The notes beneath the pieces were generated by a model. It saw only the letters and a program-made list of their open reading frames with translations, made no database searches and was not told where the DNA came from. From positions 1 to 40,542 of the forward strand of contig JAITWO010000023.1 of assembly GCA_031285205.1 (NCBI GenBank): DNA of 40,542 nt. The letters are read 5' to 3'. This DNA comes from Methanomassiliicoccaceae archaeon (GTDB taxonomy: Archaea; Thermoplasmatota; Thermoplasmata; Methanomassiliicoccales; Methanomethylophilaceae). Both the position numbers and the translations under genes were made by a program. This document shows positions 1 through 40,542 of the stretch, piece by piece. Every line of letters begins with the position of its first letter. Position 1 is the first letter of the stretch.

Positions 1-93
1 ACGGAGGCCTCTTAACATCTGAACGATCATCCGACCGTCACCTGAATATATAGGTAAAGCTTTAAATCAAATGACACAATCGGGAGGAAGAGT

Positions 94-195
94 GGGCCCG
101 TGGCTTAGCCAGGATATAGCGCTGGCCTTCTAAGCCAGACGCCTCGGGTTCGAAAGTCTCATAAAAAGGGACCGAAATTCCCGACGGGCCCGCCA
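94..195 (+). tRNA. tRNA-Arg (anticodon TCT) with a T-loop intron
   Basis: The acceptor stem GGGCCCG (94-100) pairs with CGGGCCC (185-191), with discriminator G192 and an encoded CCA (193-195). The anticodon stem CTGGC/GCCAG (122-126, 134-138) holds loop CTTCTAA, so the anticodon at 129-131 is TCT, reading AGA. The T-stem TCGGG/CCCGA (144-148, 180-184) encloses 31 nt instead of 7, and removing 24 nt restores the loop TTCGAAT. A TATA-like AGCTTTAAATC lies about 27-36 nt upstream. The gene is followed at once by the eL41 gene, so the two may share a transcript. Confidence 0.93.
155..178 (+). other. 24-nt non-canonical BHB intron in the tRNA-Arg T-loop
   Basis: The fold is an exact bulge-helix-bulge. 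From outside in it has the T-stem, a 3-nt 3' bulge ATT (177-179), a 4-bp helix TTCG/CGAA (149-152 with 173-176), a 3-nt 5' bulge AAA (153-155), then an inner helix GTCTC/GGGAC (156-160 with 168-172) closed by ATAAAAA. Cutting after the second nucleotide of each bulge, as the archaeal splicing endonuclease usually does, removes 155-178 and leaves a 7-nt T-loop TTCGAAT. Confidence 0.85.
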
Positions 196-229
196 CGGAA
201 TGCGTCACATTCAAGAAAGGAGAATACAA

Positions 230-337
230 ATGAAAAGAAGTTCACGCGCCTGGAAGAAACGCGGCAATCAGCGTTGGAAATGGCGCAAGAAGAAAATGAG
301 AAGAAGAAAGAGAGCACAGAAGATGCGCAAACAGTGA
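230..337 (+). CDS. rpl41e: Large-subunit ribosomal protein eL41
   Basis: This is a 35-residue, extremely basic peptide made almost entirely of Lys and Arg. It contains the segment WKWRKKKMRRRKRAQKMRK, which matches the eL41 pattern of a single Arg/Lys helix with a W-K-W-R-K-K-K-M-R-R core. eL41 is the smallest ribosomal protein and sits at the subunit interface. The start is fixed by a good Shine-Dalgarno sequence, AAGGAG, about 7 nt before ATG 230; the stop is TGA. The N-terminal extension of about 14 residues before the WKW core is longer than in the 25-residue eukaryotic protein. The gene lies between two intron-bearing tRNA genes. Confidence 0.85.
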   Translation: MKRSSRAWKKRGNQRWKWRKKKMRRRKRAQKMRKQ

Positions 338-352
338 TCATGATCATCAGGT

Positions 353-523
353 GGAGGTATAGGCTAACCTGGCAGACTGGCGGGCTCCAGTTATCGAGAG
401 TGATTGAGAACGGGTTTGCTGACAGTTGATGAGTAACTGGAGCGATGACTCGTTAATTTCACGGGGGGTAGCTCCCCCCGTGGTGGAAACCCGCTGACAT
501 GGGTTCAAATCCCATTGCCTCCA
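353..523 (+). tRNA. tRNA-Trp (anticodon CCA) with a long intron
   Basis: The acceptor stem GGAGGTA (353-359) pairs with TGCCTCC (516-522), with one G-U pair and discriminator A523. CCA is not encoded (CTA follows). The anticodon stem GCGGG/CCCGC (380-384, 490-494) is interrupted after position 37 by about 98 nt (391-488). The spliced loop is CTCCAGA with anticodon CCA at 387-389. The T-arm is ATGGG-TTCAAAT-CCCAT (499-515). The intron site is the canonical 37/38 position known for archaeal tRNA-Trp. Confidence 0.93.
391..488 (+). ncRNA. tRNA-Trp intron: box C/D methylation-guide RNA
   Basis: Archaeal tRNA-Trp introns can act as C/D guides for 2'-O-methylation of positions 34 and 39. This intron shows box C-like GTGATTGA (400-407), D' CTGA (419-422), C' TTGATGA (426-432) and a degenerate D box ATGA (445-448). 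The guide at 411-417 is complementary to 487-493 over the 3' splice junction; the fifth base before D' (G414) pairs with C490, tRNA position 39. The guide at 435-443 is complementary to 384-392 over the 5' junction; the fifth base before ATGA (G440) pairs with C387, position 34. A 9-bp hairpin (460-468/474-482) follows. Intron ends may be off by 1-2 nt. Confidence 0.82.
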
Positions 524-670
524 CTACCTTTCCATTCATCCCGGGTCCGCCCGGGGCCGATCTTTCCGCATCTTTCACAGTAGTGTCACAAGCGCTCACA
601 CACTTTGTCATCACTGGCTGCGCGAACGGGATCCGGCACAGATACAACGGCGCCGTACGGAAGGACGGGA

Positions 671-2278
671 TCACTTCTTCTTTTTCTTTCCCTGTTTGGT
701 CGATTCGTGCTTTATCACAGCATATTCCATCGAGTCTACCAGCGCCAGGAAACTTGCTTCAATGACGTTCTTCGAAACACCGACGGTGGTCCACGAGTCC
801 GATCCGTCCGTAGACCTTATGAGAACGCGCACAGTAGCGGCGGTGGCCGCCTTCTCGTCTAGCACACGCACCTTATAGTCAATAAGTCTCACCGAATTCA
901 GCACCGGATAGAAGCGCGCCAGCGCCTTTCTCAGGGCGCCGTCCAGCGCATTGACGGGACCGTCACCGTCCGATGCGGTGTGTTCAATGTTGCCGAACCT
1001 GTCGACCACTTTGACGCTTGCCTCGGAGACTATCCCCTTCTCGCCTATCTCATCGATGTACATCCTGAACCCTATGACGTTGAACGGCCGGACGATCTCG
1101 CCCTTGAACCTCTTCACCAGCATCTCGAAGCTCGCTTCGGCGTAATCGAACTGATATCCCTCCGCTTCCAGGTCCTTTATGAGCCCCAGTATCTCCCTGT
1201 TCTCCTCATCGTTGCCTGAGATACCAAGCTCCTTCAGCTTGGCGGATATGCTCGCCCTTCCGGCGAGGTCCGATATCAGGATCTTACGCTTATTGCCGAC
1301 GGAGTCCGGCGATACGTGCTCGTATGTCCTCGTATCTCTGGACAGGGCGCTGATATGCATCCCGCCCTTATGGGCGAACGCCCTCTCACCGACGTACGGC
1401 AGGCCCGGATGCGGGCTCATGTTCGCCGTCTCACCGACGAAGCCGCTTAGCGCCGAAAGTTTGGTCAGGTCCATCTTACCTATATCATACCCCATCTTTA
1501 TGGAAAGATCGGGCATTATGGAACATAGGTTGGCGTTGCCGCACCTCTCCCCGATACCGTTGATCGTGCCCTGGACCATCCTTGCGCCGGATTCGACGGC
1601 GGCAAGCGAACAGGCCACCGCCAGGTCCGAATCATTATGGCAATGTATCCCCACTTTGGCGTCAACGGCCCTTATGACATCCCTTGTGGCTGCGGACACC
1701 TCCCCCGGAAGCGAGCCTCCGTTGGTGTCGCAGAGTATGATCCAGTCTGCCCCTCCGTTCACCGCCGCCCTCACGACGTCCATCGCATAATTCCTGTTCT
1801 TCTTGTGGCCGTCGAAGAAGTGCTCGCAGTCGAATATCACCTTTTTTCCGTTGCCCTTGAGGTACGCGACCGAATCCCCGACCATCCTCAGGTTCTCATT
1901 GAGCGGTATCTTCAACGCTTCTGTGACATGAAAGTCCCACGCCTTCCCGAAGATGCACACCCACTCGGCACCGGCAGCGGCCAGAGCCTTCATGCCTGCA
2001 TCATTCTCAGCAGGCACATCATGCCTGCAGGTGCTCCCGAATGCCGTCAAAGCGGTCCTCCTGAGCTTGAGCTTAGAGGCCTGCGCAAAGAATTCGTCAT
2101 CCTTCGGATTAGATGAGGGCCACCCTCCTTCAACGAAATCAATGCCGAACGAATCCAATTTTTTCAGTATCTCTATCTTATCTTCTGTTGAGAACGAGAC
2201 TCCTTCCGATTGTGCGCCGTCACGTAATGTGGTGTCGTAGATGAACACCCTGTCCTTCTTCTTTTTCACAGATATCAC
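671..2278 (-). CDS. cimA: (R)-citramalate synthase
   Basis: The enzyme condenses pyruvate with acetyl-CoA to citramalate, the first step of the threonine-independent route to 2-oxobutyrate and isoleucine. The 535-residue protein has the alpha-isopropylmalate/homocitrate synthase TIM barrel: the N-terminal IYDTTLRDGAQSEGVSFS motif at residues 13-30, HCHND in the middle, a HKGGMH motif, then a C-terminal regulatory (LeuA-dimer type) domain. Length and the GWPSSNPKD segment fit the long citramalate synthase family better than short LeuA. The start is GTG at 2276-2278, overlapping the hom stop as GTGA, so translation is probably coupled. A lysine-rich C-terminus ends the protein. 2-Isopropylmalate synthase is the alternative. 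Confidence 0.87.
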   Translation of the reverse strand: MISVKKKKDRVFIYDTTLRDGAQSEGVSFSTEDKIEILKKLDSFGIDFVEGGWPSSNPKDDEFFAQASKLKLRRTALTAFGSTCRHDVPAENDAGMKALAAAGAEWVCIFGKAWDFHVTEALKIPLNENLRMVGDSVAYLKGNGKKVIFDCEHFFDGHKKNRNYAMDVVRAAVNGGADWIILCDTNGGSLPGEVSAATRDVIRAVDAKVGIHCHNDSDLAVACSLAAVESGARMVQGTINGIGERCGNANLCSIMPDLSIKMGYDIGKMDLTKLSALSGFVGETANMSPHPGLPYVGERAFAHKGGMHISALSRDTRTYEHVSPDSVGNKRKILISDLAGRASISAKLKELGISGNDEENREILGLIKDLEAEGYQFDYAEASFEMLVKRFKGEIVRPFNVIGFRMYIDEIGEKGIVSEASVKVVDRFGNIEHTASDGDGPVNALDGALRKALARFYPVLNSVRLIDYKVRVLDEKAATAATVRVLIRSTDGSDSWTTVGVSKNVIEASFLALVDSMEYAVIKHESTKQGKKKKK

Positions 2279-3252
2279 CGTCTTCGGTCCATTATCGCCA
2301 TCAGGTCGCTCAGGATCGCTGATGCTGTCTCGATCCTTCCGGCACCTTTGCCGGATACCGTTATGGGGCCCGCCAGGTCTGTCAGGATCCGGGCGGTGTT
2401 CAGCGTCCCGGAGATGCTGAGAGGATGCCCCTTCGGTACCAGCCTCGGGGACACCTCCAACGTCTTATCAGAGACCTCCCCGATTAGACGTATCACCATG
2501 CCCCGGTCCGCCGCCAGGGCTATCGCCTCGGCGCTGACCGACGTGATGCCGGTTATCGAGACATCCGAGAATGTCACGTTCCTCCTGAATATTGAATTTG
2601 CAAGTATCACGACTTTGCATGCGGCGTCTATTCCCTCGATATCATATGTCGGATCGCTTTCCGCATATCCGAGCTGTTGCGCCTCCTTCAACGCCTGCTC
2701 GAATGGCAGACCGTTATCCATGCGGCTCAGTATGAAGTTGCATGTGCCGTTGAATATCCCGCGTATCGACCTTACACGTTCCCCCTTCAGATTCTCGCGG
2801 CAGAGGTTGATTATCGGCATGGCACCCCCTACCGACCCCTCGAACCTCAGCAAGGCCTTCTTCTTCTCCGCCAATCTGCTCAGTTCCCTGAACTTCAGCG
2901 CAAGCGGCCCCTTGTTAACAGTTATAACGTCCTTCCCGCGCTTCAGCGCATGCTCGATGTGCCTGAGTCCGGCACCGCCGTCCTCTATGTTCGTCGGGCT
3001 CACTTCCACCAGGACATCATAATCAACATCATCCATGACGTCAGTTCCGCCGGTCAGTCCGTGATCTCCGACCGCCCCGGTCCTCTTCTTCCTTTCGACG
3101 AGCGCAAGCGGGTCCAATCCGTTGCTGTCTGCGGCATAGCTCTTCGAGTCGAATGCCGCGACCACCTTCACAGGAAGCATGTCCGCCTTATTGTGCAGGA
3201 CCTCCGCGAATCCCTGACCCACGGTCCCGAAGCCGGCTATGATTATCCTCAC
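2275..3252 (-). CDS. hom: Homoserine dehydrogenase
   Basis: The enzyme reduces aspartate semialdehyde to homoserine with NAD(P)H, for threonine and methionine synthesis. The 325-residue protein begins with the Rossmann motif GFGTVGQGFAEVL (residues 7-19) and carries the family segments VTVNKGPLA, FEGSVGGAMPII, IFNGTCNFILSRM and GYAESDPTYDIEGIDAACK. It lacks a C-terminal ACT domain, as many archaeal homologues do; the preceding gene supplies a separate ACT protein. The start is GTG at 3250-3252, directly after the TGA of the upstream gene. It is the middle gene of a three-gene amino-acid operon. Confidence 0.93.
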   Translation of the reverse strand: MRIIIAGFGTVGQGFAEVLHNKADMLPVKVVAAFDSKSYAADSNGLDPLALVERKKRTGAVGDHGLTGGTDVMDDVDYDVLVEVSPTNIEDGGAGLRHIEHALKRGKDVITVNKGPLALKFRELSRLAEKKKALLRFEGSVGGAMPIINLCRENLKGERVRSIRGIFNGTCNFILSRMDNGLPFEQALKEAQQLGYAESDPTYDIEGIDAACKVVILANSIFRRNVTFSDVSITGITSVSAEAIALAADRGMVIRLIGEVSDKTLEVSPRLVPKGHPLSISGTLNTARILTDLAGPITVSGKGAGRIETASAILSDLMAIMDRRR

Positions 3253-3756
3253 TCACGACACGCTCCTGATGCAAACTATGTTCGCCTTCCTGCATGCGGA
3301 TATCATGAACACGTTCAGTTTCCTGAGGTCATCCTCGCTCCTTACATGGGCCGATATCATTGCCGTCCTTTTCTTATCGGAGGTACGTGAGGAGAATCTC
3401 ACATCAACTGATTCCAACGCCACGGTCTTTTCAGCGTTCCCTATCAGTTTCTCGATCTGTGCCGGGCCTATGTCCCCTATGAGCACATACTCCATCGGGA
3501 ACGTCTCTATCACCGACGATATCTGTGATATTAGGATATCTTTACCCTTCCAGATGGCCTTCAGTTTTTCAAGGTCTTCAGCAGAGCCGATCTCGAATGT
3601 GATGTTCACACCTATGCGTCCGTTCACGACGTTCTCACGGTTGTGCACCACCCCCACAATATTGCCGTCGACAAGGGATATGGGCTCAAGGGAGCCGACC
3701 AGCTGTCCCGGCACGTCCTTAACGAAGATATCGGCGTTGACCATCATGGCATTCAC
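3253..3756 (-). CDS. ACT-domain protein, probable regulator of homoserine dehydrogenase
   Basis: This 167-residue protein contains an ACT-like segment, VFVKDVPGQLVGSLEPISLVDGNIVGVVHNRE in type, running from about residue 9 to 75 (beta-alpha-beta with the typical D-x-P-G-x-L ligand turn). A second half may be another ACT-like unit ending in RKANIVCIRSVS. ACT domains bind amino acids and control metabolic enzymes. As the first gene of an operon with hom (no intergenic gap), it probably serves as a detached regulatory subunit for Hom; that is inference from position. ATG 3754-3756 is chosen because a TATA-like AATAAAATA sits about 26 nt upstream (leaderless); ATG 3742-3744 is an alternative. Confidence 0.78.
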   Translation of the reverse strand: MNAMMVNADIFVKDVPGQLVGSLEPISLVDGNIVGVVHNRENVVNGRIGVNITFEIGSAEDLEKLKAIWKGKDILISQISSVIETFPMEYVLIGDIGPAQIEKLIGNAEKTVALESVDVRFSSRTSDKKRTAMISAHVRSEDDLRKLNVFMISACRKANIVCIRSVS

Positions 3757-3766
3757 TTTTTATAGT

Positions 3767-3790
3767 GTATAATAGCGTATTTTATTATAC
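3767..3790 (-). promoter_or_regulatory. Inverted repeat over the ACT-hom-cimA promoter
   Basis: A perfect 8-bp inverted repeat, GTATAATA (3767-3774) and TATTATAC (3783-3790), has an 8-nt spacer. The likely minus-strand TATA box lies inside it, about 26 nt before the ATG at 3756. A dimeric repressor bound here would block TBP. The regulator is unknown; an Lrp-like amino-acid sensor is possible. Confidence 0.45.
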
Positions 3791-3850
3791 TTGTCATTTA
3801 GACGCGTTTTTGTGAAGGTGTTGGATGCGCACATAATTCGTTGAAAGAGC

Positions 3851-3933
3851 GCCGAGAGGGAGATTTGAACTCCCGAGGCGTTGCCGCCACGAGCTTTCCA
3901 GGCTCGCGCCTTACCGGGCTGGGCCATCTCGGC
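3851..3933 (-). tRNA. tRNA-Ser (anticodon GGA)
   Basis: On the minus strand the acceptor GCCGAGA pairs with TCTCGGC. The anticodon stem GAGCC/GGCTC-type helix holds loop CTGGAAA, giving anticodon GGA (codons TCC/TCT). There is a long variable arm (about GTGGCGGCAACGCC), which marks a class II serine tRNA, and the T-arm is CGGGAGTTCAAATCTCCC-like. The discriminator is G and CCA is not encoded. A minus-strand TATA-like GATATTTAATG lies about 25-30 nt upstream (near 3957-3967). Confidence 0.93.
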
Positions 3934-4076
3934 TTTGGTGCGACAGATTGCTTTCACATTAAATATCTTGCTGTCCGCTAAAAAGGCATGATGTGCGTGT
4001 GCCGGAGCCACAGAACATACAGCAGTGTAGCTTACGCACCGTTATCTTTTTAGTCACCTGTTGCATAATAATCATC

Positions 4077-4850
4077 ATGGCGCCGCTTCTTCCAGAGATC
4101 ACAGACGACAATGTGAGGGACCTTACAGACAAGATACGCAAAGCGATAGCCGGTACAGGATGCGGCGGCGTAGTGATAGGGCTGAGCGGGGGCATAGATT
4201 CGGCAGTGGTCGCCAAACTGTGTGTCAACGCCATAGGCGCGGAGAAGGTGATGTGCGTATTCATGCCCTCCCGTGTGACATCAGCGGAAGATTATCAGAT
4301 AACCCTGAACCTATGCAAAAATTGGGGCACAGAATACAGGATACTTGACGTCCAGCCCGCCGTGGACTCGCTGTCCGCCATTCTCACAGCGACCACGAAA
4401 ACCCCTCTGGACAGGGGAAACATCATTGCGAGGTGCAGGATGATCGTGCTGTACAACCTGGCAAAGAAGTTCTCACGGATAGTGATGGGGACCTCCAATG
4501 AAAGTGAGATGATGATCGGCTATTTCACAAAGTTCGGCGACGGCGCATGCGACATGTCGCCGCTGTCAGGCATATACAAGACGCAGGTCAGGCAGATCGC
4601 GAAGATAATAGGCATCCCTGAGAAGATAATAAAGAAGAAGCCGTCCGCAGGCCTGTGGGAGGGACAGACGGACGAGGAGGAGATAGGGATTACCTATGAC
4701 ACCATGGACCCGGTGCTCCATCTTATGGCATCCGGGCGCACGGACGCAGAGATATCAGAGATAACAGGCACCTCCGCAGGCATAATAGCATCGGTAAGGT
4801 CGAAGGTGAAGAGCACGGAGCACAAGCGCCTTCCTCCAATATGCCCGTAA
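4077..4850 (+). CDS. nadE: NH3-dependent NAD+ synthetase
   Basis: The enzyme amidates nicotinic acid adenine dinucleotide to NAD+ with ATP and ammonia, the last step of NAD synthesis. The 257-residue protein has the PP-loop motif GLSGGIDSAVVAKL near residue 36, the GTSNESEMMIGYFTKFGDGACD active-site region, and PSAGLWEGQTDEEEIG near the C-terminus. It has no glutaminase domain, so it uses free ammonia. The reading frame is open upstream to 3993, but the family starts near MAPLLPEITDDNV. ATG 4077 also has a TATA-like TTATCTTTTTA about 27-35 nt upstream and no Shine-Dalgarno, which suggests a leaderless mRNA. Confidence 0.93.
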   Translation: MAPLLPEITDDNVRDLTDKIRKAIAGTGCGGVVIGLSGGIDSAVVAKLCVNAIGAEKVMCVFMPSRVTSAEDYQITLNLCKNWGTEYRILDVQPAVDSLSAILTATTKTPLDRGNIIARCRMIVLYNLAKKFSRIVMGTSNESEMMIGYFTKFGDGACDMSPLSGIYKTQVRQIAKIIGIPEKIIKKKPSAGLWEGQTDEEEIGITYDTMDPVLHLMASGRTDAEISEITGTSAGIIASVRSKVKSTEHKRLPPICP

Positions 4851-4913
4851 TAATGCGGAGCACACCGTACAATCAGAAATCTTTATTAATCGAAGTGTGT
4901 TGGGAGGGTCTGC

Positions 4914-4986
4914 GCTCCTGTAGTGTAGCGGCCAATCATGAGGCCCTCTCGAGGCCTCGACTCGGGTTCAAATCCCGGCGGGAGCA
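4914..4986 (+). tRNA. tRNA-Glu (anticodon CTC)
   Basis: The acceptor GCTCCTG (4914-4920) pairs with CGGGAGC (4979-4985), with discriminator A4986 and no encoded CCA. The anticodon stem AGGCC/GGCCT encloses CTCTCGA, giving anticodon CTC. The T-arm reads CGGG-TTCAAAT-CCCG. A TATA-like CTTTATTAAT lies about 30 nt upstream. Confidence 0.94.
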
Positions 4987-5015
4987 CTAATAACCACAAT
5001 TCTGATACGGATGTC

Positions 5016-5966
5016 TCAGACGGGCCCCTCGGGCAGTTTTTCAGTTCTCCTTTTGCTCAGTGTGATCGATAATATCACCGTTATCGATAATATCAGTATT
5101 ATCACTATCAGGGAGAGATACGGCTCGATGTGAACCTTGTCAGATAAAATCATCTTCATTCCGACGAAAAGCAGTATCGCCCCGAGTCCGTACTTCAGGT
5201 ACGCCAGCGATGATACCGCACCGCGCAGTGCGAAGTATATCGACCTCAGTCCGAGAACGGCGAACACGTTGGACGAGTAGACGATGAATATATTCTTCGA
5301 ATGCACCACGGCGAGCGCCGCAGGTATAGAATCGAACGCGAAGATCAGATCGGTCATCTCCAGCACGAGAACCGTGAGGAACAGCGGCGTGGCCATCTTC
5401 ACGCCGTTCTTGACGGTGAAGAACTTTTCGCCGTCATATTCATCCGATACTTTCATGAACCTCTTGAAGAACCGCACGAAGAAGTTCTTCTCCATCGATG
5501 CGTTGCCGTCATCCTTCTTCATCACCGTCTTTATCGCCGTGAATATCAATACGGCACCGAATATGTAGATCATGAAATGGGCCGCCTCGAGCAATTGTAT
5601 CCCGGCGAATATGAACAGCAGGCGGAACACCAATGCCCCCACGATCCCGTAGAACAGCGCCTTGTGCTGATATTCTTTCGGAACTCCGAAGTAAGCGAAG
5701 ATGATGATGAACACGAAAAGGTTGTCGACGCTCATCGTCTCCTCTATCACATAAGCGGTATAGTATTCAGTGGCGAAGCCGGCGCCCATCGCAAAATAGA
5801 TCAGTATGCCGAACGAGAGCCCCATGGATATCCAGAATGCGGACAGTACGCATGCTTTGCGCATGCTCATGTCCTTGTGCCTCCGGTTGATCACACCGAG
5901 GTCAAGGATGAGCAGGGACACTACAAGGACGATGAATATTATCCAGAGAATATCCTCGCTGATCAT
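5016..5966 (-). CDS. TerC/Alx-family integral membrane protein
   Basis: This 316-residue, very hydrophobic protein has about nine predicted transmembrane segments. The TerC signature is visible: EYYTAYVIEETMSVDNLFVFIIIF (residues about 67-90, with acidic residues inside the membrane) and a second half repeat, VLEMTDLIFAFDSIPAALA (about 203-221). Family members are linked to tellurite resistance and, more recently, to Mn2+ export that helps metallate secreted proteins. The substrate cannot be read from sequence. It is divergent from the acidic repeat protein gene. A minus-strand TATA-like CCTTTTAATCG lies about 30 nt before ATG 5966, so it is probably leaderless. Confidence 0.87.
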   Translation of the reverse strand: MISEDILWIIFIVLVVSLLILDLGVINRRHKDMSMRKACVLSAFWISMGLSFGILIYFAMGAGFATEYYTAYVIEETMSVDNLFVFIIIFAYFGVPKEYQHKALFYGIVGALVFRLLFIFAGIQLLEAAHFMIYIFGAVLIFTAIKTVMKKDDGNASMEKNFFVRFFKRFMKVSDEYDGEKFFTVKNGVKMATPLFLTVLVLEMTDLIFAFDSIPAALAVVHSKNIFIVYSSNVFAVLGLRSIYFALRGAVSSLAYLKYGLGAILLFVGMKMILSDKVHIEPYLSLIVIILILSITVILSITLSKRRTEKLPEGPV

Positions 5967-6135
5967 TGGAACGTGTGGTTAACGGGATGCACGATTAAAA
6001 GGTTCCCATTGATGCGAAGAGGCCGCCGGAACCCGCCATCCATTATAGAACGCCGGCATTGCGCGCATGAATACGCGTATCTATATGAAACGTTTAAAAA
6101 GGATGAGTTCTTTATACAGCATCGGATGGGATAGC

Positions 6136-8562
6136 ATGGGTGATGCAAATTCTAGCATAGCCTCTAAGGGAAAGGAACTTTTAGGAGGTCTTATCAGGCG
6201 TGTCAAAGGCGAAAAGCCGGACACGGATGATACTGCCTCGCGCACAGGCATAAGCCTGAGGAACAGATTCTCAGCGATCGAGCCTGTGGCCGCGCCGACA
6301 GACGCGGTTCCGCAGAAGAAGTCTGAAAGGATCTCGGACCCCGATGCAGGCAGAGACGTGAAAGTGATACATACGAGCGCGGCAAGGGCCTCAGAGACAA
6401 GGTTCTCGTCCAGAATGGGACTGCCGGTGCCGGATACGGACGACACATTCGAAAGAAGGATATCATTTGACGATGAGCCGGACGGAGAGGAAGAGGATAC
6501 CCCGACGGTGTATGAGGTTCCCGCTGTCATTCAGTATGAGCAGAGCTTCGATCTCAGGGAAGAGGGGCCGCCGGAAGAGAAGGGATATGTTCCTGATGCC
6601 AGGGCCTTTCAGGACGAAACTGCCCGGAGGGCACCGGTCCCGTTCGAAGTGATGCCGACCGTCAGGGAGCCGGCGGCAGAAATGATGGAGACAAGGAAGG
6701 CCGAGGTGCCCAAGGAGCCCGCAAAGACACGGCCGGCAGAGAACGTCCGCAGAGAGACGACGGCAGAGAAGGCGGAGGTAAAGAGGACAGAGGCGCCCAA
6801 GGAGCCCGCAAAGACACGGCCGGCAGAGAAGGAGGTCCGGGCAAGCGACGATTATGACGGTTATGACTTCCTGCCGAAAAGGTGTGTCTCCGAAAGGATA
6901 TCAGCAATGATCGTGAAGGCCGTGCAGAAGGAGCCGAAGGCGCCCCCGAAGGCGGCGACAGTGCAGGAGACAGCGGTGAAACAGGAGGCAGTGAAACAGG
7001 AGCCGCCGGTCGAGAAGAAGAGTACCCTGCTCGCAGAGAAGCTGAGGTCCAGACAACCGCAGCAGGCACCGCTGAAGAAACCGGCCGAGGTACAGCTTGA
7101 CGGCCCGACACAGCACGAGGACATGTCCAGATCATCGCTCCTCAGCAAGGTCAGAAGTGATAGGACGACATCAAAGAAGGTATCCGAGGTCATACGCAAC
7201 AGCGAACAGCGCGGTCTCAAAGAAGATGTCATGACGCATCAAACAACGATCGAAGAATGCGAGGCCGAGATCTCCGTTTCGGAAGTACGGATCGCCGCAG
7301 CAAGCGTAATTTCTCAAGTACCGGACAGCGGGCACGAGGATATCATCAAAGATGATGCAGTCCTACAGGCCGAGATCGAGGTATGCAGGAGTACCGCAGT
7401 CTGCGGGGACATCGCGGAGACAAGAGAACTGCATGATGAAACGGTCCGCAGGATGACGGAGATCCATGAAGAGGCGGCGGAGATAATATCCGAGACAGCA
7501 GAGATAGTTCCCGCGATAGCAGAGGTGACGTATGAGATACCCGCAGAAGCGGAGGACGTCAAAGCGGTCGAGGTCATCGAAGTGAACATAACGGAAGCCG
7601 AGGACCTCAGGGATGCGGAAATAGTGGATGCAGGCATTACAGATGACAACGTTCCAGATGCGACCGCGGAGGCGATCGAGATCATCGAAGTGAACATAAC
7701 GGAAGCCGAGGACCTCAGGGACGCAGACGTCATTGAGATAGAGACAGCCGTCATGGAGAGCGCACCCATGCCCGCGGAGGCAGAGGACATCGGAGCGGCC
7801 GAGGTCATCGAGTTGGATCTCACGGAGGCCGAGGACCTCATGGATGCGGATGTAATTGGTATAGAGGCAGCAGTCACCGACAGTGTGCCGGAGATGACCG
7901 CAGAAATCATACCGGAAGGATCGGCAATACCGGAAGCTACGATCGAAGTTGCCCCCGAGGCGGCAGAGATAGCATTCGAGATGTCCGGATTTTCTGCGGA
8001 CGCTGAAGAGCCAGAGATCGGGATAACAGTCATTGAGGACACTCCTGCAGAGATCATACAGGAAGTATCGGCAATACCGGAAGCTGCGATCGAAGCACCC
8101 CTCGAAGAGGAGATAACATTCGAGATGTCCGGATTTTCCGGAGACGCTGCGGAGGAGATATGGGCGGCAGAGGATATGTTCACGATCGATCCGCTGAAGG
8201 AGATCGAGAACGATGCCCCGATGCAGGAAGCCGTATGCGACCACATACATATCGATGAGATGGAAGAGAGCCTTCTGGCGATGATGGACTGCGTTCTCGT
8301 TGACGACGAGATCGTTCGTGTGTCAGATGTATCTGTGCAGGAGGGGACGGTCCCGGACGCGCCGGCGATAGAGATGCCTGCCGTTGCGGAGACAGCGATA
8401 GAGATGCCTGCGGCACAGGAAGCGGTCAGGATGCCGGAAGTAGCCGTGACGCATGCAAAGGCGCATGCGGCCTGTGCCGATGCGCTGAGCATACATTTCT
8501 CCTTCCCTTCGGAAGAGACTTTGTCGCCGTCGGCCGGAGTGAGCTTCATCTGGGGAGGTTGA
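6136..8562 (+). CDS. Large acidic repeat protein of unknown function
   Basis: I do not recognise a family. With ATG 6136 (M-G-D-A-N-S-S) the product is 808 residues; the frame is open from 6067 but that lies upstream of the TATA-like TTTAAAAA at about 6093-6100. It is rich in Glu, Ala, Ile, Val and Pro, has almost no Cys, and has no signal peptide or membrane segment. An N-terminal third with Lys/Pro/Ala tracts carries two copies of an A-P-K-E-P-A-K-T-R-P-A-E unit. The middle has three copies of a V-I-E-V-N-I-T-E-A-E-D-L-R-D-A unit and two 49-residue repeats ending in T-F-E-M-S-G-F-S. The short C-terminus (SIHFSFPSEET...SFIWGG) is less acidic and could be a docking tail. It is likely mostly disordered. 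A terminator-like hairpin follows. Confidence 0.7.
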   Translation: MGDANSSIASKGKELLGGLIRRVKGEKPDTDDTASRTGISLRNRFSAIEPVAAPTDAVPQKKSERISDPDAGRDVKVIHTSAARASETRFSSRMGLPVPDTDDTFERRISFDDEPDGEEEDTPTVYEVPAVIQYEQSFDLREEGPPEEKGYVPDARAFQDETARRAPVPFEVMPTVREPAAEMMETRKAEVPKEPAKTRPAENVRRETTAEKAEVKRTEAPKEPAKTRPAEKEVRASDDYDGYDFLPKRCVSERISAMIVKAVQKEPKAPPKAATVQETAVKQEAVKQEPPVEKKSTLLAEKLRSRQPQQAPLKKPAEVQLDGPTQHEDMSRSSLLSKVRSDRTTSKKVSEVIRNSEQRGLKEDVMTHQTTIEECEAEISVSEVRIAAASVISQVPDSGHEDIIKDDAVLQAEIEVCRSTAVCGDIAETRELHDETVRRMTEIHEEAAEIISETAEIVPAIAEVTYEIPAEAEDVKAVEVIEVNITEAEDLRDAEIVDAGITDDNVPDATAEAIEIIEVNITEAEDLRDADVIEIETAVMESAPMPAEAEDIGAAEVIELDLTEAEDLMDADVIGIEAAVTDSVPEMTAEIIPEGSAIPEATIEVAPEAAEIAFEMSGFSADAEEPEIGITVIEDTPAEIIQEVSAIPEAAIEAPLEEEITFEMSGFSGDAAEEIWAAEDMFTIDPLKEIENDAPMQEAVCDHIHIDEMEESLLAMMDCVLVDDEIVRVSDVSVQEGTVPDAPAIEMPAVAETAIEMPAAQEAVRMPEVAVTHAKAHAACADALSIHFSFPSEETLSPSAGVSFIWGG
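7573..7850 (+). repeat. Three in-gene copies of a 47-bp unit
   Basis: Units begin at 7573, 7681 and 7804. The first two are nearly identical at DNA level across 47 bp (GTCATCGAAGTGAACATAAC and onward); the third is diverged. Spacings are 108 and 123 bp, both multiples of three, so each copy encodes the same V/I-I-E-V/L-N/D-I/L-T-E-A-E-D-L peptide. The pattern points to recent in-frame duplication. Confidence 0.85.
7903..8150 (+). repeat. Two in-gene copies of a 147-bp unit
   Basis: Copies start at 7903 and 8050, exactly 147 bp (49 codons) apart. Each contains GCAATACCGGAAGC and then GAGATGTCCGGATTTTC. The encoded unit runs from an I-I-P/Q-E segment through S-A-I-P-E-A to F-E-M-S-G-F-S. Confidence 0.85.
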
Positions 8563-8572
8563 CAATTATCCG

Positions 8573-8612
8573 AGGCCCGTGAATTCCTCCTCACGGGCCT
8601 TACTGTTTTTTT
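8573..8612 (+). terminator. Hairpin plus T-run terminator
   Basis: A perfect 10-bp stem AGGCCCGTGA/TCACGGGCCT (8573-8582, 8591-8600) with an 8-nt loop is followed by TACTG and a run of seven T (8606-8612). It sits 11 bp after the stop of the acidic repeat gene and before the antiporter gene. Confidence 0.75.
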
Positions 8613-8647
8613 GACCATTAAAAAGACTAAGCGTAAATACAGAGAGC

Positions 8648-9940
8648 GTGATACACCGTACCATGGCAGAGCTTGACATGGGGCAGTTACTGATAATATT
8701 ATCAGTATTATTCGTCCTGGCGTTCTCCGCGTCCACTGTGATGAAGCGCTTCGGCATCCCGGGGCTGATAGGGGAGATACTCGTCGGAGTTCTGGTGGCC
8801 AATGTGATAATAGGGGATTGGAGCTTCCTCGAGGATACGCTCAACGTGATCCGTCCGGGGCTGGACGAGCATGGCGTCTTCGCGGACGGCAATCTGTACT
8901 GGTCCGTGATCGAGGCGTTGGCGCAACTCGGGGTCATATTCCTGCTGTTCACTGTAGGCCTTGAAACAAAGGTGAAGGATCTGACGTCCTTCGGAAGGAC
9001 GGCGCTGCTCGTCGCGATATTGGGAGTGGTGATCCCGCTGATCCTCGGGTATGCGGTCATAATGGTATGGTACGGGGACATCTACGTCGCGTTATTCATG
9101 GGTGCGGCGATGGTCGCGACGTCGGTCGGCATAACGGCGCAGGTGATAAGGGACATGCACCTGATGAGCGCATCGGAATCCAGGATAATCATAGGTGCGG
9201 CGGTCATAGATGATATTTTGGGGATAATCGTGCTGACGATAGTCGCAGGGATGGCGGCCACCGGCACCATAGACATCACGGATGTGGCGGAAGTGGTGAT
9301 CATTTCGTCAATATTCGTCATCGCCGTGATCGTATTGTGCAGCAAGGGCATGCCGCGCATCGCCGGCAGGCTGAAGGCGGCCGCTGACGGAAAATGGATG
9401 TCAAAGATAGACCTATTCGCGGTCGCCGTGATAATATGCCTTGTGATGTCGGCACTCGCCGCCGAGATGAGGCTGGCACCGATCATCGGAGCGTTCCTGG
9501 CAGGCATGATATTCGCGGACCATGCGCACGATCACGGGCTGGATAAGAAACTGTCGACGGTGACGGCGCTCCTCCTGCCGTTCTTCTTTGTTTACGTGGG
9601 TTTACATATAGATGTCAGGCTGTTCGATTCCGAGCTCATCATCCTGGCGCTGATAATAATCGTACTGGCGATAATCTCGAAGTACATCGGATGCGGCCTC
9701 GGGACGATGATAAGCGACCGTAAAAAGGAAAGCTCTCCGAACATCGTCGGCATCGGGATGATACCAAGAGGGGAAGTGGGGATAATCGTTGCGCTGATAG
9801 GCGTCAAGATGCTGCTTGAGTCGAACCCTTACATCATAGATGTGTTCGCCATCGTGGTGCTCATGTCAGTGGTCACAACGGTCATAGCGCCGTTTGTGCT
9901 GTCACGCGCGTTCAAGAAGAAGTACGGAAAACGGGCATGA
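8648..9940 (+). CDS. Cation/proton antiporter, Kef/CPA2 type
   Basis: The 430-residue protein is highly hydrophobic with about 12-13 transmembrane segments. It opens with LLIILSVLFVLAFSASTVMKR, then a GLIGEILVGVLVAN segment, GVIFLLFTVGLE, and SESRIIIGAAVIDDILGIIVLTIVAG, which holds the paired Asp residues of the ion-binding site in CPA antiporters. A charged loop and a segment APIIGAFLAGMIFAD follow. There is no cytoplasmic TrkA domain, so it is more like NapA/NhaS than full-length Kef. The ion (Na+ or K+) is undetermined. GTG 8648 sits about 26 nt after a TATA-like TTAAAAAG; ATG 8663 (MAELDMG) is an equally good start. Confidence 0.87.
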   Translation: MIHRTMAELDMGQLLIILSVLFVLAFSASTVMKRFGIPGLIGEILVGVLVANVIIGDWSFLEDTLNVIRPGLDEHGVFADGNLYWSVIEALAQLGVIFLLFTVGLETKVKDLTSFGRTALLVAILGVVIPLILGYAVIMVWYGDIYVALFMGAAMVATSVGITAQVIRDMHLMSASESRIIIGAAVIDDILGIIVLTIVAGMAATGTIDITDVAEVVIISSIFVIAVIVLCSKGMPRIAGRLKAAADGKWMSKIDLFAVAVIICLVMSALAAEMRLAPIIGAFLAGMIFADHAHDHGLDKKLSTVTALLLPFFFVYVGLHIDVRLFDSELIILALIIIVLAIISKYIGCGLGTMISDRKKESSPNIVGIGMIPRGEVGIIVALIGVKMLLESNPYIIDVFAIVVLMSVVTTVIAPFVLSRAFKKKYGKRA

Positions 9941-9965
9941 ATTCATCATGTACGGTGCAGAAAGA

Positions 9966-10130
9966 TCACATAGGATAGAATATGTGCAGAAGCAACACAC
10001 CTATGGAAACGCCTATGGCGATGCCGATCACGACCTTCGGCGAGATCTTGAGGGCCTTGTCGTTCTCCGTGTCGAAGTATCTTATAAGGCCGGCCTGCTG
10101 CTGTATACCGCTGCCTTCTTTCTTTGCCAT
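9966..10130 (-). CDS. secG: Protein translocase subunit Sec61-beta (SecG)
   Basis: This small 54-residue protein starts MAKKEGSGIQQQAGLIRYFD and ends with one C-terminal transmembrane helix, KVVIGIAIGVSIGVLLLHIF. This is the archaeal Sec61-beta layout: a short cytosolic N-terminus, the G-L-I-R-Y-F/Y-D/E motif, then a tail anchor. It is the non-essential third subunit of the SecYEbeta channel. A minus-strand TATA-like CTTTTTATACAG lies about 25-30 nt before ATG 10130. It is convergent with the antiporter gene, 25 bp away. Confidence 0.9.
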   Translation of the reverse strand: MAKKEGSGIQQQAGLIRYFDTENDKALKISPKVVIGIAIGVSIGVLLLHIFYPM

Positions 10131-10236
10131 GTTATTCTCAATCATGCGTTCTGTATAAAAAGATTGTCAGGCATCTTGGATGATTTCCTGTCAGCCCGGT
10201 CATGAGAGCGCATAAGCATACCATGCGACCGTCATG

Positions 10237-11232
10237 TCAGGGGTTCAGAAGAACATGATAATGTCTGGAGAGGGACCCGTGCACCTTCTGCACGAACACG
10301 TCCTCCAACTCCATCGGCTCAGGATGCAGTTTGCACGGAAGTACTGCCGTCGCCCTTCCGCCGTGTTTCAGGCACCTGCTCATCGATGTCATCGCACGGC
10401 GGTATATGCTCATGATGTCCTCTCCGGCGGTGTGCGTGGACCTCCCGTAGGGAGGGTCGGTGACGACCGCATCAACATCGGTGAACCTCGAAGGCACGTC
10501 GCCTATGTCCAGGACATCGGAGTCATGCATCCTCAGGCCGTAATGCTCCATGTTCTCGATGCACCCGGTCACCATCCTTTCGTCGATGTCCGATGCCATC
10601 ACCCTCATCCCCATGGACGCAGCCTCCATGATCACCCCCCCGGTGCCGCAGAACGGGTCCAGTACGGTGCCGCCCTTTCTCACGCCTGTCAAATTGATGG
10701 ATGCGCGTGCGAACTTCGGGTGCAGTGATATCGGCGAGAAGAACGGCCTCTCAGCGACCTTCCTCTTTTCGAACGATGATCTGTCAACTGTCTCGTCACA
10801 GATGAACACGTGTATCCTGTCCGACATGAACACCCTGACCTCAATGTCTGGGTCGTTCAGGGAGACATCGTTGCGTCGTGAAAGGGCCTTCCCGAGTTTT
10901 TTAACGATATCCCGTGAATCGATATGGCACATCATCCCCTCAAATCTTCTGGCGCGGACCGCGAATGTCCCTTCAGGTATGACGATATCATCGAATCCCG
11001 AGGTATCGGAGACGTCAAATGAGCCGAGATGCCTTCCCAGTTTTTGGGTGAGGGCGATCCTTTCGGCGATATCTCCGAACGCAGAATCATCGAACTCCGC
11101 TGTAGCGTAGCCGGGGCCCTTCGAGAACGAGGACGCGGCGGAGCCGGATGCCGCCGTTATGCATGCATACGCTTCCGCGGCCGGCATGACAGGATGCTCT
11201 CCCGAAAGTTCAAAGAAATATTTTCCGATCAT
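10237..11232 (-). CDS. tRNA (guanine-10-N2) methyltransferase, Trm-G10/Trm11 family
   Basis: This protein is predicted to methylate G10 of tRNA to m2G or m2,2G using SAM. The N-terminal part (about residues 1-150) looks like the NFLD/THUMP substrate-binding region (MIGKYFFELSGEHPVMPAAEA). The C-terminal Rossmann methylase has VLDPFCGTGGVIMEAASMG (about residue 190) and the catalytic DPPYG motif of amino-methylases (VVTDPPYGRST). The 331-residue length fits archaeal Trm-G10. It lies 18 bp downstream of arcS on the same strand, so two tRNA-modification genes form a unit. Confidence 0.88.
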   Translation of the reverse strand: MIGKYFFELSGEHPVMPAAEAYACITAASGSAASSFSKGPGYATAEFDDSAFGDIAERIALTQKLGRHLGSFDVSDTSGFDDIVIPEGTFAVRARRFEGMMCHIDSRDIVKKLGKALSRRNDVSLNDPDIEVRVFMSDRIHVFICDETVDRSSFEKRKVAERPFFSPISLHPKFARASINLTGVRKGGTVLDPFCGTGGVIMEAASMGMRVMASDIDERMVTGCIENMEHYGLRMHDSDVLDIGDVPSRFTDVDAVVTDPPYGRSTHTAGEDIMSIYRRAMTSMSRCLKHGGRATAVLPCKLHPEPMELEDVFVQKVHGSLSRHYHVLLNP

Positions 11233-11250
11233 ATCAACACGGTCTCGCGA

Positions 11251-12939
11251 TCATTTGGCCTTATGGCGCACCTTCACCGCTATCCCTCTGCTGAGGTCCT
11301 CCATCTCCGCCCCCGACATCGCGGCGACACCCACAGCCTTCACGGTGCCGTTCATTGTCACGGCGACCTCATCGCCCGCCCTTATGTTACGGTCCGCCTT
11401 TGAGACCCCCACAGCAAAGAGGTTCCCCTTCATCTCAAAGTCCGCCATCTCCGCCACGCTGACGCCCGCCGCCGCAAGGCGCTCTGCGCCCTCTAACGTA
11501 AGCGACACCATCCCTCTCTCCGGACTCAGCATCCCTATCTGTTCCTTTCCGGAATGCATCTTCCAGTAGGGGAATTTCCCGGTCACGTCGGTATTGTGCA
11601 TAAGTGCATCCGCCGCATCCTTACCGAACTGGAATCTCAGCACGGAACGGATGTTCTCCTGCCTATCCTTATGGTACCCGCACCTCTCCATCCCGGCGGC
11701 CGCATCGCGTACCGCATTCTCCAGGTTATTGAGTGATGCGGGGGACGCAGGATCGCCGACGGACGTTTCCGTCAGGTCGGTGAGCTCCCTTATCAGATCG
11801 GTGGCATCGCCGAGATGGGATATCACTTCGTCATACCCGAACTCAAGCAGTTCTGAGAGCATGCCGCGTATAATCTCCCTTTCCTGACATTTCCACTCTC
11901 CTGTGACAGGTATGTCGTAGGAGGATGCGGGGAAGAACACGTCCAATTCTCTGGGGACGATGCCCAGCGGGGATGTGACGATGACCTCGTGGACCAGCGT
12001 ATCATGATCGCCGGTGTGTATAGCGGACGCGAACGCCTTGTGTGTCTTTGAAGTATGGTACGGCTTTTTAGCGGAGCATGGAAGAAGGACGAGTATGCGC
12101 TTATGCTCCGGGGGGACGTAACGTTCGGAGATCATCTTCCGGAAGCGTCTCACCTCCGGCCTGAATAATGATTGGGTGGTGTTGCACGAGAACCTTCCTC
12201 CGACCGTACTGCACATCTCCTCTTGATATTCGTAACCGACACGGTCGAATATCCTGAGCGCGGCAACCAGGGAGGGCGATGACACCCTCTGGTCGACCAG
12301 CTCTCTTAACCTTCCGGAACTGATGAACATCGTCACTTTAGAGCATTCCGCCGCGATCTCGTCAATATTCCGCTGCGACACATCCTGATCTGTAAAGATC
12401 TCCCCTTCCGGAATGTATAACATACCGAGCCTTCCCGCGGAGACGGGCAGGGAATCATCGAACACATCTACGCCCATATAGGTCAGCAGCGCCAGGTTGG
12501 ACGGGTCCGCGAGGCCGGGCGCATACAGCAGAGAATTATTCCCTATCTTCATCCGGATGTGCATTATCGTGTCGACCATCCTTCTCGGGTCCTTCCTCAG
12601 CTCAAATGCATTAGAGATCACCGTGATGTCGGTATCCTCAGGGATCACCTCGTCACCGGTGAGCGGAAGCCTGAGCACGCACACTCCGTTATCATCATGG
12701 GGAGGGGAGCGGGCATCCGATGAGGCGACCGTCCTGAGTCCGCGGTCCATGAGGATCTTATCATCGCCAACGACAAGCGCCCTTGCACGGTCATCAACGG
12801 AAACGTATATCTGCGGTATGCAGTCTGCATCAGCGGACCGATCGACCGTCCTCAGCAGGACCGGCGTCCTTATCGTGACGCCGTTCTTTCTGAGCTCGCA
12901 TATCCTCCCCCTCTGCGACCTTGACAGGACCTCAAGCAT
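11251..12939 (-). CDS. arcS: Archaeosine synthase ArcS (TgtA2)
   Basis: ArcS modifies preQ0 at position 15 of archaeal tRNA on the path to archaeosine; in many archaea it adds lysine and works with the radical-SAM enzyme RaSEA. The 562-residue protein has a TGT-like N-terminal region that lacks the usual catalytic context, the hallmark motif PCSAKKPYHTSKTHKAF in the middle (about residue 280), and a C-terminal PUA RNA-binding domain (MVSLTLEGAERLAAAGV through VGVAAMSG). A minus-strand TATA-like ATTAATTAATG lies about 25 nt before ATG 12939, so the mRNA is probably leaderless. TGT proper and RaSEA are not in this window. Confidence 0.9.
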   Translation of the reverse strand: MLEVLSRSQRGRICELRKNGVTIRTPVLLRTVDRSADADCIPQIYVSVDDRARALVVGDDKILMDRGLRTVASSDARSPPHDDNGVCVLRLPLTGDEVIPEDTDITVISNAFELRKDPRRMVDTIMHIRMKIGNNSLLYAPGLADPSNLALLTYMGVDVFDDSLPVSAGRLGMLYIPEGEIFTDQDVSQRNIDEIAAECSKVTMFISSGRLRELVDQRVSSPSLVAALRIFDRVGYEYQEEMCSTVGGRFSCNTTQSLFRPEVRRFRKMISERYVPPEHKRILVLLPCSAKKPYHTSKTHKAFASAIHTGDHDTLVHEVIVTSPLGIVPRELDVFFPASSYDIPVTGEWKCQEREIIRGMLSELLEFGYDEVISHLGDATDLIRELTDLTETSVGDPASPASLNNLENAVRDAAAGMERCGYHKDRQENIRSVLRFQFGKDAADALMHNTDVTGKFPYWKMHSGKEQIGMLSPERGMVSLTLEGAERLAAAGVSVAEMADFEMKGNLFAVGVSKADRNIRAGDEVAVTMNGTVKAVGVAAMSGAEMEDLSRGIAVKVRHKAK

Positions 12940-13053
12940 GAATGTCGCAACACCCTTTCATTAATTAATGTTGCCCATGCCGGCATGTGCATATGTGCGC
13001 ATGGCGAAGAAGTAAGCAAAGATGTTAAATCGTCCGCACAGATACGGATATGC

Positions 13054-13986
13054 ATGAGCTTTTACGATAAGGACATTGTTTCCATCAGGGACTTCGGCAG
13101 AAAGCAGATCGAGGAGATACTGGAAGTATCGGAGAGGATGGTGCCTTACGCCATGGGCGAGAAAAGGACAAAGGTCCTTGAAGGCCGCATACTCGGGAAT
13201 CTGTTCTTCGAACCGTCGACCCGTACCAGGCTGTCGTTCGAGAGCGCCGCCCACAGGCTGGGGGTCGACGTGATAGATGTATCCGAGATGTCAGCGACAT
13301 CCATCTCCAAAGGGGAGACCCTTGCGGACACGATAAGGATGGTGGACGCATACTGCGACCTGATAGTGCTGAGGCACCCTCACGAGGGGGCCGCAAGACT
13401 GGCCGCGAAGTTCTCGGAGAACCCGGTGATCAATGCGGGCGACGGTGCGGGATCGCATCCCACACAGACGCTCCTGGACCTTTTCACTATAAAGAGGGCG
13501 AAGAAGAATATTGACGGGCTGAACATAGTGCTCGTCGGGGACCTCAAATATGGGAGGACGGTGCACTCGCTGATCGATGCACTCTCAATATTCGGAGCAA
13601 AACTGACGTTCGTTGCTCCGAAGACACTGCAGATGCCCGAGGACAATGTGAAGCATGTGAAGAAGAGCGGCATCAATCCGATCCTCACGGACAGACTGGA
13701 GGACGTGATACCGTCAGCGGATGTACTGTATGTAACAAGGATCCAAAGGGAGAGGTTCCCTGACCCGTCGGAATATAACAAGGTGGCAGGGATGTACCGT
13801 ATAAACAACGAGATGTTAAGGGAGGCGAAGAGCGACATGATCGTCATGCATCCGCTTCCCAGAGTGGACGAGATAGCCCCGGAGGTGGACAGCACCCCGC
13901 ATGCCAAATACTTTGAGCAGGCGTTCAACGGGATACCGGTGAGGATGGCATTGCTGTACATGATATTGGGAGGGGAGGGATTATGA
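13054..13986 (+). CDS. pyrB: Aspartate carbamoyltransferase, catalytic subunit
   Basis: The enzyme forms carbamoyl-aspartate, the first committed step of pyrimidine synthesis. The 310-residue protein has the carbamoyl-phosphate loop FFEPSTRTRLSFESA (about residues 51-65), the aspartate-domain GDLKYGRTVHSL (about 163-174) and HPLPRVDEI near the C-terminus. The frame is open from 12985, but family alignment places the start at MSFYDKDIVSIRDFG, and a TATA-like TGTTAAATCG lies about 25-30 nt upstream. Its TGA overlaps the pyrI start, so the two subunits are probably translated together. Confidence 0.96.
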   Translation: MSFYDKDIVSIRDFGRKQIEEILEVSERMVPYAMGEKRTKVLEGRILGNLFFEPSTRTRLSFESAAHRLGVDVIDVSEMSATSISKGETLADTIRMVDAYCDLIVLRHPHEGAARLAAKFSENPVINAGDGAGSHPTQTLLDLFTIKRAKKNIDGLNIVLVGDLKYGRTVHSLIDALSIFGAKLTFVAPKTLQMPEDNVKHVKKSGINPILTDRLEDVIPSADVLYVTRIQRERFPDPSEYNKVAGMYRINNEMLREAKSDMIVMHPLPRVDEIAPEVDSTPHAKYFEQAFNGIPVRMALLYMILGGEGL

Positions 13987-14462
13987 TGGAGACTCCGAGA
14001 GAGATAAAAGTGTCACCGATAAGGAACGGGACGGTCATAGACCACATCACTGCCGGCCAGGCGCTGAACGTGCTCAAGATACTCGGCGTCAACGAATATA
14101 ACGTTGATTCGACGATAAGCGTCGTCATGCGCGTATCCTCCAAGAAAGAGGGGACGGGCGGGTGGAAGGACGTCGTGAAGGTGGAGGACCGCGAACTGGA
14201 CACGAAGACGGTCGATAAGATAGCATTGATAGCTCCGAACGCCACGATCGCGATAATAAGGGATTACTTCGTGGCTGAGAAGAAGAAAGTGAACCTTGCG
14301 CCCACGATATCCGGGCTGGTCAGATGCAGCAACCCCAACTGCATCACCAACAGGAACGAACCGGTGGAGCCGGAGTTCGATGTCGTATCAAAGGACCCGC
14401 CGACGCTCAGGTGCAAATACTGCGACAGGATGCTGTCGAACATATCGGACAATCTGATCTGA
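13983..14462 (+). CDS. pyrI: Aspartate carbamoyltransferase, regulatory subunit
   Basis: This 159-residue allosteric subunit binds nucleotides (CTP/ATP) in its N-terminal domain (KVSPIRNGTVIDHITAGQALNVLKILG) and zinc in its C-terminal domain. The four zinc cysteines are visible as C-S-N-P-N-C and C-K-Y-C-D. It assembles with PyrB into the dodecameric holoenzyme. ATG 13983 overlaps the pyrB stop (ATGA); ATG 13986 is also in frame. Confidence 0.96.
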   Translation: MMETPREIKVSPIRNGTVIDHITAGQALNVLKILGVNEYNVDSTISVVMRVSSKKEGTGGWKDVVKVEDRELDTKTVDKIALIAPNATIAIIRDYFVAEKKKVNLAPTISGLVRCSNPNCITNRNEPVEPEFDVVSKDPPTLRCKYCDRMLSNISDNLI

Positions 14463-14995
14463 TGAGGCTGATAATAGTCACCGGGATGCCCGGTACCGGT
14501 AAGGAGGAGTTCCTGAACGTCGCCGTTGATATGGGGATACCGTTCATCAGGATGGGCGATGTCGTCAGGTCGTCGTATGTGACGCGCGATGCTTCATGCG
14601 AAGCCATGTCAGTGGGCGAGTTCGCCGAATCCGAACGTAAAAGATACGGATACGACATATGGGCGAAACGTTCGCTTGAGAGGATGAACGGCCCCGTGTT
14701 CTTGGTGGACGGATGCAGGAGCATAGACGAGGTCAACGCATTCAGGCCGCTGACTGATGACGTGATCGTCGTAGCGATCCATTCCACACCCGAGACGAGA
14801 TATGAGAGGCTTGTCAGACGAAACAGGAACGACGCCCCGTCGACGCTGCAGGAGTTCATCGAACGGGATGACAGGGAGATAGGATGGGGCCTCGCGAAGA
14901 TCATCGCGCTCGCCGACATAATGATACCGAATGATACAACGCTCGAGGACCTCCATGAGGCATCAAGGAACGTGCTTGAGAGGCTGAGGCCGTGA
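14462..14995 (+). CDS. UPF0200 P-loop nucleotide kinase-like protein
   Basis: This 177-residue protein starts MRLIIVTGMPGTGKEEFLNVA. The P-loop GMPGTGKEE has Glu where Ser/Thr usually follows Lys, which is typical of the archaeal UPF0200 family rather than a defect. Other features are a lid-like region RYERLVRRNRNDAP and a C-terminal IALADIMIPNDTTLEDL, reminiscent of dephospho-CoA and nucleoside monophosphate kinases. The natural substrate is not known. ATG 14462 overlaps the pyrI stop (TGATG), placing it in the pyrimidine operon and making a nucleotide substrate plausible. Confidence 0.82.
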   Translation: MRLIIVTGMPGTGKEEFLNVAVDMGIPFIRMGDVVRSSYVTRDASCEAMSVGEFAESERKRYGYDIWAKRSLERMNGPVFLVDGCRSIDEVNAFRPLTDDVIVVAIHSTPETRYERLVRRNRNDAPSTLQEFIERDDREIGWGLAKIIALADIMIPNDTTLEDLHEASRNVLERLRP

Positions 14996-15258
14996 GATAT
15001 TCGATAACGAGACTATGCGGCGGCAAAGCCATCATGGCATCCCCCCGCGAGATGTTATGCATAGACATGGACAGCGCCCCGGCGATACTGTCGTCGGTAG
15101 GCAGCATAGGCAAGCACGATGATATGATGATCGTGATGTCGTGGAAGGGGATGGAGGTCACCGTGTACCCGCAGGGCAAGGTGATGTTCCATCCGCTTGA
15201 GGAGAGAGAAACGGCGATCGCGTACGCCGACGAGATATTGAGGATGCTCGTTGGGTAG
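14992..15258 (+). CDS. Conserved-looking 88-residue protein of unknown function
   Basis: I do not recognise a family. The start is GTG 14992, overlapping the previous stop as GTGA, so it is the fourth translationally coupled gene of the pyrB-pyrI-UPF0200 unit. It appears to have an alpha/beta layout: a central beta strand, MEVTVYPQGKVMFHP, is followed by a helix, ETAIAYADEILRML. There are no cysteine clusters, membrane segments or signal peptide. It is one of only two genes here that end in TAG; the next in-frame stop would add about 18 residues and run into the DUF92 start region. Confidence 0.65.
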   Translation: MRYSITRLCGGKAIMASPREMLCIDMDSAPAILSSVGSIGKHDDMMIVMSWKGMEVTVYPQGKVMFHPLEERETAIAYADEILRMLVG

Positions 15259-15290
15259 ACTATATTTATGTTCCCGTCAATGACGTTCCG

Positions 15291-16028
15291 ATGGAGCTAT
15301 TGGAACTGCTGATCATCATTGTCCTCGCAGGGCTGTTGTCCATACTGGCACAGTATCTGGGCCTCCTGACGTTCGACGGTGCGGCGGTATCGCTCGGGAT
15401 CGGGCTGATAATAGGTCTGTTCGGATCGGTCGATTGGCTTCTGGTGCTGATAATATTCACGGCGCTGGGATTCGCGGCGACGCTGGTGGGATTGGCAAAG
15501 AAGAGGTCAAAAGGTCTGCAGGAGGGGAAGACCGGCGAGAGGATGTACAAGAACGTGGTCGCCGTAAGCTTCACACCATGTTTGTTCGCAGTATTATCAT
15601 TCCTCATCGGAGGGACGGGAGGAGAACATTATACAATAATGTGCATCGCATACATATCTTCCATAACGGTCGCCGCAGCAGATACGATAGCGAGCGAGGT
15701 CGGTGTGAAGGACAAAAGGGTATGGCTGATCACCACTTTCAAAAGGGTTCCGCCGGGCACGGACGGGGGGGTGTCGGTAATAGGGACGCTCCTGGCACTG
15801 ATGGCGGCGTCCGTGACAGCGGTCATAGGATGGCTGCTGATATTCGGGCTCACTTTCGATGTATTGTTCTTTGTTCCGATAATGGCAGGGATGGTAGGGT
15901 GCTTTGCGGATAGCGTAGTAGGTGCGACGATAGAACAGGCCGGTTACGTATCAAAATACACAAACAACGCAACAACGGCGTTCATGGGCGCATTATTCGC
16001 GATATTTGTCTGTGTGTTCCTGTTCTGA
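15291..16028 (+). CDS. DUF92-family membrane protein
   Basis: This 245-residue protein has about six to seven transmembrane segments. DUF92 features are visible: GLLTFDGAAVSLGIGLIIG near residue 25, the charged loop KKRSKGLQEGKTGERMYKNVVA (about 68-89), AADTIASEVGVKDKR, and PPGTDGGVSVIGTLLA. The family includes plant VTE6, a phytyl-phosphate kinase, so an isoprenoid-phosphate kinase role is possible in an archaeon with isoprenoid lipids; that is inference. A TATA-like CTATATTTATG at 15259-15269 precedes ATG 15291 by about 25 nt, so it probably has its own leaderless promoter. Confidence 0.82.
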   Translation: MELLELLIIIVLAGLLSILAQYLGLLTFDGAAVSLGIGLIIGLFGSVDWLLVLIIFTALGFAATLVGLAKKRSKGLQEGKTGERMYKNVVAVSFTPCLFAVLSFLIGGTGGEHYTIMCIAYISSITVAAADTIASEVGVKDKRVWLITTFKRVPPGTDGGVSVIGTLLALMAASVTAVIGWLLIFGLTFDVLFFVPIMAGMVGCFADSVVGATIEQAGYVSKYTNNATTAFMGALFAIFVCVFLF

Positions 16029-16072
16029 TTTTTCGATTTGCGCTGTTAAATGGTAGAATATGGTCAAAAAAA

Positions 16073-16087
16073 CTACGAATTTCGTAG
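16073..16087. promoter_or_regulatory. Perfect 15-bp palindrome CTACGAATTTCGTAG
   Basis: The palindrome has two 7-bp arms around a single central T. It lies 45 bp after the DUF92 stop in a 233-bp AT-rich gap. There is no T-run directly after it, so it looks more like an operator than a terminator. A further short inverted repeat, GTTTA-ACAG-TAAAC, lies about 25 bp downstream. Confidence 0.4.
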
Positions 16088-16148
16088 ATTTACAGATCAA
16101 AAAGAAAAAAATATCGTTTAACAGTAAACATATACGGGATAACATTAA

Positions 16149-16170
16149 TATACTATGAGTATTTAGTATA
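16149..16170. promoter_or_regulatory. Inverted repeat TATACTA-N8-TAGTATA upstream of the beta-solenoid gene
   Basis: The arms are 7 bp and perfect, with an 8-nt spacer. The repeat lies about 92 bp before the ATG at 16262. The sequence overlaps AT-rich promoter-like DNA (TTAATATACT), so it could be an operator over the TATA box of a long-leader transcript. The arm-and-spacer geometry resembles the repeat at 3767-3790. Confidence 0.4.
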
Positions 16171-16261
16171 TTTCAGCGATGCCGGGCAGCTCTGAGAACA
16201 CGCACGTCTACACCTTTTTGGCGTGTGCAGGGCGGTCGGTTGAACAGAAGGAGGAAGGTAA

Positions 16262-17377
16262 ATGAGGGACAGAACCACGTTGAACGTTGCGTCCGTCCCG
16301 TTGGCACCTTCGGTGTCTGCGGCTTCGGAGTGCAGCGCGAGCAGTATACTCAACAATGAACAGTTGCTTCCGTGCCTGGACAGAGAGCACGAGATGTTCG
16401 GATACGGCATGATATATCTGCCGTCCGAGAACGCATCTATGGAGATAGGGGACAGCTTCGACCCGACAGGAGAGTACCTGGGAGTGTCCATTGCCGCACA
16501 CGGCGGCATGCATCACTTCTGGGGCGGCGCGAAAGCTACCGGCGACATATTTGTTCCCGGGAACGTGAGCATAGTCGGCTCGATGAGCATAGACGGGGAT
16601 ATCTATGTCAGCGGAGGCATACATGTGACCGGGGATGTCAAGGTGACCGGAGGGATGACGGCCACCGACAGCATCCGTGTGGCACCGGAAGGAGCATTGT
16701 CCTGTTCGGGGCCGGCAGCGGTCAACGACATGGAAGTGCACGGACTTGCACACATAAACGGCACGTTCGTCGTCACCGGGGTGCTGGAGATCAGGAACGG
16801 CGGAAAGCTGGAGATAGGGGACAGCGGCATGATCGCAATCCTCCGCAACCGCGACACATCCGCCCCGCGCCTGATCGTTGACAGCGGAGGGTCGATGGAT
16901 GTGAAAGGCACGATCGATGCATCGGAGCTGGTATCGACGCAGATCGTGAACACAGGCGGCATATGGGCGCACCCGTACAGCGGAAAGGCGGAGATATTCT
17001 ATGATGTCTTCGTATTCGTTAACGGACAGGACAGGTCCCAGGGGGAACTGGCGCGCCATGGCGACGACCTCAGGATAGTGCCGTGCCAGAACGGCGACAT
17101 AACGCATGTGGACATAACTGTGGACGGGGTTCTGATAGACCCGGAAATGTATATGTATGACGGCGTTTCGGTCACCGTGCCGGCACCGGTGATGGACGGC
17201 ATCTCGGGAGAGATAGACATAAGCGTGACATCAACTGAGATAAAAGAGGACGTGGCGGCACCGCGCATGCATGCCTCATCGGCCGACCCTCCGTGCGCCC
17301 TGATATCGTCAACGATGACGGTGCTCATGCTTGCCAGTGCGATCCTGAAGAACAAACAGGACCGGAACTCACCTTAA
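16262..17377 (+). CDS. Beta-solenoid (bactofilin-like) protein with a C-terminal membrane anchor
   Basis: This 371-residue protein has a strong Shine-Dalgarno, AAGGAGGAAGG, just before ATG 16262. Residues about 75-240 contain many short, regular turns with the pattern G-D-I-x-V-x-G-x-V-x-I-x-G, for example ATGDIFVPGNVSIVGSMSID and GDIYVSGGIHVTGDVKVTGG, as in right-handed beta-helix or bactofilin folds. A second part (about 245-330) looks like beta-sandwich repeats. The C-terminus ends in a hydrophobic helix (ALISSTMTVLMLASAIL) followed by KNKQDR, which is a typical tail anchor. No clear N-terminal signal is seen. A surface or membrane-scaffold role is inference. Confidence 0.7.
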   Translation: MRDRTTLNVASVPLAPSVSAASECSASSILNNEQLLPCLDREHEMFGYGMIYLPSENASMEIGDSFDPTGEYLGVSIAAHGGMHHFWGGAKATGDIFVPGNVSIVGSMSIDGDIYVSGGIHVTGDVKVTGGMTATDSIRVAPEGALSCSGPAAVNDMEVHGLAHINGTFVVTGVLEIRNGGKLEIGDSGMIAILRNRDTSAPRLIVDSGGSMDVKGTIDASELVSTQIVNTGGIWAHPYSGKAEIFYDVFVFVNGQDRSQGELARHGDDLRIVPCQNGDITHVDITVDGVLIDPEMYMYDGVSVTVPAPVMDGISGEIDISVTSTEIKEDVAAPRMHASSADPPCALISSTMTVLMLASAILKNKQDRNSP

Positions 17378-17433
17378 TAAACCCCTTCAAAAAACAACTT
17401 ATAAATAAATAAAAGAGAACGGGTGTTGCCCGT

Positions 17434-18375
17434 TCATAGTTTGCAGAGTTTCTGTAACCGTTCCCACTTTTTGTCGATGTCGGCCTGCGCATCCCCGACA
17501 AGGTCCATCCACTTATCCTTCATCAGATGCTTGAACCTTCCCTGGGAGTTCAGCCAGTCGGTCAGCGGCTTCTTCGGTATCTTGCCGTCGGCGATCTTGG
17601 AGCTCTCCCCCGTCAGGCGGTACTTCCCGTTCTCGTACTCGTACAGCGGCCACACACATGTCTCAACGGCAAGCTGCGCCAGCGATATTGTATCAGAGGG
17701 GTCTGTCCTCCAGCCTCTCGGGCACGGCGAGATCGCATTTATGAACGACGGGCCGTTGGCCTCGAATCCCTTCCTGCATTTCGTGATGAGGTCGCGCCAG
17801 TTGTGAGGTGACACCTGGGCCGCATACGGGATGTCGTGGGCGGCGACGATCATCGTCAGGTCCTTCGGATATCCCGTTTTTCCGGGGATGACGGACCCGG
17901 CGGGGGATGTCGTCGTCGATGCGCCGATGCCTGTGGCACCGGACCTCTGTATGCCGGTGTTCATGTACGCCTCGTTGTTCATGCACACATACATCATGTG
18001 GTGCCCCCTTTCGAGAGCCCCTGAGAGTGCCTGGAAGCCAATATCATAAGTCCCGCCGTCACCGCCGAGCGCTACGAACTTGATATCATCCTTGATCTTC
18101 CCCTGCCTCTTCAGCGACTGGTACGCCGCCTCGGTGCCGGCGCATGTTGCTGCGGCATTCCCGAACGCCGTGTGTATCCACGGTATGTTCCAGGCGGTGT
18201 ACGGATAGATGGAGGTGGACACCTCGAAGCAACCCGTCGCGTTGGATACGACCACCGGCTTATCAGTTGCCATGAGCAGTTGCCTTACGATTATCCCCTC
18301 GCCGCATCCGGCGCATAACCTGTGGCCGGATGTCAACTTGGAAGGGGTCTTTGATAACTCCTTCAGCGAACTCAT
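17434..18375 (-). CDS. porB: Pyruvate:ferredoxin oxidoreductase, beta subunit
   Basis: This 313-residue thiamine-diphosphate-binding subunit has the N-terminal cluster motif GHRLCAGCGEGIIVRQLL, the TPP/Mg motif GDGGTYDIGFQALSGALERGH (about residue 108) and MNNEAYMNTGIQRS. With PorA, PorC and PorD it interconverts pyruvate and acetyl-CoA plus CO2 with ferredoxin as electron carrier. ATG 18375 overlaps the porA stop by 4 nt. It is the last gene of the unit. 2-Oxoisovalerate oxidoreductase is an alternative specificity, but the four-gene order and the neighbouring ppsA favour pyruvate. Confidence 0.92.
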   Translation of the reverse strand: MSSLKELSKTPSKLTSGHRLCAGCGEGIIVRQLLMATDKPVVVSNATGCFEVSTSIYPYTAWNIPWIHTAFGNAAATCAGTEAAYQSLKRQGKIKDDIKFVALGGDGGTYDIGFQALSGALERGHHMMYVCMNNEAYMNTGIQRSGATGIGASTTTSPAGSVIPGKTGYPKDLTMIVAAHDIPYAAQVSPHNWRDLITKCRKGFEANGPSFINAISPCPRGWRTDPSDTISLAQLAVETCVWPLYEYENGKYRLTGESSKIADGKIPKKPLTDWLNSQGRFKHLMKDKWMDLVGDAQADIDKKWERLQKLCKL

Positions 18376-19538
18376 AACTTCACCCCCAGATAGTTGACCT
18401 TCTTTGCCTTTTTATCGATCATGTCCATGAACACGGTCTTAAGGTCATCGGTCTTCGCATCACGTCCCCCTATACCGTAAACGTAGCTGTACATGTTCGG
18501 CATCTTGTCAAGACAGACCGCCGATGAGATCATATCTTGATACAGCGGACCATACCCGCCGAGGGGCATGAACCTGTCAAGCACCGCAACGCCCTTCTTC
18601 CCCTTGACCGCCTTGGCGATCTTATCCGATGGCAGCGGCCTGAACAGACGGGGCATCATCGCACCCACCTTCTTGCCTTCGGCACGCAGCATGTCCACGG
18701 CAGCCCTCATCGTCCCGAACGTCGACCCGAGACAGACGGCGACGTAATCCGCGTCATCACATCTGTACTCCTCGACGGAACTGTACCTTCTGCCTGTGAC
18801 CTTGGCAAAATCCCTGAACACATCGTCCGTAACTTTCAATGCGGCGTCCATCGCCTCCTTCATCTGATATTTATGTTCGTAATAGTAGTCCGGACTGTCC
18901 ATCACACCGTACGTCACCGGGTTCTTCCAGTCGAGCATAGGATACACCGGCTTGTACTTCCCGACGAACTTCTGCACATCATGCGTGTCCATCGGTGTCA
19001 TGCGTTCTATGGCGTGCGTCGATATGAAGCCGTCGAGGCAGGTCATTATCGGAAGCTGAACGTCCTTGTGCTCGGCGATCCTCGGGGCCATTATGGCGTT
19101 GTCATACGCCTCCTGGACGTTCTCCGCGAATATCATGAGCCATCCCGTATCTCTGGATGCCATCGCGTCGCCGTGGTCGCAGTGGATGTTGATCGGTGCG
19201 CTCAGCGCCCTGTTGGCAACAGCCATCGAGACGGGCATCCTGAGGCCGGATGCGATCCCGAGCATCTCCCACATGTACCCGAGGCCGGCCGAGGCGGTGG
19301 CCGTGACGGTCCTCGCACCCGCAGCCGCCGCCGATATGCAGACGGTGAGGGCGCTGTGCTCCGATTCGGTGCACACGAACTCCGTGTCGACCTCGCCGTC
19401 AGCGACATAATCTGAGAATCGCTCAACGATTATGGTCTGCGGGGTTATCGGGTAAGCGGCACAGACATCGGGATTGATCTGCTTCCATGCCATCGCTATC
19501 GCAGAATCCCCGTTTATTCCAATATCCTTATGTTCCAT
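18372..19538 (-). CDS. porA: Pyruvate:ferredoxin oxidoreductase, alpha subunit
   Basis: This 388-residue subunit (from ATG 19538) has the family start GDSAIAMAWKQINPDVCAAYPITPQT, then VCTESEHSALTVCISAAAAGARTVTATASAG and LMIFAENVQEAYDN. It carries the pyrimidine-binding TPP domain and the transketolase C-terminal-like domain. The frame is open to 19592, but that would overlap porD; ATG 19538 has GGAGTGATT as a Shine-Dalgarno just upstream and follows the porD stop by 5 nt. Confidence 0.93.
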   Translation of the reverse strand: MEHKDIGINGDSAIAMAWKQINPDVCAAYPITPQTIIVERFSDYVADGEVDTEFVCTESEHSALTVCISAAAAGARTVTATASAGLGYMWEMLGIASGLRMPVSMAVANRALSAPINIHCDHGDAMASRDTGWLMIFAENVQEAYDNAIMAPRIAEHKDVQLPIMTCLDGFISTHAIERMTPMDTHDVQKFVGKYKPVYPMLDWKNPVTYGVMDSPDYYYEHKYQMKEAMDAALKVTDDVFRDFAKVTGRRYSSVEEYRCDDADYVAVCLGSTFGTMRAAVDMLRAEGKKVGAMMPRLFRPLPSDKIAKAVKGKKGVAVLDRFMPLGGYGPLYQDMISSAVCLDKMPNMYSYVYGIGGRDAKTDDLKTVFMDMIDKKAKKVNYLGVKL

Positions 19539-19543
19539 CTGAA

Positions 19544-19807
19544 TCACTCCTGCGCCATGGTTATCGCCTTCTTCGGGCACACTTTCGAACATATGCCGCA
19601 GCCTTTGCAGTGCGTCATCCTGAATCCGGTCATCTTTCCGATCCTGACGTCAACGAGAACGCTGTCATCCGGACAGTAGACCCAGCAGGTCATACAGTCG
19701 ATGCACAGATCCCGGTCCAGAACGGGCCTGAATGATCTCCAGTCCCCCGTTTCGAACTTCAGCGCGCTTCCCGGCTCTATCACGCGCCCTCCGGGTACCA
19801 GCGGCAT
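19544..19807 (-). CDS. porD: Pyruvate:ferredoxin oxidoreductase, delta (ferredoxin-like) subunit
   Basis: This 87-residue protein has two 4Fe-4S motifs, C-I-D-C-M-T-C-W-V-Y-C-P and C-K-G-C-G-I-C-S-K-V-C-P. It passes electrons from the PorAB active site to ferredoxin. The N-terminus MPLVPGGRVIEPGSALKFETGDW is the usual delta-subunit leader. It is sandwiched between porC and porA without gaps. Confidence 0.95.
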   Translation of the reverse strand: MPLVPGGRVIEPGSALKFETGDWRSFRPVLDRDLCIDCMTCWVYCPDDSVLVDVRIGKMTGFRMTHCKGCGICSKVCPKKAITMAQE

Positions 19808-19808
19808 A

Positions 19809-20366
19809 TCACTGCACCTCCTTGTACGCGCGCTTCAGCGCAGACAGATTCTTTACAATTATCTTGTCCGGAAGCTTACCGGTGAACTTTGATGTCATCT
19901 GATCTTCCAACGAATTGAATGACACGATCGGCGATATCTTCACGAGGGCACCGAGCATCGAGGTGTTGGCCATGGGCCTCCCTATCTCCTCCGTCGATAT
20001 CTTTGTCGCATCAACTGCATAGCACCTCACATCGGTATCCAGCGCATCCTGCAGTTCCTTTGCGGATCCAGGATAATTGGCCAGGACGACGCTCTCCTTC
20101 TTCAGGCCGGCGGTTATCTTGACCTTCCCGACGAGGGTGGGGTCAAGCACTATGACGATATCAGGTGCATACACCTGACTGTGCACCCTTATCGGGTCTG
20201 ATGATATTCTGGTGAATGCCCTGATGGGCGCACCCATTCTCTCCGGGCCGAATTCCGGGAACGCCTTGACGTGCTTTCCCTCCCTTATCGCGGTCTCGGC
20301 CAAGATCTCGTTAGCCGTGACGACACCCTGTCCGCCACGCCCGTGCCAACATAATTCCATGTTCAA
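19809..20366 (-). CDS. porC: Pyruvate:ferredoxin oxidoreductase, gamma subunit
   Basis: This 185-residue subunit starts MNMELCWHGRGGQGVVTANEILAE, the classic gamma-subunit glycine-rich opening, and contains FPEFGPERMGAPIRAFTRISS. It is the first gene of porCDAB. ATG 20366 and ATG 20360 are both possible. The promoter lies in the 267-bp gap shared with ppsA, which is transcribed in the opposite direction. Confidence 0.94.
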   Translation of the reverse strand: MNMELCWHGRGGQGVVTANEILAETAIREGKHVKAFPEFGPERMGAPIRAFTRISSDPIRVHSQVYAPDIVIVLDPTLVGKVKITAGLKKESVVLANYPGSAKELQDALDTDVRCYAVDATKISTEEIGRPMANTSMLGALVKISPIVSFNSLEDQMTSKFTGKLPDKIIVKNLSALKRAYKEVQ

Positions 20367-20490
20367 ATCGAACCCTCACAGTACCGAAGAAACAACATTG
20401 TATTTTAAACCTTATGTTGTTTTAATGAAAAAATGATGATTAACCAGGCACGTCTGCGACAAGCGTAAAATAATATATCAACAGGTGCGA

Positions 20491-20622
20491 TAATCGTAAA
20501 AATACGACGGATATCGTTATATGTGCATAATTTTTAGGTAATCCTAAAAAAAATCGGCATCAAAGGGAAGTATTATATGCACACCCTCCGTTGACATACA
20601 CGTACCTGCGGGTAATCGTAAA
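20491..20622. promoter_or_regulatory. Three copies of TAATCSTAAA in the porC-ppsA intergenic region
   Basis: Copies are TAATCGTAAA at 20491-20500, TAATCCTAAA at 20539-20548 and TAATCGTAAA at 20613-20622. The last two are preceded by GG. The last copy ends 11 bp before the ppsA ATG and lies downstream of the likely TATA box (TATTATATGCA, near 20571-20581), which is a typical repressor position. The sites could bind a regulator that switches pyruvate-to-PEP flux, acting on both ppsA and porCDAB. Confidence 0.5.
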
Positions 20623-20633
20623 GGGATGACATC

Positions 20634-22934
20634 ATGAAGAGGATCGCCAACGTCAACGAGCTGCGTGTGAACGACATACCGTATGTGGGCGGGAAGGGAG
20701 CGAACCTGGGTGAGCTCACCGCGGCCGGTTTCCCGGTGCCGGACGCCTTCGTGCTGACAACAGCGGCATACGACTACTTCTTAGAAAAAAGTAAGATAAC
20801 CCCTAAAATTAAAAAAGAACTGAGCACGAGAAAGAAGGACAGCGACCAGTCGCTCACCGACGCATCCGTAAAGGTGAGGGCGCTGTTCGAGCAGAACGAG
20901 ATCCCGACGGACCTGAAGAAGGAGATCCTGGAAGCATACAGGACATTATTCCCCGAGGGGAAGAAAGGGTTCGTGGCGGTGAGGTCATCGGCAACCGCCG
21001 AGGACCTCCCGGATGCAAGCTTCGCCGGCCAGCAGGAAACATTCCTGAATGTTTCGACACCGGAGGACCTTTTGGACAAAGTAAGGAAGTGCTGGTCCTC
21101 GCTGTTCACCGCAAGAGCGATATCATACCGTGAGAAACAAGGGTTCGAACATGATTCCGTGAAGTTGGCCGTAGTGGTACAAAGGATGGTCAATTCCGAG
21201 ATGTCGGGGATAATGTTCACGGTGGACCCGCACAGCGGGAAGGACGAGATAATAGTTGAAGCGGGATTCGGGCTGGGCGAGGCGATAGTCGGCGGGGAAG
21301 TGACGCCGGATACCTACGTTATCAACAAAAGGATAATGGAAATAAACAAGAAAAGGATCGCCGCGCAGAAATGGAAGTACATCAAGGGAGCGGACGGCTC
21401 CACGATAAAGGCGGACATTCCGAAGGAATCGCAGAAGGCGCAGAAGATCGAGGACAAGTTCATCATCGAGGTCGCGTCAATAGGAAGGCAGATAGAGATA
21501 CACTACGAAAGGCCGATGGACGTCGAATGGTGCATCGAGAACAGCAAAGTATACATTGTTCAGGCAAGGCCCATAACCGCGGTAGGCGAGAGCGCGGCCG
21601 GAACATCCGGCGAGGCCGCAAACGCGGAAGTGCTGGCAACCGGGCTAGGTGCCAGCCCCGGCGTTGCCGCGGGGACCGTTAAATTTTACGATGAGGGGAT
21701 GAGCCTCGACATAATCAAGAAGGGAGATATCCTTGTGACGACAATGACAATGCCGGACATGGTTCCTGCGATGAGCCGTGCCGTTGCGATAGTGACCGAC
21801 GAGGGCGGCATGACATGCCACGCCGCGATAATATCCAGAGAATTGGGGATACCGTGCATCGTCGGCACAGGCGACGGCACGAACATCCTGAGGGACGGCA
21901 TGGTCGTCACCGTGGACGGGTCCTCAGGAACAGTATATGACGGCGATTCGATAAAGAACAATGAACGAAAAGGTACCGAACCGGTAACGATCACGGCACC
22001 CAGCGTCCCGGTCACGGGGACAAAGGTGTTCGTGAACCTGAGCATGCCTAACAAGGCCGAAGAGGTGGCGAAGCTCCCGGTCAGCGGCGTGGGTCTGATG
22101 AGGATAGAGTTCTTATTCACCAGTTACGTCGGCGAACACCCGTTGCATGTGATCGCGGAAGGAAGGTCAGAGGACCTGGTGAACAAACTGGCCGAGGGGA
22201 TAGGGATCGTCGCAAGGGCATTCTATCCGAGGCCCGTCATACTAAGGACATCAGACTTCAAGACCAATGAGTACAGGGACATGAAAGGCGGGATAGATTA
22301 CGAGCCGATGGAATCGAACCCGATGATAGGATGGAGGGGATGCTCGCGTTACGTTTCCGATAAGTACAGGGAGGCGTTCATGTGCGAACTGCGCGCAATA
22401 AAGAAGGTGCGCAACGAGATGGGGTTAAAGAATCTGTGGATGATGCTGCCGTTCGTAAGGACCATTGAGGAGGCGGAGGACATCGCAGAAATGATGAGGT
22501 CCGTAGGTCTGAAGAGGAGCAGGGACTTCAAACTGTACTTCATGGCGGAGGTGCCGGTCAACATATTCATGGCCGATCAGTTCTGCCAGCACTGCGATGC
22601 GTTCTCGATCGGTTCCAATGATCTGACGCAGCTGATCATGGGCGCGGACCGCGATTCCGATATCCTGGGAAGGATGGGATACTTTGATGAAAGGAACGAC
22701 GGTGTGAAAAGAGCGATAAGCCATCTGATAAAAGTGGCGCACGAGCACGGCAAGGAAGTGTGCATCTGCGGACAGGCGCCGTCCGTGTATCCGGAATTCA
22801 CGGAGTTCCTGGTGCAGGAAGGCATCGACGGGATATCTCTGAACCCGGATACCGTGATAAAGACCAAATCGGTGATAGCGTCGGCGGAACAGAGGGTGCT
22901 GCTCCAGGGGATCAGGGGCCGCAGGACACAGTGA
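20634..22934 (+). CDS. ppsA: Phosphoenolpyruvate synthase
   Basis: The enzyme converts pyruvate and ATP to PEP, AMP and phosphate, starting gluconeogenesis. The 766-residue protein has three domains: ATP-grasp (VGGKGANLGEL, then VRSSATAEDLPDASFAGQQET), the swivelling phosphohistidine domain with GGMTCHAAIISREL (catalytic His near residue 396), and the PEP/pyruvate TIM barrel (MESNPMIGWRGCSRY, FSIGSNDLTQL, CGQAPS). The length fits the family. It is divergent from porCDAB, so pyruvate made by PFOR from acetyl-CoA can feed PEP. GTAATCGTAAAGGG before the ATG doubles as leader and repeat copy. Confidence 0.96.
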   Translation: MKRIANVNELRVNDIPYVGGKGANLGELTAAGFPVPDAFVLTTAAYDYFLEKSKITPKIKKELSTRKKDSDQSLTDASVKVRALFEQNEIPTDLKKEILEAYRTLFPEGKKGFVAVRSSATAEDLPDASFAGQQETFLNVSTPEDLLDKVRKCWSSLFTARAISYREKQGFEHDSVKLAVVVQRMVNSEMSGIMFTVDPHSGKDEIIVEAGFGLGEAIVGGEVTPDTYVINKRIMEINKKRIAAQKWKYIKGADGSTIKADIPKESQKAQKIEDKFIIEVASIGRQIEIHYERPMDVEWCIENSKVYIVQARPITAVGESAAGTSGEAANAEVLATGLGASPGVAAGTVKFYDEGMSLDIIKKGDILVTTMTMPDMVPAMSRAVAIVTDEGGMTCHAAIISRELGIPCIVGTGDGTNILRDGMVVTVDGSSGTVYDGDSIKNNERKGTEPVTITAPSVPVTGTKVFVNLSMPNKAEEVAKLPVSGVGLMRIEFLFTSYVGEHPLHVIAEGRSEDLVNKLAEGIGIVARAFYPRPVILRTSDFKTNEYRDMKGGIDYEPMESNPMIGWRGCSRYVSDKYREAFMCELRAIKKVRNEMGLKNLWMMLPFVRTIEEAEDIAEMMRSVGLKRSRDFKLYFMAEVPVNIFMADQFCQHCDAFSIGSNDLTQLIMGADRDSDILGRMGYFDERNDGVKRAISHLIKVAHEHGKEVCICGQAPSVYPEFTEFLVQEGIDGISLNPDTVIKTKSVIASAEQRVLLQGIRGRRTQ

Positions 22935-22959
22935 AGTGGGCCGCATCCTTTCTGATCGG

Positions 22960-23808
22960 TCACTCGTCGGGGCTGTTGCTGTTGGCCAAGCGGTCCGTCA
23001 GCTTCGCCAATTCATCACTGTCCATCATTTTGGTGGTCATCTCGATGAACGGGTGTTTGGCCCCTTCTATTATATTGACATCATCCAGTGAACGGAGCCC
23101 CCATTTCTCGGCCGTTCTTTCGAGGCCCAGCGTGACGTCGTAATTGTCCGGCTCAAGTATCACGGCATTGAACGTCCTGGCCCCCATCTTCCTTGCGGCC
23201 ATGACCCGATGATGACCGTCAACGATAAGATATCCCCTTATCCTCTTCACAACGATCAGCGGTTCGTTCAGCCCCCTCTTTATCTCGTACATTCGTCCGG
23301 TAAGCTCATCCATGAACACCTCTTTCTGTGTTGGAAGCGCCTCATTCAGCGGTATATCGCCGTAATTGATCTTCAGATGGATGCCATTCTGCTGTTCCAG
23401 GAATGACTTCACCGACATGACCTTCTCAGGCCTCGATTTCTCAATGTGCGAACGTACAACATCAATGTTCGAAATGATCCCGATGAGCATACCCTCTTTA
23501 TCAATGACGGGAAGGTTCCTGAGGCCGTACCTGAACAGCACGCGCATGGCATCATTCATACTCATCTCCGGCCTTGCGCACATGGTGCCCCTCTTCATGA
23601 CCTCCCTTATCTTCGCGTCAGGGCGGTCCGTGAAACGTAATAATTCCTTGGCGGTTATGAAACCGACGAGATATCCTTTCTGAGTGACCGGGAACCCATG
23701 AAAATTCGATTGGGTGATCTTCTTGGCGACCTCGCTTACCGTCATATCCGGATTGACGGACTCAACGACGGCAACCATGTAATCTGAGACGGTCGTCTGT
23801 TTGGGCAT
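22960..23808 (-). CDS. CBS-domain and ParB-like domain fusion protein
   Basis: The 282-residue protein has two N-terminal CBS motifs (about residues 8-125: VSDYMVAVVESVNPDMTVSE; IREVMKRGTMCARPEMSMND), which usually sense adenine nucleotides. A ParB/sulfiredoxin-like domain follows (about 145-225) with the hallmark DGHHRVMAARKMGA at 197-210. The ParB-fold superfamily includes DNA partition proteins, nucleases and the archaeal free serine kinase SerK, so a CBS-regulated small-molecule kinase is as plausible as a DNA-binding role. There is no parA nearby. A minus-strand TATA-like AGATTTAATCTC lies about 30 nt upstream of ATG 23808. Confidence 0.8.
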   Translation of the reverse strand: MPKQTTVSDYMVAVVESVNPDMTVSEVAKKITQSNFHGFPVTQKGYLVGFITAKELLRFTDRPDAKIREVMKRGTMCARPEMSMNDAMRVLFRYGLRNLPVIDKEGMLIGIISNIDVVRSHIEKSRPEKVMSVKSFLEQQNGIHLKINYGDIPLNEALPTQKEVFMDELTGRMYEIKRGLNEPLIVVKRIRGYLIVDGHHRVMAARKMGARTFNAVILEPDNYDVTLGLERTAEKWGLRSLDDVNIIEGAKHPFIEMTTKMMDSDELAKLTDRLANSNSPDE

Positions 23809-23990
23809 GTTATCTCATCCATATGAACGCAAAGGAGATTAAATCTGTTGCCGTCCCGGAACGATGTTTTGCAACTCGCTCGCGTACCATCCGTATATGA
23901 GTGTCACCGCGGGACGCTCATGTTCACCTGAGGTAACGGTGTGTACTATAATTATAAATAAATCACGGGCGATGATAACGGCAGGTCATC

Positions 23991-24656
23991 ATGACGGATA
24001 AGATATCTTCTGCAAGGTACAGGGAACGCAACGAGATCCTTATGTTCAAGGGAAAACCCGACGGGAGTTTCATAGGAGGTATAATGCCGTCCGTGTTCGA
24101 AAATTTCCGTCTCGGCCTTTACGAGAGAAGATACAAGAAGCTGAAGGCCGGATCTGAGAAATGGCATCTTGAGCAGGAAAAGGTCAGCAATCTGCCGTCA
24201 GTGAAGATACATGCGAAACGTAGGGCGCTATTTTACATGACAACGCTGAACTGCGGTGACAGACTGTACGTGCACCCCAAGGTCATAATCTATTTTCCGC
24301 AGAACATGACCATCGGGAACAATGTGTTCTTCAACAGAGGGGCGTTCATCACTGCAAGAGAAGAGGTCATAATAGGGAACGATGTCCTCATCGGTCCCAA
24401 CGTGATGATAAACAGCGGCAATCACAATTATGCGGATAAAAATAAATTGATACAGGAGCAGGGGCACACATCGAAGAAGATAGTCATAGGTGACGATGTG
24501 TGGATAGGCGGGAACGCGGTGATACTTCCCGGCATCACCATAGGGAAGGGCGCCGTGATAGCGGCAGGTGCGATAGTGACGAAGGACGTTGACGAGTATA
24601 CCGTCGTTGCCGGCATACCGGCAAAGAAGATGAAGGAGCGCGGAAGTAATGGATGA
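23991..24656 (+). CDS. Left-handed beta-helix (hexapeptide) acyltransferase
   Basis: This 221-residue protein has an N-terminal region like maltose/galactoside acetyltransferases (SSARYRERNEILMFKGKPDG), then hexapeptide repeats from about residue 88: VIIYFPQNMTIGNNVFFNRG, VIIGNDVLIGPNVMINSGNH, VIGDDVWIGGNAVILPGITI and IGKGAVIAAGAIVTKDV. The catalytic His is probably that in NSGNHNY. It is predicted to acetylate a sugar or surface glycan using acetyl-CoA. A TATA-like ATTATAAATAAA lies about 30 nt before ATG 23991. Confidence 0.87.
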   Translation: MTDKISSARYRERNEILMFKGKPDGSFIGGIMPSVFENFRLGLYERRYKKLKAGSEKWHLEQEKVSNLPSVKIHAKRRALFYMTTLNCGDRLYVHPKVIIYFPQNMTIGNNVFFNRGAFITAREEVIIGNDVLIGPNVMINSGNHNYADKNKLIQEQGHTSKKIVIGDDVWIGGNAVILPGITIGKGAVIAAGAIVTKDVDEYTVVAGIPAKKMKERGSNG

Positions 24657-24747
24657 CATTCTGTGTGGATCCATCAAGTCAAAAATGTTTTAAGTCCCCA
24701 GCACTTTCTGAAATGACAGCGAGGAGCGGTTTCAGGAGATTGCCGTG

Positions 24748-25032
24748 ATGGACAGGACTTTGAATTCAGTCGTACACGAATTAAAGATCAAGCCAGAGTA
24801 TTTCTTAGCTGTTCGGTCCGGCCATAAAAAATTCGAATTGAGAAAAAATGACCGAAATTTTAAGATCGGAGATGAGCTTATTTTATGTGAATGGGACGAA
24901 AACGGCTATTCAGGAGAGAAGGTCCGCTGTCGCATAGAGTATTTGCTGAAAGGCCATGACGGATTGGGTGAAGATTACGTCATATTAGGCATAAGCCTGA
25001 TTCACTATGGATCCACATACGCGAACGACTGA
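24748..25032 (+). CDS. ASCH/PUA-like protein, DUF3850 type
   Basis: This 94-residue protein carries the DUF3850 pattern: VHELKIKPEYFLAVRSGHKK, FELRKNDRNFKIGDELILCEW and GLGEDYVILGI. ASCH-type PUA-like folds bind RNA or modified nucleotides; the ligand is unknown here. AGGAG about 10 nt upstream supports ATG 24748 (GTG 24745 in frame). The 3' end overlaps the oppositely oriented ASCH gene by 28 bp. It is AT-richer than the flanking chromosome. Confidence 0.83.
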   Translation: MDRTLNSVVHELKIKPEYFLAVRSGHKKFELRKNDRNFKIGDELILCEWDENGYSGEKVRCRIEYLLKGHDGLGEDYVILGISLIHYGSTYAND

Positions 25033-25388
25033 GGCGCAGAGGTCAGCCCATAGTCCGAGAGGGCCCTCCCCCTAGGATATTGTTCGATCTTCTTTAGCTC
25101 ATAAGCAATAGCAAGGGACCTGCCCTTGTAGTATTCATCGAAGAATTCCTTATCTATACCAGCATGCTCAGACGTGATCCTCCAAAGATCTTCCGGGTGC
25201 TCTTCCAACACCTTTTCTATCTCCGCTTCCCCCACGACCTTCATCACCGGGGATGTGGAATAAATAACGATCTTCGAAATACTTTCTTTGCACCGGACCT
25301 TTCGGAACTCGTATTTTTTTGACCCGTTGAATATGTTATCAACATGGTTTGGATTTATCGATAATAACATTGCGTACATCTTTCCCAC
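25005..25388 (-). CDS. ASCH-domain protein, COG4933 type
   Basis: This 127-residue protein contains MYAMLLSINPNHVDNIFNGS, KKYEFRKVRCKESISKIVIY, STSPVMKVVGEAEIEKVLEE and an S-E-H-A-G-I-D-K-E-F-F-D-E-Y-Y-K-G segment, the usual pattern of small ASCH proteins. They are predicted to bind RNA or nucleotides through a PUA-like barrel. It overlaps the upstream GNAT-PUA gene by 50 bp on the same strand, so the two are coupled. It ends TAG followed directly by TGA, a tandem stop. ATG 25388 or ATG 25379 may be the start. Confidence 0.82.
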   Translation of the reverse strand: MGKMYAMLLSINPNHVDNIFNGSKKYEFRKVRCKESISKIVIYSTSPVMKVVGEAEIEKVLEEHPEDLWRITSEHAGIDKEFFDEYYKGRSLAIAYELKKIEQYPRGRALSDYGLTSAPQSFAYVDP

Positions 25389-26457
25389 CTATTTTCAAAA
25401 GTTCGACAGACTGTTCCCGGGTCAGTTTTTGATTGTATGGGTGCGATTTTCCCCATAATCCTTTTTCAACCAGTTTATTGTAATTCACATTGTTGCCGGC
25501 TCCGAAATACCCATTGTATAACATTTCGACAACATATACATTGGATTTGGAGAAGGAATCTCTGAGCTCTTCCTCGGAATATACTGTCTTATTGCCAACC
25601 AAATTGCAAAAATCTTCAAAATTTTTCTTCTCAATCCCAGATTCCTTCACAACAATGACATTTGTCACCGTGCAGAACGAGGTTACCACAGACTTGAATG
25701 ACGGTTTGTATTCAGTCCCGGTGTATTTTCGATATATGAATGCAAGATCGCCTTCTTTGTAGTCGAGCTTCCCGGCGGGAGTGGCGATATACGTTTTGGC
25801 AATCCCATTAGAGACCGGCAGTTCGCTCTCAAGCTGAGGAGTGTTCTTCAGTTCAGAATATTGGAACATCTTGTCGTGGAATACATCATTGATCGGTATG
25901 TATCTCCCTCTGCTGAAATCAGGAGAGATGAACGAAAACGATCTTTTTGGATCTGAATGATCCAATTTTCTCCTGTCTTTCATATAAACATTTTCCCCGT
26001 TATCCTTTTTACAGCAGAATGTAAAACCGTGTGTCTCTATAACTCCAATGATGTCTTTATGTTTTGGAAAAACGGTGACATATATCTCATTCAACCCTGA
26101 CTTCTGCCAATTCCAAAGCGCTATCCCTATCGCCCCTTCACCAAGACGTCTTCTTTTTGAAGTATCACATATCTTTATGGTCCCTATCTTCATCCTCGGT
26201 TCAGGGGGGAGTGTCCCGACCGCCTCTTCCTCACGATCCTTTAGATAAAGGAACGCCTGTATGGAAGAATCATCGGCGAGGTGGACATAGGCCTTTTCCT
26301 TTTTATCGGCCTTTCTGCGGAACCACTTCTCAAAATCAGGGTAATCCTCCTTCAGACTGTCAAAGAAAGGATCATTAATGTCACAATCGGCGAAACATCT
26401 TAAATTGAACGGATAATCTCCCTTCACAGTATCGTGCACCCATAACGTTATCGACAT
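25339..26457 (-). CDS. GNAT acetyltransferase-like protein fused to a PUA/EVE-like domain
   Basis: This 372-residue protein has an N-terminal GNAT-like fold (about residues 1-155): MKIGTIKICDTSKRRRLGEG holds an R-R-x-G-E-G-like acetyl-CoA loop, and INEIYVTVFP-like strand and EThGFTF-like helix-strand segments follow. The C-terminal part (about 205-372) has GKLDYKEGDLAFIYRKYTGT followed by FKSVVTSFCTVTNVIVV, similar to EVE/PUA-like modules that bind modified bases or RNA. The substrate is unknown. It is the first gene of a minus-strand pair with the ASCH gene. Lower GC than its neighbours and its place beside tRNA-Asp suggest horizontal transfer. Confidence 0.7.
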   Translation of the reverse strand: MSITLWVHDTVKGDYPFNLRCFADCDINDPFFDSLKEDYPDFEKWFRRKADKKEKAYVHLADDSSIQAFLYLKDREEEAVGTLPPEPRMKIGTIKICDTSKRRRLGEGAIGIALWNWQKSGLNEIYVTVFPKHKDIIGVIETHGFTFCCKKDNGENVYMKDRRKLDHSDPKRSFSFISPDFSRGRYIPINDVFHDKMFQYSELKNTPQLESELPVSNGIAKTYIATPAGKLDYKEGDLAFIYRKYTGTEYKPSFKSVVTSFCTVTNVIVVKESGIEKKNFEDFCNLVGNKTVYSEEELRDSFSKSNVYVVEMLYNGYFGAGNNVNYNKLVEKGLWGKSHPYNQKLTREQSVELLKIGGKDVRNVIIDKSKPC

Positions 26458-26582
26458 TCAACAATATAAAGTTTCAAGGGATATGGCTTTGCGCATAAAG
26501 TGCTCTGGCATTCAATTTTTAACTTTAAAAATAGGAAATACCTAAGGGTTATATACTGCTTCAGTATTGGCGATTTTACTGT

Positions 26583-26658
26583 GCCCTGATAGTGTAGCGG
26601 CCTATCATGAAGCCCTGTCGAGGCTTCGACCCGGATTCGAATTCCGGTCAGGGCGCCA
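26583..26658 (+). tRNA. tRNA-Asp (anticodon GTC)
   Basis: The acceptor GCCCTGA (26583-26589) pairs with TCAGGGC (26648-26654), with discriminator G26655 and encoded CCA. The anticodon stem AAGCC/GGCTT holds CTGTCGA, giving anticodon GTC. The T-arm is CCGGA-TTCGAAT-TCCGG. A TATA-like GTTATATACTG lies about 30 nt upstream. The ASCH/GNAT module lies on its 5' side. Confidence 0.95.
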
Positions 26659-26742
26659 TTCCTTTCACAAAATGATCGAATATTCTACTCATATGGATTG
26701 GCCATAGTGCCATCATAATTTACAAAACAACAAGGCCCCTGC

Positions 26743-27543
26743 TCATGCGGATCGGTTGTTGCAGGATCCGAAGATGCGCACAGTGTTCTGTCCCGTTGTC
26801 GCGTCCTTCTCGAAGACCGCGTTCACATTGAAGATCTCTTTCATGTTCGCAGGCGTGAGAACCTCTTCCGGCGTTCCGACGGCGAATATCTTGTGATCCT
26901 TGAGCATCACTATGCGGTCACAGTACCTTACCACCATCGGAAGATCATGAGACACGATGATCACGGTAAGGCCATCATCATCCGAAAGTTTCCTAACTAG
27001 TTCCAGGACATCGAACTGGTTGCTTATGTCGAGGTGCAGCGTCGGCTCATCGAGGAGCATTATCTCCGGTGTCTGGGCAAGCGCCCTCGCGATTATCACC
27101 CTCTGGCGCTCGCCGCCGCTCATCGTGTTGATATAACGGTCCGCGAAGCCGAGGATGTTCGTTTTCAGCATGGCTTCGTCCACTTTTCTAACGTCATCGG
27201 ATGATTCCCCCTGGAACTTCCCGAGGAATGGCATCCTTCCCATTGTGACTATATCACGAACTGTGAACGAAAAATGTATCTCGTTGGACTGCGGCACCGA
27301 CGCGACATGCTTTGCGATATCGGACTTATGCATATCTTTGATATCCTCTTCGTTCAGCAGCACCCTTCCCACAGAAGGGTCAAGGTTGCGGTTAAGGTGT
27401 TTGAGCAAAGTCGTTTTACCGCACCCGTTCGGGCCGATTATGCCGATCACCTCTCCAGGTATGATGTCGAGCGTGATACCGTCAAGGACGGGCTTGTCCC
27501 GGTAAGAGAAACGGAGGTCCTCTATGCGCATCCTCAATTCCAT
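26743..27543 (-). CDS. ABC transporter ATP-binding protein, iron-siderophore/cobalamin type
   Basis: This 266-residue ATPase has Walker A GPNGCGKT (residues 37-44), signature MSGGERQRVIIARAL, Walker B EIMLLDEPTLHLD and the H-loop IIVSHDLP. The FecE/BtuD/FhuC-like sequence powers import of Fe(III) chelates or B12. It overlaps the permease gene by 10 nt, and ATG 27531 (M-R-I-E-D) is an alternative start. It is the last gene of the SBP-permease-ATPase unit. Confidence 0.92.
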   Translation of the reverse strand: MELRMRIEDLRFSYRDKPVLDGITLDIIPGEVIGIIGPNGCGKTTLLKHLNRNLDPSVGRVLLNEEDIKDMHKSDIAKHVASVPQSNEIHFSFTVRDIVTMGRMPFLGKFQGESSDDVRKVDEAMLKTNILGFADRYINTMSGGERQRVIIARALAQTPEIMLLDEPTLHLDISNQFDVLELVRKLSDDDGLTVIIVSHDLPMVVRYCDRIVMLKDHKIFAVGTPEEVLTPANMKEIFNVNAVFEKDATTGQNTVRIFGSCNNRSA

Positions 27544-28568
27544 CCCACCTCATGTCTTCTTCTGCGCAGCAGATAGATGAAATACGGGGCACCGACAAGT
27601 GACGTAAGTATCCCGATCGGCAATATGCCCAGATTGGTGAACAGCGATCTCGACAGGTAATCACAGAGCACAACGAATGCCGCCCCTCCGAGCATGGACA
27701 ACGGAAGGAGCGCCTTGTTGTCCGGTCCTGTAAGGATGCGTATTATGTGCGGTACAACCAATCCCACAAATCCGATCACGCCGCAGAATGCCACCGCGGC
27801 AGCGGTGACCAGCGACGAGGAGATGAGCATCTCCAGTCTCACCTTCTTAACGTCAACGCCAAGGTCCTTGGCGTGTGCATCCCCGAGCATCATCGCGTTC
27901 ATCTCTCTTCCGCGGGTCAGCATTATCAGGCTGCCGGCGAGTATCAGCGGGATGACGATGAGCGTATTGTTCCATCCGTTCTGCGAGAGGTTCCCCATTG
28001 TCCAATATACGATCCCGGCCATCCTTTCGCCTGCCAGATACGTCAACAATGAGACCAATGCTGAGAACAACGAACCAACCGCTATCCCCGATAAAAGTAA
28101 CGTTTCGGTGGGCACACGCCCGCCCACTCTGGAGATGAAGTATACGAGGAAGGTGGTGGCCACACAGAACACGAACGCCAACAACGGGGTCATGAAGAGC
28201 ATCGACACGGTCCCGAGTGGGATGGTCATGGCGAGCGCGGCACCGAACGCCGCGCCCGATGACAATCCAAGGATATACGGCGATGCCATAGGATTCCGGA
28301 ACACCGCCTGCATCACCGCCCCTGAGACTCCCAACCCGGCGCCGACCATGCACCCCATCACAACCCTCGGACCGTTGACGTTACGGACTATGGTGTTCAC
28401 GATGGGGTCGTCGCTCATCCCGATCATGGACATGAACGCATCTTTAAGGGAAAGAGGTATGAACGCCTGAGAAAGGTCAAGGACCATTGAGATAAGAAGC
28501 ACGATCACCAGGGCGGCAGTCACCGCAAGGAGTCTAATCCTTCTTTTCTCAGCGCTTCCTTTTGACAT
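27534..28568 (-). CDS. FecCD-family ABC permease
   Basis: This 344-residue permease has about ten transmembrane segments. Family motifs are RGPRVV-like NGPRVVMGCMVGAGLGVSGA, FRNPMASPYILGLSSGAAFG, and FVGLVVPHIIRILTGPDNKA near the C-terminus, which contacts the ATPase. A homodimer is expected. Iron-chelate and cobalamin permeases share this family, so the cargo cannot be told from sequence. Confidence 0.92.
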   Translation of the reverse strand: MSKGSAEKRRIRLLAVTAALVIVLLISMVLDLSQAFIPLSLKDAFMSMIGMSDDPIVNTIVRNVNGPRVVMGCMVGAGLGVSGAVMQAVFRNPMASPYILGLSSGAAFGAALAMTIPLGTVSMLFMTPLLAFVFCVATTFLVYFISRVGGRVPTETLLLSGIAVGSLFSALVSLLTYLAGERMAGIVYWTMGNLSQNGWNNTLIVIPLILAGSLIMLTRGREMNAMMLGDAHAKDLGVDVKKVRLEMLISSSLVTAAAVAFCGVIGFVGLVVPHIIRILTGPDNKALLPLSMLGGAAFVVLCDYLSRSLFTNLGILPIGILTSLVGAPYFIYLLRRRRHEVGWN

Positions 28569-28607
28569 GTTCCGACCTTGATAGTAATAAAATCTAAAAG
28601 GTTTGTG

Positions 28608-29684
28608 TTACCGCCTCAGTGCCACATACGCAACGGCGATGACCGATATCACGACGGCCACCGCCGCTATGTATATCATCTTGTCATCCCCGCCTCCGCC
28701 TCCGCCGTCATCATCAGGTTCCCCGAACACCTCCGGGTACATCGCTGTGGCCATGAACTCTATGCCGTCCATTGATGTCGGACCGTATTGATTCATGATC
28801 ATGGTCAGTTTGTATATCCTTACGTCATCAGCGATGTTCTTGTCCGCCCTGAACTCATCCGGAGTGCCGGCGTAGTACGGGTCTAAGAATATCACATCGA
28901 TCTGCTGCTGCACAAAGAAAGTATCATCCACCTGGTACGATGTCAATGCGCTACCGGTCATGGTCGGATCATCGGCCACGTTGATACCTCCGGCAAGCTT
29001 CATCAGCACCACGGAATAGGAATTGATGTTACCCACTCTGAGCGTCCCCCCGCTGTAACTTACGTATGCAGCCTTGATCCTTTCATCGAGGGGGACCTCG
29101 GCGTTATATATTTCTGCAAGATATTTCACAGTGGCCGCCTGCATGGCATATGTGATCTCACCGGCCTTTTCTTTGAGGCCCAGTATGGCGCCCATCTTGT
29201 TGACCATGTCCATGCCCATATCATAGTTGGTGGGGTAGAAGGTCACAACTTTCAGTCCAAGCGTTTCCATCGCCTTTATGGCATTCGCGTGGTACGAGTA
29301 GCCGTAAATGAAGACAACATCCCTGTTCTTGTCAAATCCGCCTTCTCCGTTAGCCAGAAGCTGCGCGATCTGCTCCCCGGTGCTCACCGGGAAGCTAGCT
29401 ACCCCTTCCAGTTCGGTCAGGCCGCTACCGGGGGGCGCTGAATAGTTGTCTATCATCACAATTCTCTCTTTGCACCCCAATTCCAGGAGCGTCGTGGTGA
29501 ACGACAGCCCCAGTGATGCGACCTTCTGTGCAGGTTCGCTGAACGTGACCGTCGTTCCCACCGAATTGGTCATTTTCACCTCTTCAGATCCATCCGCCGC
29601 ATCGGCGGACCCTCCGGTCAGCGGTATGACCGCAAGACCGGAGACCGCGAATAATATCGCCATAATGGTTATCATTTTTTTCAT
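28608..29684 (-). CDS. Periplasmic-type substrate-binding protein with a C-terminal membrane anchor
   Basis: This 358-residue protein begins with a signal peptide (MKKMITIMAILFAVSGLAVIP, cleavage likely near GGSADA). The TroA/BtuF-like binding fold follows (KVASLGLSFTTTLLELGCKE; VVFIYGYSYHANAIKAMETL; VDDTFFVQQQIDVIFLDPYY). It ends in a linker of six glycines and a transmembrane helix, MIYIAAVAVVISVIAVAYVA, then Arg-Arg, so it is tethered by its C-terminus rather than by an N-terminal lipid. A GGGG-containing Shine-Dalgarno lies before ATG 29684. It is the first gene of the importer unit; iron chelate or cobalamin is the likely cargo. Confidence 0.88.
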   Translation of the reverse strand: MKKMITIMAILFAVSGLAVIPLTGGSADAADGSEEVKMTNSVGTTVTFSEPAQKVASLGLSFTTTLLELGCKERIVMIDNYSAPPGSGLTELEGVASFPVSTGEQIAQLLANGEGGFDKNRDVVFIYGYSYHANAIKAMETLGLKVVTFYPTNYDMGMDMVNKMGAILGLKEKAGEITYAMQAATVKYLAEIYNAEVPLDERIKAAYVSYSGGTLRVGNINSYSVVLMKLAGGINVADDPTMTGSALTSYQVDDTFFVQQQIDVIFLDPYYAGTPDEFRADKNIADDVRIYKLTMIMNQYGPTSMDGIEFMATAMYPEVFGEPDDDGGGGGGDDKMIYIAAVAVVISVIAVAYVALRR

Positions 29685-29768
29685 ATACTATCGACCCCTT
29701 GCAAAAGTCGTCGTTCTGTTGTATATCTTAATGATACTTATACTTATGCGCATTTATTAAAATTCGTG

Positions 29769-29791
29769 TTACTAAATGTTAACGTTAGTAA
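29769..29791. promoter_or_regulatory. Inverted repeat TTACTAA-N9-TTAGTAA between the importer and panD
   Basis: The arms are 7 bp and perfect, with a GTTAAC core near the centre. The repeat is almost equidistant (about 84 bp) from the divergent importer (29684) and panD (29875) starts. The TTA/TAA-rich dyad is loosely like metal-regulator (DtxR-family) boxes, so an iron-responsive operator is possible. This is pattern inference only. Confidence 0.42.
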
Positions 29792-29874
29792 AATATGTGC
29801 TAACAATACTTAGCTTCGGAAACCCGTCCATCAGGCATCCTCTCAGAAAGTTTCTTTAATAGGGTTTCAAATGC

Positions 29875-30228
29875 ATGCGTATGCGATGGATGCTCCGCGG
29901 GAAGATACACAGGGCGACGGTGACACAGACCAGGATAGATTATGAGGGCAGTATCACCATTGACATCGAGCTTCTGGAGAAAGCGGGCATATGGGTCGGT
30001 GAGAAGGTATACATCGCGAACGTGACGAACGGCAACCGCTTTGAAACGTATGTGATGGAAGGCGAGAGGAGCACAGGCATCATCGCGCTCAACGGCGCAG
30101 CGGCACATCTGTGCAACGTCGGGGATAAGATAATAATCATGGGCTATGAGCTCACAGATGTACCGATAAAGGCGAAAGCGGTGACCGTCGACGAGAACAA
30201 CCGCGCGGTGAAAGAGTTCACCTACTGA
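29875..30228 (+). CDS. panD: Aspartate 1-decarboxylase, bacterial PanD type
   Basis: The enzyme makes beta-alanine from aspartate for pantothenate and CoA. The 117-residue protein aligns throughout with bacterial PanD: MLRGKIHRATVTQTRIDYEG, then the self-processing Gly-Ser bond (residues 25-26 from ATG 29875) that yields the pyruvoyl group, ISI-like IDIELLEKAGI, NVTNGNRFETYV and GIIALNGAAAHLCNVGDKII. Most archaea use the PLP enzyme MfnA instead, so this gene is likely of bacterial origin. ATGs at 29875, 29881 and 29890 are in frame. A TATA-like CTTTAATAG lies about 20-25 nt upstream, so it is probably leaderless. Confidence 0.93.
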   Translation: MRMRWMLRGKIHRATVTQTRIDYEGSITIDIELLEKAGIWVGEKVYIANVTNGNRFETYVMEGERSTGIIALNGAAAHLCNVGDKIIIMGYELTDVPIKAKAVTVDENNRAVKEFTY

Positions 30229-30239
30229 CACAGGTCCTG

Positions 30240-30677
30240 ATGGCCATGCCGCTGACAATATATTCTGACGGAGGGGCAAGGGGAAATCCCGGGCCGTCAG
30301 CGTTCGCCGTGGTCGTATGCAGGAACGGGAAGATCATCCACAGGCATTCCGAATTCATCGGCATCAACACCAACAACGTCGCAGAGTACCGCGGTCTGAT
30401 CTATGCGGCCGGTTATGCCGTTGATTCCAAGGAAAATGAAGTGGAGTTCGTAATGGATTCGGAACTCGTGATAAAACAGATGAACGGAAAGTACAAGGTC
30501 AGGTCCAAGAACCTCATCCAGATGCACAACGACGTCAGGGCAATGGCATCAGCAATACCGAGCGTCAAGTTCACACACGTAAGACGTTCCGATCCGATGA
30601 TAGCAACGGCCGACGCCCTTCTGAACGACAGGATGGACGAGCACGCACATTCAGGAACGATATCATCTGAAAAGTGA
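30240..30677 (+). CDS. rnhA: Ribonuclease HI
   Basis: The enzyme cuts the RNA strand of RNA:DNA hybrids. The 145-residue protein has the RNase H fold with catalytic residues D10 (IYSDGGARGNPGP), E49 (NNVAEYRGL), D73 (FVMDSELVIKQM) and D125 (ATADALLND). The short form without the basic protrusion resembles archaeal and YpdQ-like type 1 enzymes. It starts 11 bp after panD, and its 3' end overlaps the convergent hisS gene by 15 bp. Confidence 0.93.
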   Translation: MAMPLTIYSDGGARGNPGPSAFAVVVCRNGKIIHRHSEFIGINTNNVAEYRGLIYAAGYAVDSKENEVEFVMDSELVIKQMNGKYKVRSKNLIQMHNDVRAMASAIPSVKFTHVRRSDPMIATADALLNDRMDEHAHSGTISSEK

Positions 30678-31907
30678 GACCAGATCGTCCAGCCTGACCA
30701 TCTTCTGATCTCCGGATGACATATCTCTGACGGTAACGGAATTCTCCTTCAGTTCGTTCTTTCCGACGATGACGGCATATTTTGCTTTAACATTGGAGGC
30801 GTGATTCAATGTTTTACCTATCTTCCTGCGCATGATGTCTATGTCCGCGGATATACCGCTGCCGCGAAGCATAGAAACGATGCGGGCGGCGTCCGTCCTC
30901 ACGTCATCAGACACGGGGACAACATAAGCGTCCACACCGGTGTTCTCGAACTTCTGGCCCTCTTTCTCCATCGCCAATAAAATCCTGTCAAAACCGATCG
31001 CGAAACCGGTGGAGAATACCTTCTCGCCGCCGAACAGCTCCGACAGCGAATAGGAACCGCCCCCGCATATCTGCTTCTCGGCACCCAGAGAGGGCGCCTC
31101 CGCCTCGAAGACCATTCCCGTGTAATAATCCAGACCTCTGACAACTCCCAGGTCTATCTCAACATCAACAACGCCCATTGCCGCCAATATGTCAACGAGT
31201 TCCCGCAGATATGAACCCACATCCTCCGATACCTTGCCGAGGACCTCCTTTCCGCCGACCGTCTCGGTTATATCGAATATCTCATCGGCAGCATCATCGC
31301 CTACTCCTATGGATCCGAGGATGTCCCTGGCATCATCGTACATCTTCTTGTCCAGTTTCTGAAGTACTTCCGGCAGCCTCTCAGGAGGCACGTTCGCATT
31401 AGCTAACATTTGTCTTAGGATGCCGATGTGGCCAATCCTCACCTTATATTCTCTCAGACCAAGGGACTTGATCATGGCCGCAGCCAACGCGATTGCTTCT
31501 GCATCCGTTTCGGCATTGGCATTGCCTATGAGCTCGGCGCCGAACTGGAAGAACTCGCGGTAACGGCCGCTCTGCGGCCGTTCATATCTGAAGCATTGCC
31601 CAAAGTAGAATAACTTCAACGGTCGCGGTTCGTTGCTCATTGAGTTCACGAACATGCGAACAACAGGAGCGGTAAGTTCAGGACGCAAGGCGATGTTGCG
31701 CTCGCCTTTGTCCTGGAATGCGTATATCTCATTGAGGATGTTCGGACCCGACTTCATTATGAACAGTTCCGTTTCTTCAAAAATGGGCGTTGCAACCTCT
31801 CTGAAACCGAATGTCTTTGCGGTGCTCCTCAATATGCCTTCGTAGTATCGGCGCCTCTCCATCTCGGAGGGCAGGAAGTCTCGGGTTCCGCGCGGACATT
31901 GGATCAT
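30663..31907 (-). CDS. hisS: Histidyl-tRNA synthetase
   Basis: This 414-residue class II synthetase charges tRNA-His. It begins MIQCPRGTRDFLPSEMERRR, has motif 2 in RPELTAPVVRMFV and YFGQCFRYERPQSGRYREFF, the histidine signature GLDYYTGMVFEAE, motif 3 GFAIGFDRILLAM, and a C-terminal anticodon-binding domain. ATG 31907 is preferred over the open upstream frame (to 31928) because of family alignment and a minus-strand TATA-like GATTTATTAC about 25-30 nt upstream. Confidence 0.95.
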   Translation of the reverse strand: MIQCPRGTRDFLPSEMERRRYYEGILRSTAKTFGFREVATPIFEETELFIMKSGPNILNEIYAFQDKGERNIALRPELTAPVVRMFVNSMSNEPRPLKLFYFGQCFRYERPQSGRYREFFQFGAELIGNANAETDAEAIALAAAMIKSLGLREYKVRIGHIGILRQMLANANVPPERLPEVLQKLDKKMYDDARDILGSIGVGDDAADEIFDITETVGGKEVLGKVSEDVGSYLRELVDILAAMGVVDVEIDLGVVRGLDYYTGMVFEAEAPSLGAEKQICGGGSYSLSELFGGEKVFSTGFAIGFDRILLAMEKEGQKFENTGVDAYVVPVSDDVRTDAARIVSMLRGSGISADIDIMRRKIGKTLNHASNVKAKYAVIVGKNELKENSVTVRDMSSGDQKMVRLDDLVSLFR

Positions 31908-32079
31908 GATGGCGTTGAAATACAACAACAGTAATAAATCTGTTTGAGGAAAAAGATGTATTTTACGAAAGTAAAAATTCCATCACTTATAATTGCAAGA
32001 AACATCGAAACATAATTTTACACTACGCGCTCATTAGGTATAACTTCAATAACCGTTGCTCTTTGCTCACGCCGTTTAC

Positions 32080-32170
32080 AGTTCACTCTACATGCCCGCG
32101 AGGATGTGACACCCTCATAACACACATCGATCTATGTTGGGATTTCAATCTACACGCCTACTGGCGTGAC
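32080..32170 (-). CRISPR. Two degenerate type I-C repeats flanking one 30-nt spacer
   Basis: On the minus strand, repeat B (32141-32170) reads GTCACGCCAGTAGGCGTGTA then GATTGAAATC, with a perfect 6-bp hairpin. Repeat A (32080-32110) begins GTCACATCCTCGCGGGCATG and ends TAGAGTGAACT, with an imperfect hairpin. Both match the I-C layout GTCRC-stem-loop-GTRGATTGAAAY. The segment between them (32111-32140) is 30 nt, about spacer length. The copies differ at many positions, so this looks like a decayed array end or solo repeats. Confidence 0.55.
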
Positions 32171-32205
32171 TGGGATTAGAGGCATGATATTTGATTTAGA
32201 TTTTT

Positions 32206-33012
32206 TCATTCATCGACAAAAAACGTATCCAATACGATCTCGCCTTCTTCTGTTACGTAGTATTTATTCGTTTTTTTGTCTTTTTTTATCCAACCAAGTT
32301 CTTTCCATTTGTCCACAAAATCTCTTTGATAGCATACGGAATCATATCTCTTTTTCTCAATATCTGTGTCTTTAGACCTCTCTTTTCTGTACCATATTCC
32401 GTTTTTTTTCAATGAGTTTATGACAAATGTTCCGCTCGTCGGCTCATCTTTTCTGTTTTTTTCATCCATTATCCTCAAACCAGCCACCAGATGCTCTTCG
32501 GGTACGTCTATCCTATATCGCGGCAACACTCTCGGAGGGCGAGTAGCGGACGTAAGCCCCACCGGAACGCCATCTCTGTAGAATCTATCTTTGATCTCAT
32601 CATTTGGTATGGTCCATTCTTTGGTACCAACAGAGAACGGAATTGAGTTGGAAACCATCATTGACGCGATGACAGAGGCTGCGGTATACTCAGAGGTTCC
32701 TGCAGAGGTGTTCACGAACACATCTGCATTTTCTTCCGTTCGAAGTATTTTAAGGACCGTTCTGAGCATAGCGGTGAAATCAAAAACGGTCTCTATATGC
32801 TCTACGATCTTCGCTTCTGGAAGGTTCTCTCTTATCAGCTTACATACTTGTTCGTAGAATTCATTATAGATCCGATTCCTTTTGTTTGATGGACTGGTAT
32901 AATGGATCAAGTGAACCTTTGTAGCTTCATAATATATTATTGGATCCGTTATTTTAGAGGTCTCGAAAGTGACACATGATATGACAACACGTTCTTTGCG
33001 TCCGGATGGCAT
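32206..33012 (-). CDS. CARF-domain HTH regulator (DUF6293/Csa3-like)
   Basis: From ATG 33012 the product is 268 residues; the frame is open to 33162, but that segment overlaps the cas3 promoter and start and has odd composition. The N-terminal half is a CARF-like Rossmann fold (VVISCVTFETSKITDP; then ADVFVNTSAGTSEYTAASVI, with the typical N-x-S-x-G-T nucleotide-binding turn). The C-terminal half is a winged-helix-like region ending DKWKELGWIKKDKKTNKYYV. CARF domains sense cyclic oligoadenylates or related ligands. Divergent from cas3 across a 110-bp gap, it probably controls the cas promoter. Confidence 0.78.
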   Translation of the reverse strand: MPSGRKERVVISCVTFETSKITDPIIYYEATKVHLIHYTSPSNKRNRIYNEFYEQVCKLIRENLPEAKIVEHIETVFDFTAMLRTVLKILRTEENADVFVNTSAGTSEYTAASVIASMMVSNSIPFSVGTKEWTIPNDEIKDRFYRDGVPVGLTSATRPPRVLPRYRIDVPEEHLVAGLRIMDEKNRKDEPTSGTFVINSLKKNGIWYRKERSKDTDIEKKRYDSVCYQRDFVDKWKELGWIKKDKKTNKYYVTEEGEIVLDTFFVDE

Positions 33013-33122
33013 AATTACATAATATATTATTACGTATATTACAATTTCTACGTAGGAAAAGTTTATTAGATACTCTTCGTATTGCATTCTAAAATCGGAA
33101 GGAGAGAAAAGGGGGCGACTTA
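33013..33122. promoter_or_regulatory. Divergent promoter between the CARF regulator and cas3
   Basis: The 110-bp gap is very AT-rich, with a palindromic TAATATATTA and two TACGTA cores (near 33031 and 33049). On the minus strand a GTAATATACG box about 25-30 nt before ATG 33012 suggests a leaderless CARF mRNA. On the plus strand AGTTTATTAG (near 33059-33068) is a likely TATA box for cas3, with GGAAGGAG and GGGGG tracts before the GTG start. The TACGTA repeats are candidate CARF-regulator sites. Confidence 0.5.
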
Positions 33123-35456
33123 GTGGTAAAAGAAGAACCGATGATAGAAGGCGGCATTGCACATATGGCCGAAGGATCGCTACAAACTGTATATGATCAT
33201 CTCAAAGGCACGGCAGCGTTGTCTTCGGATATCGGGTCGAAGATAGGAATGGCCAAGACATGTGAGGCATTGGGGCTGACCCACGACCTCGGAAAACTTT
33301 CCAGTTCATTTTACAAAAAAATATTATATGGCGATAGAGAATCGACAGTAGACCATTCAACATTCGGGGCGCAATTCGTCAAGGATACAATGACCAAAAA
33401 TACAGACATGGACTGCTTAGCTGAAGAAGCAGTTTCACTCGTATCCATGTCTCATCACTCTGGATTGATCGATATGATCACTCTCGATGGAAAGGACGAA
33501 TACGGTCGGCGAATAGATAACAGAAAAAGATCGAATTATGATGATATTATAACACGCATTGAGCCAAACTTCAGAGAAAATCTCATCAACATATTGAATT
33601 CAGGCATTTTGCAGTCCGAATTCGAAAACATCATTAAAATATTTCCCCAGGAAGACTGCTTCAATTTTGGACTTCTCCTCAGATATCTGCTGAGTTGTCT
33701 CGTGGATGCAGATCGCCTCAACACGGAAGAATTCTGTTCCAAGGACGATTATAACAAACGATGCGGATATAAGTATGTTGATTGGAGTGAACTCGTGAAC
33801 AAACTGGACGAATATATATCCTCCAAATGTCCGACCTCTAGATTGGATGACGTTCGAAATCACATATCAAAACAATGTAAGGTCAGCGCTGAGAGAGGAA
33901 ACGGCATATATTCCCTGAATTTACCTACAGGAAGCGGGAAGACATTGGCAAGCCTAAGGTTCGCATTGAATCATGCTCTAATCAATAAAATGGAGCGCAT
34001 CGTGTATGTGGTCCCGTATACATCTATTATTGATCAGAACGCTAATGATATAAAGGATATATTCAGAGAACTCAGAGATCTGGTGCTGGAGCACCATTCG
34101 AACATGGCAGTCGATGACAGAGATGAAAATAGATCATCTCTGCGTTTTACCGTCGATAACTGGGATTCGCAGATAATATTCACAACAATGGTGCAGTTCC
34201 TCAATACGTTTTTCTCAGGCGGTACGTCCACGGTCAGAAGGATGCACAATCTTACACGCTCAGTGATAATATTCGATGAGATACAGGCATTGCCGATAAA
34301 ATGTATCAATCTGTTCAACTGCGCAGTCAATTTTATCACACGTGTATGTGGGGCTACGGCAGTCGTTTGTACAGCTACACAGCCTCCATTGGACGAAGTA
34401 AAGAAACAATTATTTCTTGATAGAACACCTTTAGTGGAGCTGTCACCGGAAATGGAAGAGGTCTTCAAGAGAGTGATAGTTAAGAACATGCACAAAAAGG
34501 ATGGGTGGAATGCAGAGCAGATCGCCGAACTCATAACTGAAAAGAGGGATGAAGGAAAGAGTGTTCTTTTCATTGCCAACACGAAACGCGGTGCAAGGAA
34601 TGTATTCAGTTTACTCGGCGGAGATAAATTTCATTTAAGTACTAATATGTGTCCCGCACACAGAAAGAATGTCATAGATGCGGTAAGAAAAGATCTCAAA
34701 GATAATAAGAACACGTTGTGTGTGAGCACACAATTGATCGAGGCAGGGGTTGACATGGACTTCAATGTCGTCATAAGAGCAATGGCAGGGTTGGATTCCA
34801 TAGCACAGTCTGCCGGCAGATGCAATCGCAACGGAAAGATGTCTGAACCAGGAGAGGTATTGATCGTGAATTTTATCGATGAGCGTGTGCAGATGCTTGA
34901 GGATATAACAAAAGGGCGGCGTGCGGCAGAAAGTGCATTGCAGAGAAATTTCAGCGACCCGATCGGTAAGGAGGCCATGAGATGGTATTACAGTTCGTTG
35001 TTTGAAAATAGAAAGCATGAGATGGATTATCCATTTGAATCGACCACACTAATTAATATTCTCAGTACCAACAAACAAGCAGTAAGAGAATATGGCAGAA
35101 TCGAAGGAAGGGCCCCTACATATATGATACGCCAATCATTCAAAACAGCAAACGATAAATTCAGTGTCATCGATTCGAATAAGATAGGCGTGATCACCGA
35201 ATACGGCGAAGGCAGAAAAATATCAGAAGAACTAGAGAAAATGATCTCGGGCCACACAAGCCGAAAGAATCCAGAGGTAAGGAACATGTTGAGGGAGGCA
35301 CAGAAATATTCTGTAGAGGTATTCGAGAACCAGCTGTCAGAATTGGTAAAACGGGGAATCGTATGTGAAGTGGCAGAGGGCAGCGGAGTGTATAGAATGA
35401 TAAATAGCGTTTATGATGAGGCCACAGGCCTTGATGTAGAACAGAGCGAGGCATGA
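33123..35456 (+). CDS. cas3: CRISPR-associated nuclease/helicase Cas3 (type I)
   Basis: Cas3 is recruited to the Cascade-bound R-loop to nick and degrade target DNA. The 777-residue protein has an N-terminal HD nuclease (HD at 54-55 in LTHDLGKLSSSFYKK, H78, HH at 111-112) and an SF2 helicase: Walker A LPTGSGKT (267-274), DEIQ box (385-388), CTATQ motif III (416-420), and motif VI QSAGRCNRNG (562-571). All catalytic motifs look intact. The start is GTG 33123, with ATG 33141 in frame as an alternative. The stop overlaps cas5 (ATGA). Confidence 0.95.
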   Translation: MVKEEPMIEGGIAHMAEGSLQTVYDHLKGTAALSSDIGSKIGMAKTCEALGLTHDLGKLSSSFYKKILYGDRESTVDHSTFGAQFVKDTMTKNTDMDCLAEEAVSLVSMSHHSGLIDMITLDGKDEYGRRIDNRKRSNYDDIITRIEPNFRENLINILNSGILQSEFENIIKIFPQEDCFNFGLLLRYLLSCLVDADRLNTEEFCSKDDYNKRCGYKYVDWSELVNKLDEYISSKCPTSRLDDVRNHISKQCKVSAERGNGIYSLNLPTGSGKTLASLRFALNHALINKMERIVYVVPYTSIIDQNANDIKDIFRELRDLVLEHHSNMAVDDRDENRSSLRFTVDNWDSQIIFTTMVQFLNTFFSGGTSTVRRMHNLTRSVIIFDEIQALPIKCINLFNCAVNFITRVCGATAVVCTATQPPLDEVKKQLFLDRTPLVELSPEMEEVFKRVIVKNMHKKDGWNAEQIAELITEKRDEGKSVLFIANTKRGARNVFSLLGGDKFHLSTNMCPAHRKNVIDAVRKDLKDNKNTLCVSTQLIEAGVDMDFNVVIRAMAGLDSIAQSAGRCNRNGKMSEPGEVLIVNFIDERVQMLEDITKGRRAAESALQRNFSDPIGKEAMRWYYSSLFENRKHEMDYPFESTTLINILSTNKQAVREYGRIEGRAPTYMIRQSFKTANDKFSVIDSNKIGVITEYGEGRKISEELEKMISGHTSRKNPEVRNMLREAQKYSVEVFENQLSELVKRGIVCEVAEGSGVYRMINSVYDEATGLDVEQSEA

Positions 35457-36145
35457 AGATGGAGAACAAGGTCTATGTAAGAGTCAGTGGACGCAGAGCG
35501 ATGTTTACCGACCCCATAACAAAAATAGGAGGCGAAAAGGGATCGTACCCCATACCTACATACGAATCTCTCAGAGGGATAATGGACTCCATATATTGGA
35601 AACCAACGTTCGTATGGGTGATTGACAAGGTACGGATAATAAATCCAATAAAGAATGAAACGGTCAATGTTAGAACAATAAAATATCATAGCACAAGTGG
35701 CGACCTTTATATTTACAATTATCTGCGGGATGTCGAATATGAGATAGAGGCTCACTTCGAATGGAACCTGAACAATAAGGCCATGGAGAATGACCGTAAT
35801 GATAACAAACATTTCTTCTCGGCCAAAAGGATGATCGAAAAAGGAGGACACCTTGATGTATTCCTTGGGACGCGCGAATGTCCTGCGATAGTGGAACCGT
35901 GTGAAGAATTCGGGCGGAAGGATAGTGCATACAAGAATACTCAGAAGTTCGAGTTCGGTTTGATGTTCCACGGTTTTGATTACCTCGGCCCGAACGGAGA
36001 GGATATTCTGACCGCGCGTTTTTGGAAGCCTGTGATGATCAACGGTACGATCGATTTTCCTCGCCCAGACGATGGGTCTCTGATGATAAAGAGGGTTAGA
36101 GGCACAGAATATGCTCCGAGAGCGGCATCGGAAGAGGTGGCATGA
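35453..36145 (+). CDS. cas5c: Cas5c/Cas5d, type I-C
   Basis: In type I-C systems, which lack Cas6, Cas5 is the endoribonuclease that cuts pre-crRNA at the repeat hairpin and then caps the 5' handle. The 230-residue protein has the Cas5d pattern: KVYVRVSGRRAMFTDPITKIGG, then YPIPTYESLRGIMDSIYWKP, and a glycine-containing C-terminal region with LDVFLGTRECPAIVEP. ATG 35453 overlaps the cas3 stop; ATG 35459 is also possible. No cas6 is seen in the window. Confidence 0.92.
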   Translation: MKMENKVYVRVSGRRAMFTDPITKIGGEKGSYPIPTYESLRGIMDSIYWKPTFVWVIDKVRIINPIKNETVNVRTIKYHSTSGDLYIYNYLRDVEYEIEAHFEWNLNNKAMENDRNDNKHFFSAKRMIEKGGHLDVFLGTRECPAIVEPCEEFGRKDSAYKNTQKFEFGLMFHGFDYLGPNGEDILTARFWKPVMINGTIDFPRPDDGSLMIKRVRGTEYAPRAASEEVA

Positions 36146-37989
36146 TGCCATCATGGATGCAGAGGCTGTGCGAGACCTACGACTCATTGCCAAAAGGACA
36201 TGGAGACAAACCGTTGTTGCCTATCGCTCACACCACACAGACTGCGCACTTAGAGGTTTATCTGAACGAGAACGGAGACTTTTTACGTGCGCGTCCAACT
36301 GAAAAGAAAACGGCGAACACGATAATACAGTGCACATCTGACAGTGCGGGAAGGACAAGCGGAGTCGCTCCGCATCCGTTGTTCGATAAGTTACAATATG
36401 TAGCGAAAGGCATCCCAAAAAGTGAAAAGCATTTTGATGCCTATGTCTCTCAATTACGGCAATGGTGCGATGATAAAGAATTCTCTGACCACAAAGCGAG
36501 AGCAGTCCTGTCTTATGTCGAGAAAGGAAAAATAATGCAGGACCTGACAGACTGCGGCGTGTTCCTCGATATGAGCATCAAGGGCGAAAAGCAGATCGTC
36601 TCTCTCAGTAAAGAAACGTGGCAGAAGGATCTAAAACTGAAGGACGTTTTTGTGAGATGGTTTGTGGAAGGCATAGATATTCATTCGGATATCTCAACCG
36701 ATAGAAATGTACAGAATAACTGGACAAAATACTGCCTGAAGATCGCAGATAAGACAAAGAAACATGGCATGGATATAGTGACAGGCAGAGATAATGTTCC
36801 TATTGAGAATAATCATCCAAGCAGGATACGGAATGATGGAGACCGCACGAAAATAATATCATCCAATGATACGTTAGGGTATACGTACAAAGGAAGATTC
36901 ACTGATGCGGACCAGGCCTGTACGATCGGTTACGAGAGTACGGAAAAGGCACACCAGGCGCTTAGGTGGCTTATCAGAAATCAGGGGATTCACCAAGGCG
37001 ATTGGTATTTTGTCGCGTGGTCGATCTCTGGAAATGAGATAATGGATCCTCTCAAAGATCCGGCCAAGACGCTTTTCAAAGACGATGTGGATGAAGGAAT
37101 ACCTCATACTGCAGAATCTGCCGCCATAAAATTGAACAAACGACTTATCGGAATTGATAAGGACGTTAATACGAAGCACATCTCCATGATGGTACTGGAC
37201 TCCACTAACGGCATGATGGGAAGACTGGCGGTCGAATATTACAAAGAGTTCAACGGTTCGGAGTATGAAAGGCTGTTGAATGAATGGTTCAATTCGTTCT
37301 CGTGGTATAGGACAGAGTTCTCTGATGCTAAGAAAGGAAAGGGCAACAAGCCGACGGAGATCGTGTGTCCTCCGTCAATAGATATGATCATCGAATCAGC
37401 ATACGGAACCGTTGATGATAAAATGAAAAAATATTGTTACAGCCGATTATTTCCATGTATAATCGAATGTATGCCGATACCTCCGGATATTCTATCAAAC
37501 GCGCTACGCAGAGCATCCAATCCGTTAGCATTCGATAGCCCATACAAGTGGGAGAAAGTGATATCCACTGCTTGTGCCCTGTACAGAGGAGACAAATTAA
37601 GAAAAAACAGAGGAGAAAATAAAATGACCCTTGATAAAGACAGAAGATCGAGGAGCTATCTTTATGGGAGACTGTTGGCCGTAGCCCACGAACTCGAAAA
37701 GAGAGCGCTATACTCGGCGAAAGAGGACAGACAGACGAACGCAATGCGAATGATGCAGAAATTCTCGGAGCGCCCGTATTCAACATGGATGTTGATATAC
37801 GAAGCACTCGCGCCCTACAGGCCGCGTGTCAAATATGCTGAATACTTCGATAGCATTATATCGGAGATCATGGACATTTTTGACATCGAGGATTTCACCG
37901 ACAATAGGAGACTGGACGGGGAATATATATTGGCATTCTACACACAGTCGAGAGAGTTTAGATATAAGAAAGACAAAGAGGAGGATTAA
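36142..37989 (+). CDS. cas8c: Cas8c (Csd1), type I-C large subunit
   Basis: This is the large subunit of the I-C Cascade complex, needed for PAM recognition. The 615-residue protein matches the Csd1 family in length and in segments: PIAHTTQTAHLEVYLNENGD near the N-terminus, HPLFDKLQYVAKG, the central ALRWLIRNQGIHQGDWYFVA region and a C-terminal SYLYGRLLAVAHELEKRALY. ATG 36142 overlaps the cas5 stop, so the subunits are translationally coupled. Confidence 0.92.
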   Translation: MMPSWMQRLCETYDSLPKGHGDKPLLPIAHTTQTAHLEVYLNENGDFLRARPTEKKTANTIIQCTSDSAGRTSGVAPHPLFDKLQYVAKGIPKSEKHFDAYVSQLRQWCDDKEFSDHKARAVLSYVEKGKIMQDLTDCGVFLDMSIKGEKQIVSLSKETWQKDLKLKDVFVRWFVEGIDIHSDISTDRNVQNNWTKYCLKIADKTKKHGMDIVTGRDNVPIENNHPSRIRNDGDRTKIISSNDTLGYTYKGRFTDADQACTIGYESTEKAHQALRWLIRNQGIHQGDWYFVAWSISGNEIMDPLKDPAKTLFKDDVDEGIPHTAESAAIKLNKRLIGIDKDVNTKHISMMVLDSTNGMMGRLAVEYYKEFNGSEYERLLNEWFNSFSWYRTEFSDAKKGKGNKPTEIVCPPSIDMIIESAYGTVDDKMKKYCYSRLFPCIIECMPIPPDILSNALRRASNPLAFDSPYKWEKVISTACALYRGDKLRKNRGENKMTLDKDRRSRSYLYGRLLAVAHELEKRALYSAKEDRQTNAMRMMQKFSERPYSTWMLIYEALAPYRPRVKYAEYFDSIISEIMDIFDIEDFTDNRRLDGEYILAFYTQSREFRYKKDKEED

Positions 37990-37991
37990 TA

Positions 37992-38885
37992 ATGAAGACA
38001 TTGGAGAACAAGATAGATTTCATGCTGATATTCACAGTTCAGAATGCAAATCCGAATGGAGATCCGCTGAATGGGAACAGACCAAGACAGGACTATTCCG
38101 GCCGAGGAGAGATATCGGACGTCTGTCTGAAGAGGAAGATCAGGAACAGGATGATAGACATGGGCTGCGACATATTCGTTCAGTCGGACGACAAGAAAAC
38201 GGATGACCATGCGACATTGGAGCAAAGATTTGATGCTTACATCAAAGAATCCGGCACGGACATCCGAAAAACACAAGAAGCAGCAAGCGGAGCGTGTTCC
38301 AAATGGATCGATGTCAGATCATTCGGTCAGCTGTTCGCAATTCCGTCTAAAAAATCCAAAAAAGGAGAGGCAGGAGACGGCGAGGGAGACAAGGGCGTTT
38401 CCATAGGGGTGCGCGGCCCCGTGTCCATCCAGTCCGCATTCTCGGTAAGCCCAATATCTATAAGCAGTCTTCAGATAACGAAGAGTGTCTCGTCTACCGG
38501 TGACGGAACGAAGAGGTCTTCAGACACCATGGGAATGAAACACCGTGTGGATTGCGGCACATACGTCATGTATGGTTCAATAAACACAATATTGGCCAAG
38601 AAGACCGGATTTTCATCAGATGATGCAGAGGTGTTGAAGAAGGTACTTCAGACAATGTTCGAGAACGACATGTCTTCTGCGAGGCCGGAAGGAACGATGG
38701 CAGTAAAGAGGCTGTACTGGTGGAGACACAGCACTCCAAGCGGCCAATATTCATCCTCAACGGTTTATGGGTCCGTTAAATTGAACCCGAAAACGGGTGT
38801 GCAGGACCCTTGCGCATTCAATGATTACGATATCGTTGTAACGCCGTTGGAGGGATTGAGACCGGAGATAATCGAACCACTATAA
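37992..38885 (+). CDS. cas7c: Cas7c (Csd2), type I-C backbone subunit
   Basis: Cas7 forms the helical backbone that holds the crRNA. The 297-residue protein starts NKIDFMLIFTVQNANPNGDP with the conserved N-P-N-G-D-P-L segment, followed by GEISDVCLKRKIRNRMID, a central RGPVSIQSAFSVSPI segment and a C-terminal YDIVVTPLEGL. It begins 2 bp after the cas8c stop. Its length fits the family. Confidence 0.94.
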   Translation: MKTLENKIDFMLIFTVQNANPNGDPLNGNRPRQDYSGRGEISDVCLKRKIRNRMIDMGCDIFVQSDDKKTDDHATLEQRFDAYIKESGTDIRKTQEAASGACSKWIDVRSFGQLFAIPSKKSKKGEAGDGEGDKGVSIGVRGPVSIQSAFSVSPISISSLQITKSVSSTGDGTKRSSDTMGMKHRVDCGTYVMYGSINTILAKKTGFSSDDAEVLKKVLQTMFENDMSSARPEGTMAVKRLYWWRHSTPSGQYSSSTVYGSVKLNPKTGVQDPCAFNDYDIVVTPLEGLRPEIIEPL

Positions 38886-38887
38886 AC

Positions 38888-38916
38888 GCGGGCAACCCCC
38901 GCATCTCTTATTTTTT
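38888..38916 (+). terminator. Terminator-like hairpin between cas7c and cas4
   Basis: A GCGGG/CCCGC stem (38888-38892, 38898-38902) with a 5-nt loop is followed by ATCTCTTA and six T (38911-38916). It lies just after cas7c and immediately before the cas4 start, so it could partly terminate the interference transcript and lower expression of the adaptation genes. Confidence 0.55.
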
Positions 38917-38919
38917 GTG

Positions 38920-39555
38920 ATGGCCATGTATTCTGAAGAAGATATGCTCATGCTTTCAGGCATACAGCATTTTGCATTCTGTAAGAGACAGTGGGCAATG
39001 ATACATCTGGAAATGCAATGGGAAGAGAATGAACGTACCGCACGCGGTAAACAGGTGCATAAGAAGGTTGATACTTATCGCGCCAGAGAGAGCAAAAAGG
39101 ATATGCTGATCTTAAGGTCGGCACGCGTGTCAAGTCATGAACTCGGATTGTACGGCATGTGCGATGTTGTTGAGATATTAACAGATGCCAATGGAAACAT
39201 CAGATCCGCACATCCTGTCGAGTATAAATCCGGAAGGCCAAAAGAGAATGACTGTGACAGAGTGCAACTTTGCGCACAGGCGATAGCCATCGAAGAAATG
39301 ATGGGCATCAATGTTCCGTTGGGATCTATCTATTATAACGAGATACGAAGGAGGCTCATAGTTCAGATAGATAAGGAATTGAGAGACAGAACGATCGAAC
39401 TATCGAAGGAGATGCATGAAGTGTTCGAACAAAGGGCCACGCCAAAACCGAGATACGGAAAATGGTGTGGCCATTGTTCACTCGAAAATATCTGTATGCC
39501 GTCGATCATTTCTGACAATAAGCCAGTAGAAGAGTATTTGATGAAACAACTATGA
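38920..39555 (+). CDS. cas4: Cas4 exonuclease
   Basis: Cas4 trims and orients prespacers with the Cas1-Cas2 integrase and selects the PAM. From ATG 38920 the product is 211 residues (GTG 38917 and ATG 38926 are in frame). It has the RecB nuclease motifs GKQVHKKVD, GMCDVVEIL and HPVEYKSGRP, and four cysteines for a 4Fe-4S cluster: one in FAFCKRQWAM and three in KWCGHCSLENIC. It is separated from cas1 by 9 bp. Confidence 0.94.
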   Translation: MAMYSEEDMLMLSGIQHFAFCKRQWAMIHLEMQWEENERTARGKQVHKKVDTYRARESKKDMLILRSARVSSHELGLYGMCDVVEILTDANGNIRSAHPVEYKSGRPKENDCDRVQLCAQAIAIEEMMGINVPLGSIYYNEIRRRLIVQIDKELRDRTIELSKEMHEVFEQRATPKPRYGKWCGHCSLENICMPSIISDNKPVEEYLMKQL

Positions 39556-39564
39556 GGCAGCATT

Positions 39565-40542
39565 ATGAAAAGATTGGACAACACACTGTATGTTACGTCC
39601 TCTGATTCGTATATATCAAGGGATGGGGAGAATCTTGTGATACAAAAGAACAAAGAAGAACTCGGCAGGTTCCCGATACACCTGATTGATAGTCTGGTGT
39701 CATTCACATACTCAGGAGTGAGCACACAGGCAATGAGGCTCTGTTCTGATAACAATGTACCAATATCTTTCATGTCCCCTGGAGGCAAGTTCATTTCATC
39801 GTTGCATGGACCTATACACGGGAACGTCCTTCTGAGGAGAGCACAATTCAGGTACGCAGATAACGAAGACAGATGTATAAAAATATCACGAAACATGATC
39901 ATAGGGAAGATATCCAATTGCCGGAAGGTTGTCGGCAGGTGTATTAGAGATCATCCGGATGCAAATGAAAGAGGATCGCTATCAGACGCCATGGACGAGT
40001 TACGTGCAAACCTATCGTCATTGTTGACCTCTAATGAGCTGGGCACCATTCGGGGGATCGAGGGTGATGCAGCGAAGACGTATTTCCGAGCGATGGATAA
40101 TATGATCCTTAGGAATAAAGAGGATTTTTTCTTACACAACAGGAACAGAAGGCCACCTACAGATAAGATGAATGCTTTGCTTTCTTTCTCATATTCGGTT
40201 CTTACAAACGAGGTGAAATCGGCACTTATGGGCATAGGTATGGATCCCTATGTAGGATTTCTGCACACAGACCGACCGGGCAGACCCTCTTTGGCATTGG
40301 ATGTCATGGAGGAATTGAGGTCCCCGATGGCCGATCGTTTCGTTTTGAACCTTGTAAATCTTGGACAGATCGGGCCGGATGATTTTGAGGAGACCGAGGG
40401 AGAAGGAACTTTCCTCAACGAGCACGGAAGAAAATTATTCATTAAAGAATGGCAGGAGAGAAAACATAGTGAGATCAATCATCCATTTTTAGGAGAGAAG
40501 ATCAAAATGGGGTTGTTACCACATGTGCAGTCAAAATTGCTT
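39565..40542 (+). CDS. cas1: Cas1 integrase, type I-C (3' end outside the window)
   Basis: The frame is open from ATG 39565 to the window edge: 326 residues without a stop, about 15-20 short of a normal I-C Cas1. It has an N-terminal beta domain (MKRLDNTLYVTSSDSYISRD) and a helical domain with metal ligands E166 (GIEGDAAKTYF), H234 (VGFLHTDRPGRPSLA) and an Asp/Glu in LDVMEELR. With Cas2 it inserts spacers at the leader end. cas2 and possibly the main array should follow to the right. Confidence 0.95.
   Translation, partial: MKRLDNTLYVTSSDSYISRDGENLVIQKNKEELGRFPIHLIDSLVSFTYSGVSTQAMRLCSDNNVPISFMSPGGKFISSLHGPIHGNVLLRRAQFRYADNEDRCIKISRNMIIGKISNCRKVVGRCIRDHPDANERGSLSDAMDELRANLSSLLTSNELGTIRGIEGDAAKTYFRAMDNMILRNKEDFFLHNRNRRPPTDKMNALLSFSYSVLTNEVKSALMGIGMDPYVGFLHTDRPGRPSLALDVMEELRSPMADRFVLNLVNLGQIGPDDFEETEGEGTFLNEHGRKLFIKEWQERKHSEINHPFLGEKIKMGLLPHVQSKLL

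Follow-up and report, generated by a model that had tools for sequence, protein, structure and literature searches.

A GNAT-EVE and ASCH gene pair of a described family, with a convergent DUF3850 gene, in a Methanomassiliicoccales archaeon

Introduction

On contig JAITWO010000023.1 of a Methanomassiliicoccaceae archaeon (GenBank assembly GCA_031285205.1), three overlapping genes lie within 1.7 kb beside a tRNA-Asp gene. We analysed the surrounding 40,542 nucleotides, referred to here as the window. A first-pass annotation, made from the letters of the sequence alone, had described the genes as two ASCH proteins and a fusion of a GNAT acetyltransferase with a PUA/EVE-like domain, and proposed a mobile RNA-modification, toxin-antitoxin or defence cassette. 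The locus raises the question to which family these genes belong, how they came to this chromosome and whether the third gene is part of the same module as the other two.

Domain composition of the three genes

Two of the genes are found on the minus strand. The GNAT-EVE fusion (25339-26457, 372 aa) is the predicted toxin and the ASCH gene (25005-25379 from an ATG, or to 25388 from a GTG) is the predicted antitoxin. Convergent to them, on the plus strand, is a DUF3850 gene (24748-25032) of the PUA clan, a possible third component. Open reading frames, Pfam and PADLOC profiles and AlphaFold models agree that all three genes belong to the PUA superfamily and that one of them is fused to an acetyltransferase fold, as first proposed. 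The overlaps reported at first were recovered as well: 28 bp between the convergent DUF3850 and ASCH genes, and 50 bp between the GNAT-EVE and ASCH frames if the GTG start is used, or 41 bp (25339-25379) with the ATG at 25379, which is the start that aligns with the relatives.

The plus-strand protein matches the Pfam family DUF3850 (Pfam: PF12961) with an E-value of 5.4e-29 and ASCH more weakly (2e-5), and a profile search matched it to the solved structure 3iuw (1.7e-22). Calling both proteins ASCH is thus only loosely correct, since this one belongs to DUF3850, a PUA-clan family different from that of the ASCH gene. The ASCH protein itself has a weak match to the Pfam ASCH model (0.002) and a much clearer one to the solved structure of ZmASCH (PDB: 5guq, 3e-19 in a profile search), which belongs to the same ASCH subfamily. 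Conserved in the protein are a GxKxxExRK motif, Y41 and P117-Q118-S119. Of the ZmASCH-type residues Tyr47, Lys53 and Ser128, the tyrosine is kept here as Y41 and the Gln-Ser pair (Q127-S128 in ZmASCH) as Q118-S119, whereas the lysine is shifted by one position (M47-K48).

For the GNAT-EVE protein alone, no Pfam match was found, and a PDB search with the single sequence gave zero matches. When aligned relatives were compared with Pfam, one matched EVE (5e-4) and several matched GNAT families. The AlphaFold (AF2) model has two domains with a pLDDT of 89. Its N-terminal half is a GNAT fold, with the toxin AtaT among the structural matches and 6gtr and 6ajm among those given by Foldseek, and its C-terminal half (residues 171-372), which was also modelled separately (pLDDT 88), is a PUA/ASCH/EVE-type barrel that matches ZmASCH, MJECL36, AF2351 and, weakly, YTH in structure comparison. 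The invariant residues are G106, Y126, T128, G144-F145 and E155 in the numbering of alignment A4, which starts at the first codon and is possibly one below the translation numbering; they include the glycine of the acetyl-CoA loop (G106) and the GF motif (G144-F145).

The minus-strand pair belongs to a described family

Both minus-strand proteins are matched near full length by PADLOC profiles, the GNAT-EVE protein by PDC-M11A (1.2e-68) and the ASCH protein by PDC-M11B (1.3e-43). The DUF3850 protein has only a 24-residue match to PDC-M11B (0.003). PDC-M11 is an unvalidated candidate system, like the majority of PDC systems (PMC12988326).

Furthermore, Bell et al. 2020 (PMC7641849) described fusions of the (PIN)-GNAT-EVE kind, nearly always in an operon with an ASCH gene, from archaea, bacteria and prophages, and predicted them to be toxin-antitoxin systems; they credit Iyer et al. 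for an earlier description. The window pair has the same fusion and the same ASCH partner, and its occurrence is likewise sporadic and mobile in archaea and prophages. It differs in having neither a PIN domain nor an adjoining AAA_17 gene, in the additional convergent DUF3850 gene, and in the modelled C-terminal barrel, which is structurally closest to ASCH (ZmASCH) and has no clear Pfam EVE match.

Another example is found in Escherichia phage PhiR47_2 (PV340567), where a homologous pair is annotated as GevT toxin and GevA antitoxin. These proteins are 31% and 45% identical to the window pair, in the same order and with a similar frame overlap, but the phage-borne genes lie beside cI and have no DUF3850 gene within 5 kb. 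Our literature search found no paper on GevT/GevA or PDC-M11, and the GevT and GevA names rest on this one phage record. With these three descriptions at hand, the initial view that the cassette is not named in standard catalogues does not stand: the GNAT-EVE and ASCH pair is an already described family, catalogued in bacteria and their viruses.

The inserted block and its surroundings

In six congeners, tRNA-Asp comes immediately after a CBS gene or within ~0.5 kb of it, and a block of ~2.67 kb (23863-26534, boundaries approximate to ~10 bp) is missing from this same site. The first-pass annotation had suggested comparing close strains and had noted the low GC of the genes; the insert has a GC content of 0.44, against 0.54 on its left and 0.52 on its right. 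Besides the three genes, the insert holds a hexapeptide-repeat acyltransferase (23991-24656, plus strand; Pfam: Hexapep), which is not part of the module elsewhere and for which just one of the 60 relatives searched has a close counterpart. We recognised neither an integrase nor any viral gene in the insert, and a promoter scan of the region gave no excess over shuffled sequences.

The tRNA-Asp gene (26583-26658, plus strand, called by ARAGORN) does flank the insert, but this is incidental, as it follows the CBS gene in the congeners and none of the other loci scanned has a tRNA close to the module. We therefore reject an integration at the tRNA: the tRNA promoter lies downstream of the block, with its conserved TATA-like element (~26547-26560) intact in the empty-site alignment, and we saw no direct repeat on the flanks.

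On its left the insertion is bordered by a stable neighbour, a CBS-ParB-fold fusion gene (22960-23808), an archaeal architecture surveyed in PMC12704722. Elsewhere in the window there is a marginal Rfam tRNA match (94-152, 31 bits) not called by ARAGORN, and, ~6 kb from the cassette, a low-GC type I-C CRISPR-cas operon (32206-39555), in which Cas8c was confirmed by PADLOC and Cas3, Cas5, Cas7 and Cas4 were read by eye. A CARF protein gene (32206-33162; CARF3 model, 4.5e-96) is divergent from this operon.

Distribution and horizontal acquisition

Among 147 genomes of the order, GNAT-EVE was found in eight (leaving out a weak match in genome G041), this type of ASCH in 13 and DUF3850 in 11. Relatives of GNAT-EVE and ASCH are also found on plasmids, in phages and on at least 80 viral contigs. 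In a tree of the ASCH proteins, built on 125 columns only, the window protein groups with the gut bacteria Lachnospira eligens and Monoglobus (support 97/93) in a mixed archaeal-bacterial clade (100/98). In genome G028 (locus L014, 3031-13978) the module lies in a defence island together with a RiboL-PSP HEPN protein, a GmrSD/NsnA-like protein, two CBASS-type cyclases, a 2TM effector and a transposase, and in a relative from the same family as the window genome the module has as its neighbour the gene for the large subunit of the archaeal/eukaryotic primase.

The empty sites in six congeners, the low GC and the relatives on plasmids, in prophages and in a defence island support a mobile toxin-antitoxin or defence cassette, and they support a horizontal, sporadic acquisition of the GNAT-EVE and ASCH pair. 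The pair is neither scattered as independent genes nor fixed in the core with normal composition, whereas the DUF3850 gene is only partly linked to it.

The many mobile copies would also suit a selfish or phage element, in which the pair helps a prophage or plasmid to persist or provides superinfection exclusion, the archaeal copy being a stranded remnant. At least 80 viral-contig loci and several plasmids carry the pair, and its position beside cI in PhiR47_2 points the same way. Against this, the genes in the window are intact, the insert holds no recognisable integrase or viral gene and the G028 copy sits in a defence island, and we regard this explanation as rather unlikely.

Coupling of the predicted toxin and antitoxin genes

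In nearly all of ~100 loci the ASCH gene lies downstream of GNAT-EVE in the same orientation. In 90 of 97 loci the two frames share 20-41 bp; many of the viral loci are nearly identical to each other, so the independent cases are fewer. This conserved overlap suggests translational coupling of the two genes.

The gene of the predicted toxin is disrupted in more cases than the ASCH gene. GNAT-EVE is frame-broken in genome G034, only its C-terminus is left in G036, and it is split in four prophages (L057, L065, L091 and L095), while ASCH is split in L091 only. In psiM100 (L011, 2065-4857) most of a PIN-GNAT-EVE gene falls within an annotated insert, IFa, and according to the annotation the ASCH gene ORF5 is common to psiM100 and psiM2; judging by this annotation, psiM2 appears to be a natural antitoxin-only state. 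Moreover, ASCH genes or fragments with no GNAT-EVE match were found in five genomes (G412, G345, G453, G421 and G189), some of them near contig ends. Decay of GNAT-EVE with the ASCH gene kept is what one would expect if the two were a toxin and its antidote.

This pattern bears on a proposal by Iyer et al., cited in PMC7641849, that GNAT-EVE proteins are base modifiers. GNAT-EVE would then acetylate a base in the DNA or RNA of an invader, and ASCH or DUF3850 would read or erase the mark, with no toxin-antitoxin function. PUA, EVE and ASCH domains bind modified bases (PMC7641849), and the ASCH protein YqfB removes the acetyl group from N4-acetylcytidine (PMC6972931). However, a YqfB-type ac4C amidohydrolase (triad Lys21/Thr24/Glu74) is unlikely for either protein and was rejected, because the position of the nucleophile Thr24 is an invariant glutamate both in ASCH (E25) and in DUF3850 (E30). 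The preferential decay of GNAT-EVE with ASCH kept also fits a toxin better, and we consider base modification of invaders improbable here.

DUF3850 as a third component

The new element at this locus is the convergent DUF3850 gene, which is found tail-to-tail with the known pair in several archaea. This arrangement occurs in four of the eight GNAT-EVE loci of the order, in four genera and in different settings: in the window genome beside tRNA-Asp (28 bp overlap), in G036 between HipA and priL (0 bp), in G058 beside TerC (49 bp) and in the defence island of G028 (7 bp). In G034 the pair without DUF3850 is also found upstream of priL, in the opposite orientation. The paper of Bell et al. (PMC7641849) was not among the results when full texts were searched for DUF3850, and we therefore take it that this family is not named there.

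DUF3850 may be an unrelated neighbour that landed next to ASCH by chance, an explanation to which we give a nearly even chance. It is common on phages and plasmids, is free-standing where it is not adjacent to the pair and is missing from the other four GNAT-EVE loci of the order, and none of 80 viral DUF3850 loci had the pair next to it. The tail-to-tail position in four genera speaks against chance, and so does the co-occurrence of DUF3850 and GNAT-EVE by genome, which is five against ~1 expected (hypergeometric P 0.0008, relatedness ignored). We tentatively suggest, and hold to be somewhat doubtful, that the archaeal module is tripartite, with DUF3850 as a genuine third component that may be a second antitoxin or a sensor of modified nucleic acid triggering or restraining the toxin.

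As a general partner of the pair DUF3850 was rejected, since neither the bacterial loci among the matches listed nor most of the prophages examined have it next to the pair. In seven of the prophages (L045, L046, L048, L049, L054, L055 and L090) a same-strand DUF3850 gene lies ~560 bp downstream of the pair; all of them belong to one clade, so this placement is probably one event.

Proposed mechanism

We consider it likely that the pair is a horizontally acquired GNAT-EVE/ASCH (GevTA, PDC-M11) toxin-antitoxin system with a predicted toxin, probably serving antiviral defence or element maintenance. Our literature search found no experimental characterisation of the GNAT-EVE family, and no measured toxicity, neutralisation or phage protection for the GNAT-EVE and ASCH pair.

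The toxins of AtaTR and TacAT are single-domain GNATs. The GNAT fold is common to these toxins and the window protein, whereas their antitoxins are DUF1778 family members (PMC9177977) and the partner here is ASCH. TacT and similar GNAT toxins stop translation by acetylating charged tRNA (PMC9241777), and by analogy with AtaT and TacT the target of GNAT-EVE is probably also tRNA. The GNAT domain would transfer the acetyl group of acetyl-CoA to a target carried by an RNA, the likeliest being the amino group of a charged tRNA, and the C-terminal PUA/EVE-like domain would pick this RNA. Acetylation would halt translation, and growth would stop.

The ASCH protein, translated from the frame that overlaps the toxin stop, would restrain the toxin by binding the toxin or its RNA, and infection or loss of ASCH would release it. 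ZmASCH cleaves single-stranded RNA, and its Tyr and Gln-Ser positions bind RNA (PMC5615036); by this analogy the ASCH protein here might act enzymatically instead of by binding. The convergent DUF3850 protein would be a second regulator or an accessory, retained in a part of the archaeal lineage.

A widespread, predicted GNAT-EVE toxin-antitoxin family is now placed on host chromosomes of this archaeal order, with evidence that genes have passed between gut bacteria and archaea. If DUF3850 is a true third partner, one cassette would hold three PUA-fold readers, and the role of DUF3850 would show whether reading of RNA is how proteins with this fold work as antitoxins.
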